NCBI RefSeq assembly: GCF_025399835.1
Contig: NZ_JAODVR010000001.1
Coordinates: 2,232,001 to 2,296,000, forward strand
Direction of reading: 5' to 3'
From: Haloarchaeobius sp. HME9146
Lineage (GTDB): Archaea > Halobacteriota > Halobacteria > Halobacteriales > Natrialbaceae
Length of the DNA: 64,000 nt
Of the stretch, positions 1-64,000 are shown piece after piece. Both the position numbers and the translations under genes were made by a program. Every line of letters starts with the position of its first letter. Within the stretch, counting starts at the first letter, position 1. The notes beneath the pieces are model-generated. The model was not told where the DNA came from. It ran no database searches and saw only the letters and a list, made by a program, of their open reading frames with translations.

Positions 1-239
1 AGCCGAACATCATCCGCGGTGTCGTCGAGATCGACGGCGAGCTCGTCAACACCGCAGAGTTCGACAACGACCTCACCAAGAAGTTCCCCGGCAAGGAGCT
101 GGAAGTCACCGACGTCGAGAAGGCATTCGTCTTCCACGTCGAGACGGACGGGTCCATGACGGTCGAGGAACTCGTTACCCGCGCCACCGACTCGATCGAG
201 GCACGGGCGACGGAACTGCAGGACGCAGTAACGCTATAA
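1..239 (+). CDS. rpoD: DNA-directed RNA polymerase subunit D (3' part only)
   Basis: The last 78 codons of an open frame run in from the left edge and stop at TAA 237-239. The visible residues ([14 protein letters not shown] ... [17 protein letters not shown]) match the C-terminal dimerisation part of archaeal RpoD, the alpha-like assembly platform of RNA polymerase (pairs with RpoL). The following order tRNA-Leu, L18e, L13, S9, RpoN, RpoK is the usual archaeal one and supports the call. Only the C-terminus is seen, so the N-terminal and any ferredoxin-like domain cannot be judged. Confidence 0.85.
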
Positions 240-358
240 TAGACACGTGACCCTTTCCAACCACACCCTGACGGACGCAGACCCCGCACTCAGCGCTGGC
301 TCCGGCCAGCGCGGAGTGGCGAGCGAAGTCGCTCGCGTCGGGCGAACGCGGTCGATAA

Positions 359-376
359 TCGAAAGTGGTTTGAAGG
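359..376 (+). promoter_or_regulatory. Possible BRE/TATA for tRNA-Leu
   Basis: CGAAAGTGG followed by TTTGAA lies about 45 bases before the tRNA and resembles a haloarchaeal BRE plus TATA box. It would start transcription near 396 and leave a short 5' leader for RNase P. The TATA match is imperfect, so the site is tentative. Confidence 0.35.
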
Positions 377-412
377 GGGGCACGGAACAAGGTAGTACCC
401 GCAAGGGTGCGA

Positions 413-497
413 GCAGGGATAGCCAAGTCTGGCCAACGGCGCAGCGTTCAGGGCGCTGTCCCATAGGGGTCCGCAGGTTCAAATCCTGCTCCCTGCA
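413..497 (+). tRNA. tRNA-Leu (anticodon CAG)
   Basis: A complete class II cloverleaf can be drawn. Acceptor GCAGGGA (413-419) pairs with TCCCTGC (490-496), with A497 as discriminator. The D arm is GCC/GGC. The anticodon stem CAGCG/CGCTG (442-446 with 454-458) closes loop TTCAGGG with anticodon CAG at 449-451. A long variable arm follows, and T arm GCAGG-TTCAAAT-CCTGC (473-489). There is no intron, and CCA is not encoded. It lies between rpoD and rpl18e, a common archaeal position. Confidence 0.95.
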
Positions 498-517
498 TCA
501 CTTCTCTCACAACTATC

Positions 518-524
518 AGGAGGA
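518..524 (+). promoter_or_regulatory. Shine-Dalgarno site of rpl18e
   Basis: AGGAGGA lies 5 bases before the ATG at 530 and is complementary to the haloarchaeal 16S rRNA 3' end (CACCUCCU). It fixes the start of rpl18e in the leader that begins at the tRNA. Confidence 0.6.
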
Positions 525-529
525 AAGCA

Positions 530-880
530 ATGAGTAAGACGAATCCGAGGCTCGGCAGTCTCATCGCCGAGCTGAAGTCGGTGTCTCGTACAGAAGACGC
601 TGACGTCTGGAGCGACGTCGCAGATCGACTCGAGAAACCACGGCGGACACACGCCGAGGTCAATCTTGGTCGAATCGAGCGCTACGCACGCGAAGACGAG
701 ACGGTCATCGTCCCGGGGAAGGTCCTCGGGTCCGGTGCCCTACAGAAGTCCGTGACGGTTGCGGCCGTCGACTTCTCCTCGTCCGCGAAGACCAAAATCG
801 AACAGGTCGGCGAAACGCTCGATTTAGAACAGGCAATCGAACAGAACCCCGAGGGTTCGAACGTCCGGGTGATCCGATGA
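530..880 (+). CDS. rpl18e: 50S ribosomal protein L18e
   Basis: This 116-aa protein has the full usual length of archaeal L18e (eL18 family) of the large subunit. Recognisable parts are the N-terminal [11 protein letters not shown] and the core [13 protein letters not shown]. Start ATG 530 follows a strong Shine-Dalgarno site. Its stop overlaps the ATG of rpl13 (ATGA), so the two are translationally coupled at the head of the L18e-L13-S9-RpoN-RpoK-enolase-S2 operon. Confidence 0.97.
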
Positions 881-1317
881 GTCTCGCAGAATTCGACGCA
901 GACGTCGTCGTGGACGCCCGTGACTGCATCATGGGTCGCGTCGCGTCCCAGGTCGCAGAGCGCGCACTCGACGGCGAGACGGTCGCCGTCGTCAACGCGG
1001 AACAGGCCGTCATCACCGGCTCGAAGGACGACATCATGTCGGTCTACGAGAAGCGGGTGGAGGTCGGCTCCGACCAGGGACCGTACTACCCCAAGCGGCC
1101 GGACCGCATCTTCAAGCGGTCCATCCGCGGGATGCTCCCGTACAAGCAGTCCTACGGCCGCGAGGCGTTCGAAGGCGTCCGCGTGTACGTCGGCAACCCG
1201 TACGAGGACCAGGACGCAGAGATCCTCGACGGTACGTCGCTGGACCGACTGTCGAACATCAAGTTCGTCCAGCTGGGCGAAATCTCGGAGAAACTGGGTG
1301 CTAACGTCACATGGTAA
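877..1317 (+). CDS. rpl13: 50S ribosomal protein L13
   Basis: This 146-aa protein has the length and motifs of archaeal uL13: N-terminal [19 protein letters not shown], central [12 protein letters not shown] and [13 protein letters not shown]. It is an early-assembly 23S rRNA-binding protein. It overlaps rpl18e by 4 bases upstream and rps9 by 7 bases downstream, which indicates one tightly packed transcript. Confidence 0.97.
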
Positions 1318-1706
1318 CCAACACGTCCGGAAAGAAGAAGACGGCAATCGCCCGCGCGACCGTCAAGGACGGCAAGGGTCGCGTTCGAATCAACTCCAAG
1401 CCGGTCGAACTCGTCGACCCGGAGATCTCGCGACTGAAGATGCTGGAGCCGTTCCGCATCGTCGACGATGTCCGTGACGACATCGACGTCGACGTTCGCG
1501 TCTCCGGTGGTGGCATCAGCGGACAGGCAGACGCCGTCCGCACCGCCATCGCGCGTGGTATCGTCCAGCACACTGGCGACGCCGAACTCCGCGACGCGTA
1601 CATGGAGTTCGACCGTTCGCTGCTCGTCAACGACGTGCGCCAGTCCGAACCCAAGAAGTGGGGCGGCCCCGGCGCTCGTGCCCGCTACCAGAAGTCCTAC
1701 CGCTAA
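1311..1706 (+). CDS. rps9: 30S ribosomal protein S9
   Basis: This 131-aa protein is uS9: [17 protein letters not shown] at the N-terminus, [19 protein letters not shown] in the middle, and the diagnostic C-terminal tail ARYQKSYR, which reaches into the ribosomal P site. It overlaps rpl13 by 7 bases and is followed after 12 bases by rpoN. Confidence 0.97.
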
Positions 1707-1718
1707 GGTGATCAAACC

Positions 1719-1913
1719 ATGATGGTACCAGTCCGGTGTTTCACGTGCGGCAACGTCGTCGGTGAGCACTGGGAGGAGTTCAAAGCGCGAACGCGCGAAG
1801 GCGAGGAAGACCCGAAAGAGGTGCTCGACGAGCTGGGCGTGGACCGGTACTGCTGCCGGCGCATGCTCGTCTCGCACAAGGACCTGGTCGACATCGTCTC
1901 CCCCTACCAGTGA
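1719..1913 (+). CDS. rpoN: DNA-directed RNA polymerase subunit N
   Basis: This 64-aa Zn-binding subunit is the Rpb10 homologue. It shows the family's CxxC (CFTCGNVVG) near the N-terminus and the CC pair ([17 protein letters not shown]), which together coordinate zinc. Two ATGs are adjacent (1719 and 1722), and either may be the start. It sits directly before rpoK with a 1-base overlap (TGATG), as in other archaea. Confidence 0.96.
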
Positions 1914-2098
1914 TGCCACGACAACGTTACAATCGGTACGAGAAGGCTCGCATCCTCGGCGCTCGAGCGCTGCAGGTGTCGTACGGGGCACCAGTCCTCA
2001 TCGATACCGACCAGACGGAACCGATCCTCATCGCTGCCGAGGAGTACGACGCGAACGTGCTACCCTTTACGGTCAAGCGCGGTGATGACGACACATGA
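1913..2098 (+). CDS. rpoK: DNA-directed RNA polymerase subunit K
   Basis: This 61-aa protein is the omega/Rpb6 homologue. [21 protein letters not shown] is the conserved core that latches the largest subunit (core quoted from residue 8 on), and the acidic C-terminus is haloarchaeal. The ATG at 1913 overlaps the rpoN stop. A GTG one codon upstream is also in frame but is less likely. The stop overlaps the enolase start by 4 bases. Confidence 0.95.
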
Positions 2099-3300
2099 CA
2101 CTCATCACGGATATCCGACTCCGACGCGTACTGGATTCGCGCGGTAACCCGACCGTCGAGGCGGACGTACTGACGGAGAGCGGTGGGTTCGGCCGTGCTG
2201 CTGCACCCTCGGGTGCCAGCACCGGCGAGTACGAGGCCATCGAGCTCCCGCCGGGCGAAGCCATCGCGAAGGCCCGCGAACACGCGGTTCCGCGTCTCGT
2301 CAACTCGGCGTACGCCGGAAACCAGCGCGAGGTCGACGCGGCACTGCACGCCGCAGACGGCACCGACGACTTCTCGGAGATCGGTGCGAACAGCGCGGTC
2401 GCCATCTCGATGGCAGCCGCGAAAGCCGGCGCAGACATGCTCGGTGCACCGCTGTACCAGCATCTCGGCGGCGCGTTCCGTGGCGAGAACTTCCCGATTC
2501 CGCTCGGGAACGTCGTGGGTGGTGGCGAGCACGCTGCCGACGCGACGCACATCCAGGAGTTCCTCTCCGCACCCGTCGGCGCGCCGAGCGTGTCCGACGC
2601 GGTGTTCGCCAACGCGGCCGTCCACGGCAAGGTTGCAGACATCCTCGACGAGCGCGACGAGCCCTGCGGCAAGGGCGACGAAGGTGCCTGGGCACCGTCC
2701 ATCGACGATGCCGAGGCGTTCGAGATCGTCGAGCAGGCGACCGACGAGGTCGCAGACGAGTTCGGCTTCGAGATCGGCTTCGGCCTCGACATGGCCGGTG
2801 CCGAGCTGTACGACGCCGACGAGGAGGTCTACCGCTACGGTGACGACGAGAAGACGACGGCCGAGCAGGTCGACTACGTCGCAGAGCTCGTCGAGGAGTA
2901 CGACCTCGTCTACGTCGAGGACCCGCTCGACGAGAACGACTACGAGGCATTCGCCGACCTGACCGACCGCGTCGGCGACCAGACGCTCATCTGCGGGGAC
3001 GACCTGTTCGTAACGAACACGGCGCGTCTCCAGGACGGCATCGACCAGGGCGCGGCCAACAGCATCCTCATCAAGCCGAACCAGATCGGGACGCTGACGG
3101 ACGCGTTCGACGCCGTCGAACTCGCCACCCGTAACGGGTACGACTCGGTCATCTCCCATCGGTCGGGCGAGACCGAGGACACGACCATCGCACACCTCGC
3201 CGTGGCGACCGACGCCCCGTTCATCAAGACGGGCGCGGTCGGTGGCGAGCGAACCGCAAAGCTCAACGAACTCATCCGAATCGCAGACGACGCACTATGA
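2095..3300 (+). CDS. eno: Enolase (phosphopyruvate hydratase)
   Basis: This 401-aa protein converts 2-phosphoglycerate to phosphoenolpyruvate in the lower glycolytic trunk. The N-terminal domain shows [14 protein letters not shown] and the substrate loop [11 protein letters not shown]. The barrel carries Mg ligands in [15 protein letters not shown] and ICGDDLF, the catalytic Lys in ILIKPNQIG, and the signature SHRSGETED. The length is normal. It overlaps rpoK and rps2 by 4 bases each, so a glycolytic enzyme is co-expressed with translation genes, a common archaeal arrangement. Confidence 0.98.
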
Positions 3301-4073
3301 CAGAGCAAGAGCAAGAACAGGAAGGGCTCGACGCCTCCGACGTCGACGTGGACCCCGAACCCGCCGAGGGTGCCGGTCCCGCGGCCGAGGCAGAGGACGC
3401 AGAGCCCGTCGACGCAGAGGACGCCGAGGCCGCCGCGGCCGAGGCTGAAGAAGCAGAGCCGACACTCGACGAGGACGTCATGTCCGACGAGGAGGCCGAC
3501 CTCCTCATCCCGGTCGAGGACTACCTCGGCGCTGGTGTCCACATCGGTACCCAGCAGAAGACCAAGGACATGGAACGGTTCATCCACCGTGTCCGCACGG
3601 ACGGGCTGTACGTGCTCGACGTGGGCAAGACGGACTCGCGGGTCCGCACGGCCGCGGACTTCCTGGCGAACTACGCGCCCGAGCAGATCCTCGTGACGAG
3701 CTCGCGCCAGTACGGTCGCTTCCCGGCGAAGAAGTTCGCCGACGCCATCGGGGCACGCGCCCGTACCGGCCGGTTCATCCCGGGCACGCTGACGAACCCG
3801 AAGTACGACGGCTACATCGAGCCGGACGTCGTGGTCGTCACCGACCCCATCGGTGACAGCCAGGCCGTCAAGGAGGCCATCACGGTCGGCATCCCGGTCA
3901 TCGCGATGTGTGACTCGAACAACCAGACCAGCAACGTCGACCTCGTCATCCCGACGAACAACAAGGGTCGCAAGGCCCTGTCGGTCGTCTACTGGCTGCT
4001 GGCCAACGAGACGCTCGACCGCCGCGGTGCCGAGCCGAGCTACTCGCTCGACGACTTCGAGAGCGGGATTTAA
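3297..4073 (+). CDS. rps2: 30S ribosomal protein S2 with acidic N-terminal extension
   Basis: This 258-aa uS2 binds the head-body junction of the small subunit. The core begins near residue 62 ([19 protein letters not shown]), followed by [15 protein letters not shown] and the [15 protein letters not shown] motif. The first ~60 residues are almost entirely Glu, Asp, Ala and Pro and do not belong to the core fold. The start at 3297 overlaps the eno stop and supports the long form. It is the last gene of the operon. Confidence 0.96.
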
Positions 4074-4074
4074 A

Positions 4075-4106
4075 CGGCTTTTCGAGGTTCGCGTTTCGTT
4101 TTCACC
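4075..4106 (+). terminator. Possible T-rich terminator after rps2
   Basis: Two short T runs (CTTTTCG and CGTTTCGTTTTC) follow the rps2 stop within 32 bases. Oligo-T tracts of this kind end many haloarchaeal transcripts. There is no strong hairpin. Confidence 0.3.
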
Positions 4107-4215
4107 GACTCCTGCTCCCCAGTGGCGACGCCGTCCGGACGGTACTGGCCTGGGGGCGGGCCTATGCAGGTTAGGTCAGGGGTCGATACGGGTGGCGCTC
4201 CTCTGGTCGGGTAGT

Positions 4216-5058
4216 ATGCCAACCGGCAGTCTCTCGCGGGCGGTCGCGGTGTTCTCGGTCGTACTTCTGGTCCTCTCGGTCGTGCCGGCGGGTGGTGCGG
4301 CGATGGCAACCGCATCGAACCTCCACGGCGGGCAGATCTCGCCCGGGACCGTCGACGACGACACGACGGTCCGCCACGAGGTGTCGTACCGGGTGGACGA
4401 CCTGAGCGCGGACGGTGACACCGACGTGTTCTACGTGCGGTTCCCGGACGGCGTAGCGCTCGCGCCGGAGAACGTTCAGGTCGTGAACCGGGAGACGGGT
4501 GAGACGGTCGCGGTGTCTTCCAGTCCGACCGTCGTCGACGGAACCGACGGCGACGGCGTCCGGGACACGATACGGTTCGCGGTGAGCCCGGACGGCCAGG
4601 GGAGCGTCGACGTGGCGGTGAACCTGACGACGCTGGTTCGCTGGCCGGACGTTCAGGGAGACAGTGACGCGCTCGTGCTCGGGTCGGTCATCGACAGCAG
4701 TGGGAGCAACGTCCCGCCGAGTCGAATCGGGTCCGTGCTGGTGCGAGATACCGGCGGCAGTTCGACGACCACCACCACGGGCACCACGACGACGCAGCGG
4801 ACCAGTGCGACGACACAGACCACGACGACGCAGCGAACCAGTGCGACGACGCAGACCACCACGGCGCAGACCACGACAGCGGCCGGAACGACCACGGAGG
4901 CCACGACGGCGGTGCCGACAACCGATGCCGGTGACGACGGTGGCGGTGGGACACTGCCGGACCAGGAGGGAATCGAGGGGACACCCGGGCTCGGCCTCGA
5001 GGTCGGGGGACTCGCCGTGTTGCTCGTGACGCTGGCGCTTCACCGCCGGCAGCGCTGA
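4216..5058 (+). CDS. Secreted surface-anchored protein with Thr-rich stalk
   Basis: This 280-aa protein of unknown function has a Sec-type signal peptide (about residues 5-30). A beta-rich ectodomain (~35-170, e.g. VSYRVDDLSADGDTDVFYVRF) follows, then a Thr/Gln stalk (~178-230), a GDDGGGG linker and a C-terminal hydrophobic segment ending HRRQR. Stalk, hydrophobic segment and basic tail look like archaeosortase-processed surface proteins (PGF-CTERM class), but the motif here is PGLG rather than PGF. The ATG at 4216 places the signal peptide correctly. The stalk would be O-glycosylated if it follows known halophile surface proteins. Confidence 0.7.
   Translation: MPTGSLSRAVAVFSVVLLVLSVVPAGGAAMATASNLHGGQISPGTVDDDTTVRHEVSYRVDDLSADGDTDVFYVRFPDGVALAPENVQVVNRETGETVAVSSSPTVVDGTDGDGVRDTIRFAVSPDGQGSVDVAVNLTTLVRWPDVQGDSDALVLGSVIDSSGSNVPPSRIGSVLVRDTGGSSTTTTTGTTTTQRTSATTQTTTTQRTSATTQTTTAQTTTAAGTTTEATTAVPTTDAGDDGGGGTLPDQEGIEGTPGLGLEVGGLAVLLVTLALHRRQR
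4786..4857 (+). repeat. Two 36-bp tandem units in the Thr-rich stalk
   Basis: Two nearly identical 36-base units (4786-4821 and 4822-4857, differing at two positions) encode the 12-residue unit TTTQRTSATTQT twice. This is low-complexity coding sequence of a glycosylatable stalk, prone to expansion and contraction by slippage. Confidence 0.85.
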
Positions 5059-5123
5059 CACCGCCTCGACCGGTCCCACGTCGATTCGACAACACTCTTT
5101 GTCACGGCCGGGCGAGAACGGGT

Positions 5124-6125
5124 ATGCACACGGCAAGCGCTCCCGGCAAGGTCTACCTGTTCGGGGAGCACGCCGTCGTCTACGGCGAACCGGCGATTCC
5201 CTGCGCCGTGGAACGTCGGGCGACGGTGACGGTGGAGGAACGGTCGGACGGGCGACTCCGGGTCGACGCACAGGACCTGCATATCGAGGGGTTCACCGTC
5301 GAGTACGGCGAGACGGGGCCGGCGGTCGACGCGCCCAAGGCCGTCCTCGAGGCGGCGACGGAGTACGTCGACGGGGCCATCGCGCAGGTGCGGGACGCTG
5401 CGGACGCGCCCGGCGCTGGTTTCGACGTGACCATCGAGAGCGACATCCCGCTCGGTGCGGGGCTCGGCTCCTCGGCGGCCGTGGTCGTCGCCAGTATCGC
5501 GGCGGCGACGAGCGAACTCGGCGTCGAGCTGGACCCGCGCGAGGTCGCCGAGCGGGCGTACCAGGTCGAACTCAACGTCCAGGACGGGCAAGCCTCGCGG
5601 GCGGACACGTTCTGCTCGGCGATGGGTGGCGCAGTGAGAGTGGAAGGTGATGACTGCCGGACCATCGACGCCCCGGACCTGCCGTTCGTCATCGGATTCG
5701 ACGGCGGGAGCGGCGACACCGGGAAGCTGGTCGCGGGCGTTCGCGAACTGCGCGAGCAGTACGACTTCGCCGCGGACACGGTGGCCGCAATCGGGGACGT
5801 GGTCCGCGAGGGCGAGACGCTGCTCGCCGAAAGCCAGGGTGGGGCGACCGTGGACGACGACGTGCTCACCGAACTCGGCCAGCTGATGAACTTCGACCAC
5901 GGGCTGCTGGAGGCGCTCGGGGTCTCCTCGCGCTCGCTCGACGACATGGTGTGGACCGCCCGCGAGGCCGGGGCGCACGGGGCGAAGCTCACCGGAGCGG
6001 GTGGTGGCGGGTGCATCGTCGCGCTTGACCGCTCCGATGGCACGGAGACCGCACTCTCGTACGAGGCGGCCTGCCAGGAGGTCTTCCGGGCCGAACTCGC
6101 CCACGAGGGGGTGCGTCTCGAATGA
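5124..6125 (+). CDS. mvk: Mevalonate kinase
   Basis: This 333-aa GHMP-family kinase phosphorylates mevalonate in isoprenoid (archaeal lipid) synthesis. Motif 1 is SAPGKVYLFGEHAVVYGEPA, the ATP-binding glycine loop is PLGAGLGSSAAVVVA, and the C-terminal motif 3 is KLTGAGGGGCIVAL. The length is typical. The stop overlaps the isopentenyl phosphate kinase start (ATGA), placing consecutive parts of the archaeal mevalonate route in one operon. Confidence 0.96.
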   Translation: MHTASAPGKVYLFGEHAVVYGEPAIPCAVERRATVTVEERSDGRLRVDAQDLHIEGFTVEYGETGPAVDAPKAVLEAATEYVDGAIAQVRDAADAPGAGFDVTIESDIPLGAGLGSSAAVVVASIAAATSELGVELDPREVAERAYQVELNVQDGQASRADTFCSAMGGAVRVEGDDCRTIDAPDLPFVIGFDGGSGDTGKLVAGVRELREQYDFAADTVAAIGDVVREGETLLAESQGGATVDDDVLTELGQLMNFDHGLLEALGVSSRSLDDMVWTAREAGAHGAKLTGAGGGGCIVALDRSDGTETALSYEAACQEVFRAELAHEGVRLE

Positions 6126-6856
6126 GTGGCCCCACAGTGCTCAAGCTCGGCGGGTCGGTCATCACCGACAAGGACCGCGCCGAGACGGTCGACGGGCGGG
6201 CGCTGGACCGGGCGGCCGACGCGGTTGCGGGCCACGACGACATCGTGCTGGTCCACGGCGGCGGTTCCTTCGGCCATCACAACGCGAAGGAGTACGGCGT
6301 GAGCACCACCGACGGGACCCACGAGGTCGATGGCGTCCTCGACATCCACAACGCGATGAAGGCCCTGAACGGGCTGGTCCTCCGGCGGCTCCACGAGCGG
6401 GACGTGCCAGCCGTACCGGTCCACCCGTTCTCGGCGGCCAGCCGCGACGAATCGGGCGAATTGACCCTGCCCGCCCAGCAGATTCAGACCATGCTCGACG
6501 AGGGGTTCGTCCCGGTGCTCCACGGCGACGTCATCGCCCACGCTGGTGAGGGTGTGACGGTTCTTTCGGGGGACGAGATCGTCACGTCGCTCGCGGAATC
6601 CCTGGACGCCTCGCGGGTCGGGCTCTGTTCGACCGTGCCGGGTGTCCTGGACGCCGACGACGCCGTGATTCCCCGCATCGAGGCCTACGACGACGTGGCC
6701 GACGTGCTGGGCGGTGCAGAGACGACCGACGTCTCGGGCGGGATGGCCGGGAAGGTCCAGACCCTGCTGGCGCTCGGGATGCCCGCGTCTATCTTCGGGC
6801 TCGACGCGCTCGCTTCCTTCCTCGCGGGCGAGTCGCCCGGGACGACCATCGCGTAG
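6122..6856 (+). CDS. ipk: Isopentenyl phosphate kinase
   Basis: This 244-aa amino-acid-kinase-fold enzyme converts isopentenyl phosphate to isopentenyl diphosphate, the last step of the archaeal mevalonate branch. The N-terminal LKLGGSVITDK and VHGGGSFGHHNAKEYG carry the nucleotide glycine loop and the substrate-binding His. VSGGMAGKVQTLLALG is the C-terminal motif. It overlaps mvk by 4 bases. In many haloarchaea RNase J follows directly, but here an oppositely oriented block (6857-8640) intervenes. Confidence 0.95.
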   Translation: MSGPTVLKLGGSVITDKDRAETVDGRALDRAADAVAGHDDIVLVHGGGSFGHHNAKEYGVSTTDGTHEVDGVLDIHNAMKALNGLVLRRLHERDVPAVPVHPFSAASRDESGELTLPAQQIQTMLDEGFVPVLHGDVIAHAGEGVTVLSGDEIVTSLAESLDASRVGLCSTVPGVLDADDAVIPRIEAYDDVADVLGGAETTDVSGGMAGKVQTLLALGMPASIFGLDALASFLAGESPGTTIA

Positions 6857-7546
6857 TTAGCAGAAGTTCTGGGTGACGTAGACGGTCGTCATCCCGTCTT
6901 CTTCGACGACTGCCACGCCGATTCCTTCGTTCTGCCAGTAGTCCTGCAGGATGTTCTCCCGGTGGCCGTCGGAGTTCATCCAGCCATCGACGACGCGGTC
7001 GGCGAGCGCTGCCTCGGAGTACCCGGTCCCACCGAACTGCGTCTTGTAGATGTTCTCCGCGCCGGTCGCGTAGTAGCCGTCGCCCCGGTCGACGCGGCAG
7101 TCGTAGCCGAACCGGTCGTAGCGGTCGCCCATCGTCTCGCCGTCGGGGGCGGTGTGGGCGAAGTAGCCCTCACGGCTCATGTCGCGGCTGTGATAGCGAG
7201 CGATCTCTCGGAGGCCAGGCTGGTGGGTCAGCGGGGACAGCCCGCGGTCGGTTCGTCGGTCGTTGACCGCCTGGTGCACGAGGCGCTCGAGTTCGCCAGC
7301 GTCGACGCCGGACTCACCGGAGGTTGTGGTCTGGGTGGGTGTCGGGGCGGGGGTCGTCGTTGCCGTCGTCGTCTGGGTCGGCGGGCTGGTAGCGGTTGGA
7401 GTGCTGGTCGGTGCGTCGGTCGCGGGCTCGGCCGGTCGGTCGGGCGCGAGGTCGACGTACCCGGCGGCTTGGCCGCCGGCGACGACGATCAGGACGAGGA
7501 CGAGCGAGAGGCCCAGATACCGACGGGGTGTGCTGGAGGGAGCCAT
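6857..7546 (-). CDS. CAP-domain (SCP/PR1-like) secreted protein, copy A
   Basis: This 229-aa protein has an N-terminal membrane anchor or signal (residues ~10-30), a Pro/Thr stalk (~35-75) and a CAP domain (~80-229). CAP signatures are RYHSRDMSREGYFAH, TGAENIYK, HRENIL and the C-terminal YVTQNFC. CAP proteins are extracellular; activities vary and none can be assigned here. It ends one base after the ipk stop, tail to tail. The ATG at 7546 is preferred to the GTG one codon upstream. It is a paralogue of the next gene, probably by tandem duplication. Confidence 0.88.
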   Translation of the reverse strand: MAPSSTPRRYLGLSLVLVLIVVAGGQAAGYVDLAPDRPAEPATDAPTSTPTATSPPTQTTTATTTPAPTPTQTTTSGESGVDAGELERLVHQAVNDRRTDRGLSPLTHQPGLREIARYHSRDMSREGYFAHTAPDGETMGDRYDRFGYDCRVDRGDGYYATGAENIYKTQFGGTGYSEAALADRVVDGWMNSDGHRENILQDYWQNEGIGVAVVEEDGMTTVYVTQNFC

Positions 7547-7672
7547 CACCGGCCCGTGTCTCTACACGGCTAAAAGTCCGGTTATCCTGTCCGTGAACGG
7601 TTCAAAAGCCTGAATTTCGAAACCAGTGTCACCTCGGACCGAATCCCATCGTGTGACGCGGTCGCCGCCGGT

Positions 7673-8323
7673 TCAACAGAAGTTCTGGGTGACGTACACG
7701 TGGGTCCGCCCGTCCTCCTCCTTGACCCACACACCGATTCCCTCCTGCTCCCAGTACGGCCGGAGGAGGTTCTCGCGGTGGCTCGGCGACTCCATCCAGC
7801 CGGTGACGGTTCGCTCTGCTATCTCGGCCTCGGTGTAGGAGGTACCGCCGAAGCTGGTGTAGTAGATGTTCTCCCCGCCTTTCGTGTACGTCAGCGTCCC
7901 GGTGCTGATGTAGCAGTCGTAGCCGAACAGGCCGTAGCGGTCGCTGAGCGTCTCGCCCTCGGGCGAGGCGTGTGCGAAGTAGTCATCGCGGGCCATGTCG
8001 CGGCTGTGGTACCGGGCGACCACCGCGAGGTCCGGGTCGAAATCGACCCGCGAGAGCCCCTGCGCCTGGCGCTCTTCGTTGACCGCCTCGTGGACGAGTC
8101 GCTCGAGCAACGAGGGGGAGAGCGCTCTCGCCTCGGCATCCGGCTGGGACGTTCCCACATCGGGGGTCGTCTGTGGCGCGTCCGCAGCGTCCCGGCTGTC
8201 GAGGTCGAAGAAGTCGTCGCGGATCTCACTCGCCTCGGCTCCGAAGTCCACCACGCCACCGACCTGCAGAAGGACCAGTGAAAGGAGGAGAATCGTCAGC
8301 AGAGAGCGTGTGGTCCGTCTCAT
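7673..8323 (-). CDS. CAP-domain (SCP/PR1-like) secreted protein, copy B
   Basis: This 216-aa protein has a signal or anchor sequence (MRRTTRSLLTILLLSLVLLQ), a short spacer and a CAP domain with RYHSRDMARDDYFAHASPEG, GGENIYY, SHRENLL and C-terminal YVTQNFC. It is clearly related to copy A but has a short acidic spacer in place of a Thr/Pro stalk. The frame stays open upstream to 8878, but that part overlaps the AN1 gene and lacks signal-like sequence, so the start at 8323 is chosen. Substrate and activity are unknown. Confidence 0.87.
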   Translation of the reverse strand: MRRTTRSLLTILLLSLVLLQVGGVVDFGAEASEIRDDFFDLDSRDAADAPQTTPDVGTSQPDAEARALSPSLLERLVHEAVNEERQAQGLSRVDFDPDLAVVARYHSRDMARDDYFAHASPEGETLSDRYGLFGYDCYISTGTLTYTKGGENIYYTSFGGTSYTEAEIAERTVTGWMESPSHRENLLRPYWEQEGIGVWVKEEDGRTHVYVTQNFC

Positions 8324-8376
8324 CGTCAGTTCGTATAGTTCCCCTGAGGAGAAAAACCGTCCACCTACGCGGTCTC

Positions 8377-8640
8377 TCAGCGTCGAAAGCGTCGAAACGG
8401 GCCGAGCAAGGAGTCGAGGGCACTCATGATGACGTTCCCGTCGCCGTGGGACCGGTCGGACTGGTTGTACGACTGGCCGATGAAGACCTGCTGGCCGGAC
8501 TTGCGGTCGGCGACGCGCGCGAGGCCCTGGCAGTCGTGTCGTTCCGGTAATCGGTGTGTGCCACAGTGCAGTTCCTCGCACTCGTTGCACCGGTACGGGA
8601 AGCCCTCGGGCTCGGTCCCGCAGTATGCACACTCTCCCAT
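8377..8640 (-). CDS. AN1-type zinc finger protein
   Basis: This 87-aa protein begins with a complete AN1 finger. C4 and C7 (CAYC), C18 and C21 (CNEC), C26, H29, H35 and C37 follow the family spacing CxxC-x10-CxxC-x4-CxxH-x5-HxC. The C-terminal half is polar, ending in a basic, hydrophobic tail (SALDSLLGPFRRFRR) that could bind membrane or protein. AN1 fingers are found in eukaryotic stress and ubiquitin-linked proteins; their archaeal role is not established. It is transcribed in the same direction as the two CAP genes. Confidence 0.9.
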   Translation of the reverse strand: MGECAYCGTEPEGFPYRCNECEELHCGTHRLPERHDCQGLARVADRKSGQQVFIGQSYNQSDRSHGDGNVIMSALDSLLGPFRRFRR

Positions 8641-8770
8641 GGCCGTGTCTAGTCCTACCGAGCATTAAGTCTGTGCACGTCCATGATGTGAGGGAAATTC
8701 GCACGTTCCGGTGTGGCACGAACCGGCAGTCGCCGCCGATTCTGCCCGTCGGGCGAGACACAACCCACGC

Positions 8771-8880
8771 GCTTTTAAGCCCGGGGCTTGAAAGAGCGAA
8801 CAACAGACCCCGCGGGTAAGTGTGGTGGGGGTCACGGCTCACGCCGTCGGTCCTTTCCTGACCGCGTATCTCCACCACAT
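8771..8880 (+). ncRNA. Candidate structured RNA / leader before RNase J
   Basis: The 340-base gap 8641-8980 has no supported gene. It holds a good TATA box (CTTTTAAGC, 8772-8780), which would start RNA near 8805. The sequence at 8821-8879 then folds into a three-way junction. The closing stem is TGTGGTGG/CCACCACA (8821-8828 with 8872-8879, 8 bp). Hairpin ACGGC-TCAC-GCCGT spans 8834-8847, and hairpin CGGTC/GACCG (8848-8852 with 8860-8864) has a 7-base loop. A second TATA-like element at 8942-8947 lies nearer the gene. No known RNA family is recognised. Confidence 0.35.
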
Positions 8881-8980
8881 AGCGGGATTCACGCCGACGT
8901 GCTGCAAGACGCCGGGGCGAGTGTCCCGACCAGTCGCGGGTCTTTACATACCGAGACGCGGCATTTCGGTGCTACCAACA

Positions 8981-10333
8981 ATGGAAGTCGAAATCGCAAC
9001 CATCGGCGGCTACGAAGAAGTCGGTCGGCAGATGACTGCCGTCCGCGCGGGCGACGACGTCGTGGTGTTCGACATGGGACTCAACCTGTCCCAGGTCCTC
9101 ATCCACGACAACGTCGAGACAGAGAAGATGCACAGCCTGGACCTCATCGACATGGGGGCCATCCCGGACGACCGGGTCATGAGCGAACTGGAGGGCGACG
9201 TACAGGCCATCGTCCCCACACACGGCCACCTCGACCACATCGGGGCCATCTCGAAGCTGGCGCACCGCTACAACGCGCCGGTCGTCGCGACCCCGTTCAC
9301 CATCGAGCTCGTCAAACAGCAGATCGAGGGTGAACAGAAGTTCGGCGTCGAGAACGACCTCATCAAGATGGACGCCGGCGAGACGATGTCCATCGGGGAC
9401 TCCGGTCAGGTCGAACTCGAGTTCGTCAACGTCACACACTCCATCATCGACGCCATCAACCCGGTCCTCCACACGCCCGAGGGCGCGGTCGTCTACGGGC
9501 TCGACAAGCGTATGGACCACACGCCGGTCATCGGCGACCCCATCGACATGGACCGCTTCCGCGAGATCGGTCGCGAGGGCGACGGTGTGCTGTGTTACAT
9601 CGAGGACTGTACCAACGCGAACAAGAAGGGCCGCACGCCCTCCGAGGCCGTCGCACGACGCCACCTCAAGGACGTGTTGTACTCCATGGAGGACTACTCG
9701 GGCGGTATCGTCGCCACGACGTTCTCCAGCCACATCGCGCGTGTGAAGTCCCTCGTCGAGTTCGCCCGCGATATCGGCCGCCAGCCGGTGCTGCTCGGGC
9801 GCTCGATGGAGAAGTACTCCGGCACGGCGGAACGACTCGGCTTCGTCGACTTCCCGGGCGACCTCGGGATGTTCGGCCACCGCAAGTCCGTCGACCGCAC
9901 GTTCAAGCGGGTCATGAAGGAGGGCAAGGGCAACTTCCTGCCCATCGTGACGGGCCACCAGGGCGAGCCGCGCGCGATGCTCACCCGGATGGCACGCGGC
10001 GAGACGCCGTACCAGCTCGAAGACGGTGACAAGGTCGTCTTCTCCGCCCGCGTCATTCCGGAGCCGACCAACGAGGGCCAGCGCTACCAGGCCGAGAAGC
10101 TCCTGGGCATGCAGGGCGCTCGCATCTACGACGACATCCACGTCTCCGGTCACCTGAACAGCGAGGGCCACTACGAGATGCTCGACGCACTCCAGCCCCA
10201 GCACATCATCCCGGCACACCAGGACATGAAGGGCTTCTCCGGCTACGTCAACCTCGCAGAGAGCGAGGGGTACAAGCTGGGCCGTGACCTTCACGTGACC
10301 CGGAACGGGAACATGATACAGCTGACCGAATGA
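8981..10333 (+). CDS. rnj: Ribonuclease J (metallo-beta-lactamase fold)
   Basis: This 450-aa protein has the beta-lactamase zinc motif [11 protein letters not shown] (residues ~79-89), central beta-CASP features ([30 protein letters not shown]) and C-terminal [13 protein letters not shown] and PAHQDMKGF, which complete the two-metal site. Archaeal RNase J is a 5'-3' exoribonuclease in mRNA decay. The ATG at 8981 is chosen because the frame upstream (to 8822) lacks family similarity. It overlaps the next gene by 4 bases, a conserved link between RNA decay and isoprenoid genes in haloarchaea. Confidence 0.94.
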
Positions 10334-11382
10334 TGACAGACCCCGAGACGCGAGAACAGACCGTGCTCGACGCGGTTGGCGAGCGACGCGAACTCGTCAA
10401 CCAGGGCATCAAAGACGAGATGCCCATAAAGCGCCCGGAACGCCTCTGGGAAGCCTCGCGCTACCTGCTCGACGCGGGTGGCAAACGGCTCCGACCGACC
10501 GTGTTGCTGGTCGTCGGTGAGGCGCTGATGGACGTCGAGCCGCTGTCGACGGATTACCGCGAGTTCCCCTCGCTGGCGGACCAGCCGGTCGACCTCATGG
10601 CCGCCGCCGTGAGCGTGGAGGTCATCCAGACGTTCACGCTCATCCACGACGACATCATGGACGACGACGACCTCCGGCGCGGCGTGCCGGCGGTCCACAA
10701 GGAGTTCGACCTCGACACCGCCATCCTTGCCGGTGACACCCTGTACTCCTCGGCGTTCGAGATAATGCTCAACGCGAACGCGCCGAGTTCGCAGGTCGTC
10801 GCGGCGATGGACACGCTCGCATCGACCTGTACGAAGATCTGCGAGGGCCAGAGCCTCGACGTGGCCTTCGAGGAGCGCTCCGAAGTGCTCCCCGAGGAGT
10901 ACCTCGAGATGGTCGAGCAGAAGACCGCGGTCCTGTACGCTGCCTCGGCGGCCATCGCCGCCGAACTGCTCTCGGCGGACGACGAGACCGTCGACGCCCT
11001 CTACGGCTACGGGCTCGACATCGGGCGCGCCTTCCAGATACAGGACGACGTGCTCGACCTCACCGTCCCGTCCGAGCAACTCGGCAAGCAACGGGGCTCC
11101 GACCTCGTCGAGAACAAGCAGACCCTCATCACGGTCCACGCCCGCGAGCAGGGCATCGACGTCGACGGGCTCGTCGACACCGACAGCGTCGAGGACGTGA
11201 CCGAGGCCGAGATAGACGAGGCCGTCCAGGCACTCGAAGACTCGGGGAGTATCGCGTACGCCAACGACAAGGCGCGCGAACTCGTCGAGCGCGGAAAGGA
11301 CCGGCTCGAATGCCTGCCGGACAACGAGGCTCGTGACCTGCTGTGTGACATCGCGGACTACCTCATCGAGCGCGGCTACTGA
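10330..11382 (+). CDS. idsA: Polyprenyl diphosphate synthase (geranylgeranyl/farnesylgeranyl type)
   Basis: This 350-aa all-helical prenyltransferase extends allylic diphosphates with IPP for archaeal ether lipids and carotenoids. [15 protein letters not shown] binds IPP. The first Asp-rich motif is in [16 protein letters not shown] (~res 104) and the second in [11 protein letters not shown]. Chain length (C20 or C25) cannot be read reliably. ATGATG gives two possible starts; the first overlaps the RNase J stop. Together with mvk and ipk it makes this a lipid-precursor locus. Confidence 0.93.
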
Positions 11383-11496
11383 CTCGTCTGGGTTCCGTCT
11401 CCGACTTTTCGGCACGACTCAGATGCTGAGTCGAGCGCTGAATCGGCGCTCGAAACCGTGCGCGGTTTTAGTGGGTCTCCCTCGCTACCGGTAGGT

Positions 11497-11985
11497 ATGC
11501 CACAGGACCACACCAGCACGACGCGGCGACGGCTGCTCGCCGGTGGCGCGGCGGCCGTCTCGTTCGGTCTGGCAGGCTGTCTCGGCGGCGATTCCCAGAT
11601 CGAACCGGAGCGCCCGAACGACGACGGTGAGGGCAGTCTCGGCGAGTTACGGTGGATACTCGAAGAGCAGTACGCGATGCAGGTGACGAGCATGACGTTC
11701 AGCGAGGGCCGGGTCGACCTGGAGTACAGTTCACAGGCGACCTCCCGCGCGGAGTCCCGCGAGGAGATCGGCGCGGTCATCTCGGCGTACGGCCTCATCG
11801 TGGCACACGACGGCCCCTCGGAGACGCTGCGGGCGACCATCGGTGACCGGTTCGCCGAGCAGGCGACCTCCTACCAGATCCAGGCATCGTGGGTGAAGCG
11901 GTGGCGAAACGGCGACATGTCGGACTCGCTGGTGGCACAGCGGGTGTTCAACACGCGGACCTTCCCGGAGTCCGCGACCCAGTAG
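11497..11985 (+). CDS. Tat-exported lipoprotein of unknown function
   Basis: This 162-aa protein starts with a twin-arginine signal (TTRRRLLAGGAAAVSFGLAGC) whose lipobox Cys28 would anchor it outside the membrane. A short acidic linker follows, then a ~120-residue alpha/beta domain (YAMQVTSMTFSEGRVDLEYS ... YQIQASWVKRWRNGDM). The ATG at 11497 places the RR motif at residues 10-12. No enzyme motif is visible. It lies between the prenyl synthase and gltX with gaps on both sides, so it is probably a separate transcript. Confidence 0.8.
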   Translation: MPQDHTSTTRRRLLAGGAAAVSFGLAGCLGGDSQIEPERPNDDGEGSLGELRWILEEQYAMQVTSMTFSEGRVDLEYSSQATSRAESREEIGAVISAYGLIVAHDGPSETLRATIGDRFAEQATSYQIQASWVKRWRNGDMSDSLVAQRVFNTRTFPESATQ

Positions 11986-12075
11986 AACGAGCGAGGACCG
12001 GTGTGTCCGTGGCGACTGCCAGTTGGCGCTGGCGCAACGAGTGTCGTACCATGGCGTATCCCGAGATGGTCGACA

Positions 12076-12132
12076 GGCAACGACGACGGCGACGATAGTG
12101 GCGAACGGCAACGACGACGGCGACGATAGTGG
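12076..12132. repeat. Perfect 26-bp direct repeat, 31-bp period
   Basis: Two exact copies of a 26-base sequence (12076-12101 and 12107-12132, each GGCAACGACG ... ATAGTGG) are separated by 5 bases in the gap before gltX. The rest of the 216-base gap (11986-12201) has no gene I can support. Confidence 0.9.
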
Positions 12133-12201
12133 ACGTAGGTTCGGCGGCGACGCGGCGAAACATCACGACTGTTTTGACGCCCCTCGGAGTACGTGGGGGT
12201 A

Positions 12202-13920
12202 ATGGACGATGCACTCCGCGAGCAGGTCGAAGAGGAGGCAGAGAAACACGCCCTGTTCAACGCCATCAAGCACGAGAGCGAGGCGAACGTCGGGGCGGTC
12301 ATGGGCCCCCTGATGGGCGACAACCCCGAGTTCCGCCAGCACGGCGACCAGATTCCCGGTATCGTCGGGCAGGTCTGTGGCCGGGTGAACGGCCTCGACC
12401 TCGAGGGCAAGCGAGAGCGACTGGGCGAGCTCTCGCCCGAGATGCTCGAGGAACTCGACGCGGAGGACGAGGAGGACGACCGCGTCCTCGGGGACCTTCC
12501 GAACGTCGACGAGTACGACCAGGTCCGCATGCGGTGTGCGCCGAACCCGAACGGCCCGTGGCACCTCGGGCACGCCCGGATGCCGGCCGTCATCGGGACG
12601 TACAAGGACCTCTACGACGGCTGGTTCTGCGTCCGATTCGACGACACTGACCCTGAGACGAAACGGCCCGACCTCGACGCCTACGAGGGTATCCTCGAGG
12701 ACGTGGAGTACCTCGGGTTCGAACCCGACGAGGTGTTCAAGGCGAGCGACCGCGTCGAGACCTACTACGACCACGCCCGCGAGCTCATCGAGATGGGCGG
12801 GGCGTACACCTGCTCCTGTTCCGGCGAGGACTTCTCCGAGCTGAAGAACAACGGCAAGCCGTGCCCGCACCGCGACAAGGACGCCGAGACGACCATGGCC
12901 GAGTTCGAGGACATGGTGGCGGGCGAGTACTCCTCGGGCGAGATGGTCCTGCGCGTGAAGACCGACATCGAGCACAAGAACCCGGCCCTGCGTGACTGGG
13001 TTGCCTTCCGGATGATCGACACGCCCCACCCCCGCGAGGTGGCCGAAGACTACCGCTGCTGGCCGATGCTCGACTTCCAGTCCGGCGTCGACGACCATCT
13101 GGTCGGTATCACCCACATCATCCGCGGTATCGACCTTCAGGACTCCGCGAAGCGCCAGCGCTTCCTCTACGACTACTTCGACTGGGAGTACCCCGAGGTC
13201 GTCCACTGGGGCCACGTCCAGGTCGACGCCTACGACATCAAGATGTCCACGTCGACCATCAAGCAGTACATCGACGAGGGCAAGCTCGACGGCTGGGACG
13301 ACCCGCGCGCCCCGACCATCAAGAGCCTGCGCCGGCGGGGCATCCGCGGCGACGCCATCGTCGAGTCGATGCTCGAACTCGGCACCTCCACGAGCGACGT
13401 GGACCTCGCGATGTCGACAGTGTACTCGAAGAACCGCGACCACATCGACGACACGGCCGACCGCCAGTTCCTCGTGCGTGAGGGGACCGAACTCGCCATC
13501 GTCGGCGGCGCGCCCGAGGCCGGCCACCCGCCGGTCCACCCGGACCACGAGGACCGCGGCGACCGCGACATCCCGGTCGGGGGCGCCGTCCTCCTCGAAC
13601 CCGACGACCTGCCCGAGCGCGAGGAGCGCATCTGGCTGAAGGGCCTGGGCTGCTTCCGCTTCACCCGCGACGCCCTGCAGTACACCGGCGACGACATCGA
13701 CGCGGTCCGCGAGGAGGGCGTCGACGTCATCCACTGGGTCCCCGCCGAGGACAACGTCCCGGTCGAGCTGTGGACCATGGACGGCGTCGTCTCCGGCCAC
13801 GCCGAACCCGGGTTCGCCGACCAGCCCGTCGACGCGATGGTGCAGTTCGAGCGCGTCGGCTTCGCCCGTGTCGACGCCCACGAGGAAGACGGCTCTGTCG
13901 CGTACTTCGCGCACAAGTAA
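12202..13920 (+). CDS. gltX: Glutamyl-tRNA synthetase (archaeal, non-discriminating type)
   Basis: This 572-aa class I synthetase has an N-terminal archaeal extension (~1-100). The HIGH-type motif PNPNGPWHLGHARMP follows (~res 115-129), then FDDTDPETKRPDLDAYEGI, and a KMSKS equivalent in the YDIKMSTSTI stretch (KMSTS). A C-terminal beta-barrel anticodon-binding region completes it. Archaea charge both tRNA-Glu and tRNA-Gln with it and then amidate Glu-tRNA-Gln. The ATG at 12202 is preferred to the GTG three codons upstream. Confidence 0.95.
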   Translation: MDDALREQVEEEAEKHALFNAIKHESEANVGAVMGPLMGDNPEFRQHGDQIPGIVGQVCGRVNGLDLEGKRERLGELSPEMLEELDAEDEEDDRVLGDLPNVDEYDQVRMRCAPNPNGPWHLGHARMPAVIGTYKDLYDGWFCVRFDDTDPETKRPDLDAYEGILEDVEYLGFEPDEVFKASDRVETYYDHARELIEMGGAYTCSCSGEDFSELKNNGKPCPHRDKDAETTMAEFEDMVAGEYSSGEMVLRVKTDIEHKNPALRDWVAFRMIDTPHPREVAEDYRCWPMLDFQSGVDDHLVGITHIIRGIDLQDSAKRQRFLYDYFDWEYPEVVHWGHVQVDAYDIKMSTSTIKQYIDEGKLDGWDDPRAPTIKSLRRRGIRGDAIVESMLELGTSTSDVDLAMSTVYSKNRDHIDDTADRQFLVREGTELAIVGGAPEAGHPPVHPDHEDRGDRDIPVGGAVLLEPDDLPEREERIWLKGLGCFRFTRDALQYTGDDIDAVREEGVDVIHWVPAEDNVPVELWTMDGVVSGHAEPGFADQPVDAMVQFERVGFARVDAHEEDGSVAYFAHK

Positions 13921-13929
13921 CGGACCTGC

Positions 13930-16311
13930 TCAACTCTCGCGGAACTCGAACCGCGCCCCGCCGGACTCGCTTTCCGTGATCGACACCGACCAGCCGTGGG
14001 CTTCGGCGACCGTCTGGACGATGGAGAGCCCGAAGCCGGTCCCGTCGTCTGCGGTGGTGAACCCGGTCTCGAACACGCCGTCCCGGTCGGATTCGGGGAT
14101 TCCGGGGCCGTCGTCGGCGACGTAGAAGCCCGCCTGCCCATCCAGCGACCCGACGCTGACGGCGACGGACTCGCCCCCGTGTTCCACACAATTTCGGAAC
14201 AGGTTCTCGAACAGTTCGAGCAGCCGCGAGGGGTCGCTGTCGACGGTACCGAGGCCGTCGCCGATGGTGAGGGTCGCGTTCCCCGTGTCGGTCGTGGCCC
14301 AGGCGCGGTCGACGACCGTCGGCATGTACACTGGTTGCGGGTCGTCGATGTCTCGGCCCTCGCGGGCGAGCGTGAGCACGTCGTCGATTATCTGCTCGAT
14401 GCGCCGGTGGGCCGTCCTGATGTGGTCGATGCTCTCCTGGGAGCCTGTCTCCTCGAGGAGGTCCAGGTGGCCGGACGCGACCATCAGGGGGTTGCGAAGG
14501 TCGTGGCTGACGATGCCGGCGAACTTGTCGAGGCGTTCGTTCTGCCGCCGGAGTTTGCGCTCGCGCTCCTTTCGCTCGGTCACGTCGGCGATGACGGCGA
14601 CCACGCCGTGTATCTCGCCGGCGGTGTCCGAGACGGGCGCGACCGAGACGCTGGCGTCGATGCGCGAGCCGTCGGCGCGCTGGAGCCGGCGTTCGATGCC
14701 CGTGAGCGCCTCACCGCCGAGGACGCGCTCGCGGTCGGCGAGAACCTGTTCCCCTTCGGCAGCCGGCACGATGGGTAATCGGTCGCCGATGACCTCGTCG
14801 GCCGCCCAGCCGAACGTCTCCTCGGCGGCCTCGTTCCACACCTCGACCGTGCCATCGCGGGACGTCCCGACGATGGCGAGCGGGGACGCCTCGACCAGCG
14901 TCTGGAGCCGGTCGGTAGTCTCGGCGAGGCTCTGTTCGACCGCTTTACGCTCGGAGATGTCCCGGATAACGCCGACCGCGCCGGACTCGCCGCGGTCGAG
15001 CGATATCGGGGCGATCCGGGTCTCGCACGGGAGCGCCTCGCCGTTCCGGGTCTCGACGGTGAGTTCGACGACGCCGCCGTCGGGGGTCGCGGTGGACGTA
15101 CTCGAGAGGGGCGATTCGCCCTCGGGGAGCACTGTCTCGAACGGTTCGCCGACGAGGTCGGCTGGCTCGTACCCCAGTAGCGACGCAAGCGGTTCGTTCA
15201 CCATCGTGAACCGGTCGTCGCTGTCGAGGACGTACACGCGGTCCCGAACCGACTCGAAGACCGTCTTGTACCGGGTGAGCTGGTGCTCGCGGCGGGTCCG
15301 GTCGGTCACGTCCCGGATGACGACGAGTTCGCCGATAGCGCGGCCGTGGTGGTCGGAGAAGGGCGAGGTCTGCAGTTCGAGGAATCGCCGGTCGCCGTCG
15401 ACGGTGACGGCGTGTTCGTACCACTCGTCCTCGCCGGTCTGCTCGATACGGTCCCATTTCGCGAACAGGTCCTGGATCGGTGTCCCGGTCAGGGAGTCAT
15501 CTCCAGTGGCGAGGAGTCGCCGGGCCGTCGGATTCGCGTCGCCGATGCAGCCGTCGCGGTCGAGCATCAGTATCCCATCGCCCATGTCCTCGACGATGGC
15601 CGTGTGGGCGGTCGGGACGGGGTCGATGAGCCGGAACAGGTAGAGCGAGAGCGCCATCGCGCTGCCGGAGAACACCCAGCCGAACAGGCTCACGTCGACG
15701 TTGCCGGCGAACCCGAGCGAGCGTACGACGACCCCTCCCCAGGGGACCAGCGCGGCGATGAGGATGGCGGTCGCCTGTGCCCGGTAGAGGTGTCGCGCCC
15801 GGAGGAACAGCTGGACGAACAGCAACGTCGCGGCGAACATCGTGACCGTGATGTAGACGAAGTGGCCGATGAACAGGGGACCGATCTCGACGTTGGCCGA
15901 ACTCAACGGGCCGACGGCGCTTTCGGCAGGAGCGGTGAAGACCAGCGGCTGGAGCCGTGGAACGAACATGGCGACGGTGAGGACGACCGGTTCGACCGCA
16001 AGCAACAACCTGGTCTGTCTGTTTGCCCACTGCTCGCGGCCGGTGTACTGCAGCGCGAAGTATATCCAGGCGGAGCCGGTGACCGCCATCGCGACCATCG
16101 CGATCCGCGTCCAGAAGAACTTGGCACCGGGTGTGACGAACGAGATGTCCAAAGCGTAGGCGATGCAGCCGACTCCGACCGCGACGAGGTACAGTGTGAG
16201 TGCCCTCGCACCGGGTTCCGACCGCTTCCACCAGGCCAGCACGGCCGCTATGGCCGCCACCCCAGCGGAGACGAACAGCGGAATCGTGTACGGCGTCAGT
16301 TCGAATCGCAT
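13930..16311 (-). CDS. 7TM multi-PAS sensor histidine kinase
   Basis: This 793-aa orphan kinase has an N-terminal seven-helix membrane sensor (~1-215). Three PAS domains follow: the first begins near IVEDMGDGILMLDRDG, the second near ESVRDRVYVLDSDDRF and the third near VEASPLAIVGTSRDG. The dimerisation helix has phospho-acceptor His in FAGIVSHDLRNPLMVA, and the HATPase has N box LFRNCVEHGG, G1 DDGPGIP and G2 GTGFGLSIV. The start at 16311 puts the first helix right after the N-terminus; a longer frame reaches 16368. No response regulator lies nearby, so its partner is unknown. Confidence 0.9.
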   Translation of the reverse strand: MRFELTPYTIPLFVSAGVAAIAAVLAWWKRSEPGARALTLYLVAVGVGCIAYALDISFVTPGAKFFWTRIAMVAMAVTGSAWIYFALQYTGREQWANRQTRLLLAVEPVVLTVAMFVPRLQPLVFTAPAESAVGPLSSANVEIGPLFIGHFVYITVTMFAATLLFVQLFLRARHLYRAQATAILIAALVPWGGVVVRSLGFAGNVDVSLFGWVFSGSAMALSLYLFRLIDPVPTAHTAIVEDMGDGILMLDRDGCIGDANPTARRLLATGDDSLTGTPIQDLFAKWDRIEQTGEDEWYEHAVTVDGDRRFLELQTSPFSDHHGRAIGELVVIRDVTDRTRREHQLTRYKTVFESVRDRVYVLDSDDRFTMVNEPLASLLGYEPADLVGEPFETVLPEGESPLSSTSTATPDGGVVELTVETRNGEALPCETRIAPISLDRGESGAVGVIRDISERKAVEQSLAETTDRLQTLVEASPLAIVGTSRDGTVEVWNEAAEETFGWAADEVIGDRLPIVPAAEGEQVLADRERVLGGEALTGIERRLQRADGSRIDASVSVAPVSDTAGEIHGVVAVIADVTERKERERKLRRQNERLDKFAGIVSHDLRNPLMVASGHLDLLEETGSQESIDHIRTAHRRIEQIIDDVLTLAREGRDIDDPQPVYMPTVVDRAWATTDTGNATLTIGDGLGTVDSDPSRLLELFENLFRNCVEHGGESVAVSVGSLDGQAGFYVADDGPGIPESDRDGVFETGFTTADDGTGFGLSIVQTVAEAHGWSVSITESESGGARFEFRES

Positions 16312-16503
16312 CTGCTGTCTGGCGAACACCCACCCATCCCCCAGCAGGTTCGCCGGTGCCCAACGCACCGCCTGCTTGACCGTTCAGGGGTCGTTGTGAC
16401 AGAGTGTGAATCAATCCTAATAGAGATATCGGCTACCGCAAAGGCGCGAACGGTGCGTTCCGTTGACGATTAGTGCCCGGTCACCGAGGCGGTCGCCGGG
16501 GCC

Positions 16504-18567
16504 CTACTCGTCGATGACGATGGTGTCGTGCGCCTTCCCGAGTAGCTCCGAGTGCTCGTGGGCGACCTCGAACACGTCCTCCAGGGTGAGCTGTCGGACG
16601 ATGTCGAGTTTCGACAGCTCCTCGGCGAACGTTTCGGGGTCGTCCTCCCAGAGTTCGGTGAGCTTCTCGACCGCCTCCCTGGCCTTCTCGAGTTTGTCCT
16701 TGTGCTCGGGACTGAGCGCGAGACGGCCCACGATGTCGACGAGGACGCCCAGGATTCCAGCGAGTATCTGCCCGATCGAACCGCTGTCGTTGTCGAACAG
16801 CCCGACCTCGAAGTCGACGACCACCTTGCGCCGGGCCGGGTCCGGACAGCGACAGCCTTCGTCGACCTCGGCGACGAGCACGTCGGGCTTGAGCTCGGTT
16901 CCGCGCATCATGTCACCGAGTTCCTCGTGACTTATCCACCAGCGTTCGGTGGTCTTCGCCGCCCCACAGGTCATCGTGATGGACACGCGACTCGCGGCGA
17001 GCATGTCGCCCCAGCCGCTCTCGTCGCCGTCGGGGTCGTAGCCGTCGGGCCGGGTCGCGTCCGCGTGGATGCTGAGACGTGCGAGCCACACCTTGACGTT
17101 GGTCTTCCGGCAGGGGACGCGCTCGCCGGCGGTGACCTGCTCGCCGGGGGCGAACTGCCGGGTCCTGTCGGTGAAGGCGGCGGGGGTACCCGGCCCTGCA
17201 CCGATACCGTACGCGATTCCCTGGCCGGGGGAGCCTCTGGGGTAGCGGGGTGCGGGGCCGAGGCCGGAATCGTCCGCGGGACGCCAACGTGGTCCGCCGG
17301 GGATGTAGCCGCCTTCAGTCGGGGCGGGCTCCCGCGGGTAGCGGTAGGTCTCACCGCGGTCCCGTGGCGATGGCGCGGGGTACCAGCGTGGCCCCTCCTG
17401 CGGGGTGCGCGGCGTCCGGGGCACGCGCCCGTACCGGCCACCGGGGCCGTACTCTGGCGGTTCAAACACGCCCGGGTCGCTCTCGGGGTAGTCGGTCCAC
17501 TCGGGTCTGTGGGGTGGCCGACGGCGCGGCGGCCGTCCCCGAGACGGGGGGCGACGGCCCCGGATGCCGTCACCGAACCGTGGTCCGCCGGGCTCGGACG
17601 GCTCGTCGGGGCCCTCGAACTCGTCGGGGGTTCTCGGGGAACCGACGACGCAGGAGGTCTCTGCCTCGTCCGGGCACGGGCCGAGGTCGGTCATCTCGAT
17701 GCGGAGGTCGACCTCGCCTATCTCGGAGCCCTGGAACACGAGTGGCCGGCGGACGAGCCGGGTCACGTCCGGCCGGAGGGCCGGACTGGCCGACCCGAAC
17801 CGGCGGGTGGACGGACTCACGGCAGTCGATTCCGACAACGAGAACGCGGCGAGTCCGGCACCGACGCCCGCAGGGACGGACAGGGAAGGGACGGAAGACC
17901 CGGTTCTGGCCGGGACCGCCGTGGACCGCCCCCTGCGTCTCAGGCGCGCTCCCCGGGGCGTCCGGTCGACGGCCCGGCGGACGAAGTCGAGGTCGGTCTC
18001 GCGGAACTGCGCCTCCAGCTCGCGGGCGACCCGGAGCACCGTCCGGCGGCTGACGGGACGGCCCCGTCGGCGGGGTCCCATCGCACCGACCAGCCCGACA
18101 AGCGTACCCTGCCGCCAGACGACCATGTGGGCGTCAGCCGGGGTCGACCCGGTGGCGCTGTCACTGACGGCCATTCCACCGTCTCCGATTTCGAGGAGCG
18201 TCACCCCGAGGTCGGCGGCTTCGCCACCCAGTTCCCGCAGGAACGCGACGAGGTCGCGGTCGGTTCGCGGGAGAACGATACCGGCGAGTGCGACGCGTTC
18301 GTCCGTACTCCAGACGTGCATCGCGCCGGCCCCGACCGGCGGGGACCGTGGCAGTAGCTGGGTACCGGCCGGGACCGGAATCGCGGCGGGCTCGTCGAAC
18401 CCGGGGAACTCGGCCGGGAGCAGGTCGAGCATGGCTCGTCCCGCGGTCGATTCGTGGCTCGACGCGGCCGGCGCGGCGGCCAGCAACGGTAGGAGCACCG
18501 TCGCCGACCCAGCACGCAAGAGGGCACGTCGAGTGAGATGGCCTCGTGGTGAGTCGGGACTGTTCAT
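16504..18567 (-). CDS. Tat-exported protein with Pro/Arg-rich central region
   Basis: This 687-aa protein is not recognised. It has a Tat signal (HLTRRALLRAGSATVLLPLL, residues ~10-29) and an N-terminal domain (~40-190). A region at ~190-310 contains PCPDEAETSC. A long disordered stretch (~310-450) is packed with Pro, Arg, Gly and Tyr (for example PPSRGRPPRRRPPHRPEW). The C-terminal domain (~460-687) has Cys pairs (CRCPDP), a hydrophobic segment (IGQILAGILGVLVDIVG) and a charged helix. The basic, proline-rich middle is unlike the acidic proteome around it. The start is chosen at the Tat signal. Confidence 0.75.
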   Translation of the reverse strand: MNSPDSPRGHLTRRALLRAGSATVLLPLLAAAPAASSHESTAGRAMLDLLPAEFPGFDEPAAIPVPAGTQLLPRSPPVGAGAMHVWSTDERVALAGIVLPRTDRDLVAFLRELGGEAADLGVTLLEIGDGGMAVSDSATGSTPADAHMVVWRQGTLVGLVGAMGPRRRGRPVSRRTVLRVARELEAQFRETDLDFVRRAVDRTPRGARLRRRGRSTAVPARTGSSVPSLSVPAGVGAGLAAFSLSESTAVSPSTRRFGSASPALRPDVTRLVRRPLVFQGSEIGEVDLRIEMTDLGPCPDEAETSCVVGSPRTPDEFEGPDEPSEPGGPRFGDGIRGRRPPSRGRPPRRRPPHRPEWTDYPESDPGVFEPPEYGPGGRYGRVPRTPRTPQEGPRWYPAPSPRDRGETYRYPREPAPTEGGYIPGGPRWRPADDSGLGPAPRYPRGSPGQGIAYGIGAGPGTPAAFTDRTRQFAPGEQVTAGERVPCRKTNVKVWLARLSIHADATRPDGYDPDGDESGWGDMLAASRVSITMTCGAAKTTERWWISHEELGDMMRGTELKPDVLVAEVDEGCRCPDPARRKVVVDFEVGLFDNDSGSIGQILAGILGVLVDIVGRLALSPEHKDKLEKAREAVEKLTELWEDDPETFAEELSKLDIVRQLTLEDVFEVAHEHSELLGKAHDTIVIDE

Positions 18568-18654
18568 GCTAGAAGCTAGTTCGCCAGTGGGCAAGAGCAA
18601 AGTCGCGGAATCGCCTGACTGTCCGGGTTTCGGACCTGGGAATCGGCCGACCAG

Positions 18655-19155
18655 TCAGAGCAAGACGGCGAGGAGGAACCCGACGAGCATCGAGGCCGTC
18701 AGGAACACCTGGACGACGATGCTGGCCAGGATGCCGACCGTCGTGTAGGCGGCGGCACGCGCCGCGTGGTTGCGGTCGCCTTTCTGGTAGAGTTCGACCG
18801 CGAACACGGTCCCCGCGACGCCGAGGATGATGCCGATGGGACCGACGACGAACAGGAGCACGAAGCCGACGATGCCCGCGAGGGCGGTGGTCGTCCAGGA
18901 GGCACCGCTGGCCCGGGTCGAGACCACGTCCGCGAGCTGGTCCGCGGCCACCGCGAACAGCCCGACGAGGACGAGCGTGGCGGCGGCGACGGTCCCCAGC
19001 CCGTCGCCGAAGTACCAGTAGCCCGCGACGGCGGCGACCGAGACCAGCGGGCCGGGCAAGGAGGGGACGGCGCTACCGATGACGCCGACGACGAGGAGGA
19101 CGATGGCGACGAGCAGGGCGACGTCGATGCCGCCGAGCGTGGACGCGATGACCAT
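18655..19155 (-). CDS. DUF456-type membrane protein
   Basis: This 166-aa very hydrophobic protein has about five membrane segments and the repeated Gly-rich patterns of DUF456 proteins (GVIGSAVPSLPGPLVSVAAV, FVVGPIGIILGVAGTVFAVE). Function is unknown in the family. The ATG at 19155 starts immediately before the first hydrophobic segment; the frame runs further upstream to 19302 in sequence without membrane character. It is divergently oriented to the ferredoxin gene, separated by 228 bases. Confidence 0.8.
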   Translation of the reverse strand: MVIASTLGGIDVALLVAIVLLVVGVIGSAVPSLPGPLVSVAAVAGYWYFGDGLGTVAAATLVLVGLFAVAADQLADVVSTRASGASWTTTALAGIVGFVLLFVVGPIGIILGVAGTVFAVELYQKGDRNHAARAAAYTTVGILASIVVQVFLTASMLVGFLLAVLL

Positions 19156-19346
19156 ACCACCACTACTCGGTTCCGTCCCATGGTTCTTTCCGCCGGTGTG
19201 CCCGGGTGTTCTGGCATGCCGAGAGAGCGAGCGACCATGATATGTCATGGGGTTGTACAGTACCCGGTACAGGTCGTCCAGAGAGAGAATACTACACTCC
19301 ACAACAGGGTGGAAAATGCAGGGTGGCGGTGAATTTCACGAACGTA

Positions 19347-19354
19347 GATTTAAG
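19347..19354 (+). promoter_or_regulatory. TATA box of the ferredoxin-ETF operon
   Basis: GATTTAAG lies 30-37 bases before the ATG at 19384, so the transcript should have a very short or no 5' leader. Confidence 0.55.
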
Positions 19355-19377
19355 ACAACACCGTCCCATGGCACTAG

Positions 19378-19713
<336 letters not shown>

Positions 19714-19719
19714 TCCAAC

Positions 19720-20580
19720 ATGAGCCTGAACATCGCTGTGATGACGAAGGGGGTGCCTGACTTCCGCGAGGGGCAAGTGTCGTTCGACGAGGACGGCCAC
19801 CTCGAACGGGGGAAGACACCCACTGTGATGAACCCGAACGACAAGTTCGCGCTCCGAGCGGCCCTGCAGACCAAGGTCCGCCACGGCGGGAACGTGACAC
19901 TGCTATCCATGGGCCCGCCAGGCTACGAGGGCATCCTCGAGGAGGGGATGCGCGACGTGTACGCCGACGACCTCGTCCTGGTGTCCGACCGCGAGTTCGC
20001 GGCCGCCGACACCTGGGCGACCTCCATCACGCTCGGGACCGCCATGGAGCACATGGACGAGATGCCGGACATCGTGTTCGCGGGCTTCAAGACCGCGGAC
20101 GGGGAGACGGGCCACACCGGCCCGCAGACCTGCTGGTGTCTGGACTGGCCCATCGTGACCCACGTGGTCTCGCTCGACATCGACGAGGAGGAAGGCAAGC
20201 TCCGCGCGAAGCGACTCGTCGAGGGCGACGTCGACGAGATAGAGACCGTCGAGGCCCCGATGCCGTGTTTCGTCGTGACCGATCCGGACTTCGAACCGAG
20301 CTACCGCCGCGCCGAACACCGGCTCCGACTGAAAGACCTGCGCGAGCAGACGACGAAACGCGCTGAGAACTTCAAGGAGCATCTGACGATGTGGAACCAC
20401 GAGGAGCTGAACCTCGACCCCGACTTCGTCGGGCTGGACGGTTCGCCGACCATCGTCTCCTCGGTCGACCCCATCCCGAAGGCCCCCGCGGAACGCGAGG
20501 CCACGATGGTGACACCGGAGGACGAGGAGGGTATGGAAGCGGTCATGGAAGAGCTGACGCCGTTCGTGGCGGGTGATTGA
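19720..20580 (+). CDS. etfB: Electron transfer flavoprotein subunit beta (FixA-like)
   Basis: This 286-aa protein fits EtfB/FixA length and motifs: MTKGVPDFREGQVSFDE at the N-terminus, NPNDKFALRAALQTK, ATSITLGTAMEHM, and GFKTADGETGHTGPQ contacting the flavin/AMP partner. The beta subunit pairs with EtfA (next gene, 20583). It follows the ferredoxin by 6 bases, and its stop is 2 bases before the EtfA start. It works in transfer of electrons from dehydrogenases to FixC and quinone. Confidence 0.93.
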   Translation: MSLNIAVMTKGVPDFREGQVSFDEDGHLERGKTPTVMNPNDKFALRAALQTKVRHGGNVTLLSMGPPGYEGILEEGMRDVYADDLVLVSDREFAAADTWATSITLGTAMEHMDEMPDIVFAGFKTADGETGHTGPQTCWCLDWPIVTHVVSLDIDEEEGKLRAKRLVEGDVDEIETVEAPMPCFVVTDPDFEPSYRRAEHRLRLKDLREQTTKRAENFKEHLTMWNHEELNLDPDFVGLDGSPTIVSSVDPIPKAPAEREATMVTPEDEEGMEAVMEELTPFVAGD

Positions 20581-20582
20581 CG

Positions 20583-22262
20583 ATGCCTGAACTGGACCCC
20601 AACGATTACGACATCTCCGAACTCGGCCCCGCACTGAAAGACATCGAGGACGTCGACGAACTTCGCGAGATTCTCGCCGCCGAGGAGGCGGGCGAGGACC
20701 GCGTCGGTGCCAAGAAGCTCATCGAGAGCCGCATCGAGAAGTTCGAAGACGACGGCGAGGAGGTCGATGCGGACGCGCTCGACCCGACCGACATGACGGT
20801 CGCCGACATCGGGAACGCGGTGCGCGACATCGACGAGGTCGACCAGCTCGAATCCTTGCTCGAACGCGAGGAGGCGGGCGAGGACCGCTCCAGCGCGAAG
20901 AAGCTCATCCAGAAGCGCATCGACGACCTCTCCGAGAGCGACGAGGAAGAGGGCGAGGTCGAAGCCGACCTGCCGCCCGAGGAGAAGTACCCCGAACTGA
21001 ACCACCCGACCGCGGACAAGCGCCACGTCCGTGCCATCGAGGACGGCACCTACCGCGACATGTGGGTGTACTGTGAGACCCAGCGTGGCGAACTGCTGGA
21101 CGTCTCCCGGGAGATGCTCGGGAAGGCCCGGCAGCTGATGGACGACTACAACGACGACTACGACGAGGAGGAGCGCGTCGTCGCGGTCCTCATCGGTGAC
21201 GACGTCGAGCGCCTCGCCGACGAGTGCATCGCGCTCGGGGCGGACGTGGTCGTCTACAAGGAGGACGAGCGCCTGCACCGGTTCCGGCACAAGGCGTTCA
21301 CCGAGATATTCTGCGACATGGCTCGCTGGGGCGGCGACCCCGGCGTGGGCAATCCCGAGGAGAGCGACTGGCGGGACTACGACGAGCCCCGGTACGTCCT
21401 CTTCCCGGCGACGAACAACGGCCGCGACCTCTCCGCGCTGGTGCAGGGCGAACTCGACTCCGGGCTCGCCTCTGACTGTTCCGGCCTGTACATCGAGAGC
21501 GCCGAGATATCGAACCCGGTCAAGACCGGCAAGCCGGGGACGACGAAGACGTTCGAGCGCATCCTGCACATGAAGCGCCCGGACTTCTCCGGCTTCGAGT
21601 ACTCGACCATCCTCTGCATCGACAACCCGCACCGGGACTTCCACCCGCAGGGCGGGTCGGTCATCCCGGGGAGCTTCGAGATTCCGGAGGCCGACGAGGC
21701 CCGCGAGGGCGAGGTCATCGAGCGCGACACCGACCTCTCCGACGACTGGTTCCGCGTCGACGTGCAGGAGGCCGACGTGCTCGACAGCGGTGTCGACCTC
21801 ACCGGCCACGAGGTCATCGTGGCCATGGGCCGCGGTATCGGCGACGACCCGACCCTCGGGATGGAACTGGGCGTCGAACTCGCCGACTGCTTCGACGACG
21901 CCGACGTGGGCGTCACCCGTGGTATCGTCACGGGCTCGTACCAGTTCGACGGCCACGTCGAGCAGTACACCCACGAGGAGCGCCAGATCGGTGAGACCGG
22001 CCAGATAGTCGAGCCGAAGCTGTACATCGCCGCCGGCATCTCCGGGGCGGTCCAGCACAAGGTCGGCATGGACGAATCGGACACCATCATCGCCATCAAC
22101 ACGGACCCGGACGCCAGAATCCGGGACTTCTCTGATTACTTCATCGAAGGAGACCTGTTCGACGTGCTACCGAGACTCATCGAAGCCGCCAAGACCGGGG
22201 AGCTGAGTGCTGCAGTCGCGAACACCGCCGTCGCCGGTGCCGGAGGTGACGACGATGACTGA
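20583..22262 (+). CDS. etfA: Electron transfer flavoprotein subunit alpha (FixB-like) with duplicated N-terminal module
   Basis: This 559-aa protein is much longer than usual EtfA (about 320 aa). Residues ~4-56 and ~67-118 are two copies of an acidic helical unit sharing LDPxD, DI(E/D)xVD, EEAGEDR and AKKLI..RI. EtfA proper starts near 146, with the FAD-binding C-terminal domain GETGQIVEPKLYIAAGISG and VQHKVGMDESD. The ATG at 20583 is preferred to TTG 20577. It overlaps FixC by 8 bases. The N-terminal module may dock a partner; its function is unknown. Confidence 0.93.
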   Translation: MPELDPNDYDISELGPALKDIEDVDELREILAAEEAGEDRVGAKKLIESRIEKFEDDGEEVDADALDPTDMTVADIGNAVRDIDEVDQLESLLEREEAGEDRSSAKKLIQKRIDDLSESDEEEGEVEADLPPEEKYPELNHPTADKRHVRAIEDGTYRDMWVYCETQRGELLDVSREMLGKARQLMDDYNDDYDEEERVVAVLIGDDVERLADECIALGADVVVYKEDERLHRFRHKAFTEIFCDMARWGGDPGVGNPEESDWRDYDEPRYVLFPATNNGRDLSALVQGELDSGLASDCSGLYIESAEISNPVKTGKPGTTKTFERILHMKRPDFSGFEYSTILCIDNPHRDFHPQGGSVIPGSFEIPEADEAREGEVIERDTDLSDDWFRVDVQEADVLDSGVDLTGHEVIVAMGRGIGDDPTLGMELGVELADCFDDADVGVTRGIVTGSYQFDGHVEQYTHEERQIGETGQIVEPKLYIAAGISGAVQHKVGMDESDTIIAINTDPDARIRDFSDYFIEGDLFDVLPRLIEAAKTGELSAAVANTAVAGAGGDDDD

Positions 22263-23922
22263 GCGAGAGCACTACGAGGCGGTCGTGGTCGGGGCCGGTC
22301 CCGGCGGGGCCGCCGCCGCTGCCAGGCTGGCCGACCACGGGGTCGAGACCCTGGTACTGGAACGCGGCGTCGACGCCGGCTCGAAGAACGTCTCCGGCGG
22401 GCTCATCTACGCCGAGCGCTCCGCGCCGTACACCATCGACGACCTGTTCCCGGGCTTCCGGGAGGAGGCGGCCGAGCGCGAGGTCACCGACTACTACATG
22501 GACAACCTCGCCGGGGACAAGGTCAAGACGTACGACCTGACGCCACTGCACGAGAACGATACGCTGTGGTGTGACGCGGTTCTCCGCAGGAAGATGGACT
22601 CCTGGCTCGCCGAGCAGGTCCACGAGAAGTGCCGCGAGACCGGTGGCGGCCTGCTGACCGAGGTGAAGGTCAACGGGTTGCTCCGCGAGAACGGCGAGAT
22701 AATCGGCGTGGAATGCGAGGAACTCGACGACATCGAGGCGGACATCGTCATCGCGGCCGACGGCGTGAACTCTGAACTCGCCCGCGAGGCCGGCCTGATG
22801 GACTGGGAGGACCCCGACGAGTACTTCCAGGGCGTGAAGGCGGTCGTCGACCTGCCCGAGGGCCACATCGAGGACACCTTCGACATCGGCGAGGAGGAGG
22901 GCGTCGCCCGCCTGTTCTCCGGCGACCTGTTCCAGGGCGTCCGGGGTGGCGGGTTCATGTACACCAACGAGGACACGCTCTCCATCGGGACCGTGTTCCA
23001 CCTCGACAGCATCGCGAGCGAGCGGGCCGAACCCCAGGAGCTGCTCGACGCCCTGCTCACGCACCCGCACCTCGGGCAGTGGCTGCCCGAGGAGTACGTG
23101 GAGCTTGAGTACTCCGCGAAGCTCGTGCCGGACTCGAAGAAGGCGGCGCTGAAGAACCCGCACCGGGACCGCATGCTGGTCGTCGGCGACGCCGCCGGCC
23201 AGATGCAGGCCCAGGGGCCCATCATCAAGGGGATGAACCACGCCGTCACCGCCGGGGCGCTCGCCGCCGACGCCTTCGTCACCGCGAAGGGGCGCTCCGG
23301 CGTCACGGCCGGACAGCGCTACACCCAGATGCTCGAACGCGAGGGCGTGATGGACAAGCTCCGCCCGACGGCGTACGAGTTGACCCGTCCGGTCACCGAG
23401 AACGGGGCGATGGCGAGCGTCATGGAGACGGTCGCGAAGTCGCCCGTCGGCAAGGCCGCGCTGGGCCTCGGAATCACCGAGTCGGTCGTCAAGCGGGCGT
23501 TCAACTCGCCCCGGATGATGTCGATACTACCCGACATCCGGCCGGCGTACGTCACCATCCCGACCCTGCTCGCGAAGACGCAGGGCGTCCAGGTCGAGGG
23601 TGAGAACCGGATCGAGCCGCCGACGCTGGAGGATCGCATCGGCGACCTGACCTACGACACCGACATCGGGAACCCACACATCGTCCTGAACGACGAGTCG
23701 GTCGAGGCCAGCGGCACCGCGGTCACAGCGTGCCCGGTCTCCGCCGAGGGCTTCGGTGGCGGCTGCTACCGGACCGAGACGGTGAAGACGAACGGTTCGG
23801 AGGAGGAACTCGTCAGCCTCGACACCCAGCCCTGCGTCGAATGCGGCACCTGTGCCGTGGTCGCGGACACGACGTGGGAGCACCCGAACGGCGGGAAGGG
23901 CGTCGAATACAGGCAGGGATGA
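22255..23922 (+). CDS. fixC: ETF:quinone oxidoreductase (FixC) with fused Fe-S domain
   Basis: This 555-aa flavoprotein moves electrons from EtfAB to menaquinone. The Rossmann motif VVVGAGPGGAAAAARLADHG is at the N-terminus, SKNVSGGLIYAE follows, and RMLVVGDAAGQMQAQGP is the second FAD motif. The last ~70 residues carry a FixX-like cluster region with C493, C504, C527, C530 and C533 (CPVSAEGFGGGC, CVECGTC). This combines FixC and a ferredoxin domain in one chain, as in mitochondrial ETF-QO. The start at 22255 overlaps etfA by 8 bases. Confidence 0.93.
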   Translation: MTEREHYEAVVVGAGPGGAAAAARLADHGVETLVLERGVDAGSKNVSGGLIYAERSAPYTIDDLFPGFREEAAEREVTDYYMDNLAGDKVKTYDLTPLHENDTLWCDAVLRRKMDSWLAEQVHEKCRETGGGLLTEVKVNGLLRENGEIIGVECEELDDIEADIVIAADGVNSELAREAGLMDWEDPDEYFQGVKAVVDLPEGHIEDTFDIGEEEGVARLFSGDLFQGVRGGGFMYTNEDTLSIGTVFHLDSIASERAEPQELLDALLTHPHLGQWLPEEYVELEYSAKLVPDSKKAALKNPHRDRMLVVGDAAGQMQAQGPIIKGMNHAVTAGALAADAFVTAKGRSGVTAGQRYTQMLEREGVMDKLRPTAYELTRPVTENGAMASVMETVAKSPVGKAALGLGITESVVKRAFNSPRMMSILPDIRPAYVTIPTLLAKTQGVQVEGENRIEPPTLEDRIGDLTYDTDIGNPHIVLNDESVEASGTAVTACPVSAEGFGGGCYRTETVKTNGSEEELVSLDTQPCVECGTCAVVADTTWEHPNGGKGVEYRQG

Positions 23923-24287
23923 GTACCACCGTGGCCCGAGGCGTCGCGGCACGCATCGACGAACTCGAAGCCGAGGTCGCCCTCGCCGAGCAGGCGTTCG
24001 AGCAGCCCGAGGACCCCGAGGCCAGGGCGAAGCGGTACTGCCGGGAGGGCGTCGGCCCGGTCGTCGTGCTGTACGTCGACTGCCGGACCGGCGGGCCGGA
24101 CCTGCCGGCCGCACAGTGCAGTCGGCTCGAATCGGTGCTCAATCGCTGGCTCGACCTCTACGGCCGGTGTTACGGGGTCGACCTGGACTGCACGTTCGCG
24201 CTGCGGACGGCCGCGGAGATACTCATCGAGACGCACAACGCGGTCGACGTGGCCCAGCTGCTGACGACGGTGCCGGACCGGCACTGA
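23919..24287 (+). CDS. Small conserved-looking protein at the end of the ETF operon
   Basis: This 122-aa protein is not recognised. It starts with an N-terminal helix (ARIDELEAEVALAEQAFEQ) and has a compact alpha/beta body with five Cys (YCREG, YVDCRTG, AQCSRL, GRCYG, DLDCTF). The ATG at 23919 overlaps the fixC stop by 4 bases, so it is translated with the operon. Position suggests a role in ETF/FixC assembly or regulation, which is inference only. Confidence 0.7.
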   Translation: MSTTVARGVAARIDELEAEVALAEQAFEQPEDPEARAKRYCREGVGPVVVLYVDCRTGGPDLPAAQCSRLESVLNRWLDLYGRCYGVDLDCTFALRTAAEILIETHNAVDVAQLLTTVPDRH

Positions 24288-24353
24288 CTCCTTGCACCTT
24301 TCTACCGAGACATCAGGGCTCTGTTGATTCGTGCTGGTCCCGTCTAGCCGGCA

Positions 24354-24767
24354 ATGACCGTCGTCGAGGCCATGGACCGACTTCGGGTGTTCTTCTTGCT
24401 GTTACTCGCGGTGGTGAGCTTCGGCTTCATCCTCTCGCTGCTCGTGACGGAGGGCTGGCTGGCCGTCCCCGGGAGCATCGGTCTCTCGTTCCTCGCCGTC
24501 TCCCTGTGGGAGCGCCGCCGGGTCAGCAAGCATCCCGAGTTGGCGCGACCGATGACGGCACAGGAGAGTCTGAACTACGTCGAGGAGGCGTTCGAGTCCG
24601 GCGCGACGCTGGTCTGGCTGGCCGTGCTGTTCCTCGGCTACACCGTCGTCCTCATGCAGGTCACCTTCCACGGGTTCTGGGTGTTCGGCGGGGCACTGGT
24701 GCTGTCGCTCGGGACCGTCTACTTCTGGCTCCGGCGGAAGGCGATTCGGGCCGTGACAGGGGCGTGA
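24354..24767 (+). CDS. Four-helix membrane protein, unknown function
   Basis: This 137-aa protein has four predicted membrane segments (LRVFFLLLLAVVSFGFILSL, WLAVPGSIGLSFLAVSLW, ATLVWLAVLFLGYTVVL, FWVFGGALVLSLGTVYFWL). Between segments 2 and 3 is a polar loop (RRRVSKHPELARPMTAQESL). No family is recognised. It is separated from both neighbours by short gaps. Confidence 0.65.
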   Translation: MTVVEAMDRLRVFFLLLLAVVSFGFILSLLVTEGWLAVPGSIGLSFLAVSLWERRRVSKHPELARPMTAQESLNYVEEAFESGATLVWLAVLFLGYTVVLMQVTFHGFWVFGGALVLSLGTVYFWLRRKAIRAVTGA

Positions 24768-24812
24768 GGTGCGCTTCGGTCGGTGGTCTGCGGGAGATTC
24801 ACCCAAACAACC

Positions 24813-24820
24813 ATTAAGTA
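24813..24820 (+). promoter_or_regulatory. TATA box of the HTH-acetyltransferase gene
   Basis: ATTAAGTA is centred about 27 bases before ATG 24843, the spacing expected for a leaderless haloarchaeal mRNA. It supports this start over the upstream in-frame one. Confidence 0.55.
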
Positions 24821-24842
24821 TCGCGGCGTGGTATCAGTACCC

Positions 24843-25577
24843 ATGAAACTCACTGACAAACTGAGCTTCGACCACGAGGACCGCCGCGACCTCTACGAGT
24901 ACGTCGAAAGCCACGGGACGGTGAAGCGAAAGGAGGTCGAACAGGCCCTCAAGATGGACCCCAGGGCGGTACGACACCACGTCGCCATCCTCAAGCGGGA
25001 CGGCTATCTGACCGACGACGACGGCATCCTGAAGGTCGCTTTCGAGGACGAGGGCGCTGCCGAGGAGCACGTCAGTGACGAGGTCGAGTTCGTCATCCGA
25101 CAGGCCCACCAGTCCGACCTCTCCGGGCTCATCGGGGCCATCCGCCACGTCGCCGACGAGGGCACCTACATCGAGGCCGAGGAGGTCGCCGACATCCTCG
25201 ACCACGAGGAGGTACTGCTCCGGCACAACGAACTCGAATCACGCATGTTCTTCGTCGCGACCGTCGACGAGGACGTCGTCGGCTGGGTCCACATCCGGGT
25301 TCCCGAACTGGAGAAACTCCACCACACCGCCGAGTTGACCGTCGGGGTGCTCGCGGAGTACCGTGACCACGATGTCGGGAGCCACCTGCTCGAACGTGGC
25401 GTCAACTGGGCCAAGCAGAACGGGTACGAGAAGCTCTACAACAGCGTTCCGGCGACGAACGAGGGTGCCATCAAGTTCCTCGAGAAGCACGGCTGGGAGA
25501 CCGAAGCGGTGCGCGAGGACCACTACAAGATCGACGAGGACTACGTCGACGAAGTGATGATGGCAGTGTCGCTCTGA
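24843..25577 (+). CDS. Winged-helix + GNAT acetyltransferase fusion
   Basis: This 244-aa protein joins an N-terminal winged-helix-like domain (~1-70: YEYVESHGTVKRKEVEQAL, AVRHHVAILKRDGYLTDDDG) to a GNAT domain (~80-244). The latter has acetyl-CoA-binding core TVGVLAEYRDHDVGSHLLER and NEGAIKFLEKHGWE. It may acetylate a protein or small molecule under control of the DNA-binding part, or regulate its own gene. Target unknown. Confidence 0.85.
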   Translation: MKLTDKLSFDHEDRRDLYEYVESHGTVKRKEVEQALKMDPRAVRHHVAILKRDGYLTDDDGILKVAFEDEGAAEEHVSDEVEFVIRQAHQSDLSGLIGAIRHVADEGTYIEAEEVADILDHEEVLLRHNELESRMFFVATVDEDVVGWVHIRVPELEKLHHTAELTVGVLAEYRDHDVGSHLLERGVNWAKQNGYEKLYNSVPATNEGAIKFLEKHGWETEAVREDHYKIDEDYVDEVMMAVSL

Positions 25578-25590
25578 GCAGTTCGCCGAC

Positions 25591-25752
25591 TCAGGGCCAC
25601 TCGCTCTCTTTTCCGTCGAGGGGTTCGGTGACGACCCCATCTTGCTGTCCGAGCCCGCGAGCGTGGGCCACGCAGACGTCCCGGTCCGCGGCCCACGGGA
25701 TGTGCAGTCGCACCGCTGCCTCGCGGTCACAGCCCGTCTCGGCGCAGGTCAT
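25591..25752 (-). CDS. 53-aa Cys/His micro-protein
   Basis: A short frame with an ATG at 25752 and stop at 25591 encodes 53 residues beginning MTCAETGCDREAAVRL and continuing AADRDVCVAHARGLG. The C-x4-C then C-x2-H spacing looks like a small zinc-binding knuckle, a type common in haloarchaea. Acidic C-terminus. It lies 31 bases upstream of the stop of the following kinase gene on the same strand, downstream of it in transcription. No function can be assigned. Confidence 0.6.
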   Translation of the reverse strand: MTCAETGCDREAAVRLHIPWAADRDVCVAHARGLGQQDGVVTEPLDGKESEWP

Positions 25753-25782
25753 ACCCGTTCTTCGAGGCCACCCATCACGAAA

Positions 25783-27867
25783 CTATCCCTCCGCGCGGGG
25801 GAACGACAGCCGGACTGCCAGGCCGCCGAGGCTGCTCTCGTCGAACTCGAACTGGCCACCCGCCGCGGTGACCAGCCAGTAGACGAACCAGAGGCCGAGG
25901 CCGCTGGAGTGTGCGAGCGGCTTCTCTTCGCCGGAGATGATGGCTCGCTGCTCGGCGTCCGGCATGCCTGGCCCGTCGTCTTCGACGACGAGGGTGACCT
26001 GTGAAAGCCGGTTCTCCACGCTGACGCGCACGTTCGGTGCGTCGCTGTCGGTGTGTTCGACCGCATTCGAGAGCAGCTCCTCCAGTGCGAGCCCGAGGTG
26101 GATGGTCGCCCTGGCGGGGGCCGTCGCAGGGAGTGAGCGCTCGACGTCGACCGTGGGATGTGCGGTTTCGAACGCCTCGAGCGTCCGGTCGGCGAGTGCC
26201 GCCACGTCGATGCTCTTGTCCGCGTCTTCGAGCGCGTGCTGGACGTTCCGTGCCTTCTCACTGGTCTCGACGAGTTCCTCGCTCTGTGCCACGATGTGGT
26301 CGAGGGCATCGGTGAGCTCCGGATCGTCGACGCCGTCGGCGACGTGGCGGGCGTAGGTCACGATGACGCTGAGCCGGTTCCGGAGGTCGTGCCTGAGGAC
26401 CCGGTTCAGCACCTGAATCTGCTGTTCGCGGTTGCGCTCTTCGGTCACGTCGCTCGCGACCGCGATGGCCTGCTGGACCGTGCCGTTCTCCGTGACCGGA
26501 TGGACCTGCACGTGGTAGATGCCGCCCTCCACGTCGACAGTGACCGAACTCGGGGTCCCATCCAGGGCGTCGTGACACGTCTCCACCAGTTCGGGATACG
26601 CGCCGAACCGGTCCTCGACGCGGTCGCCGATGGCGTCGACGAGGGCGAACGTCCCCTCCGGCGTCCGGCCCTGCACGTCCTCGAACCGGCCGTCGGGGGC
26701 CACGACGAACAGCACGACGGGGAGGTTGGCGAGCAGGCGCTGCAACTGGAGTTTGCGTTGCTCGGCGTGGCCGCGGGCGGTCTCGAGCGCCGCGATGCGG
26801 GACTGGAGGGCGTCACGCATCTGGCGCATCTGGGCCGCGAGGGTGCCCAGTTCGTCCGCCCGGTCGAGTGACGGCTCCGCGTCGTAGTCCCCGGAGGCGT
26901 ACGCCTGGGCGGTCTCGGTGAGGTCGCTGACGGCTCGCGTCGTGGTGCGCCCGAACGTCAGTGCAACGGCGAGCACGCCGGCAAGCGCGAGGGCGACGAA
27001 CGCGACGATACCCACGACGATGCGGTCGAGCACCGCGTAGGCGGACGCGGTCGGGGCCTGCATGATGACGACCCAGTCCGTGCCCGCGACGGGCGCGTAC
27101 GCCGTGACGACGTCGTGGTCGAGTTCGCGTTCTTTCAGGGAGTCCTGCTGGAAGCCGGACTCGCCGTCGACGGCCCGCACCAGTGCCTCGGGAATGGCGC
27201 TCTCGTCGGCCAGGTACGGCTGGAGGCGCTCGTCGGGGTCCTCCGAGAAGACGACGATGCCCCGGGAGTCGATGACCCGGGTGACGGTGCCGGCGATGGG
27301 CGAGCGGAAGGACTCCCCGATCTCGCTCACGTCGACGACGGCGACGAGCGCCCCGTTGACGTCCCCGGTCGGGCTGACGAAGGCGACGACCGCCTCGCCC
27401 CGCGGGGTGGTGTACGGTTCCGAGACGTACACGTCCTGGAAGTCCTGGAACCGGAGCCGCGAGGTCCACGGGCGGTCCGCGATGCTCTCGTTCTCGGCGG
27501 CGGCGACGGTCGAGACGAGGACGCGGTTCTCGCGCATGTCCACGTAGTGCAGGGCGAGTACTTCGAAGTCCTCGGTGGACACCTGCCGCTGGAGGTAGTC
27601 CCGAATCTCGGGGTCAGAGCCCTGCTGGAACACGTCGTCGTCGGAGAGGAGACGGACGAACAGCCGGTTGCTGTCGAACCACTCGGTGAGGCCGTTCGCC
27701 TCGGCTTCTGACTGCGAGACGAGTTTGACCTGGACGTCCTCCCGGACCGCGTCCGCGGTGACGAGCCACGTTCCGGCCCCGATGACCGCCAGCAACAGGA
27801 CGACAACGAGCAGGGCGACCCCCAGTTGCAGCGAGAACGACTCCCTGACCCGCCGGAGTAGCGTCAC
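25783..27867 (-). CDS. Cache-type sensor histidine kinase paired with a binding protein
   Basis: This 694-aa kinase has membrane segment 1 (~18-38) and a ~240-residue extracellular dCache-like sensor, e.g. DVYVSEPYTTPRGEAVVAFV. Membrane segment 2 (~283-305), HAMP (~307-360), a PAS-like region (~385-480) and H box LNRVLRHDLRNRLSVIV follow. The HATPase has N box LEELLSNAVEHTDS, G1 DDGPGMP and G2 SSGLGLWFV. GTG 27867 overlaps the stop of the upstream betaine-type binding lipoprotein (GTGA), so both are co-translated. No response regulator is adjacent. Confidence 0.9.
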   Translation of the reverse strand: MTLLRRVRESFSLQLGVALLVVVLLLAVIGAGTWLVTADAVREDVQVKLVSQSEAEANGLTEWFDSNRLFVRLLSDDDVFQQGSDPEIRDYLQRQVSTEDFEVLALHYVDMRENRVLVSTVAAAENESIADRPWTSRLRFQDFQDVYVSEPYTTPRGEAVVAFVSPTGDVNGALVAVVDVSEIGESFRSPIAGTVTRVIDSRGIVVFSEDPDERLQPYLADESAIPEALVRAVDGESGFQQDSLKERELDHDVVTAYAPVAGTDWVVIMQAPTASAYAVLDRIVVGIVAFVALALAGVLAVALTFGRTTTRAVSDLTETAQAYASGDYDAEPSLDRADELGTLAAQMRQMRDALQSRIAALETARGHAEQRKLQLQRLLANLPVVLFVVAPDGRFEDVQGRTPEGTFALVDAIGDRVEDRFGAYPELVETCHDALDGTPSSVTVDVEGGIYHVQVHPVTENGTVQQAIAVASDVTEERNREQQIQVLNRVLRHDLRNRLSVIVTYARHVADGVDDPELTDALDHIVAQSEELVETSEKARNVQHALEDADKSIDVAALADRTLEAFETAHPTVDVERSLPATAPARATIHLGLALEELLSNAVEHTDSDAPNVRVSVENRLSQVTLVVEDDGPGMPDAEQRAIISGEEKPLAHSSGLGLWFVYWLVTAAGGQFEFDESSLGGLAVRLSFPRAEG

Positions 27868-28835
27868 GGGACGATACCTCCCTCCCGGAGCACCGAGAGC
27901 GCGACCTGCTGGGGCTGTTCACCGTCGATCACGACCCTGGCGTTGAGTTCTCGCATCTGTTCGGCGGACTGGATGAGTGGGCCGAGCTGGTCGAGCAACG
28001 GCCCGAGGCCGTCGATGCGGTCGAGTACCTCGGTCCGGACGACCGGGCAAGGGTTGTACGGGGGGAAGAAGTCACGGTCGTCTTCGAGCACCACGAGGTC
28101 GTTGATGGCGATGTGCGGGTCCGTCCCGAACCCCATGCCGACGTCGATGCGCTCGCGGACGAGGAACTCGTAGGCGAGGAAGAGGTTGACCACTTCGAGG
28201 TTCGGGGCCCACGCCGCCCTGGTGTCGGCGTCGACCTCGTAGTGATTTAGCAGCCCGGGCCAGCCGTCGGTCCGGTGGTAGAACTCCGGGCCGACCGCTG
28301 TCGGGACGGTGTTGCCGTCGGCTGCGTACTCGAACAGGCCGGAGAGGGTCGTGATACCCGTCTCCTCGGCCCATTCTGGGCGCGTACAGAGGACGTACGG
28401 GTTGTCGAATGGCGCGGGCGAGAAGCACTCGAGGTCGTACGTCTCACGCAGACCGGTCCGGACGCGCTGGAACAGTTTGAGGGGGTCCTCGATGCGTTCC
28501 TGCGTGACGTCGGGGGGGAGGTGGACGTACCAGAGGGTGCCGGTGTACTCCCAGTAGGTGTCGACGGCTCCCTCGACGAGTGCCGACCAGATGGTGCTGG
28601 TGCGGCCGTAGCCGATCTCGTGGACGGGCTGGACACCGAGAACCTGGTTGACCGCCTCGAAGGTGAGGAAGCCGAGGATGCGGTTCTCGGTGAAGTGCTT
28701 CGAGCCGACGCTGATTCGCTGGTCAAGGGCAGGGGTGGGCCCGGTGCCGCGGCTCAGACAGCCACTCGCGGCCGTCGCGGCGCAGAGTCCCGTCCCCACA
28801 CGGGCCAGAAACCGCCGTCTGGAACCCCTCTCCAT
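27864..28835 (-). CDS. Glycine betaine/quaternary-amine-type binding lipoprotein (OpuAC/ProX-like)
   Basis: This 323-aa extracellular protein has Tat signal SRRRFLARVGTGLCAATAASG and lipobox Cys26. The mature part has OpuAC/ProX features: VGSKHFTENRILGFLTFEAV, then GYGRTSTIWSALVEGAVDTYWEYTG in that order, and AVGPEFYHRTDGWPGL. This class binds betaine, choline or related compatible solutes; the ligand here is unknown. No ABC permease or ATPase is present, and the next gene is a histidine kinase. ATG 28835 is used; TTG two codons upstream is less likely. Confidence 0.88.
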   Translation of the reverse strand: MERGSRRRFLARVGTGLCAATAASGCLSRGTGPTPALDQRISVGSKHFTENRILGFLTFEAVNQVLGVQPVHEIGYGRTSTIWSALVEGAVDTYWEYTGTLWYVHLPPDVTQERIEDPLKLFQRVRTGLRETYDLECFSPAPFDNPYVLCTRPEWAEETGITTLSGLFEYAADGNTVPTAVGPEFYHRTDGWPGLLNHYEVDADTRAAWAPNLEVVNLFLAYEFLVRERIDVGMGFGTDPHIAINDLVVLEDDRDFFPPYNPCPVVRTEVLDRIDGLGPLLDQLGPLIQSAEQMRELNARVVIDGEQPQQVALSVLREGGIVP

Positions 28836-28911
28836 CCCCAAACCCTACGATTCGAGGACGTAAGAGCCTCCTGAGAGATGCAAGACGGTTGTCGGGTCCG
28901 GCTCGGTCCAG

Positions 28912-28967
28912 TCCGTCAGCTCATCGATGGCGGTCCCCTTCCGTCAGCTCATCGATGCCGGTCCCGC
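28912..28967. repeat. 28-bp tandem duplication at the tmcA 3' end
   Basis: TCCGTCAGCTCATCGATG is repeated with a 28-base period (28912-28939 and 28940-28967, a few mismatches). The right copy contains the tmcA stop codon and last codons; the left copy lies just beyond the stop. It is probably a recent slip duplication of the gene's end. Confidence 0.85.
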
Positions 28968-31192
28968 TCCGCCAGGGCAGCCTCGTCGCCGTAGTGGTCG
29001 ACGAGTGGACGGAGGCCCTCGCCGACGGCCCGCATCGCCATTCGCCCCGAGTGATACCCCAGGGCGTCGGCGACGGTGTCGGCGTCCTGGGCCTGCAGGA
29101 GTCGGGTGATGAGCACGCGCTCGTGCTCGGCGTCGATGGTGGGCGCACCCGGCTCCGGGTCGACCAGATGCTTGACGACGAGTTCGCGAAACGGCCCCGG
29201 GGCGACGTCGTACAGACCGGGGCCGTAGGCGGTTCCGGCGACGGCGCGCCAGGCCAGTTCGTCGAGGTCGAGACGCACGTCAGCGGCACACGTCGAGAGC
29301 GCGGCCCGGACCTCGTCGGGGTCCATGTCCCGCAGGGCGTCGGTGAGCACGCCGTCGATGCGCCGGGCGAACCAGCCCGCGTGGCGGTCGTGGAGTGCTT
29401 CGCCGGCGGGCGAGCACGGCGAGAGCATCACGGCGGAGTACTCGCCGGAGACGTCGTTCCGGGTGGTCGAGAGGTGGACCGTGTGGTAGTCGTTGTCGCC
29501 CCAGAACCGCAGGAGCTCGGGGGTCGCGCCGTAGCCGACGCCGAGCCAGTCCACCTCGTCTGCGAACTCCTCGCGGACCTGCGAGAGGAGCTGGGAGCCG
29601 AGTCCCCTGCCGCGGGCGGCGTGGTGGGTCGCGATCCGGACCACGCGCTGGCCGACCGGGCCGGCGGCGGCTTCGTCGCGCAACTGGCTTGTGAGCACGT
29701 CCGGAATCATGTTCCCGTTGATGCGCCCGCCCTCGTAGATGCGTGCTCGCGTCTCCTCGTCCAGGCCACCTTCGCGCGCGAGCAGGGCGACGCTGACGAC
29801 GTGGCCGTCGTGGGTCAGGGTCCGGACCGTGAGGTTCGGCGCGTCGAGCAGGCGGGCGAGGTCGTCGGGCTGGGTCTGGTAGTGCGCGAGGACGAGCAGC
29901 CCGAAGGTCTCCCGGAGGAGCGTGGGGTCCGCGAGCAGGGCTTCGGGGTCGGGTCGCCCGTACTCGACCGAGTCCGGCGTCGCGCCCGTGACGAGTTGGT
30001 CGACCGGCGGGCGGGCGTCGAGGCCGAGGGCGTTGAACGACCAGACCTCGACCGGGTCGCCGGCTGCGTAGCGAATCGGCGTCGAGAGCCGGGCCTCGCG
30101 GACCTCGTGGTCGCTGTCGTCGAGGTGCTCCCTGAAACGGACCGAGAACCCACGGCCTGCACCCTCGTAGCCGTGGATGGTCGAGGCGTAGGCGACGCGG
30201 TCGGCCGCCAGGGTCGCATCCAGCAGTCGGACCGAGATGGCCGCGGCCTCATCGACGACGAGCAAATCGGGCTCGCTGGCCTGCTCGGCGGCTGCTGGTG
30301 GCGGTTCGTACCTGATTGCACCGCCGGTCGTGGTGACGAGGTGAGTGTTGTCGTCGGGGTGGTCACCGGCGATGTCGAGCGCGTCGAACAGTTCCCGCGC
30401 CCGGTCGAACGCCTCGGCCGCGTTCTGGTAGCTCGGGGCGGTGACGAGCACGTCCTGTCCGTCGGCGGCGAACGCCCCCGCGGCGATGCCGGCGGCGCTC
30501 GACTTCCCCCGGCCGCGGTCGGCTTCGAGGACCAGCGCCCGGTTCGCGTGTTCCAGGAACTCGAAGTCGTGGACTGCCTCGACCTGGTCGGCGGTCCGGC
30601 ACGACTCGTAGGCCACCGCAGGGAAGTCGAACTCGGCGGGCGAACCGAACGGTGGGTCGGGCCGGCGCGGGGCCGGCTGGGTCAGCCCATCGTCTTCCAC
30701 CGTATCCGAATCAACGTCGTAGATGGCGATGCCGCGGTGCGCCCGGAGCGTCTCGACGAAACGCTCGCGGAAGTGTCCGGTCACGTCCGCCCGGCTGAAC
30801 GGGAGCACGGCCATCCCCGCGTCGAAGTCGTCCCGCTGGGCCGGCCACTCGTCGAGTGGCGGCGCGAGGAGGACGAGGAGGCCCCCGCCGTCGACCGCGC
30901 CGACGACCTGCCCGAGTGTGTTCGGGCGCAACTGGTCGTGGGCGTCGACCACGATGCACTCGTGCGTGGTGCCGAGGATGGCCCCCGTCTGGCGTGGTTC
31001 GACCTGGCGACAGCGAAGGAAGTCACGGTCGCTCACGAGCGCCGTCGCGGTGATGGGAATCGCGAGTTCGTCGAGCACCTGGCCGACGACTGTCTCACAC
31101 CGGTCGCGGGAACCTGTCAGGACGAGAACTCGTCGCTCGTTCACCGACCGGGCTTCCGCTCGGAGCGCGGTCGCCACCTCGACTGCATCCAT
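28949..31192 (-). CDS. tmcA: tRNA(Met) cytidine acetyltransferase TmcA
   Basis: This 747-aa RNA N4-acetylcytidine synthase acts on cytidines of elongator tRNA-Met and, in archaea, other RNAs. It has an N-terminal RNA-binding domain (~1-195) and an RNA helicase module with Walker A EADRGRGKSSA (~223-233) and DEAA box VVDEAAAIS (~312-320). A GNAT domain carries acetyl-CoA motif THHAARGRGLGSQLL (~522-536), and a helical tRNA-binding tail ends it. Length and order fit archaeal TmcA. It is monocistronic. Confidence 0.94.
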   Translation of the reverse strand: MDAVEVATALRAEARSVNERRVLVLTGSRDRCETVVGQVLDELAIPITATALVSDRDFLRCRQVEPRQTGAILGTTHECIVVDAHDQLRPNTLGQVVGAVDGGGLLVLLAPPLDEWPAQRDDFDAGMAVLPFSRADVTGHFRERFVETLRAHRGIAIYDVDSDTVEDDGLTQPAPRRPDPPFGSPAEFDFPAVAYESCRTADQVEAVHDFEFLEHANRALVLEADRGRGKSSAAGIAAGAFAADGQDVLVTAPSYQNAAEAFDRARELFDALDIAGDHPDDNTHLVTTTGGAIRYEPPPAAAEQASEPDLLVVDEAAAISVRLLDATLAADRVAYASTIHGYEGAGRGFSVRFREHLDDSDHEVREARLSTPIRYAAGDPVEVWSFNALGLDARPPVDQLVTGATPDSVEYGRPDPEALLADPTLLRETFGLLVLAHYQTQPDDLARLLDAPNLTVRTLTHDGHVVSVALLAREGGLDEETRARIYEGGRINGNMIPDVLTSQLRDEAAAGPVGQRVVRIATHHAARGRGLGSQLLSQVREEFADEVDWLGVGYGATPELLRFWGDNDYHTVHLSTTRNDVSGEYSAVMLSPCSPAGEALHDRHAGWFARRIDGVLTDALRDMDPDEVRAALSTCAADVRLDLDELAWRAVAGTAYGPGLYDVAPGPFRELVVKHLVDPEPGAPTIDAEHERVLITRLLQAQDADTVADALGYHSGRMAMRAVGEGLRPLVDHYGDEAALAERDRHR

Positions 31193-31276
31193 GCAACGTC
31201 GTTGGTGAGGAGACAGGAAGTGCGTTGTCGTTCCCGCCGAGACGAGTATTGTCTCGACGACACATCATGCGGTCAA

Positions 31277-31283
31277 CTATAAG
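31277..31283 (+). promoter_or_regulatory. TATA box of the SnoaL-like gene
   Basis: CTATAAG is about 27 bases before ATG 31307, fitting a leaderless transcript. Confidence 0.6.
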
Positions 31284-31306
31284 TCTACGCGCGACTACTC
31301 TCACCC

Positions 31307-31780
31307 ATGCCTGGGGGGCAAGAACATCTGACCAGCACCGAATACGAACGCATCACCCGCTGTCTCGTCGAGGACGGCCACGACCGTGGGGACCCGACCG
31401 TGTTCTACGAGCACTTCTCGAAGAACTGCGTCCTCATGTCCGACCCGACCAGATCGTTCGGGCCGAGCGAACTCGCCGACCGCATCCTCCGGTTCCACGA
31501 CGCGGTTCCGGACGTCAGCGAGACGGTCGATAGCATCCACGTCGACGGCGACGTCGTCGTCGTCCGGACGACCCGGACGGGGACGTTCGAGAACGAATGG
31601 CGGCTGTCCATCGACGGGGAGGAACTCGTGTTCGAACCGACCGGCGAACAGTTCAGCTGCGAACTCCTCTACACCGCCCGGTTCGAGGACGACCAGATAG
31701 TGGAGATCGACGGATACGGCCACAACGACCTGTGGTTCGCGATGGGAATCATCCCGGACCCCTTCTCGTTCGCACGCTGA
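31307..31780 (+). CDS. SnoaL-like/nuclear transport factor 2-fold protein
   Basis: This 157-aa protein resembles the SnoaL/NTF2-like fold: N-terminal helices, then DPTVFYEHFSKNCVLMSDP, LADRILRFHDAVPDVSETV and a strand-rich C-terminal half (VVRTTRTGTFENEW, ARFEDDQIVEIDGY). The family includes polyketide cyclases, hydrolases and pure binding proteins, so no reaction can be given. It stands alone between tmcA (divergent) and the L7Ae leader. Confidence 0.75.
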   Translation: MPGGQEHLTSTEYERITRCLVEDGHDRGDPTVFYEHFSKNCVLMSDPTRSFGPSELADRILRFHDAVPDVSETVDSIHVDGDVVVVRTTRTGTFENEWRLSIDGEELVFEPTGEQFSCELLYTARFEDDQIVEIDGYGHNDLWFAMGIIPDPFSFAR

Positions 31781-31910
31781 CCGTCTTCTTCTCCGGTATC
31801 TCTCGCATGCAACCAGGGACGACCATCCCCCGGTGAGCGCCTGCCGTCGACCGCTGGATGCGCCTCTCCCGTATGCGGCGTTTTCGCACGCCTGCGGACG
31901 TTTGAACACC

Positions 31911-32077
31911 CTTATAAGGGGTGGCCCAGTACAAACGAGATACGCCCTACGCGGGGTTGATGATGCTCCTAGCCACACAGGAATCCGGCCGCCGACTTCC
32001 CAGCCGGCGGTCAGTGGGGGTTCTCCCTCACGAAGGCAGGGGAGCGCGAGCCCACGCGTGGGAGTAGGTGAACAACC
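31911..32077 (+). promoter_or_regulatory. Promoter and long structured leader of the L7Ae operon
   Basis: CTTATAAG (31911-31918) is a strong TATA box, giving a start near 31942 and a leader of about 135 bases before rpl7ae, unusual among the leaderless genes here. The leader holds a box C-like TGATGA (31958-31963) inside a potential stem (GCTCC 31965-31969 with GGAGC 32041-32045, GGG with CCC outside). It also has hairpin CCGCCG/CGGCGG (~31993-32012), GTGGGGG-TTCT-CCCTCAC (32016-32033) and CCCACGCGTGGG (32051-32062). Archaeal L7Ae can repress its own mRNA through K-turns; the K-turn match here is imperfect. Confidence 0.5.
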
Positions 32078-32437
32078 ATGCCAGTCTACGTCAACAAAGA
32101 GATCCCAGCCGACCTCCAAGAGGACGCCCTCGAGGCCCTCGAGGTCGCACGAGACACAGGTAGCGTAAAGAAAGGAACCAACGAGACCACCAAGGCCGTC
32201 GAGCGCGGCAACGCCTCGGTCGTCTACGTCGCAGAGGACGTCTCCCCCGAGGAGATCGTCATGCACCTTCCCGAGCTCGCCAACGAGAAGGGCATCCCGG
32301 TCGTCTTCATCGAGACCCAGGACGACGTCGGCCACGCGGCCGGCCTCGAAGTCGGCAGCGCGGCCGCCGCCATCGTCGACGCTGGTGACGCCTCGAGCGA
32401 CGTCGAGGACATCGCCACCAAGGTCGAGGACCTGTAG
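32078..32437 (+). CDS. rpl7ae: 50S ribosomal protein L7Ae
   Basis: This 119-aa protein is the archaeal multifunctional K-turn binder of the ribosome, box C/D and H/ACA RNPs and RNase P. Key features are [20 protein letters not shown] (RNA-binding loop and helix) and [20 protein letters not shown]. Length is standard. It heads the L7Ae-S28e-L24e-Ndk operon found in most archaea. Confidence 0.97.
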
Positions 32438-32446
32438 AGGTAATCC

Positions 32447-32671
32447 ATGAGTGCCGAAGAGTCTACAGACGGCTCCACCTCCGCGGAAGTCATCGAGATC
32501 GTCGGTAAGACCGGCATGCACGGCGAAGCCATGCAGGTCAAGTGCCGCATCCGCGAGGGGGAAAACCAGGGTCGCATCATCACGCGAAACTGCCTCGGCC
32601 CCGTCCGTGAGGGCGACGTCTTGCAGCTGCGCGAGACCGCCCGCGAGGCCGACTCCATCGGAGGACAATAA
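32447..32671 (+). CDS. rps28e: 30S ribosomal protein S28e
   Basis: This 74-aa eS28 has the family core [36 protein letters not shown] and the C-terminal [11 protein letters not shown]. It follows rpl7ae by 9 bases and overlaps rpl24e by one base (TAATG). Confidence 0.96.
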
Positions 32672-32880
32672 TGGTTCGAACACGTGACTGCGAGTACTGC
32701 GGTGACGATATCGTCCCTGGCACGGGCACGATGTTCGTCCACGTGGACGGCACGACCGTCCACTACTGCTCCGCGAAGTGCGAGAAGAACGCGGACCTCG
32801 GTCGCGAGCCCCGCGACCTGGAGTGGACGAAAGAAGGCGGTGCCCCCCAGGAAACAGTCGAGGAGGAATCTGAAGAATGA
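32671..32880 (+). CDS. rpl24e: 50S ribosomal protein L24e
   Basis: This 69-aa zinc-binding eL24 starts [20 protein letters not shown] and has a second Cys pair CSAKCEKN, giving the four-Cys site of the family, followed by EWTKEGGAP. The stop overlaps the ndk start (ATGA). Confidence 0.96.
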
Positions 32881-33344
32881 GCGACGACCACGAGCGGACG
32901 TTCGTCATGGTCAAGCCGGACGGCGTCCAGCGCGGCCTCATCGGCGAGATCATCTCTCGCTTCGAGGACCGCGGTCTGAAGCTGGTCGGCGCGAAGTTCA
33001 TGCAGATCGACCAGGAGCTCGCCGAGGAACACTACGGCGAGCACGCTGACAAGCCGTTCTTCGACGGCCTCGTCGACTTCATCACGTCCGGTCCCGTGAT
33101 GGCGATGGTCTGGGAGGGCCAGGACGCCATCCGCCAGGTCCGCGGCATGATGGGCGAGACCGACCCGGCCGACTCCGCGCCGGGCACCATCCGCGGTGAC
33201 TTCGGTCTCGACCTCGGTCGGAACGTCATCCACGGCTCCGACCACGAGGACCCGGGCTCCAACGAGCGCGAGATCGACCTCTTCTTCGACGAAGCGGAAC
33301 TCGTCGAGTACGAGCAGGTCGACGCGACCTGGCTCTACGAATAA
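32877..33344 (+). CDS. ndk: Nucleoside diphosphate kinase
   Basis: This 155-aa enzyme equalises NTP pools by gamma-phosphate transfer. [20 protein letters not shown] is the N-terminal motif, and the active-site His lies in [18 protein letters not shown]. The length is normal for haloarchaea. It is the last gene of the L7Ae operon, coupled to rpl24e by a 4-base overlap. Confidence 0.97.
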
Positions 33345-33372
33345 CGCGTTGCGGTTCTTCCGTTTTCTCCAC
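33345..33372 (+). terminator. Possible T-rich terminator after ndk
   Basis: TTCTTCCGTTTTCTCC follows the ndk stop by about 10 bases, an oligo-T region typical of archaeal transcript ends. It is then followed by the next gene's TATA box at 33420. Confidence 0.3.
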
Positions 33373-33419
33373 CCGAGTAGCAGCAGGACTCGTGTCGTCG
33401 TGACGGCGCGGAAACAAAC

Positions 33420-33427
33420 TATAAATA
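33420..33427 (+). promoter_or_regulatory. BRE/TATA of the first penicillin acylase-family gene
   Basis: GAAACAAAC followed by TATAAATA lies about 27 bases before GTG 33451, which argues that GTG is the real start of a leaderless mRNA. Confidence 0.65.
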
Positions 33428-33450
33428 TTCGCCTCGTTTGTGTGTGGCTA

Positions 33451-35859
33451 GTGAACACGGAGACGACCCGCCGTGCCCTCCTGACCGCGGTCCTCGGGGC
33501 GGGCGTCGGCGGCATGACGCTCACGGAGGCCCGGAGCTACCTCGACCGGTTCGCGCCGGGGTCAGGGTCGGTGTGGGGGGCAGCGGGGTCCGGCGTCGAC
33601 GGGACCGTCGAGAGTCCCTACGGCCCTGCCGAAGTCACCTACGACGACGACCACGTCCCCCACGTCGAGGCCGACACCGAGCGGGCGGCGTACTTCGCGG
33701 TCGGCTACTGCCACGGCGCGGACCGGCTTTTCCAACTGGACCTCTACCGCAGACTGATGGAGGGTCGGCTCTCGGCGGTGTTCGGCGACCGGGCGGTCGA
33801 CTCGGACGTCTTCCACCGCCAGATGGACTTCGCGGCGGCGGCGGACGCCACCTGGGAGCGGACGAAGGAGACGGAGACGGGCGAGGTGGTCCAGGCGTAC
33901 GTCGACGGGGTGAACGCGGCTCGCGAGCAGGAGTCGAAACCGCTGGAGTACCGGCTGCTGGAGTACGAACCGGACGAGTGGACCCCACAGGCGTCGCTGC
34001 TCATCTCGAAGCAGATCTCCTGGGGACTCACGGGGACCTTCCGGACGCTTCGGAAGGCACTCGCCAGGGAGAAACTCGGTGCCGAGACCACCGAGGAGCT
34101 GTACCCGCGGCTCATGGGACACGACGACCCCATCATCCGTGGCGGTGAGCCACCGGAATCCACCCAGCACACGGATGCCGCGGTTCCCGAGGCGGGCATG
34201 GTCTCCTGGCTGGCCGAGTTCGAGACGCGACCGGGCATCGGCTCGAACTCCTGGGTGGTCTCCGGCGAGCAGACCGCCTCGGGCGACCCGATACTCGCCA
34301 ACGACCCGCACCTGAACCTGACCGTGCCGCCGGTGTGGTACGAACAGCACGTCGTCGGGCCGGACCCACTCGACGTCCGCGGGGTGTGCTTCCCGGGTGT
34401 CCCGTTCGTCATCATCGGCCAGAACCACGCCGGGGCGTGGGGCTTTACGAACACCGGTGCGGACGTCATCGACTTCTACAGTTACGAGACGACCCAAAAC
34501 GGCGGCTACCGGTACGGCGACGAGACGCGCGAGTTCGAGTCGCGGACCGAGACCGTCGAGGTTGCGGACGGCGAGGACCGCGAGGTGACGGTGAAACGGT
34601 CGGTCCACGGCGCGGTCCTCTCGCAGTTTCCCGATGGCGACGAACTGGCCGTCGCGGACGGACTCGGGGTCGCCTGGACCGGGCTCTCGGCGACCCGGAC
34701 CGTCGAGGCGGTCCGACGATTGAACTTCGCCGACGGCATGGCCGACGCGAGAGAAGCCATCCGGCTGTTCGACGAACCCACGCAGAACTTCGTCTACGCC
34801 GACCGCGACGGGAACACCTACTACTGGGTCACGGGCCAGATTCCCATCCGAACCACCGACGGCGAGGTCGTCCAGGGCACGCGCATCTTCGACGGCTCCG
34901 CGAGGGAGGGCGAGTGGGGCGACGGCTACACACCCTACGGCACCTCGTCGTGGGAGGGGTTCGTCCCCTTCGAGGAGAAGCCGGGTGTCGAGAACCCCGA
35001 CTACCTCGCGACCGCAAATCAACGCCTCACGAACGAGCCCGACCACTACCTCTCGGAGGGGTACGCCCCGCCGTTCCGCGGTGGGCGCATCTACGACCTG
35101 CTGGACGAGCGTGCCGAGAGCGACCAGCCGATGGACCCCGAGTTCTTGCGCGAGGTGCAACTGGACACGTACGACCCGCGGTGGGACCTGTTCAGGCCAA
35201 TCATCGAGGCTGGCAAGAGCAAGGACGGGAAAGACTACACGCGCCTCGGCTACGACCCTTACGAGGTGCTGGCGGACTGGGACGGCAAGATGACACCGGA
35301 TTCGGTCGGTGCACTGGTGTTCGAGCGCTGGCTGCGCGTCTTTCGGAGACGCTTCGGCGAGGAGCACCTGGCCGACGCCGGGCTCCCCGAAGACTTCCCG
35401 GAGCCGAACGACTGGGTACTCGGCACGCTCTCACTGAACGATTCGGACGGCCGGTGGTTCGACGGAGACGACGGATTACAGGTCGCCGCCGCGTTCGCGA
35501 TGCGACGGGCGACCGAGGAGATAATCGACGAGGGCTGGGACGACTACGGCGACTGGAACCGCGTCCAGTTCACCCATCCCTTCGACCAGGACTTCCTCAA
35601 CTACCAGAATCTGCGGACTGCAGGCTCGCCCGGCACGGTCCGGAACTTCCACAGCGAGGAGTCTACGGGTGCGAGCTGGCGGATGGTCTCCACCTTCGAC
35701 GGCGAGTCCAGGGCAGTCCTCCCCGGGGGGAACTCGGGCGACTACTTCTCGGACAGCTACGCCGACCAGTTGCGACTGTGGGCCGACGGCGAGTACAAAC
35801 CGATGCCCCGAACGACACCCGAGGGCACCGACCTGCGGTTCGAGGAGAGGTCACGATGA
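33451..35859 (+). CDS. Tat-exported penicillin acylase-family amidase (copy 1)
   Basis: This 802-aa N-terminal nucleophile hydrolase precursor has a Tat signal (TTRRALLTAVLGAGVGG). The alpha chain has VPHVEADTERAAYFAVGYCH and DRLFQLDLYRRLMEGRLS. The self-cleavage and nucleophile Ser265 lie in GIGSNSWVVSGEQTASG, followed by ANDPHLNL. The family cleaves penicillin G, acyl-homoserine lactones or other N-acyl compounds; the substrate here is unknown. GTG 33451 is supported by the promoter. It overlaps the next small membrane protein gene by 4 bases. Confidence 0.9.
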   Translation: MNTETTRRALLTAVLGAGVGGMTLTEARSYLDRFAPGSGSVWGAAGSGVDGTVESPYGPAEVTYDDDHVPHVEADTERAAYFAVGYCHGADRLFQLDLYRRLMEGRLSAVFGDRAVDSDVFHRQMDFAAAADATWERTKETETGEVVQAYVDGVNAAREQESKPLEYRLLEYEPDEWTPQASLLISKQISWGLTGTFRTLRKALAREKLGAETTEELYPRLMGHDDPIIRGGEPPESTQHTDAAVPEAGMVSWLAEFETRPGIGSNSWVVSGEQTASGDPILANDPHLNLTVPPVWYEQHVVGPDPLDVRGVCFPGVPFVIIGQNHAGAWGFTNTGADVIDFYSYETTQNGGYRYGDETREFESRTETVEVADGEDREVTVKRSVHGAVLSQFPDGDELAVADGLGVAWTGLSATRTVEAVRRLNFADGMADAREAIRLFDEPTQNFVYADRDGNTYYWVTGQIPIRTTDGEVVQGTRIFDGSAREGEWGDGYTPYGTSSWEGFVPFEEKPGVENPDYLATANQRLTNEPDHYLSEGYAPPFRGGRIYDLLDERAESDQPMDPEFLREVQLDTYDPRWDLFRPIIEAGKSKDGKDYTRLGYDPYEVLADWDGKMTPDSVGALVFERWLRVFRRRFGEEHLADAGLPEDFPEPNDWVLGTLSLNDSDGRWFDGDDGLQVAAAFAMRRATEEIIDEGWDDYGDWNRVQFTHPFDQDFLNYQNLRTAGSPGTVRNFHSEESTGASWRMVSTFDGESRAVLPGGNSGDYFSDSYADQLRLWADGEYKPMPRTTPEGTDLRFEERSR

Positions 35860-36194
35860 GCGGCCGATACTCGCTCGCTGCCCTGCGTGAGGACGACCGT
35901 CGGCGGCGACTCGCCACGGTGGCGGCCGTCGTCGTCGGGGTGAGTCTCACCTGGTTCCACTGGCTCGGGCTGCTCGTCGCCGGGGCGCTCGTGGCGCTTC
36001 CACAGCGCACGACCCGTCGGGGCGTCGGGGTCAGCGTCGCCTTCGGGGGCCTGGTCGTCCTCGGGTTCCTCGCGGAGCTGGGGCTCGACCAGGCGCTCGA
36101 CAGCTTTGCAGGGCTCGGCCCACTCGCCCTGCTACCGGTCGCACTCGGCATCGCCCTGCCCGTGTTCGGCGCGCTCGCGAGAGCTATCATCTGA
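35856..36194 (+). CDS. Small membrane protein coupled to the acylase
   Basis: This 112-aa protein has three to four hydrophobic segments (ATVAAVVVGVSLTWFHWLGL, VSVAFGGLVVLGFLAEL, LALLPVALGIALPVFGAL) after a charged N-terminus. It is not recognised. The ATG overlaps the acylase stop (ATGA), so it is co-translated with it and may anchor or support the exported enzyme; that is inference. Confidence 0.7.
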   Translation: MSGRYSLAALREDDRRRRLATVAAVVVGVSLTWFHWLGLLVAGALVALPQRTTRRGVGVSVAFGGLVVLGFLAELGLDQALDSFAGLGPLALLPVALGIALPVFGALARAII

Positions 36195-36269
36195 GCGGCA
36201 AATAGAGCCAAGTAGCCGTACTGAAATATCCTCACAACGACAGCTATCGAGGCTGTCCGTCCAGCTTCG

Positions 36270-37948
36270 ATGTTCCTCGCAAATCCATTCACGGCGATGT
36301 TGCTCGCCATCGCCACCGTGATGGTCACGCTCGCGGCGTACGCCCTCCGAGAGCGTGCGGTACCCGGGGCGCTCCCGTTCGCCGGGATGACGCTTGGAAT
36401 CGCCAGCTGGACGGGCATCCACGGACTCCGCATCGCGGCGACCGACCTGGAGACCTACGTCCTGCTGGCGAACGTCGAGTGGGTCGGAATCCTGCTCGTC
36501 ACGCCAGCGTGGTTGCTGTTCACCCTCGGGTACACGGGGCGACACGACCGTCTCTCCAGTCGGCTGGTCGGCCTGCTCGCGGTCCAGCCCCTCGTCACGC
36601 TCTTCCTCATCTTCACCAACGACCTCCACGGGTGGTTCCGGACCGTCGAATCGTTCCAGCCGGCGGGTCCTGGCCTGGCGACGTGGGAACTCGCCCACGG
36701 GCCCGCCTACTGGGCGACGGTCGGCTACGTCTACCTGGTGGTGCTCCTCGGTTCGGCCATCCTCCTTCGGCTCGCGGTCGGCGTCCCACAGCTCTACCGG
36801 GGCCGCACCAGTGCCGTGCTCGTCGGGGTGGCCGTGCCCTGGCTCGGAACGGTCTCGACGTTGTTCGACGTCCGTCTGGTCGACGGACTGAACACCGGGC
36901 CCATCGCGTTCGCCGTCTCGATGGTCGCGTTCAGCACGGCCCTGTTCGGTCACAGATTGTTCGCCGTCCTGCCCGTCTCGCCGACGGTCGCGGCCGACGC
37001 GGTCGTCGAGCGCATGGCCGCCGGCGTCATCGTCCTCGATTCCGAGGGACGCATCACCGAGACCAACCAGGCCGCAGACGAGGTGCTCGATGTCGCCGAC
37101 CCGGTCGGCAGCCGACTGACGGCCATCGACGAGGACCTGGCGACGGTCGCCGAGGCCGACGAGACGCGCAAGCTCCTCCTGGAGGACGACGGCGGACGCG
37201 AGCGCTACTTCACCGTCGAATCCGAGCCGATGTACCGCGCCGGCGACCTGCTCGTCGGCCGGCTGCTCACCCTCCACGACGTGACCGAGCGGGTGCTGCG
37301 CGAACAGCGGCTCAACGTGCTCAATCGAGTGCTCCGGCACAACGTCCGCCACGAGACGAACCTCATCATCGGCCACGGTGACCTCCTCGAACCGACCGTC
37401 TCCGACGCGGGCATCCCCCATCTCACCGCGTTGCTCGACGCGGCAGACCAGCTCGTCGACTGGTCCGACCGGGCCCGGTACGTCGAGCGCGCCCTCGACG
37501 ACGTTGAGGTCGAACGCTGCGATATCGACGTCAGCACGACCATCGGCCGTGCGGTCGAACGCCTCGAGGAGCGCTATCCCGACGCGTCCGTCTCCACCCC
37601 GACGAGCACGTCCGAGGCGGTCCTCGCGCACACGACACTCGAGTGGGCACTGTTCGAACTCGTCGAGAACGCGGTCGAACACAACGACGACCCGCATCCG
37701 TCGGTCGCGGTGGGTGTCGAATCAGCCGGCCAGTCGGTGACGATCACGGTCACGGACACCGGCCCAGGTATCCCCCCGACGAACTCCGGGTCCTCGAGAG
37801 CGGGGAGGAGACGCCGCTGGAACACGGTTCCGGGCTCGGGCTCTGGCTGGTCAACTGGACGATTCGCTCCGCCGGCGGCGACATCGAGTTCGCGGAGAAC
37901 GACCCGCAGGGGACCGTGGTTCGAATCACCCTCCCGCGGGCGACCTGA
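36270..37948 (+). pseudogene. 7TM-PAS histidine kinase with a frameshift in the ATPase domain
   Basis: This kinase has seven membrane helices (~1-225), a PAS domain (VVERMAAGVIVLDSEGRITE), H box NRVLRHNVRHETNLIIGHG and N box LFELVENAVEHNDD. Just after G1 (TDTGPGIPP) the frame breaks at a C run (37772-37777). The other frame then continues PDELRVLESGEETPLEHGSG and LGLWLVNWTIRSAGGDIEF to a stop at 37948. One extra C would restore a normal ~560-aa kinase. As written, the frame reads on as nonsense to 38798. Either a sequencing error, a slippery tract or a recent inactivation. Confidence 0.85.
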
Positions 37949-38005
37949 GGCCGCCCCGCCCGCTCCCGTGACAAGACCTTTGTCCGCGGCGCATGGGATT
38001 CCGAT

Positions 38006-38815
38006 ATGGACGACTACCAGGAGGCGAACCGACGCAACTGGGACGAACGCGCCGCGGTCCACCCCGAGACCGAGTACTACGACGTCGATGGCTTCCTCGC
38101 GGGCGAGTCCTCGCTCTGGCCGCTCGAGCGCGAGGAACTCGGCGAGGACGTCGGCGACGGCACCTCGTTGCTCCATCTCCAGTGTCACTTCGGCATGGAC
38201 ACGCTCTCGTGGGCCCGCGAGGGGGCGGAGGTTGTCGGCGTGGATTTCTCGACGCAAGCGGTCGAGACGGCCCGTGAACTCGCAGATGAGGCGGGCCTGG
38301 CCGACCGCGCCGAGTTCGTGCAGGCCAACGTGCTGGCCCTCGACCTCGAGCGCGAGTTCGACGTCGTGTTCACGTCCTACGGCGTGCTCTGCTGGCTTGA
38401 CGACCTCGACGCGTGGGCAGACACCGTCGAGCGTCACCTCGCCCCTGGGGGCACCTTCTACATCGCCGACGGCCACCCGGTCGCCGGCATGCTGGAGAAC
38501 GTTTCCGGCGACACGGCCGAACTCGCGTTCCCGTACTTCCCGGGCGAGGCGGTCCGGTTCGACGTGCAGGGGAGTTACGCGAGCGACGCCGAGTTCGAGC
38601 ACACCGAGCAGTTCGAGTGGGCACACCCCCTCGGCGAGGTGGTCACCGCGCTGGCGAGCCGCGGCCTCCGGATCGAGTTCCTCCACGAGCACCCGTGGAC
38701 GACCTGGCGGCGGTACGAGGACATGGAGCAGGACGAAGCGGGTCGGTGGTGGCTCCCGGAGGACGCGGCGGTGGAGCTACCGCTCCAGTTCTCGCTGAAG
38801 GCGACGAAGGAATAG
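38006..38815 (+). CDS. Class I SAM-dependent methyltransferase
   Basis: This 269-aa protein has the SAM motif I in LLHLQCHFGMDTLSWA, motif II EVVGVDFSTQAVETAREL, and the post-I region FDVVFTSYGVLCWLDDLDAW. The N-terminus (NRRNWDERAAVHPETEYYDV) is typical of small-molecule methyltransferases of this type. Substrate unknown. It starts 57 bases after the kinase. Confidence 0.85.
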   Translation: MDDYQEANRRNWDERAAVHPETEYYDVDGFLAGESSLWPLEREELGEDVGDGTSLLHLQCHFGMDTLSWAREGAEVVGVDFSTQAVETARELADEAGLADRAEFVQANVLALDLEREFDVVFTSYGVLCWLDDLDAWADTVERHLAPGGTFYIADGHPVAGMLENVSGDTAELAFPYFPGEAVRFDVQGSYASDAEFEHTEQFEWAHPLGEVVTALASRGLRIEFLHEHPWTTWRRYEDMEQDEAGRWWLPEDAAVELPLQFSLKATKE

Positions 38816-38827
38816 GGAGACTCCCGC

Positions 38828-39907
38828 TCAGTCGTCGGCCTGGGCGGTCGGCTCCGCCGCGGGCACGTCGATTTCGCCGGCGTCGAGTTCGGCTTCGATC
38901 TCTCGCGTGGCCTTCACGAGGTTGACCATCTTCTCGTAGGCGACCTCGCGGGGCAGGAGCTTCAGGCCGCAGTCGGGCGAGACGATAAGGCGCTCCGGCG
39001 GAACCACTTCGAGGCCCTTGCGGATGTTGCGCTTGATCTCCTCGACGGACTCGACCTCGGCGACGTGGGCGTCGACCACGCCCAGGGCGAGGTCCTTCGT
39101 GAACTCGTCGTCGGTGAAGACGTCGAGCTGGTCGTAGTCGCCGTTGCAGAGTTCGAGGTCGAACTCCTCGACGGGGTAGTCCAGAATCTCGGGGTAGATG
39201 CGCGAGTAGTCACCGTAGCAGACGTGCAGGCCGATGCGCACGTCCTCGGGGATGTTGTCGGCGATGCGTTCGAGACACTCGCCGACGATGGCGTGGTCGT
39301 CCGGCGTAGTCGCGAGCGCGGGCTCGTCTATCTGGATGTAGCGCGCGCCAGCGTCGACCAGCTTCTCGATCTCCTCGTTCACGAGATCGGCGAGGTCGTA
39401 CGCGAGCGCCTCGTCGTCGTCGTAGGCCTCGTTGAACGACCAGTTGGCGAGCGTGTACGGGCCGGTGATGGGTACCTTGACCGGCGCGTCGGACACCTCG
39501 GCGGTGAACTCGTACTCGTCGACCAGCCAGGACTCGTCGTACTCGACCTCGGAGACGACAGAGGGCTTGTCGAAGTAGTTGTGGCCCCACACCTTGACGG
39601 GGCCGTTGAACTCGTAGCCCTCGATGCGGTGGGCGAAGAACTCGACCATCTCGGTGCGGCGCATCTCGCCGTCGACGACGACGTCGAGGCCGGCGCGCTC
39701 GTGCTCGTCGGTGATGAGGCGGGAGGCGTCGTCCTTGGCCTCCTGCCAGTCGTCCTCGTCGAACTTCGAGTCGGGGTCCTCGTACTGCTCTTTCGCGCGG
39801 TTGAGCCACTTGGGCTTGGCGTAGGAGCCGACGACGGTCGTCAGGATGAAGTGGTCGTTCGGGTGGTCCTCGGGCTTGAACTGGTCTCTGTTGGGGTTCT
39901 GGCTCAT
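38828..39907 (-). CDS. metE: Core methionine synthase, cobalamin-independent (MetE C-domain type)
   Basis: This 359-aa protein corresponds to the catalytic domain of MetE alone. All zinc ligands are visible: H228 and C230 in IGLHVCYGD, E252 in DLELCNGDY and C313 in VSPDCGLKLL. IDEPAL (~194-199) binds substrate. It transfers a methyl group to homocysteine; the donor in such short archaeal forms need not be a folate. It overlaps its upstream paralogue by 4 bases (ATGA), indicating a complex. Confidence 0.9.
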   Translation of the reverse strand: MSQNPNRDQFKPEDHPNDHFILTTVVGSYAKPKWLNRAKEQYEDPDSKFDEDDWQEAKDDASRLITDEHERAGLDVVVDGEMRRTEMVEFFAHRIEGYEFNGPVKVWGHNYFDKPSVVSEVEYDESWLVDEYEFTAEVSDAPVKVPITGPYTLANWSFNEAYDDDEALAYDLADLVNEEIEKLVDAGARYIQIDEPALATTPDDHAIVGECLERIADNIPEDVRIGLHVCYGDYSRIYPEILDYPVEEFDLELCNGDYDQLDVFTDDEFTKDLALGVVDAHVAEVESVEEIKRNIRKGLEVVPPERLIVSPDCGLKLLPREVAYEKMVNLVKATREIEAELDAGEIDVPAAEPTAQADD

Positions 39908-40908
39908 GCTGTCACCTCCACGTCGGCGAGGGCAACGGCCTCGGCGACGGCGTCGAGTTTGTCTTCGTACTTCGCGTAGGGCAGGTAGAACAGTTCGGTG
40001 TTCGGCGTCACGTAGGTGGTGTCGAACTCGGCGACGGGCAGGTTGTCGTACACCCAGTCGACGCGCTCGGTGACGGCCTCCGGCTCTTCGACGAGCGTGT
40101 TCTGGCCGTCGAGCAGGCCGAGCGAGATGTCCGACTTCGTGCCGTACTCCTGCAGGTTGTAGATGTTCTGCTCGTGGTCGCTGACGAAGTCGTAGCCGAT
40201 GGCGTCGACCTCGGCGTCCAGCAGGTGCGCATGGACCTTCTCCTCCAGCGCGCCCCAGTAGGGCTGGACGACGACCTCCGCATCCACGGCGTTCGCGACG
40301 GTCGTCACGGCGTCGGGGACCTCCGCGTCGAGGCCCTCACCGGGTGCGTTCTCGACGAGCGAGGGTTCGAGCAGGAACAACGTCTCGACGTCTGGGAAGG
40401 CGTCGGCCTCGCCGGCGAGGAAGTCCGCGACGGCGTGGAGGAACTCCGTCTCGTCGTTGTAGTACTCGTCGGTCGCGAGGTCTGCGAGCGAGTACGGGCC
40501 GGGGAGGACGGCCTGGAGGTCGCCGTCGACGAGTTTGGACGTTGCTTCGAGTTCGGCGGCCACGTCGCCGTCGAACGTGAGTTCGTCCTGGACGACCGGC
40601 TCGCGGTAGAAGTTGTTGTTGTCGTAGTAGCGGACGATGCCGCGCGTCTCGACGCTGTCGTGTACCGTCAGCGGGTGCGCGAGCATGTCGTCCCAGCGGA
40701 GCTGCCCCTCGCCGACGAGGTCGAGGCCGGCGTCGACCTGCGCCGAGACGACCTCCTCGCGAGCGGTGTCGTACACGCCCTGGATCTCCGCGCCTTCGTC
40801 GCCGGAGATGAGGTCGTGCTTCTGATGGCCCTTGAGGTCGGAAAGGTCCGCTTTCGCCCAGTCTGGGAGCGGGAACAGTCCCAGTGTCGTAGAGACGAGT
40901 TCTGTCAT
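39904..40908 (-). CDS. MetE-like partner protein lacking zinc ligands
   Basis: This 334-aa protein has the MetE/UROD barrel pattern (TTLGLFPLPDWAKADLSDLK, DLVGEGQLRWDD, LPGPYSLADLA, VEEPEAVTERVDWVYDNLP). It contains no cysteine at all; the HxC site is replaced by VVVQPYWGALE. It therefore cannot hold the catalytic zinc in the known way and probably serves as a substrate-binding or regulatory partner of the following core MetE. The start at 40908 is chosen by similarity and by the upstream TATA (TCGAAAATATTAAAG, ~40936-40950). Confidence 0.85.
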   Translation of the reverse strand: MTELVSTTLGLFPLPDWAKADLSDLKGHQKHDLISGDEGAEIQGVYDTAREEVVSAQVDAGLDLVGEGQLRWDDMLAHPLTVHDSVETRGIVRYYDNNNFYREPVVQDELTFDGDVAAELEATSKLVDGDLQAVLPGPYSLADLATDEYYNDETEFLHAVADFLAGEADAFPDVETLFLLEPSLVENAPGEGLDAEVPDAVTTVANAVDAEVVVQPYWGALEEKVHAHLLDAEVDAIGYDFVSDHEQNIYNLQEYGTKSDISLGLLDGQNTLVEEPEAVTERVDWVYDNLPVAEFDTTYVTPNTELFYLPYAKYEDKLDAVAEAVALADVEVTA

Positions 40909-40935
40909 TCGTACCTGCTGCTTGGAAATGCGGTG

Positions 40936-40950
40936 CTTTAATATTTTCGA
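40936..40950 (-). promoter_or_regulatory. BRE/TATA of the MetE pair
   Basis: Read on the minus strand, TCGAAAATATTAAAG combines a BRE-like and a TATA element about 30 bases ahead of the start at 40908. Confidence 0.6.
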
Positions 40951-40970
40951 ACTCCGCAAATGCGCAGCGG

Positions 40971-41555
40971 TTATAGAACGAGCTTCAACACGGTGAGCGT
41001 CTCGAACGGGAACGACTCGTCGCGTAGGGCGACGGCGCTGAACCCATTGTCCGCGGCCCGGTCGACGACCTCGTCGACGCCGGTCAAACTCGAGACGAGC
41101 AGGTACACCGCGCCGCCGGGAGCAAGCACCCGCCCGACGGAATCGAGGAACGGGTCGATGATCGCGCGCCCGTCCTTACCGCCGGTCAGTGCGACCTCCA
41201 TCCAGTCGTCGCGGGCGGCTGCCGCGTCCTCGGGCAGGTACGGCGGGTTGAACACCACCGCGTCGAAGGCACCGTCACGGAAGGGGGAGACGAGGTCGGC
41301 CTGCACGACCGCGACCCCGTGTTCCGACCGCTCGCGCGCTTGCTCGCACGCGTGTGGGTTCAGGTCCGAGGCCACCACGTCGGCCCCGGTCTCGGCCGCG
41401 ATGCGCTCGGCGACGTAGCCGGACCCCGTGCCGACCTCCAGCACACGCTCACCCTCGATATCGGCACAGGCTGACTCCGCCAGCAGGTGCGAGTCCTCCG
41501 CGGGCTGGTACACCTCGGTCTCGACACCCCGGCGCTCCGCGAGGTCCTTCGGCAT
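40971..41555 (-). CDS. HemK2/MTQ2-like class I methyltransferase
   Basis: This 194-aa enzyme has SAM motif VLEVGTGSGYVAERIA, VVASDLNPHACEQA and the catalytic NPPYLP. NPPY enzymes of this short archaeal type methylate a side chain (glutamine or lysine) in proteins such as the release factor aRF1. It is the last gene of the L21e-RpoF-DUF655-KsgA line, as in many archaea. It starts one base after the mscS-like stop on the same strand. Confidence 0.9.
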   Translation of the reverse strand: MPKDLAERRGVETEVYQPAEDSHLLAESACADIEGERVLEVGTGSGYVAERIAAETGADVVASDLNPHACEQARERSEHGVAVVQADLVSPFRDGAFDAVVFNPPYLPEDAAAARDDWMEVALTGGKDGRAIIDPFLDSVGRVLAPGGAVYLLVSSLTGVDEVVDRAADNGFSAVALRDESFPFETLTVLKLVL

Positions 41556-42734
41556 CTACGAGCCACCTCCGTCCGAGCCGTCCCCGCCATCGGCCGCGGC
41601 TTCTGCGGGGTCCCCGACCTCGGCCGTCTCGCCGGTGACCTGGAAGCCACCGGCCTCTGCCCGCCCGGAGAGTTCGCGCTGCGGGAAGGGAATCTTGATC
41701 TCTTCGGCCTCGAACGCCCGCTTCAGCCCGGTGACGACCGCGGTCCGTGCACGCCACTTCCGGCGGGCACTCGGTTTGTCGATCCAGAAGCGGGCACCGA
41801 GAATCACCGCGGAGTCCGCGAACCGCTTCACGATGACCTGTGGCGTCGGGACCGTCAGGATCTCGTCCTCGTCGCGAAGCGACTCCTTCGCCACCTCGAC
41901 GGCGTGCTCGACGTCGCTATCGTAATCGACACCGACCTCGACTTCGAGCCGGAGCCGGCCCTTCCGGGACCGGTTCACCACGCGCTCGCCGCTGACGATG
42001 TCGTTGGGTATCATCACGTATTCGCCGTCGAACGTCTGGACGCGCGTGTTGAAGATGGAGATGTCGGTGACGATTCCTTCGCTGTCCCCGATCTGGACCC
42101 AGTCACCGATCTCGAACGGGCGGGCCAGCATCAACACGAAGCCAGCGAGCACCGCACCGAGGGTCTGGCGAGCCGCCATCCCGACGACGATACCGGCGAA
42201 CCCGGCCCCGACGAGTAGCCCGGTCAACTCGACGTTCCAGACGCCGAGGATGACGATGAGCCCGACCGTCCAGAGGACGACCTGGGCAACCCGGTAGGTC
42301 ATCCGCCGCTGGTGGTCCGACAGGGCCCTGGTCGAGCCGAGGAAGTCCTGGAGCACCCGTTTCAGCACCCGTGAGAGGATGTGGATGGTCAGGGCGACGA
42401 CGACCGTGATGGCGATGCGCGGGCCGTCGCTCTGGTTGATGGGAAGCCCACGCATCGCGATGATCACTTCGTCCGCCGACCCCCACAGCCCGACGACGAC
42501 GGTCGCGGCCCCGCCGAACGTCACCGTGATGACGAGCACCGTCAGCACGTCCGCGACCGCGTCGCCGAAATCGTCCCGGAGGCGGTCCTGCACCCGGTTC
42601 GTGACGTACCCGATGCCCGCCATCAGGCCGACCGCGGCGATGGTCACCAGCAGCTTCAGGAGCGTACTGTCGACCATGCCGGACAGCGAGTTCACCTGCT
42701 TCGCCGCCGCGTCCCAGAAGCCCGGCTCAGCCAT
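41556..42734 (-). CDS. MscS-family mechanosensitive channel
   Basis: This 392-aa protein has four to five membrane helices. The MscS pore helix and beta domain follow: GVWNVELTGLLVGAGFAGIV, then VGMAARQTLGAVLAGFVLML and RPFEIGDWVQIGDSEGIVTD in that order, with IPNDIVSGERVVNRS. The C-terminus is acidic and Gly-rich. It releases solutes on hypo-osmotic shock in known members. It lies inside the ksgA-hemK2 pair, overlapping ksgA by 8 bases. Confidence 0.92.
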   Translation of the reverse strand: MAEPGFWDAAAKQVNSLSGMVDSTLLKLLVTIAAVGLMAGIGYVTNRVQDRLRDDFGDAVADVLTVLVITVTFGGAATVVVGLWGSADEVIIAMRGLPINQSDGPRIAITVVVALTIHILSRVLKRVLQDFLGSTRALSDHQRRMTYRVAQVVLWTVGLIVILGVWNVELTGLLVGAGFAGIVVGMAARQTLGAVLAGFVLMLARPFEIGDWVQIGDSEGIVTDISIFNTRVQTFDGEYVMIPNDIVSGERVVNRSRKGRLRLEVEVGVDYDSDVEHAVEVAKESLRDEDEILTVPTPQVIVKRFADSAVILGARFWIDKPSARRKWRARTAVVTGLKRAFEAEEIKIPFPQRELSGRAEAGGFQVTGETAEVGDPAEAAADGGDGSDGGGS

Positions 42735-43566
42735 CGGTCACATCACGGCCGACGTCGGCCGCCAGTGTTGCGAGCGCCGCGAACGTCGCCGGGTCGAGGT
42801 TCCCGGCGCGCTTGCTCATGAGCTCCTCGTCGGCGGCGTCGACCACCGCGTCCGCGTCGTCCAGCCCCGAGATGTGGGCCGTGTTGCGGATGGCGTTGCG
42901 CATGGTCTTCCGACGCTGCGTGAACACCGCCTTCACGAAGTCGAGGAAGAACTGCTCGTCCTCGACCTCGTAGTCGGGGTCCCGGGGGAGACAGCGGACG
43001 ACCGCGCTCTCGACCGCTGGCGGCGGCGAGAACGCCTCTTTCGGGATGGTCTCGACGATCTCGACGTCGGCGTAGTGCTGGGTCGAGACCGAGAGCCGCC
43101 CGTAGTCGTCGCTGCCGGCCTCGGCGACCATCCGCTCGGCGAACTCCTTCTGGAACATCAACACGAGCGGTTTGCCGAGCGGGAGCAGGCGGAAGGTTAT
43201 CTGGCTGGACACCCCGTAGGGCAGGTTCGAGACGCAGGCCGTGAAATCGGGCAGTTCGACCTGCAGGGCGTCGCCGTCGACCACGTCGAGGCGTCCCTCG
43301 GCGATCTCGTCGGCGAACTCGCCCTCGAGGAACTCCACGAGGTGGTGGTCGCGCTCGATGGCGGTGACGTGCTCGCCGCGCTCGAGCAGGCGGTCGGTCA
43401 GCGCGCCGTTCCCGGCACCGATCTCCAGCAGGTGGCTCGCGTCCACGTCGTCGGGCAGGTACGAGGGGAGCCGGTCGAGGACGCGGTCGTCTACGAGGAA
43501 GTGCTGGTCGCGGTTCGGGTCGCCTCGCACGCCGGCGCGCGACAGCAGTCCGTCGGGGTCTCTCAT
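42727..43566 (-). CDS. ksgA: 16S rRNA dimethyladenosine transferase KsgA
   Basis: This 279-aa enzyme dimethylates two adjacent adenines near the 3' end of 16S rRNA during 30S biogenesis. Motifs are DQHFLVDDRVLDRL, LLEIGAGNGALTDRLLE, the catalytic NLPYGVSSQI, and FQKEFAERMVA. The C-terminal TQRRKTMRNAIRN helix is also present. It follows the DUF655 gene by about 40 bases. Confidence 0.96.
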   Translation of the reverse strand: MRDPDGLLSRAGVRGDPNRDQHFLVDDRVLDRLPSYLPDDVDASHLLEIGAGNGALTDRLLERGEHVTAIERDHHLVEFLEGEFADEIAEGRLDVVDGDALQVELPDFTACVSNLPYGVSSQITFRLLPLGKPLVLMFQKEFAERMVAEAGSDDYGRLSVSTQHYADVEIVETIPKEAFSPPPAVESAVVRCLPRDPDYEVEDEQFFLDFVKAVFTQRRKTMRNAIRNTAHISGLDDADAVVDAADEELMSKRAGNLDPATFAALATLAADVGRDVTDG

Positions 43567-43606
43567 CGATTAGCGCCGGCTACGAGTCCGAACAGGGTAA
43601 AACTGC

Positions 43607-44185
43607 CTACTCGTCTCTCCGCCCGACGAACGTCTTGTACTTCAGGTCGTCGTCCCGGAGTTCCTCGATGATACGCTCGACCAGTACCTCCTTCGGGTTG
43701 TGGAGACCGGCCACGCGGTCCTCGAGGTCCTCGAAGCTCTGGAACGGCTCTCGTTTGCGCTGGTCCAGGATGGAGTTGCGCAGTTTCTTCCCGATACCCG
43801 GCAGCAGGTTCAGCTGATGGAGACGGAGCGTGATGGGTTGGGCGTCGTTGTAGAAGTTCACGAAGCGCTCTTCGTTCTCGTCGACGACCTCGGCGACGAC
43901 GTACTCCAGCTCGGACTTCGCGCCGCTCGAGATGTCGTCGTACTCGACGTTTCGTATCCGCTTGATGTTCTCGGCCGGCGGGTCCACGTCGACGTAGTCG
44001 TCGATGCTGACGTCCGGCGTGGACTCGAAGGTCATCTCGAACAGGCGGAAATCACGCGTTCCGAGGGCGTACGCGAGGGGGTCGTTGCCGTACCCTCCTC
44101 GCCCACCACTCGACCGGCCGTTCGGATAGATGTCCAGAACGACGGCTTGGACCGGCGGCTCCTCGTCGCGTTCGGAATCGGTCAT
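43607..44185 (-). CDS. DUF655 RNA-binding protein
   Basis: This 192-aa protein has an N-terminal OB-like part (VQAVVLDIYPNGRSSGGRGG, GTRDFRLFEMTF) and a C-terminal helix-hairpin-helix region (LNLLPGIGKKLRNSILDQRK). DUF655 is an archaeal family always found near ribosomal genes and presumed to bind nucleic acid. The start at 44185 is set by a TATA box 26-35 bases upstream, giving a leaderless mRNA. Confidence 0.9.
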   Translation of the reverse strand: MTDSERDEEPPVQAVVLDIYPNGRSSGGRGGYGNDPLAYALGTRDFRLFEMTFESTPDVSIDDYVDVDPPAENIKRIRNVEYDDISSGAKSELEYVVAEVVDENEERFVNFYNDAQPITLRLHQLNLLPGIGKKLRNSILDQRKREPFQSFEDLEDRVAGLHNPKEVLVERIIEELRDDDLKYKTFVGRRDE

Positions 44186-44210
44186 TCTAGCTCTATGATA
44201 GGGGGACCGC

Positions 44211-44220
44211 GTATTTAAAA
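44211..44220 (-). promoter_or_regulatory. TATA box of the DUF655-ksgA transcript
   Basis: On the minus strand TTTTAAATAC lies 26-35 bases before the ATG at 44185. It shows that DUF655 and ksgA can be transcribed independently of rpl21e-rpoF. Confidence 0.65.
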
Positions 44221-44332
44221 GATGGGCGTCGGGCAGCACGGTGAGAATCGTCGCCGGGCGGAGCGGACGCTCGCCGGTCGGTGACGGGCCACGATTTCAC
44301 AGGAGAGATGAACTGGGTCCGACGCGACTCGC

Positions 44333-44689
44333 TCAGACGTACTGCGCGACGACGTTCAGAATCTCGTCGAGCTCGTCGCCGGAGAGCGAGTACCGCTCCT
44401 GCGCGTACAGGGACCGGAGCTCGGTGCGGTCCTGGGGGAGCAGGTTGGTGATCTTGTAGGCGGTCGCCTCGTCGACCTTCTCGAGTTCCTGGAGGTCCTC
44501 GACGAGCGCCTGGGAGTCCTCGACGCTCAGCACGGTGAAGCGGTTGACGTGCTCGATGGCACGCGCCAGCTCGTAGCGCATCTCGCGGTCCTCGTCGAGC
44601 GCCCGGTCGGCTTCGATATCGGCGAGGAGTTCCTTCGTCTCGGAGACGGTGAGATACTCCTCGTCGAGCTTCTCCTTGAATATCGTCAT
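44333..44689 (-). CDS. rpoF: RNA polymerase subunit F (Rpb4 family)
   Basis: This 118-aa helical protein matches archaeal RpoF, which with RpoE' forms the polymerase stalk. Markers are LTVSETKELLADIE, YELARAIEHVNRFTVLS and the C-terminal SGDELDEILNVVAQY. It follows rpl21e by 5 bases, the conserved archaeal order. Confidence 0.93.
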   Translation of the reverse strand: MTIFKEKLDEEYLTVSETKELLADIEADRALDEDREMRYELARAIEHVNRFTVLSVEDSQALVEDLQELEKVDEATAYKITNLLPQDRTELRSLYAQERYSLSGDELDEILNVVAQYV

Positions 44690-44694
44690 GGGGG

Positions 44695-44985
44695 TTACTT
44701 CTGGGCCTTCAGGTGCGCCGGGGCGGAGATGAGCTTCTTTTTCTTGCCGCCGTCCGTGATCTCGACGAGGAACGCCGAGCCCTGTTTCCCGACGACCTCA
44801 CCGGTCTGGCCGGAGAAGCGCGGGTGGAAACGACCCTTCGCGACCGAGGGGTCGATCTTGAGGTGGACCTTCTGGCCCTCCTCGAAATCCTGAATCGCAC
44901 GCTGCGGCGGCGAGGTACCGCGCTCTCGGGGGTGGTTCTTCAGTTTGTTCCGTGTCTTCTTGAGGGGTCCGTGCGAGTTCGGCAT
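44695..44985 (-). CDS. rpl21e: 50S ribosomal protein L21e
   Basis: This 96-aa eL21 begins [20 protein letters not shown] and contains [20 protein letters not shown] and [15 protein letters not shown]. The start at 44985 is preferred; an in-frame extension to 45027 lacks similarity and contains the promoter (TTTTATAATG on the minus strand, ~45013-45022). Confidence 0.96.
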
Positions 44986-45148
44986 AGTCGTACGCCCCTC
45001 TTGTCCCGTCGCCATTATAAAACGCACGTTGTTCGGTCGCGCCCACAGGTGGCTGTCTGCCCGTCAGTCACGACAGGAGTGGGTCAGTCGGCGGTCTCCA
45101 ATGTCCCGGGTACACCTATTACAGAATAGTATTTTCGACTAGCAAGTT

Positions 45149-45156
45149 CTTTATAC
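45149..45156 (+). promoter_or_regulatory. TATA box of the GNAT gene
   Basis: CTTTATAC lies about 37 bases before ATG 45189 in an AT-rich patch (45115-45160), giving a short leader of around 10 bases. Confidence 0.5.
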
Positions 45157-45188
45157 AGTGGACAGTCAGTTGCCATCAGAGACAAAAC

Positions 45189-45806
45189 ATGGATATTCGT
45201 AGCCAAAAATCCGAAGTAACTTCCGGAGATGCGGAAAATTCTGTCACGGCGACCCCCGGCTGGGCCGACGAGACGCCCGATCGGGACTCGGTGGTCCGTG
45301 ACAGCTTCGGCCGGACCATCACGCTCGACCGGTGTCCGACCCTGTCAGCGCCCATCGTCGACGACCTCGTCGAGATGTACGAGGAGTTCGACCCGCCAGG
45401 GATTGCACACGGCCTTCCACCGGTGGGCGAGTCGCGGATTCGCGACTGGCTCGACGTCCTCTCCGCGGGCTTCCACGCCGTCGCCCGCTACCGTGGTCGC
45501 ATCGTGGGCCACGCCGTCCTCGTCCCGACCGAGGAGGCCGCACACGAACTCGCCATCTTCGTCCACCAGGACTACCGGAACGCGGGCATCGGCACCACCG
45601 CCCTCACCGAGGTGCTCACGATGGCCCGGCGTCGTGACGTGCCGACGGTCCGGCTCTACGTCGAGCGCTCGAACGAGCCCGCCATCGGACTCTACCGGTC
45701 GTTCGGGTTCGAGGCCGAGCCGTCCGGCCCCGGCGAGCTGGAGATGCGGCTCGCACTCGATGGTGCGTCGACCGACGCGCTCGGTTCGGACGGTTCCAGC
45801 CCGTGA
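45189..45806 (+). CDS. GNAT-family N-acetyltransferase
   Basis: This 205-aa protein has a ~45-residue polar N-terminus and a GNAT fold. Acetyl-CoA binding shows as IFVHQDYRNAGIGTTALTEV, and the C-terminal motif is ERSNEPAIGLYRSFGFEAE. Substrate unknown. It is followed by the RCK protein gene after 18 bases. Confidence 0.87.
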   Translation: MDIRSQKSEVTSGDAENSVTATPGWADETPDRDSVVRDSFGRTITLDRCPTLSAPIVDDLVEMYEEFDPPGIAHGLPPVGESRIRDWLDVLSAGFHAVARYRGRIVGHAVLVPTEEAAHELAIFVHQDYRNAGIGTTALTEVLTMARRRDVPTVRLYVERSNEPAIGLYRSFGFEAEPSGPGELEMRLALDGASTDALGSDGSSP

Positions 45807-45824
45807 GAAGTGACGGTTCAGTGA

Positions 45825-46598
45825 ATGCGACGGCCACCACTTCCCTTCGCTGCAGTCCTTCGTCGCCCGCTCTTGCGCCGGATGCTCCGGCCGGTCGCCG
45901 CCTTCGTCGCGGTCGTCTTCCTCGGGGTCACCGGGTTCGGTACACTGGGTGGCGTCGGCGTCGTCGACGCGCTGTTCTGGCTCCTCGACCCGTCGAGCAT
46001 CGAACTCTACTTCATGCAACACGATGGGCCGGCACAGGCTGTCAAACTGTACGCCGTCGTTGTGGTCTCCGCGCTCATCGTCGTCGGACTCTGGATCGGC
46101 GAGACGTTCCTCTCGGCCGCGTTCGGCGGGCAGATGCGAGACGAACTCCAGCAGTTACAGATGGAGCGTAGCATCGACGCACTCGAGGACCACGTCGTCG
46201 TCTGCGGGTACGGGACGTTCGGGAAGACGGTCGCGGCCAGTCTGACCGAGGGCGAGCGCGAGGTGGTCGTGGTCGAATCGCAAGACGAGCAAGCCCGACT
46301 GGCGAGAGACGACGGGTTCCTCACGATCGAGGGCGACGCCCGCCACGAGGCGACACTCCGCGACGCTGGCATCGAGCGAGCCGAAAGCGCCATCGGGGCC
46401 ATCGACGACTCGCACGTCAACGTCCAGATCGTCATCACGGCGAGCGACCTCGCCCCGTCGGTCGACCTGGTGGTCCGGGTTGGCGACCGGATGGACGAAC
46501 CGCTCGCCCGGCGGGCGGGTGCGGACGAGGTCATCATCCCCGAGGTCGTCAGCGGGAAGCAGGTCGGGGTCCTGCTGGCGGGACCCGACGCCGACTGA
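45825..46598 (+). CDS. RCK/TrkA-N protein with degenerate two-helix pore domain
   Basis: This 257-aa protein has two membrane helices (~20-40 and ~75-97) framing a pore-like loop, then a TrkA-N/RCK Rossmann domain (VVVCGYGTFGKTVAASLTEG, IEGDARHEATLRDAGIERA). In K+ channels the loop holds TVGYGD; here it reads ALFWLLDPSSIELYF with no filter. It may be a non-K+ channel, a regulatory subunit or an inactive paralogue. The RCK nucleotide-binding glycines are intact. Confidence 0.85.
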   Translation: MRRPPLPFAAVLRRPLLRRMLRPVAAFVAVVFLGVTGFGTLGGVGVVDALFWLLDPSSIELYFMQHDGPAQAVKLYAVVVVSALIVVGLWIGETFLSAAFGGQMRDELQQLQMERSIDALEDHVVVCGYGTFGKTVAASLTEGEREVVVVESQDEQARLARDDGFLTIEGDARHEATLRDAGIERAESAIGAIDDSHVNVQIVITASDLAPSVDLVVRVGDRMDEPLARRAGADEVIIPEVVSGKQVGVLLAGPDAD

Positions 46599-46661
46599 CC
46601 GACAGCGTCGGTCTGGCCTCGCAACGCAAGAGTAACCCCGGTGGCGGTCGTCGTCCCGACC

Positions 46662-47825
46662 ATGACAGACGAGGACTTCCGCATCGAGACGCGCTCGATC
46701 CACGCTGGCCAGGAACCTGACGAGGAGACGGGGGCACTCATGACGCCCATCTACGCGAACTCCACCTACAAGCAGGACGGTCCGGGCGAGCACCGCGGCT
46801 ACGAGTACTCCCGCACTGGAAACCCGACGCGGACCGACCTCGAAGCCAACCTCGCCAGCCTCGAATCCGGCGAGTACGGGCGTTGTTTCTCCTCCGGCAT
46901 GGGCGCTATCAACACCGTCCTCAACCTGCTCGAAGCGGGCGACCACGTCGTCACCGGCGAGGACGTCTACGGCGGCACCCACCGCATCTTCACCCAGGTG
47001 TACGAGCAGTACGACCTGGAGTTCTCGTTCGTGGATATGACCGACCTCGACGCCATCGCGGACGCCATGCAGGAGAACACGGAACTCCTCTGGCTGGAGA
47101 CCCCCACGAACCCGCTCATGTCCATCGTCGACATCGAGGCCGCGGCCGAGGTCGCCCACGACAACGACGCCCTCTGTGCTATCGACAACACGTTCGCGAC
47201 TCCGTACCTCCAGCGCCCCCTCGAACTCGGGGCCGACATCGTGAGCCACTCGCTCACCAAGTACCTCGGCGGCCACTCCGACGTGGTCGGCGGCGCACTC
47301 ATCACCGACGACGAGGACCTCGACGAGCGAATCGGCTTCTACCAGAACTCGGTGGGCGCGACGCCCGGCCCGCACGACTGCTTCCTGGTCCTTCGCGGGA
47401 CCAAGACGCTCCCAGTCCGGATGGACCGCCACTGTGACAACGCCCGCGACATCGCCGCGTGGCTCGACGACCACCCTGCCGTCTCCGAGGTGTTCTACCC
47501 CGGACTCGAGGACCACCCCGGCCACGACATCGCCGCCGAGCAGATGGACGACTTCGGTGGGATGCTCAGCTTCGAGGTCGACGGCACGCTCGAACAGGCC
47601 AGCACCGTCGTCTCCGAGACGCAGGTGTTCACCCTCGCAGAGTCCCTCGGTGGCGTCGAGAGCCTCATCGAGCAGCCGGCCGCGATGACCCACGCCGCCA
47701 TCCCGCGCGAGGAGCGCCTCGAAGCAGGGCTCACCGACGGGCTCATCCGCGTCTCCGTGGGCATCGAGCACGTCGACGACCTCACGGCCGACCTGGACCA
47801 GGCGTTCGACGCGGCCGGGCTGTAG
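46662..47825 (+). CDS. Cystathionine gamma-synthase / gamma-lyase family enzyme
   Basis: This 387-aa PLP enzyme of trans-sulfuration has ETRSIHAGQEPDEETGALMT and YSRTGNPTRTDLEANLA. The PLP lysine lies in VSHSLTKYLGGHSDVVGGAL. ETQVFTLAESLGGVESLIE and RVSVGIEHVDDLTADLDQA also match the family. Synthase and lyase cannot be separated by motif. The ATG at 46662 is preferred to the upstream in-frame GTG. It could supply homocysteine to the MetE pair elsewhere in the window. Confidence 0.93.
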   Translation: MTDEDFRIETRSIHAGQEPDEETGALMTPIYANSTYKQDGPGEHRGYEYSRTGNPTRTDLEANLASLESGEYGRCFSSGMGAINTVLNLLEAGDHVVTGEDVYGGTHRIFTQVYEQYDLEFSFVDMTDLDAIADAMQENTELLWLETPTNPLMSIVDIEAAAEVAHDNDALCAIDNTFATPYLQRPLELGADIVSHSLTKYLGGHSDVVGGALITDDEDLDERIGFYQNSVGATPGPHDCFLVLRGTKTLPVRMDRHCDNARDIAAWLDDHPAVSEVFYPGLEDHPGHDIAAEQMDDFGGMLSFEVDGTLEQASTVVSETQVFTLAESLGGVESLIEQPAAMTHAAIPREERLEAGLTDGLIRVSVGIEHVDDLTADLDQAFDAAGL

Positions 47826-47879
47826 CCCGAACCCACTGACGCCGCAATCGTTTTTCTCCCGGGAACCACACCTTGTGAC

Positions 47880-48563
47880 ATGACACCAGATGGCATCCAC
47901 CCGCTCGCACTGGAGTTCAGCGTCGGCGGCCGTGACCTCACGATTCACCCGACCGCGGTCGAGACCGACCACGGCGTCCTGCTCGTCGACGTGGGGCTCC
48001 CCGGCGCGACAGACCAGATTCGCGCCCAACTCGACGAGGTCGGAATCGCCCTCGACGACGTGTCCATGGTCCTGCTCACCCACCACGACGGCGACCACGC
48101 GGGGGGCCTCGCAGAACTGGAAGCCGAGACCGACCTCATCGTCGTCGCCCACGAGGACGAGGCGCCATTCATCGACGGCCGCGAATGGCCAGTCAAGACC
48201 CCTGAAGACGGCGACCGCTACCCGCCGGTCCCGGTCGACCTCGAACTCGTCGGCGGTGAGACGTTCCGGACCGCCGCCGGGCCGATGCAGGTCGTCGCGA
48301 CGCCCGGACACACGCCCGGGCACAGCTCGCTGTACTTCCCCGACCAGCGGTTCCTGCTCGCAGGCGACGCCCTGAACAACGACGACGGGTTCACCGGTCC
48401 GAAGCCGCAGTACACGCAGGATATGGAGACGGCAATCGAGTCGGTGGGCCGGCTCGCCGAACTCGCGGTCGACACGACGCACTGTCACCACGGTGGCACC
48501 GCCGACGCCGGCACCGCCGCTATCGCGGAGCTGTACGAGTCGCTATCGGAGTCTCGCCAGTGA
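47880..48563 (+). CDS. MBL-fold metallo-hydrolase
   Basis: This 227-aa metallo-beta-lactamase-fold protein has the zinc motif THHDGDHAGG, then ATPGHTPGHSSLYFPDQRF, LLAGDAL and the last ligand region CHHGG. The family includes glyoxalase II-like and lactonase-like enzymes; the substrate is not known. It starts 54 bases after the cystathionine enzyme. Confidence 0.9.
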   Translation: MTPDGIHPLALEFSVGGRDLTIHPTAVETDHGVLLVDVGLPGATDQIRAQLDEVGIALDDVSMVLLTHHDGDHAGGLAELEAETDLIVVAHEDEAPFIDGREWPVKTPEDGDRYPPVPVDLELVGGETFRTAAGPMQVVATPGHTPGHSSLYFPDQRFLLAGDALNNDDGFTGPKPQYTQDMETAIESVGRLAELAVDTTHCHHGGTADAGTAAIAELYESLSESRQ

Positions 48564-48595
48564 GGAATCGGAAACGCAGGAGTGGTTCGGCCAGC

Positions 48596-48862
48596 TCAGA
48601 TGCGGCCGACGTTCTCGACAGCGACGGACTCGACGCCTTCGACGTCCGCGAAGGCCTCTTCGACGGCTTCCGTGCCACCCGCGTCGTCGGGAACGATGAC
48701 GGTCGGGTACAGGGCGACGAGACCGAAGGCGACGTCGTCACGCTCGACGCCGTTGATCTTCGCACCCTCGGGGAGCGAGCTCTCCAGACGCTCCTGGAGC
48801 GCGTCGAGGTCGATGTCGGGGCTGTTCGGCATTACCTTCATCTTGGCGGCGACTTTCCCCAT
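48596..48862 (-). CDS. ef1b: Translation elongation factor aEF-1 beta
   Basis: This 88-aa protein is the GDP/GTP exchange factor of aEF-1alpha. It has the ferredoxin-like fold sequence [37 protein letters not shown] and C-terminal [15 protein letters not shown]. The start at 48862 lies 2 bases after the stop of the zinc protein, with which it forms a conserved haloarchaeal pair. Confidence 0.95.
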
Positions 48863-48864
48863 TG

Positions 48865-49044
48865 TTACGGCCCCTCGAACGTGCACTTCGGACAGTTGTA
48901 CAGGTTGCTCTGCTTGCGGCACTTCGCGCATCGGTAGATCTGTGTCCCACAGTCGGGGCACTTGAACGCAGCCGCGTTCGTCCCGGAGATGTTGATCCCA
49001 CAGGAGACGCACTTGCGTCGGGTACGCTGTTCGGATTCGCTCAT
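48865..49044 (-). CDS. Two-finger zinc micro-protein (HVO_2753-like)
   Basis: This 59-aa protein has four CxxC units: CVSCG, CPDCG, CAKCR and CPKCT, enough for two zinc sites. Length, motif order and position before aEF-1beta match the Haloferax volcanii protein HVO_2753, linked to swarming and biofilm formation there. The start is at ATG 49044. Confidence 0.92.
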
Positions 49045-49088
49045 ACCGTTGGTTTCCGTCCGGGCGGTTTTAACGATTGTCTTTCGGG

Positions 49089-50297
49089 TCACGCAGCGAG
49101 GGGCACGAGCAACACCCCCATGCAGTACACCCGCCGGGTCCCGAGCCGCGGTGGGACACAGCCTATCGCGGTCGCGACGACGAACACGAGCACGCCCACG
49201 GTCCCCGCGAACAGCCACGAGAGCCCCGAGAGAAGCCCGAGCGCGGCCACCGAGAGCCGCTGCGGGTCGAGTCGGCCCACCACGTCGAGGTAGCGGTCAC
49301 CGACGGTCAGGACGAGCCCGGTCGCGACCGCGCCCGCGAGCACGACGACCAGCAGTGCGGTGGCGAGCGCGGGCACCCCACCGACGCTGTCGACCGCGAC
49401 GAGCACCCCGGTCCGGGGCGTCCCGAGGGCGACGAGCGCGAAGAGCGCGAAGACCGAGTTCGCCGTGTTCACGCCACTGGTGGCGACCACGTACCCGCGG
49501 TCACCGGCGTCCCCGGGAAGGACTGCGAGGGCCGCGGTGGCTGCGATGGCACTGGACACCCCGGGCAGGTAGCCGACCGCGCCGCCCGCGAGCGCACCGG
49601 CACCGGTCGCTAGCGCCACCGAGCGGGGCGCGAGGAGTAGCCCGGTTCCGTCCTGGGGCGGGATGCCACCTCCCTCGAGCGCATCGAGCAGCACCGGCGC
49701 GCCGAATAGCCCCGCGAACAGGGGCGTCAGGATACTCGTCGGGAGCGGGGCGGCGGGTTCCAGCGGGAGTGTCACGATGCCGAGTCCGCCCGCCAGGGCG
49801 AGCACGACGAGCCCACCTGCTCGCGCGCGCCAGGTCCGCTCGGTCGCCAGTGTGAGTGCCACCACCGCCACCAGGACGAGCGAGAGGTGTGCCCGGATGG
49901 TCGGATAGGCCGCCGTCATCGCAGCCGTCGCCGGCACCGCGACGGGCACCGACACGACCAGCGCGCCGGCACTCCCCAGCACCGACAACCGGAGGGCCTC
50001 ACGCCCCCTGCCAGCGAGCACCAGTTTGTGCCCCGGCAGTGCCGAGGCCGCCATCGCCGCATCGGGAACCCCGAGCGCCAGCGCCGGCACCGCGTCGAGG
50101 AAGGTGTGCGTGACACCTGCCGCGAGCATCGCACCGACCACGACCGACGGCGGAGCCGGGACGGCCGGGGCCACCGCGGCGAGCAACAGCGCGAAGTTGT
50201 TCGCGTGGAGCCCCGGTGTGAGCCCGCTCGCCGTCCCCAGAGCGATACCCGCGAGTACCGACGCCAGCAGGACCAGGTCGGACTCGAGGGGGAGCAT
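49089..50297 (-). CDS. TctA-like (DUF112) membrane permease
   Basis: This 402-aa very hydrophobic protein has about ten membrane segments and the TctA-type duplicated Gly/Pro-rich motifs GTASGLTPGLHANNFA and GGAVGYLPGVSSAIAATAAL. The bacterial homologue TctA carries citrate or other carboxylates with TctB and a binding protein. No partners are seen here, so transport and substrate are uncertain. TATA-based leaderless start at 50297. Confidence 0.85.
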   Translation of the reverse strand: MLPLESDLVLLASVLAGIALGTASGLTPGLHANNFALLLAAVAPAVPAPPSVVVGAMLAAGVTHTFLDAVPALALGVPDAAMAASALPGHKLVLAGRGREALRLSVLGSAGALVVSVPVAVPATAAMTAAYPTIRAHLSLVLVAVVALTLATERTWRARAGGLVVLALAGGLGIVTLPLEPAAPLPTSILTPLFAGLFGAPVLLDALEGGGIPPQDGTGLLLAPRSVALATGAGALAGGAVGYLPGVSSAIAATAALAVLPGDAGDRGYVVATSGVNTANSVFALFALVALGTPRTGVLVAVDSVGGVPALATALLVVVLAGAVATGLVLTVGDRYLDVVGRLDPQRLSVAALGLLSGLSWLFAGTVGVLVFVVATAIGCVPPRLGTRRVYCMGVLLVPLAA

Positions 50298-50319
50298 CGC
50301 CGACTCTGGCCGCGGGCTC

Positions 50320-50330
50320 GTATATAAACT
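50320..50330 (-). promoter_or_regulatory. TATA box of the TctA-like gene
   Basis: On the minus strand AGTTTATATAC lies 23-33 bases before ATG 50297, consistent with a leaderless transcript. Confidence 0.65.
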
Positions 50331-50425
50331 ACTGCGTCGGTAGCGATGCCACTCGGGACGGTGTCGCTACTCCGCGACTGGTTCGAAAGAATATGCGGTC
50401 TGTCGTGTGACGTTCGTGAGCGAGT

Positions 50426-50770
50426 TCAGCCGAAGAGGTTGCCCAGGCCCTCGCCCGAGGCTTCCTCTTCCTCGTCGTCGTCTTCGTCTTCCGTCGTGTC
50501 CGGCACGTCGGAGACTTCCTCTTCCTCGCTCTCGTCGTCGCCACCCTCGTCGGCACTGGAGGCACCGCCAGCGGCTGCGCCGCCCGCGGGGACGGCAGCG
50601 GCCTCTGCGACGGCCTCCTCGATGTCGACGTCCTCGAGTGCGGCGACAAGCGCCTTCACACGGGACTCCTCCACGTCGACGCCAGCGGCGTCGAGCACGG
50701 CGGTCAGGTTGTCTTCGTTGATCTCCTCGCCCGATTCGTTCAGGATGAGTGCTGCGTAAACGTACTCCAT
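50426..50770 (-). CDS. rpl12: 50S ribosomal protein L12 (P1)
   Basis: This 114-aa acidic stalk protein has the N-terminal dimer domain [20 protein letters not shown], an Ala/Gly-rich hinge and the factor-binding C-terminus ending GLGNLFG. Dimers bind L10. It is last in the L1-L10-L12 operon, 5 bases after rpl10. Confidence 0.97.
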
Positions 50771-50775
50771 TGTTG

Positions 50776-51831
50776 TTATCCGAACATGTTGCCGAGACCG
50801 GCTGCACCGTCGTCGTCGTCGCCGTCGTCGTCGTCTTCCTCGTCGGCGGCGTCGGCTTCGGTGTCCGTCTCGGTCGTGTCTTGGTCGTCAGTCGATTCGT
50901 CTTCGTCGGCCTCCTCGGCGGCGGCTGCCGGGGCGGAAGCGCCCTGGAGCTCCTCCGGGAGTGCCTCCTCGTCGTCGATGTTAGCCGCGAGCGCGCGAAG
51001 CTGCGCGTCCGCCTTGCGGATAAGGTCGTCCGCGAGGTCCGGGCTCTCGATCGCTGCGTACAGGCCGAGGCTCTTGGCTTCGCCCGTCGCCTTCGCGATG
51101 AGGGTGGATGCCGTCTGAGCCGTCGGGTACACCGCGTTCACGGACAGGTTCCGTGCACGAGCGGCCGCGGTCTGGACGTCGCTGCGGTAGGCGTCCACGT
51201 CGATGTCGAGGTCTGCGGGGTCGAACACCACGCCGTCGGAATAGACAGCGCGGAGGTCGAGACCCACTTCCTTCGGCTCGATGCCGAGTTCGCTCAGGAC
51301 GTTGGAGAGCTGTTCGGAAACTTCCTCTCCAGCGCTGAGGACGTTGGAGTCCTCGGTGACGTGGATGGAGCCATCCATGATGCGAGCTGCTGCACCGACT
51401 TGCTGGAGCTCGCCGACGAACGGACCCGGGTCGACACCGGTGTCGCCTTCCGGAATGACGATGTCATTCGGGGCGACCTCCCCGGCGTTGATGGGTGCGG
51501 GCGTCTTCGACTCCTCCAGGATCTTGAACAGTGCGAACGGGTTGTCGTCGGTCCCGATGAGGCCGACCTGGCCTTCGATGTGCTCGGTGAGCACCTCGAT
51601 GCCGTCGTCGACGTCGTCGAGTGCACGCGTCAGCAGCGTGTTCCGACTCATTCGCAGCTGCGTGTCAGGGTAGAGGTCCGCACGCATGGCCTGCAGCTGG
51701 CGGCTCGGAATGCCAGCCACGTTGACGATGCCGACGGACTCATAGGACTCGATGATCTCTACGAGTTCGGCGACCTCGTCTTTCTTCCACTGCGGAAGGT
51801 TCTCGGTCTTGCGTTCGGCTTCTGCGCTCAT
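50776..51831 (-). CDS. rpl10: 50S ribosomal protein L10 (P0)
   Basis: This 351-aa archaeal P0-type stalk base starts with [20 protein letters not shown] and [16 protein letters not shown], which bind 23S rRNA. The middle has archaeal insertion sequence, and the helical spine anchors L12 dimers. The acidic tail ends GLGNMFG, matching the end of L12. The start overlaps the rpl1 stop by 1 base. Confidence 0.97.
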
Positions 51832-52472
51832 CAGGCGTTCACCTCCACCGAGGGGCCCATCGTGGTCTTCACGTAGATGGAGTCCACGTTGAGTGGGCCC
51901 TTCTCGAGGTTCGCGTGCAGGCGACGGATGATGACGTCGATGTTGTCGGCGATGTCGTCCGCACTCATGTCTTCTGCACCGACACGGGTGTGGAACGTGC
52001 GCCGGTCTCGACTCCGGAGCTGCACTGTGTTCTTCATGCGATTCACCGTCTCAACGACGTCTTCGTCAAGGCCGAGCGGGGTCGGCATCTTACCACGAGG
52101 ACCGAGAATCGTACCGAGATGACGAGCGACGTCTTGCATCATGTTCTCCTCTGCGATGAAGAAGTCTGTCTCGTCGGCAAGGTCCTTCGCGTGGTCGTCG
52201 TCGTCGCCCAGATCGGCCAGTTCGTCGCCGCTGAAAACCTCGTCAGCGACGTCTTCCGCTCGAAGGCCGGTTTCGCCTTCGGCGAAGACCACAATTTGGG
52301 TCTCCTGGCCGGTTCCGGACGGCAGGACGACGGACTCGTCGACACGCTGTGACGGATCGTTAAGGTCGAGGTCTCTCAGGTTGATCGCGAGGTCCACCGT
52401 TTCGCGGAAGTTCCGCTCGGGTGCATCCTCGAGAGCTCGAGAGACTGCGTCTACTATGTCCTGGTCTGCCAT
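51831..52472 (-). CDS. rpl1: 50S ribosomal protein L1
   Basis: This 213-aa L1 of the L1 stalk has [20 protein letters not shown] and [20 protein letters not shown]. The C-terminus ends [14 protein letters not shown]1 is an established autoregulator of its own mRNA in archaea. GGAGGTGA lies 2 bases before the ATG. Confidence 0.97.
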
Positions 52473-52566
52473 CGTTCACCTCCGTAGTACGCGTAGTGCT
52501 TCTACGGGTCAGTGAAACAGGCAAAAGCCTGTCTCGTCCGGACGGTGGCCCAGTGGAAACTTAAAG
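52473..52566 (-). promoter_or_regulatory. Promoter, leader hairpin and Shine-Dalgarno of rpl1 operon
   Basis: On the minus strand a TATA (CTTTAAGT, 52559-52566) is followed by palindrome CGTCCGGACG (52535-52544). A strong hairpin ACAGGC-TTTT-GCCTGT (52517-52532) and GGAGGTGA (52475-52482) come next. The ~60-base leader contrasts with leaderless neighbours and is a candidate L1-binding site. Confidence 0.55.
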
Positions 52567-52690
52567 CCGTCGAAGCGGACGTATACACAGCTCGGGAACC
52601 GGCGGCTACCGCTCACCTGACGGCTGAGACGTGGTACTACGTGTCGTGGGCGACGCGAAAGAAGTCGTGCGTTCGGTTGGTCCGTGTGCC

Positions 52691-53437
52691 TCAGGCCGCG
52701 ACTTCGGCCTCGGGCTCGGGTTCGGTCGGGGCCGCACCGGTGGCGTCCTCGAGGATGGACCGGCTGCCGAGCAGCACCATCCCGAAGCCGACCTTCGCGC
52801 TCAGGTCGAGGACCATGAACGCCGCGGTCTCCCAGTACAGCGGGAGGATGCCGAGGGTCCCCTCGGTCCCGATGAGCCAGACGACGGGGTACAGCAGCCA
52901 GAGGCCCATGATGATGTTGCGCAGCTGGCTGAACAGGGTCTGGACCTGCGTCGATTTCGACTTTGCCTGCTTCGAGAGCGTGCCGACGAGGAAGTACAGC
53001 AACACGAGCAGCGCACCGGAGCTGACGCCCCACCACACGATGCGGTACGCGGGCGTGGTCTCGAGTGCCGCGATGAGGCCGGTCCCGATCATGAACACGT
53101 CGAGGCCGACGAGCGTGAAGATGGTGTTCCGGCTCGCGCCAGCGAGGAGCGCGAGGTCGAGCAGCAACAGCGGCGTGGTGAACAGCCAGTCAGCGTAGCG
53201 TGCCCAGTAGATGGTGAGCTCCTCCCCGCCCGCGGTGACGGTGGTTACCCCGAACCCCGTATACATCAGGAAGTACATCGCCGCGGCGATGGCCGTGATG
53301 AATATGGTAACGATGTAGAACTCCTGCATCTTCTTGTCGGTGACACCCCGCCCTCTGCCGACGAAGTAGAGTGTCCCGATGGTCATCCCGATGGTACCGA
53401 TCAGCAACCAGAGTGATTCCGCTCCGACTTGAGCCAT
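52691..53437 (-). CDS. bop: Bacteriorhodopsin-type light-driven proton pump
   Basis: This 248-aa seven-helix retinal protein conserves all pump residues: R80, D83 (acceptor), T87, D94 (donor), D113, E192, E203 (release pair), D211 and Schiff-base K215, equivalent to R82, D85, T89, D96, D115, E194, E204, D212 and K216 of bacteriorhodopsin. Helix C reads [20 protein letters not shown]. One extra residue lies between the two release glutamates. The gene sits between rpl11 and rpl1 without any retinal-synthesis (brp/blh) or Bat gene nearby. Confidence 0.95.
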
Positions 53438-53464
53438 TACACCCTCCCTATGGAACGTACAGGG

Positions 53465-53484
53465 ATAGCTAACAGTTCGCTAAC
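53465..53484 (-). promoter_or_regulatory. Candidate bop upstream element (direct repeat)
   Basis: GCTAAC occurs at 53468-53473 and 53479-53484, exactly 11 bases apart, upstream of bop. On the bop strand this reads GTTAGCGAACTGTTAGC. The TATA position (~53465) holds only a weak AGCTAT, so an activator is likely needed, as for Bat-controlled bop in Halobacterium. Confidence 0.4.
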
Positions 53485-53638
53485 TGATACGAAATGGGAC
53501 TGTCTCGGGGGATGGTTAGAGAACTCGACAGGAACTCGTCAACGAGGAATCACACGACTGACCAGTGAATTTTTGTCCATGGGCGGTCTCCTGACGACAA
53601 TCCCCACGAGGGTGAGAACACCGGGTGAGAACGGACAG

Positions 53639-54238
53639 ATGGAAGACAATAACGACGCCGTAGACGATTATATCACACATTCGATAGTAAATGGGACCAC
53701 CTACGAACGGCTTCGGGCAAGTCGATACAGCTTCTTCTCGGGACCCCTCCCACGCAAGTTGACTCACCAGGGCGTGATTACCGCCCTGTTGGTAGCTATC
53801 CTGCCGTTGGCCCTCGCGGTCCCGCCGGAACTGGCGTTTCCCCATCCGTCGGTAGCATCGCCGAAGGTCGTCTTGCTCGGGCTGTTCGGGCTGGGCGTCG
53901 AGGTACTGGCTGGCACAGGGCTGGTCGCCGTCGCACTCGTCCGGTTGCGACGCGACAACATCGACGAACGGGCCGCACATCGGCTCCTCAACGTCGAAGA
54001 CGTGGCATCGATGCTCGGACTCGGGACCGGCGGCATCGCGATACTCGTGACGGTGAGCTACTTCGGCGTGGCGACGGTGGCCCCGGACGTGCTTCCGTCG
54101 CTCGAACCGGCACACGGGGGCGGTGCGTTCGCCGCGTCCGGCACCGGCCTCACGGTGACGATGCTCGCCCTGCTGGCGCTCGTTGTCGCGGGGATGCTCA
54201 CACTCACGGGCCGTGCCCTCGCCGGGCGTCTGGACTGA
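53639..54238 (+). CDS. Unknown four-helix membrane protein divergent from bop
   Basis: This 199-aa protein has a polar N-terminus (EDNNDAVDDYITHSIVNGTT) and four membrane segments, including VITALLVAILPLALAVP, VVLLGLFGLGVEVLAGTGLV, IAILVTVSYFGVATVAP and LTVTMLALLALVVAGMLTL. A longer in-frame start exists at 53447 or earlier, so the start is uncertain. No family is recognised. It shares the intergenic region with the rhodopsin gene. Confidence 0.6.
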   Translation: MEDNNDAVDDYITHSIVNGTTYERLRASRYSFFSGPLPRKLTHQGVITALLVAILPLALAVPPELAFPHPSVASPKVVLLGLFGLGVEVLAGTGLVAVALVRLRRDNIDERAAHRLLNVEDVASMLGLGTGGIAILVTVSYFGVATVAPDVLPSLEPAHGGGAFAASGTGLTVTMLALLALVVAGMLTLTGRALAGRLD

Positions 54239-54304
54239 GCGGGTCGTTTCGACGCCGAGCGAGCACCACCGCTGTTCGCTCGGAGAAAGGGGAGAGAACG
54301 TCGC

Positions 54305-54784
54305 TTATTCGTCGGTGAACTGGTCGTCGTACTCGCCGCCGTCGAGACGCTCCTTGAACTCGCGCGGGTTCTCACCTTCGATGGTGACACCCAGCGAGGT
54401 GCAGGTCCCGACGACCTCCTTCGCGGCGTTCTTGAGGTCGTACGAGAGCAGGTCCGTCTGCTTCTGCTTGGCGACCTTCTTGACCTGGTCGACGGTCATG
54501 TTGGCGACGAAGTTCTCCTGGGGTTCACCGCTGCCCGTCTCGAATCCGGCCTCGTCCTTGATGAGTGCGGCCGTCGGCGGGACACCGACCTCGATGGTGA
54601 AGCTGCCGTCGTCCTCGTATTCGACGGTAACCGGGACCTCCATGCCGTCGAACGCGGCGGTCTGTTCGTTGATCTCGCTGACGACTTCCTGCACGTCGAC
54701 AGGTGTCGGACCGAGCTCGGGGCCGAGCGGCGGGCCAGGGTTGGCCTGGCCACCCGGGACGAGCGCTTCGATAGTTCCAGCCAT
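54305..54784 (-). CDS. rpl11: 50S ribosomal protein L11
   Basis: This 159-aa uL11 of the GTPase-associated centre has PGGQANPGPPLGPELGPTPV, VPVTVEYEDDGSFTIEVGVP and a C-terminal rRNA-binding domain (KQKQTDLLSYDLKNAAKEVV). A TATA-like GGTTAAAAAC on the minus strand 24-32 bases upstream suggests its own leaderless transcript, separate from rpl1-rpl10-rpl12. Confidence 0.97.
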   Translation of the reverse strand: MAGTIEALVPGGQANPGPPLGPELGPTPVDVQEVVSEINEQTAAFDGMEVPVTVEYEDDGSFTIEVGVPPTAALIKDEAGFETGSGEPQENFVANMTVDQVKKVAKQKQTDLLSYDLKNAAKEVVGTCTSLGVTIEGENPREFKERLDGGEYDDQFTDE

Positions 54785-54942
54785 ATGTGACAGGTGCCTC
54801 GCGGCGTTTTTAACCCTTACTTTTCGACGGAGACCATGGAATCCTCAGGAGTGGTGTGCCGGTCTCACACGCCACAGGGTGTTTCCTGAGTGGAAAGTCT
54901 TTTGTTGGACCAACTGTTGAGGGAGTGGAAAGGTGATTCTCG

Positions 54943-55530
54943 ATGGATTTAGCAACCGACAGAGACGCGAGGAAACGAGACGCAGCCATCAGCACACAGT
55001 CCGGCGGGTCGTTCAGGCCGTTCGACCCGGCACCCGACCAGGTCCGGCTCGCTGACATCGCCCACGGGACCGCGAACGTCTGTCGGGCGGCCGGGCAGTC
55101 CCGGTTCTTCTACAGTGTCGCCCTCCACTCGGTGTACGTGAGCCAGGAGCTGGCGGCGATGGGTGAATCCCCGCAGGTCCAGCTGTACGGACTGCTCCAC
55201 GACGCCTCCGAGGCGTACATGGCAGACGTGCCGGGGCCGCTGAAGCCACACCTCCCGAACTACCGCCGTGCAGAACAGGGCGTCCAGGCCGCTGTCTGGG
55301 AGGCCTTCGACCTGCCCGACCCATCGGAGACGGCGTGGAAGGCGGTCAAACACGCCGACGACCGACTCCAGCGCTACGAACTCCCCGAACTCATCCCGTC
55401 ACAGGACTGGGAAGGCGAGCGCCCCGACCTCGGGTACGACCTCCGGCGCGACGCGCGGGAGAACGTTCCAGCACTGTTCACGGAACGCGCCGCGGCGCTC
55501 ATCGGTGAGACGGCCGCCTCGCTGCCCTGA
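54943..55530 (+). CDS. HD-domain phosphohydrolase
   Basis: This 195-aa protein has HD-superfamily metal ligands in VALHSVYVSQEL, the HD pair in YGLLHDASEAYMADVPGPLK, and the later Asp in AVKHADDRLQRYEL. It resembles YfbR/5'-nucleotidase-like and phage HD enzymes acting on nucleotides. The N-terminus (~1-35) is extra. Substrate is not known. Confidence 0.85.
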   Translation: MDLATDRDARKRDAAISTQSGGSFRPFDPAPDQVRLADIAHGTANVCRAAGQSRFFYSVALHSVYVSQELAAMGESPQVQLYGLLHDASEAYMADVPGPLKPHLPNYRRAEQGVQAAVWEAFDLPDPSETAWKAVKHADDRLQRYELPELIPSQDWEGERPDLGYDLRRDARENVPALFTERAAALIGETAASLP

Positions 55531-55532
55531 TT

Positions 55533-55841
55533 CTACGGCGACCCGACCGAGTCGGTGAGCCACTTACCGAACGCATCGGTCACGTCGTCCTCGTCGAACC
55601 GCTCGATGCAGGGCACGTCGTAGGGATGGAGTTCCTCGACACGCTCGACCAGTGCGTCGTAGCCCTCGTCGGTGGTCTTCGCCAGCAGTATCTCCTCGTC
55701 GTCGCGATGTACCTCGTCCTCCCAGCGGTAGGTCGAGCGACAGCGAACGCGGTTGACACAGGCGGCGAGTCGCTCCTCGACCAGCGTCGTCGCGATGTGG
55801 CCCGCCTCGTCAGGTGGGGCCGTGATGTAGACGGTCGGCAT
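55533..55841 (-). CDS. cutA: CutA1-family protein
   Basis: This 102-aa trimeric ferredoxin-fold protein starts MPTVYITAPPDEAGHIATTL and has LAACVNRVRCRSTYRWEDEV and ELHPYDVPCIERF, the CutA hallmarks. It is linked to divalent metal tolerance in bacteria, but the archaeal role is unclear. Start at 55841; the frame runs on upstream without similarity. It is convergent with the HD gene (2-base gap). Confidence 0.93.
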   Translation of the reverse strand: MPTVYITAPPDEAGHIATTLVEERLAACVNRVRCRSTYRWEDEVHRDDEEILLAKTTDEGYDALVERVEELHPYDVPCIERFDEDDVTDAFGKWLTDSVGSP

Positions 55842-55882
55842 GACCGGCGGTTCGGATGCGGCGATGAAAAAGGTGGAGTCGC

Positions 55883-55977
55883 TCCCTTCGGACGGCTTCC
55901 TCCCTACTGCTCGCGGGTCACTTCGTTCCCCGCTCGGTGTCCGAGGAAACCTCCCTTCGGTCGGCTTCCTCGCTACT
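55883..55977. repeat. Imperfect 26-base repeat, 69 bases apart
   Basis: TCCCTTCGGACGGCTTCCTC (55883) and TCCCTTCGGTCGGCTTCCTC (55952) begin two similar stretches in the gap between cutA and the HEWD gene. The second copy covers the last codons and stop of the HEWD gene. Confidence 0.7.
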
Positions 55978-56140
55978 CCTCTATCGGGTTGAACGTCCCG
56001 TCGATGTCCCACTCGTGGATACACTGGGGATTCCCTATCTCGTCGTCGACGATGCGCCACGATTCCACGTCGTCGTTCCACGCCTCCTTTCGCCCGCATC
56101 GTTCGCAGTTCCGGGCGGTGGGTTTGCGAAGCTTCGTCAT
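55973..56140 (-). CDS. HEWD-family small zinc-like protein
   Basis: This 55-aa protein begins MTKLRKPTARNCERCGRKEA, continues through ESWRIVDDEIGNPQCIHEWD and ends in an acidic tail. CxxC near the start and the C-x-HEWD signature match the haloarchaeal HEWD family of unknown function. A TATA (CTTATATATC, minus strand, 56161-56170) lies about 25 bases before the ATG, so it is leaderless. Confidence 0.75.
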   Translation of the reverse strand: MTKLRKPTARNCERCGRKEAWNDDVESWRIVDDEIGNPQCIHEWDIDGTFNPIEE

Positions 56141-56160
56141 ATCCTGTAGATACGGTGTGA

Positions 56161-56170
56161 GATATATAAG
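56161..56170. promoter_or_regulatory. Shared TATA-like core between HEWD and PEBP genes
   Basis: GATATATAAG reads as a TATA box on both strands (CTTATATATC in reverse). It is 25 bases from the HEWD start on the minus strand and 38-47 bases from ATG 56208 on the plus strand, so one AT core may serve both genes. Confidence 0.5.
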
Positions 56171-56207
56171 CCCCTACGCTCATGGCGACACCTACCGTAA
56201 CTCTGGT

Positions 56208-56837
56208 ATGGCGACGAGGCGCGCGACGCTCCACACGCTGGGTGGCGGAGTCGTCGCCGTCGCAGGGTGTCTCGGGGGGAGTCCGGGGACACGAACGAAG
56301 ACCCGGCGGACCGCCGAGAGAACGCCCACCACGAAAGCGACCAATATGTCATCCAAAGCCACGAGCGAGTTCGCCATCGAAGCGAGAGCATTCTCCGACG
56401 GGGAGACGATTCCAGCCCGGTTCACCTGCGATGGGGCGGACGTCTCGCCCGAGCTGTCCATCGGTGGGGCCCCACCAGAAGCCGAGACGCTGGCGCTGGT
56501 CGTCGACGACCCGGACGCACCCGGCGGCACGTTCGACCACTGGCTGCTGTGGAACGTCCCCGCTGACACCATCTCCATCCCGGAGGACGTGCCGCGCGGC
56601 GGAACCGTCGCGTCCCTCGACGGGGCTCGACAGGGCACGAACGGGTTCGACGCGGTCGGCTACCGCGGGCCATGCCCGCCGAAGAGCCACGGCGCACACA
56701 GCTACCGGTTCACCCTGTACGCCTGCGACAGCGAACTCGACGTGCCGGGCGGTGCGAGCGGGTCCGAGGTCCGCTCGGCCATCCAGAACGCCGAGGTCGC
56801 CCAGACGCGCCTCATGGGAATGTACGAACGGACCTGA
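56208..56837 (+). CDS. PEBP/YbhB-family Tat lipoprotein
   Basis: This 209-aa protein has a Tat/lipobox signal (TRRATLHTLGGGVVAVAGC, Cys21), a Thr/Arg linker and a phosphatidylethanolamine-binding fold. Its features are GETIPARFTCDGADVSPELS, LVVDDPDAPGGTFDHWLLWN, GYRGPCPPKSHGAHSYRFTL and the C-terminal helix. Ligand and role are unknown. ATG 56208 is chosen for the signal. Confidence 0.88.
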   Translation: MATRRATLHTLGGGVVAVAGCLGGSPGTRTKTRRTAERTPTTKATNMSSKATSEFAIEARAFSDGETIPARFTCDGADVSPELSIGGAPPEAETLALVVDDPDAPGGTFDHWLLWNVPADTISIPEDVPRGGTVASLDGARQGTNGFDAVGYRGPCPPKSHGAHSYRFTLYACDSELDVPGGASGSEVRSAIQNAEVAQTRLMGMYERT

Positions 56838-56934
56838 CGGGTCAGGTTCGAGCGTCGTATTCCCATCGAATCGCCCCCCCGAAGCCGGTGGCACCGGTAC
56901 AACCAAGAGACCGCCGCCCGTCGGTTTTACTGTC

Positions 56935-57258
56935 ATGATTAAATTGGTGAACCTGCTGGTACGCGCGGACGACCTGACCCACGAGGAGTTCGCCGAGTAC
57001 TGGTACGAGGAACACGTCCCGCTCGCGAAGGACCTCCCCCACGCGAAGAAGTACGTCACGAGCGTCCCGAACAGCCCGGAACACAGCGAGTACGACGGCA
57101 TCGTCGAACTGTACTTCGAGGACATGGGCGACCTGAAGGCGGCGTTCGACTCCGACGTCGGCAAGGAGGTCATGGCGGACCTAGAGAAGTTCGCCAAGCC
57201 CGACGAGGGGCCGACGATGTACGTCGAGGAGACAGTCCAGTTCGACGAAGACGCATGA
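56935..57258 (+). CDS. EthD-family protein
   Basis: This 107-aa dimeric alpha+beta-barrel-type protein has IKLVNLLVRADDLTHEEFAE, YWYEEHVPLAKDLPHAKKY and ELYFEDMGDLKAAFDSDVG, which match the EthD family. It overlaps the following thiamine-diphosphate enzyme by 4 bases (ATGA), so the two are translated together and probably act on one compound. Confidence 0.85.
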   Translation: MIKLVNLLVRADDLTHEEFAEYWYEEHVPLAKDLPHAKKYVTSVPNSPEHSEYDGIVELYFEDMGDLKAAFDSDVGKEVMADLEKFAKPDEGPTMYVEETVQFDEDA

Positions 57259-58940
57259 AGACGGCAGCGCGTGTGGTCGAGGGACTCGCAAATCTCGACA
57301 CGGAGTTCGTCTTCGGCTACCCCGGCGGCCGAGTCATCGAGGTGTTCGAGACGCTGGCGGAGCACCCCGAGATACAGGTCGTTCGCCCGCGCGACGAGCG
57401 CGAGGCGAGCGTCATGGCCGAGTCCTACGGCCGCATGACCGGGAAGCCGGGCGTGCTCGCCGGGCAGGGCCCCTGGATCGGGAGTTTAGGAAACATCGGC
57501 CAGATGGAGGCTCGGCTCGCCTCCTCGCCGATGGTCGCCATCACCGAGGCATCCGAGCGCGGCGACTACTCCACGCTCGCGCCCTACCAACAGTCCCGCG
57601 GTGACTACGGTGGGCTATCGCTCCCGAAGATCCTCGACGGCGTCACCAAGGAATGGTGGTTCCCGCGCACGCCCACGGAGACGGTTCGGTCGCTCCAGCT
57701 GGCGTTCAAGCACGCGACTGCCGGCCGACCCGGTCCCACCGCGGTCATCCTCGACGGCGACGCCGTCTCCGACGAGTTCCCCGAGGATTCGATTCCATCG
57801 GTCTGGGACGAGGACCGACAGGTGAAGAACTGGGAGTCACAGCCCACCGACCGCGACGTTGCCGACGCGGTCACGGCCCTGCAGAAGGCCGACCGACCCG
57901 TCATCCTCGCCGGGAACGGCGTCCACGCGGCCAACGCCTACGACGAACTCGTCGCCTGCGCCGAGGCGTACGACGCGGTCGTCGCGACCTCCTATCTGGG
58001 GAAGTCCACGATTCCGGAGACCCACGAGCGCGCCGCCGGCGTCATCGGCTCCTTCGGCCACGAGGGCGCGAACCAGGTCGTCTCCGAGGCCGACACCCTC
58101 CTGGTGGTCGGCTGCCGGATGAACCCGATGGACACCAACTGGCAGGCCGAGTCGTTCATCCGGCCCGACGAGCAGACCATCATCCACGCCGACATCGACA
58201 CCCGAAACGCGGGCTGGGTGTACCCGGCAGACGTCGGTCTCATCGGCGATGCAGCACAGTCGCTGGCCGCGCTCGTGACCGAGGGTGGTGCAGAGAACGG
58301 GTGGGCGCTCGACCGCGCCGCCGAGGCCCGCGAGGACTTCTCGGTGCCCGAGTGCGAGGACGACTCGACGCCCATCAAGCCCCAGCGCGCCTGCAAGGCT
58401 ATCCAGCAGGTCGTCGACTCGGATACCGTCGTCACCGCGGATTCAGGGAACAACCGATTCTGGCTCCTGAACTACCTCCAGACGCCCGACACGGAGACGT
58501 ACTTCGGCTCCGGCGGCGTCGGCGGCATGGGCTGGGCGGCCCCCGCCGCAGTGACGGCCGCACTCCTCGGCAAGGACGCCATCTGCGTTGCCGGGGACGG
58601 CGGCTTCACGATGACGATGACCGCCGTCGAGACCGCGGTCGATCACGACGTGGCCCCGACGTTCGTCGTGCTCAACGACACGAGTCTGGGGATGGTCCGC
58701 CAGATGGACGACTCCATTCCGGGCGTCGAGTTCCACGACACGAACTTCGTCAAGGTCGCCGAAGCCCTCGGCGGCCAGGGCCAGCACGTCACCGACCCCG
58801 ACGACCTCGTGCCCGCACTCGAGGACGCGAAGGCCGCGGACGTGCCGACCGTCATCGACGTGCGCATTGACCGCGAGGAGGACATGGCCGAGACGCTGCA
58901 GTCGTCGTTCTACGCCGAGGTCGGCGGCCTGCACGAGTAG
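57255..58940 (+). CDS. Thiamine-diphosphate enzyme (acetolactate synthase/decarboxylase-like)
   Basis: This 561-aa protein has the three ThDP-enzyme domains. The catalytic Glu region is RPRDEREASVMAESYGRMTG. The middle domain has VILAGNGVHAANAYDEL. The ThDP-Mg motif starts GDGGFTMTMTAVETAV and ends with VVLNDTSLGM, where ND replaces the usual NN. Compared with IlvB the sequence is divergent and no small subunit follows. A 2-oxo-acid decarboxylase or carboligase is likely, substrate unknown. Confidence 0.85.
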   Translation: MKTAARVVEGLANLDTEFVFGYPGGRVIEVFETLAEHPEIQVVRPRDEREASVMAESYGRMTGKPGVLAGQGPWIGSLGNIGQMEARLASSPMVAITEASERGDYSTLAPYQQSRGDYGGLSLPKILDGVTKEWWFPRTPTETVRSLQLAFKHATAGRPGPTAVILDGDAVSDEFPEDSIPSVWDEDRQVKNWESQPTDRDVADAVTALQKADRPVILAGNGVHAANAYDELVACAEAYDAVVATSYLGKSTIPETHERAAGVIGSFGHEGANQVVSEADTLLVVGCRMNPMDTNWQAESFIRPDEQTIIHADIDTRNAGWVYPADVGLIGDAAQSLAALVTEGGAENGWALDRAAEAREDFSVPECEDDSTPIKPQRACKAIQQVVDSDTVVTADSGNNRFWLLNYLQTPDTETYFGSGGVGGMGWAAPAAVTAALLGKDAICVAGDGGFTMTMTAVETAVDHDVAPTFVVLNDTSLGMVRQMDDSIPGVEFHDTNFVKVAEALGGQGQHVTDPDDLVPALEDAKAADVPTVIDVRIDREEDMAETLQSSFYAEVGGLHE

Positions 58941-58988
58941 GCTCGAACCGGGCAGTAGCTTCTTTTCGCGGCTCGTCGACGAAGGGGT

Positions 58989-59234
58989 ATGAACGGCCGG
59001 GCAGTCTTCGGCGTGCTCCTCGCCCTCGCCGGCACCGGCTGGGTCCTGCTCTGGATCGCCGCGCCGCCGGAGCCCTACCAGCCCGTCCTCCGGGTCGTCG
59101 CCGGGTCGGTGGTCTTCGACGGCTTCGGGACCTCGCTTCCGGGGACCGTCGCCCTGCTCGGGTTCGGTCCGGTCGCTATCGGCGGTGTCCTGTTCGTGAC
59201 GGGCTGGATAGAGTCGACGACGAACCGGATCTGA
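58989..59234 (+). CDS. Small two-helix membrane protein
   Basis: This 81-aa protein has two membrane segments (AVFGVLLALAGTGWVLLWIA and GTVALLGFGPVAIGGVLFVT) with a short outer loop. No family is recognised. It follows the ThDP enzyme by 48 bases. Confidence 0.6.
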   Translation: MNGRAVFGVLLALAGTGWVLLWIAAPPEPYQPVLRVVAGSVVFDGFGTSLPGTVALLGFGPVAIGGVLFVTGWIESTTNRI

Positions 59235-59342
59235 GGCGAGTTCCCGGCTCCGAGTTAGTCGAGCGTAGCTGCTGGCATAGAAGTCAATAGAGCAACACTA
59301 TTGTTTGGGTCGGACGTAAAAAACACTCACACAGCCGGGGTT

Positions 59343-59350
59343 GATTATAC
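59343..59350 (+). promoter_or_regulatory. TATA box of the second penicillin acylase-family gene
   Basis: GATTATAC lies 26-33 bases before ATG 59376, supporting a leaderless start there. Confidence 0.55.
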
Positions 59351-59375
59351 AGGCCAATGGTAATTCAATGAGAAT

Positions 59376-62003
59376 ATGGCAGACACTGACAGCCATGGAA
59401 GGGGGAGCGTGTTACGACGAGACCTGCTGCGAACCGGAACCGGTCTGGCCGCGGCCGCAGTCGCCAGCAAGACGACGCTGGCCTACGGTGGGGAGTCGAG
59501 CGACCCGACGACGGTCACCATCAGGCGCGACGACTACGGGGTCCCACACATCTACGCCCGGAACGCCGACGACCGAACACCCGTCTTCTTCGGGTTCGGG
59601 TACGCGGTCGCCACGGACCGCCTGTTCCAGCTCGAACTCTACCGGCGGTACTACCACGGGACGGTCGCCGAGGTGTTCGGTGAGGAGTGGGTCGCCTTCG
59701 ACGCTGCGGCCCGCCAGAACACCTTCACCGAGACGACGCTGCCCGAGCAACTGGAGAACATGGACCCGGACAACCGGGCCATCCTCCAGGCGTTCGCGTC
59801 GGGCATCAACCGTTACATCGAGTCGGTCCGCGAGGGAGACCGCGAGTTCCACAAGGGGTTCGTCGAGAACGGGTTCGAGCCCGAGCCGTTCACCGAGGAG
59901 GACGTCGCCGGGATGTACGTCGCCAGCATGGCCTTCTTCAGCGGCTTCCAGCTGGAGACCCTCGGCGCGCTGGTCGTCGACATCCTCGAGGGGCAGGTCG
60001 GCGAGGAGGGCGCGATGGAACTGTTCCACGACCTCAACTGGGGGAACGACCCCGGGTCGCCGACCTCCAGCGTCCAGCCCGATGACGCCTACGTGCCGCC
60101 GTACACCCCGGCAGGCGACGACGCCGGTGCTGGTGCGACAGCCGCAGAAGGCACCGAGCGCGGCGTGACGGGCGAACAGAACCAGCCGACCAACCGGGTG
60201 ACAGGCGGGGACGCTCGCGTTCCAACCGACGCGCGAGGCGTCCACGAGGCAGAGATGGAGCGAGTCCGGACCCTCGCCCGAGGCCTCGACGACCTCGGCC
60301 TACCCATCAAGTACGGCAGCAATGCGCTCGCCGTCCAGGGCGACGCGACCGACAGCGGCGACGCGATACTCATGGGTGGCCCGCAGATGGGCTTCTCGAC
60401 GCCCTCGGTGATGTACGAGGCCGGACTTCACGGCCCGGACTTCGACGTCGCTGGCATCACGGTCGCCGGGTATCCATTCATCATGTTCGGACGGAACCGC
60501 AACGGGGCGTTCACCTCGACCGCGGGCATCGACAACTGCATCCAGACGTTCGTCGAGTCCATCGAGACCAACGACGACGGCCCCGACACCTACGAGTTCC
60601 GCGGCGAGGAGCGCGAGGTGTACGCCGAGGAACAGACGATTCCGGTCGCGGGCGGCGAGGACCAGACGGTGATGCTTCGGCGGACTCACCACGGCGTCGT
60701 CACCCAGTGGAATCCCGACGCGGGCGAGGCTATCGCCCAGACGAAGTCCTACGCCGGTCGAGACATGAACTCCTGGGCCGCGTTCTTCGAGTCGCAGTTC
60801 GCCGAGAGCGTCGAGGAGTACGGCGAGGCGGCCCGCCAGTGCGACTACGCGCTGAACTTCATGTGGGCCGGCGATGACGGCGACATCGGCTACTTCCACC
60901 TCGGTCGCTACCCCGACGCCGAGTCGGCCCCCTGGGACACCCGGCTCCCTGCTGACGGCACGCAGTACGAACTCACCGAGGAGGACTACCTGCGGGCCGC
61001 AGACGGGGACGTCCCCTACAGCATCAACCCGCCGCGGGGCTACTCGGCGCAGTGGAACAACAAGCCTGCGCCGGGCTGGAACAACGGCGACCTCAGCTAC
61101 TCGTGGGGGACAGACCACCGGGTGCAACGCATCATCAACCTCGTCGAACACGAACTCGACACCGCCGGCTCGGTCGGCTACGACGACCTCAAGGACGTCG
61201 TCTACGACATCTCGTTCATCGACCTCCGGAGCATCCGGTACCGCGACGCACTGCTCGACGCCCTCGCGGACGCAGAACTCACGGAAACCGAGCAGGCTGC
61301 CCGCGACGCCGTCGCCGACTGGGACCACTACCGGCAGGGCGCTGGCGAGGACTTCACGGGTGAGTATCCGGTCGGCTACACCGTCTGGAACGCCACGTTC
61401 CCGAAGGCGCTCGAGAACGTCTTCGCCGATGCGTTCGGGCCGGCGTACGGCCCCGCCTCGTTCTTCCTCACCTACCGGTACGGTCGCGGGACGCTGATGC
61501 GGGTCCTCAACCCATCCGAGACCGAGATGGACCTCGCAGCCGACTACGCGGGCGACGTGAAACAGGCCTTCGTCGATGCGTTCCGCGCGGCCTGTGCTGA
61601 ACTCGAAGCGGAGTACGGCGAAGACGTCGAGTCGTGGCGCACGTCGGCCCGAATCGACGAACTCGACAACCTGGCGCTGTTCGGCATGCCCATCGGGGTC
61701 GGCGATGCCGGCGACATGCCCTGGGTCAACCGCGGGACGGAGAACCACTTCGTCCGCCTCGGCGACGACCCCGTCGCGGAGAACGTCCTGCCACCGGGGA
61801 ACTCCGGCTACGTCGCGCCCGACGGGACCGAAAGCGACCACTACGACGACCAGCTGGACATGTTCGTCGACTTCGAGTACAAGCAGTTGCTGTTCGAGCA
61901 CCGTGACGTCCACCGGGAGACGTCGACCTCCAGGGTCCTCCAGCTCGGTGAGCGGGGCAACGGTGGGCCGAACGACCGGTCGAAGGAGCGCGGCGGGAGA
62001 TAG
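59376..62003 (+). CDS. Tat-exported penicillin acylase-family amidase (copy 2)
   Basis: This 875-aa N-terminal nucleophile hydrolase precursor has a Tat signal (VLRRDLLRTGTGLAAAAVAS). Alpha-chain motifs are YGVPHIYARNADDRTPVFFG and DRLFQLELYRRYYHGTVAEV. A disordered linker (~230-285) precedes the cleavage and nucleophile Ser315 in IKYGSNALAVQGDATDSGD, followed by GGPQMGF. The N-terminal SNxLAV differs from copy 1 (SNSWVV). The linker likely is the pro-peptide. The C-terminus is Arg/Gly-rich. Substrate unknown. Confidence 0.9.
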   Translation: MADTDSHGRGSVLRRDLLRTGTGLAAAAVASKTTLAYGGESSDPTTVTIRRDDYGVPHIYARNADDRTPVFFGFGYAVATDRLFQLELYRRYYHGTVAEVFGEEWVAFDAAARQNTFTETTLPEQLENMDPDNRAILQAFASGINRYIESVREGDREFHKGFVENGFEPEPFTEEDVAGMYVASMAFFSGFQLETLGALVVDILEGQVGEEGAMELFHDLNWGNDPGSPTSSVQPDDAYVPPYTPAGDDAGAGATAAEGTERGVTGEQNQPTNRVTGGDARVPTDARGVHEAEMERVRTLARGLDDLGLPIKYGSNALAVQGDATDSGDAILMGGPQMGFSTPSVMYEAGLHGPDFDVAGITVAGYPFIMFGRNRNGAFTSTAGIDNCIQTFVESIETNDDGPDTYEFRGEEREVYAEEQTIPVAGGEDQTVMLRRTHHGVVTQWNPDAGEAIAQTKSYAGRDMNSWAAFFESQFAESVEEYGEAARQCDYALNFMWAGDDGDIGYFHLGRYPDAESAPWDTRLPADGTQYELTEEDYLRAADGDVPYSINPPRGYSAQWNNKPAPGWNNGDLSYSWGTDHRVQRIINLVEHELDTAGSVGYDDLKDVVYDISFIDLRSIRYRDALLDALADAELTETEQAARDAVADWDHYRQGAGEDFTGEYPVGYTVWNATFPKALENVFADAFGPAYGPASFFLTYRYGRGTLMRVLNPSETEMDLAADYAGDVKQAFVDAFRAACAELEAEYGEDVESWRTSARIDELDNLALFGMPIGVGDAGDMPWVNRGTENHFVRLGDDPVAENVLPPGNSGYVAPDGTESDHYDDQLDMFVDFEYKQLLFEHRDVHRETSTSRVLQLGERGNGGPNDRSKERGGR

Positions 62004-62021
62004 GGACCAGCGTTCCTGTGG

Positions 62022-64000
62022 TCAGTCGGCCTGCTGCGGCCGCGCCTCTCCGACCGCCTGCTTCCCGTTTCCGGGTGCGCGCTTGCGGAGCAACCAGACG
62101 ACGCCGGTCATCGGAATCGTCGTCAGCAGGGTCGTCAGCCCCACCACACCCCAATCGGCGAGGGTCAGGGGCACGACCTCGAACGCACGCTGGAGCGGGC
62201 CGAAATACAATACGGCGAGTTGCAACAGCAGCGAGGTCGCGACGGCGACGGCGAGCCAGCGGTTCGGCTCCGGGTGGCCCGGAATCCACCGAACGACGTA
62301 GAGCTTCGCGAACTCGACGACGACGAACGCGGTGAACACCATCGAGACGATGTACTCGGTCGAACTCCCGCTGGTCACCAGCCAGTAGACGAGCCCGAGC
62401 ATGACGACGGTCGAGGACGCCCCGAGACCGCCGATGGTCCGCAGCATCTGCGGGTCGAGGATGCCGAGGCTCCGGTCCCGCGGGGGTCGGTCCATCACGT
62501 CGCCGCTCTCGGGGTCGACGCCGAGGGCGACCGCCGGGAGGCCGTCGGTGAGGAGGTTGATCCAGAGCAGTTGCGCCGGCGGGAGGACGAGCAGGCCGAA
62601 CAGCGAGGCGATGAACACCAGCATCACCTCGGTGAAGTTCGCCGACAGCAGGTAGGCGACGAACTTCCAGATGTTGTCGAAGATGGTCCGCCCGTTCCGG
62701 ATCGCGGTCGCGATGGTCGCGTAGTTGTCGTCGAGCAGCACGAGGTCGGAGGCCTGCTTTGCGACCTCCGTACCGCGCTCGCCCATCGAGATGCCCACGT
62801 CGGCGTGTTTCAGCGCAGGAGCGTCGTTGACGCCGTCGCCGGTCATCGCGACGGTGTGTCCGTTGGCCTGCAGGGCGCGACAGATGGCGACCTTGTGCTC
62901 GGGGAGGACCCGGGCGAACACGTCGTGCGTCTCAACCGCGTCTTTCAGTTCTCCGTCCTCCATCGCGTCCACGTCGTTGCCGGTGACGACCTCGCCGGAG
63001 AGGCCGACCTGTTCGCCGATGACGGCCGCGGTCCGCCGGTTGTCGCCCGTGATGAGCTTCACCGCGATACCGGCGTCTTTCGTCTGTGCGATGGCGTCCC
63101 GGACCTCCGGCCGCGGCGGGTCCTGCATGCCCTGGAGGCCGACGAACACGAGGTCGGATTCCGGAGCCGCGGGGTCGCCGTAGGCGAATCCGAGGACCCG
63201 GAGTGCCTGGTCGGCGAACCCGTCCGCCGTCGTCTGGATCTGCTCGCGGGTCTCGTCGTCGAGGGCGACCGGTCCGTCCGCGGTGAGGACCTGCGTGGAC
63301 TGTTCGAGGACGGTCTCGGGCGCGCCCTTCACGAAACTCCGTTCGTCGTGGACGGTCGCCATCCGGCGGCGCTCCGAGGAGAACGGCACCTCGTCGGTTC
63401 GGGGGCGGTCCTCGCGGAGGGCTTTCGGGTCCAGTCCGACCGCGCTCGCCGACTCGACCAGTGCGACCTCGGTGGGGTCGCCGTTCTCGCCGGCCGCGTC
63501 GTTGCAGACCGCGCCGATCTCGAACAGCAGTCGCTGGCGTTCGTCGTCGATGTCGGCCTCGTCGGGCGTGAACTCGTTCTCGTGAACCCACGCCTTCGTG
63601 ACGGTCATCTGGCCCTCGGTGACGGTCCCCGTCTTGTCGGTGGCGACGACGTCGACCGACCCGAGGGACTCGACCGCGGGGAGTTTCCGGACCAGCGCGT
63701 TCTGGTCGGCCATCCGACGCACCCCGAGTGCCAGCGTGAGCGTGACGACGGCCGGGAGACCCTCGGGGACCGCCGCGACCGCCAGCGAGATGGCCGTCAG
63801 GCCCGCACGGATGAGGCTGGCACCACCAGTGACGAGTACACCTCCGATGATTGCTGCGAGGACGAGCACGCCCAGCCCGACCCGCCGACCGAACTTGTCG
63901 AGGTCGCGCTGGAGGGGCGTCTCCCGCTCCTCGACGGTCCCGAGTTCGGCCGCGATGGCCCCGACCTGGGTGTCCATCCCGGTCGCGTACACCACCGCCC
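62022..64000 (-). CDS. P-type cation ATPase (PacL/Ca2+-type), 5' part outside window
   Basis: The frame is open at the right edge, so only the C-terminal ~659 residues are seen. Present are the ion-site helix AVAAVPEGLPAVVTLTLALG, the phosphorylation site DKTGTVTEGQM, nucleotide domain FVKGAPETV, hinge MTGDGVNDAPALKHADVGIS, and six C-terminal helices with LLWINLLTDGLPAVALG. PEGLP and the C-terminal set match P2-type Ca2+/cation pumps. The A domain and first helices lie beyond 64000. Confidence 0.92.
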   Translation of the reverse strand, partial: AVVYATGMDTQVGAIAAELGTVEERETPLQRDLDKFGRRVGLGVLVLAAIIGGVLVTGGASLIRAGLTAISLAVAAVPEGLPAVVTLTLALGVRRMADQNALVRKLPAVESLGSVDVVATDKTGTVTEGQMTVTKAWVHENEFTPDEADIDDERQRLLFEIGAVCNDAAGENGDPTEVALVESASAVGLDPKALREDRPRTDEVPFSSERRRMATVHDERSFVKGAPETVLEQSTQVLTADGPVALDDETREQIQTTADGFADQALRVLGFAYGDPAAPESDLVFVGLQGMQDPPRPEVRDAIAQTKDAGIAVKLITGDNRRTAAVIGEQVGLSGEVVTGNDVDAMEDGELKDAVETHDVFARVLPEHKVAICRALQANGHTVAMTGDGVNDAPALKHADVGISMGERGTEVAKQASDLVLLDDNYATIATAIRNGRTIFDNIWKFVAYLLSANFTEVMLVFIASLFGLLVLPPAQLLWINLLTDGLPAVALGVDPESGDVMDRPPRDRSLGILDPQMLRTIGGLGASSTVVMLGLVYWLVTSGSSTEYIVSMVFTAFVVVEFAKLYVVRWIPGHPEPNRWLAVAVATSLLLQLAVLYFGPLQRAFEVVPLTLADWGVVGLTTLLTTIPMTGVVWLLRKRAPGNGKQAVGEARPQQAD

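Follow-up and report, generated by a model that had tools for sequence, protein, structure and literature searches.

A predicted Tat-exported orphan protein with an unusual Pro/Arg/Gly/Tyr-rich linker in a variable genomic slot of Haloarchaeobius sp. HME9146

The window analysed here is a stretch of 64,000 nucleotides of the Haloarchaeobius sp. HME9146 genome. It includes a minus-strand open reading frame (ORF) of 687 codons which, as proposed in the initial annotation, is real: it is free of stops and begins with ATG, and a TTG codon at 18600 provides an alternative start that would add 11 residues. The layout of this orphan gene and of its surroundings is given in Table 1. Elsewhere in the window, the penicillin amidase family is represented by two Tat-type proteins, encoded 24 kb apart at 33451-35859 (+) and 59409-62003 (+) (Pfam PF01804, E values of 4e-188 and 1e-119); both are candidate acylases that may work outside the cell. 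A 521-residue protein encoded at 36132-37697 (-) contains only two Lys residues and has no Pfam match.

Table 1. Position and layout of the orphan gene, its product and the surrounding slot (window coordinates)
Feature	Coordinates	Strand	Basis or remark
Glutamyl-tRNA synthetase gene (gltX), conserved left flank	12193..13920	+	
Inserted segment, missing from five congeneric species	13921..18654	.	gltX directly adjoins the DUF456 gene in those species
7TM (HisKA_7TM)-PAS-histidine kinase	13930..16311	-	same inserted segment; ORF reaches GTG 16368
Orphan gene, 687 aa	16504..18567	-	ATG at 18567, stop TAG 16504-16506; stop-free ORF, codon signal
C-terminal domain, residues 481-687: Cys486/534/572/574, hydrophobic stretch 601-619, charged helical tail	16507..17127	-	no family match
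P/R/G/Y-rich low-complexity linker, residues 318-480; Arg-aromatic pairs at 378, 394, 409, 427, 441	17128..17616	-	
Acidic bridge carrying Cys298/Cys306, residues 281-329	17581..17727	-	composition
Arg/Ser/Ala-rich basic stretch, probably non-globular, residues 205-280	17728..17955	-	within the most basic part, 141-281
N-terminal domain, residues 41-204, Cys-free	17956..18447	-	beta-beta-alpha-beta-beta-alpha order predicted at very low confidence; no family or PDB match
Putative Tat-type signal peptide, residues ~1-35 (TRRALLR, then hydrophobic stretch)	18463..18567	-	sequence by eye; hydropathy peak at residue 16
DUF456 membrane protein gene, conserved right flank	18655..19188	-	

The left flank is a gene which we take to be gltX. 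In five of five congeners it is followed by the DUF456 gene with no gene in the gap; the window has about 4.7 kb at this point, occupied by the histidine kinase and the orphan. Identity to the window in these two flanking genes is 95% and 85% in the closest congener (G001). A start of the kinase at ATG 16311 is more likely than one at GTG 16368. Haloarcula vallismortis and a genome resembling it (G119) have relatives of the kinase (approximately 46-50% identity) in this slot, convergent with gltX; there the neighbouring gene encodes an alpha/beta hydrolase and the orphan is absent. Haloarcula counterparts of the slot kinase lie at L122:8751-11192 and L033:1483-3930. Either the kinase is old in this slot and has repeatedly been lost, or it arrived separately or moved between genera; the orphan is extra in both cases. 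In another member of the family (L030:9056-9727, -) the slot is taken up by a gene for a different protein, acidic and exported, that ends in Asp/Glu/Gly/Asn repeats, and the place is therefore variable. No flanking repeats or mobile element were seen around the insert among the direct repeats, and Rfam gave no match in 13000-20000. To the left, the gene of a conserved Tat-type lipoprotein without a Pfam family (RRRLLAGGAAAVSFGLAGC; 11458-11985, +) separates gltX from a polyprenyl synthase gene in the congeners searched.

On a codon score trained with ten neighbouring genes, residues 470-687 of the orphan have a signal typical of known genes (0.52-0.80 bits per codon), residues 37-190 a weaker one (0.21 bits per codon) and residues 330-470 an atypical one (-0.42 bits per codon); the signal is weak or atypical in residues 190-280 too. 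The annotated frame is the best of the six, over the whole ORF and also within 330-470. An antisense ORF of 601 residues has no Pfam match and a poorer codon score and does not look coding; the other frames at the locus likewise lack a Pfam match and score worse than the annotated frame. The orphan is taken as a real gene with a compositionally odd middle.

The N-terminus (LTRRALLRAG and SATVLLPLLAAAPAAS) fits a Tat signal when read by eye, with TRRALLR at residues 12-18, a hydrophobic peak at 16-34 and an Ala/Ser-rich end, which agrees with the Tat substrate proposed in the initial annotation and suggests that the protein is exported via Tat. A lipobox Cys is absent from the N-terminus, the first Cys being residue 298, and the protein is thus not placed among the haloarchaeal lipoproteins. 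An envelope-anchor signal was not found in the protein, which contains just one N-glycosylation sequon.

The centre of the protein, which had been described as basic and dominated by Pro, Arg, Gly and Tyr, is indeed an outlier in composition: these four residues reach 68% of a 100-residue window, compared with a maximum of 39% among the remaining 61 of the 62 genes called. Its basicity is less pronounced than had been claimed. Residues 330-470 contain 25 Arg, no Lys and about 15 Asp/Glu, a net charge of +10 over 141 residues, so that the linker is only mildly basic, and the most basic 141-residue window of the protein is 141-281 (+17). The peak net charge per 100 residues is +15 for the orphan, +12 for ribosomal protein L21e and at most +8 for the remaining genes of the window. 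Residues 1-487 are free of Lys, which is matched by one in 5000 shuffles of the protein's own composition; this run is suggestive only, because other genes of the window go without Lys for as many as 443 residues. Nine of the ten Tyr residues fall in 360-453. The linker has five Arg-aromatic pairs against 2.1 expected, which barely exceeds chance (p = 0.04). It is called disordered by the charge-hydropathy test.

No relatives of the orphan have been found. Pfam, NCBIfam and PDB sequences gave no match to the whole protein or to either end separately, in agreement with the initial annotation, which recognised no family, and PHROGs gave none to the whole protein. Searches of plasmid, phage and viral-contig collections yielded no relatives, and the gene is accordingly not classed as viral or plasmid-borne. 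It is single-copy in its own genome. It was not found in the five other Haloarchaeobius genomes, in 100 (C-domain query) or 124 (N-domain query) genomes of the same family, in 146 genomes of the family that includes Haloarcula, or in 194 genomes of the order, all of these being samples searched with single-sequence queries, which miss distant homologues. A class-wide search with the N-domain returned chance-level matches only, as did the linker within the genus apart from its match to itself, and a pattern scan of the genomes of 84,980 species, which detects close relatives only, returned none. Those weak haloarchaeal matches to the N- and C-domains that were opened proved to be antisense frames or unrelated proteins (for example, a universal-stress-type protein, a trp-gene region and a KaiC-like region) and were rejected as chance.

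Structure prediction, which the initial annotation had proposed for each end, was run with AlphaFold from the single sequence; it reached a pLDDT of about 35 for the whole protein and for residues 42-204, gave neither end a confident fold and is uninformative because homologues are lacking. The cysteines lie at positions 298, 306, 486, 534, 572 and 574. The two folded flanking domains with Cys pairs described in the initial annotation are consequently not upheld, the N-terminal domain having no Cys and the predictions this low pLDDT. Residues 490-600 were also considered as a C2-like calcium-binding region, which could not be supported. The protein is best described as a putative species- or clade-restricted exported ORFan in a variable slot.

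Surface and secreted proteins are often restricted to a lineage and built from modules with low-complexity sequence. The Tat-type start, the outlying and predicted disordered linker, the distribution of Tyr and Lys, the absence from relatives and the slot all count in favour of such a protein here. The reading we favour, though weakly, places the orphan, exported by Tat and restricted to its lineage, at the surface or in the matrix, with an Arg/aromatic linker that tethers the C-terminal domain to the acidic envelope. The protein would fold and then be exported by Tat. Residues 205-480 would form a flexible, Lys-free tether bearing Arg and Tyr/Trp. The contacts by which it may stick, in molar salt, to the acidic glycoprotein envelope would be chiefly Arg-aromatic and hydrophobic. 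The C-terminal domain with its cysteines, thereby kept at the surface or within the matrix, would carry out the species-specific work. We infer both the envelope binding and the division of labour between the parts of the protein. Against this reading stand the mild basicity of the linker, its near-chance number of Arg-aromatic pairs, the failure to find an envelope-anchor signal, the single sequon and the weak codon signal of residues 190-280 and 330-470. The function of the orphan is guesswork because it has neither a homologue nor a confident fold, and what is established is no more than a predicted exported orphan with an unusual linker in one genome. The feature singled out in the initial annotation is confirmed as real and unusual, and its interpretation is partly supported: the Tat-type signal, the lack of a recognised family and the unusual centre, called disordered, are borne out, but not a strongly basic P/R/G/Y-rich stretch. 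That a basic disordered segment could bind S-layer, nucleic acid or polysaccharide outside an acidic cell surface is a suggestion of that annotation.

The main rival to surface tethering is a secreted, halocin-like antagonism precursor, which we consider unlikely. Extracellular serine proteases would cut the Arg-rich disordered middle and free a terminal fragment harmful to neighbouring haloarchaea; the likeliest such fragment is the C-terminal part, which contains the hydrophobic helix. Haloarchaea indeed already release inhibitory fragments from secreted precursors in this way, HalH4 and HalC8 freeing a C-terminal fragment and HFX_0892 an N-terminal one (PMC12893001). The Tat-type signal, a protease-accessible middle with multi-Arg runs, the 19-residue hydrophobic peak at 601-619 followed by charged helices, and the extreme lineage restriction are all compatible with such a precursor. 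However, neither the whole protein nor its domains match any Pfam or NCBIfam model, halocin ones included, at E values up to 10, a comparison by library models that perhaps do not cover every halocin; moreover, no immunity gene is recognised beside the orphan, which is also much larger than HFX_0892 (PMC12893001). The adjacent kinase raises a further alternative, that the orphan is the extracellular sensor partner of this 7TM protein and that the two were acquired together as a signalling pair. They share the inserted segment and the strand, but the gap of about 190 bp between them contains AT-rich sequence where a separate promoter could lie. The Haloarcula kinase in the same slot adjoins the hydrolase gene and lacks the orphan, and none of the three best full-length relatives of the kinase has a gene like the orphan beside it. 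Because the two genes are separable in other genomes, this pairing is very improbable.

A further rival, with a probability as low as that of the secreted precursor, is that the gene is young or decaying and has little function. High-GC DNA would stay open since stops are rare, and only the C-terminal part would be normally constrained; P/R/G-rich sequence can also come from weakly constrained high-GC DNA. Such an origin would account for a near-normal codon signal only from residue 470, with weak signal in 190-280 and 330-470, and would fit the failure to find the orphan in any relative searched. Shuffles of the same bases also give stop-free runs of up to 519 residues, but this is the maximum of 500 shuffles, each of which falls short of the 687 codons observed. 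The synonymous bias of residues 330-470 beats a composition-matched null (20/1000), being better than 98% of it, and the coherent Tat-type start and the clustering of Tyr and Trp codons in the linker also argue against decay.

The haloarchaeal systems HalH4, HalC8 and HFX_0892/HmHapP are secreted, as is predicted of the orphan, and share its modular build. Proteolytic activation is a property of those proteins, and the orphan differs from them in its lack of a family-library match, its larger size and its P/R/G/Y-rich middle. With Tat-exported haloarchaeal surface proteins that contain low-complexity linkers it shares a Tat-type signal and globular-looking ends joined by a low-complexity stretch. 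The usual linkers of these surface proteins are acidic and rich in Thr, Ser, Asp and Glu, whereas that of the orphan is Lys-free and rich in Pro, Arg, Gly and Tyr. Arg and aromatic residues spread across a Pro/Gly-rich background also resemble the phase-separating Arg/Tyr-rich regions of eukaryotic RNA-binding proteins; this likeness is compositional only, and the orphan is predicted to be exported.

Exported haloarchaeal proteins are normally acidic, which is thought to aid solubility in salt. It is conceivable, if quite unlikely, that the orphan represents a family of exported archaeal proteins in which a Lys-free, disordered Arg/Tyr/Pro/Gly segment serves as a salt-tolerant extracellular adhesive or condensing module, or as the linker through which a new type of halocin is activated. 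An exported 160-residue stretch of this composition, within a protein whose first 487 residues contain no Lys, would test how sticky disordered segments behave in molar salt. If the orphan is a true secreted antagonist, it would add to the recently described protease-activated precursors.
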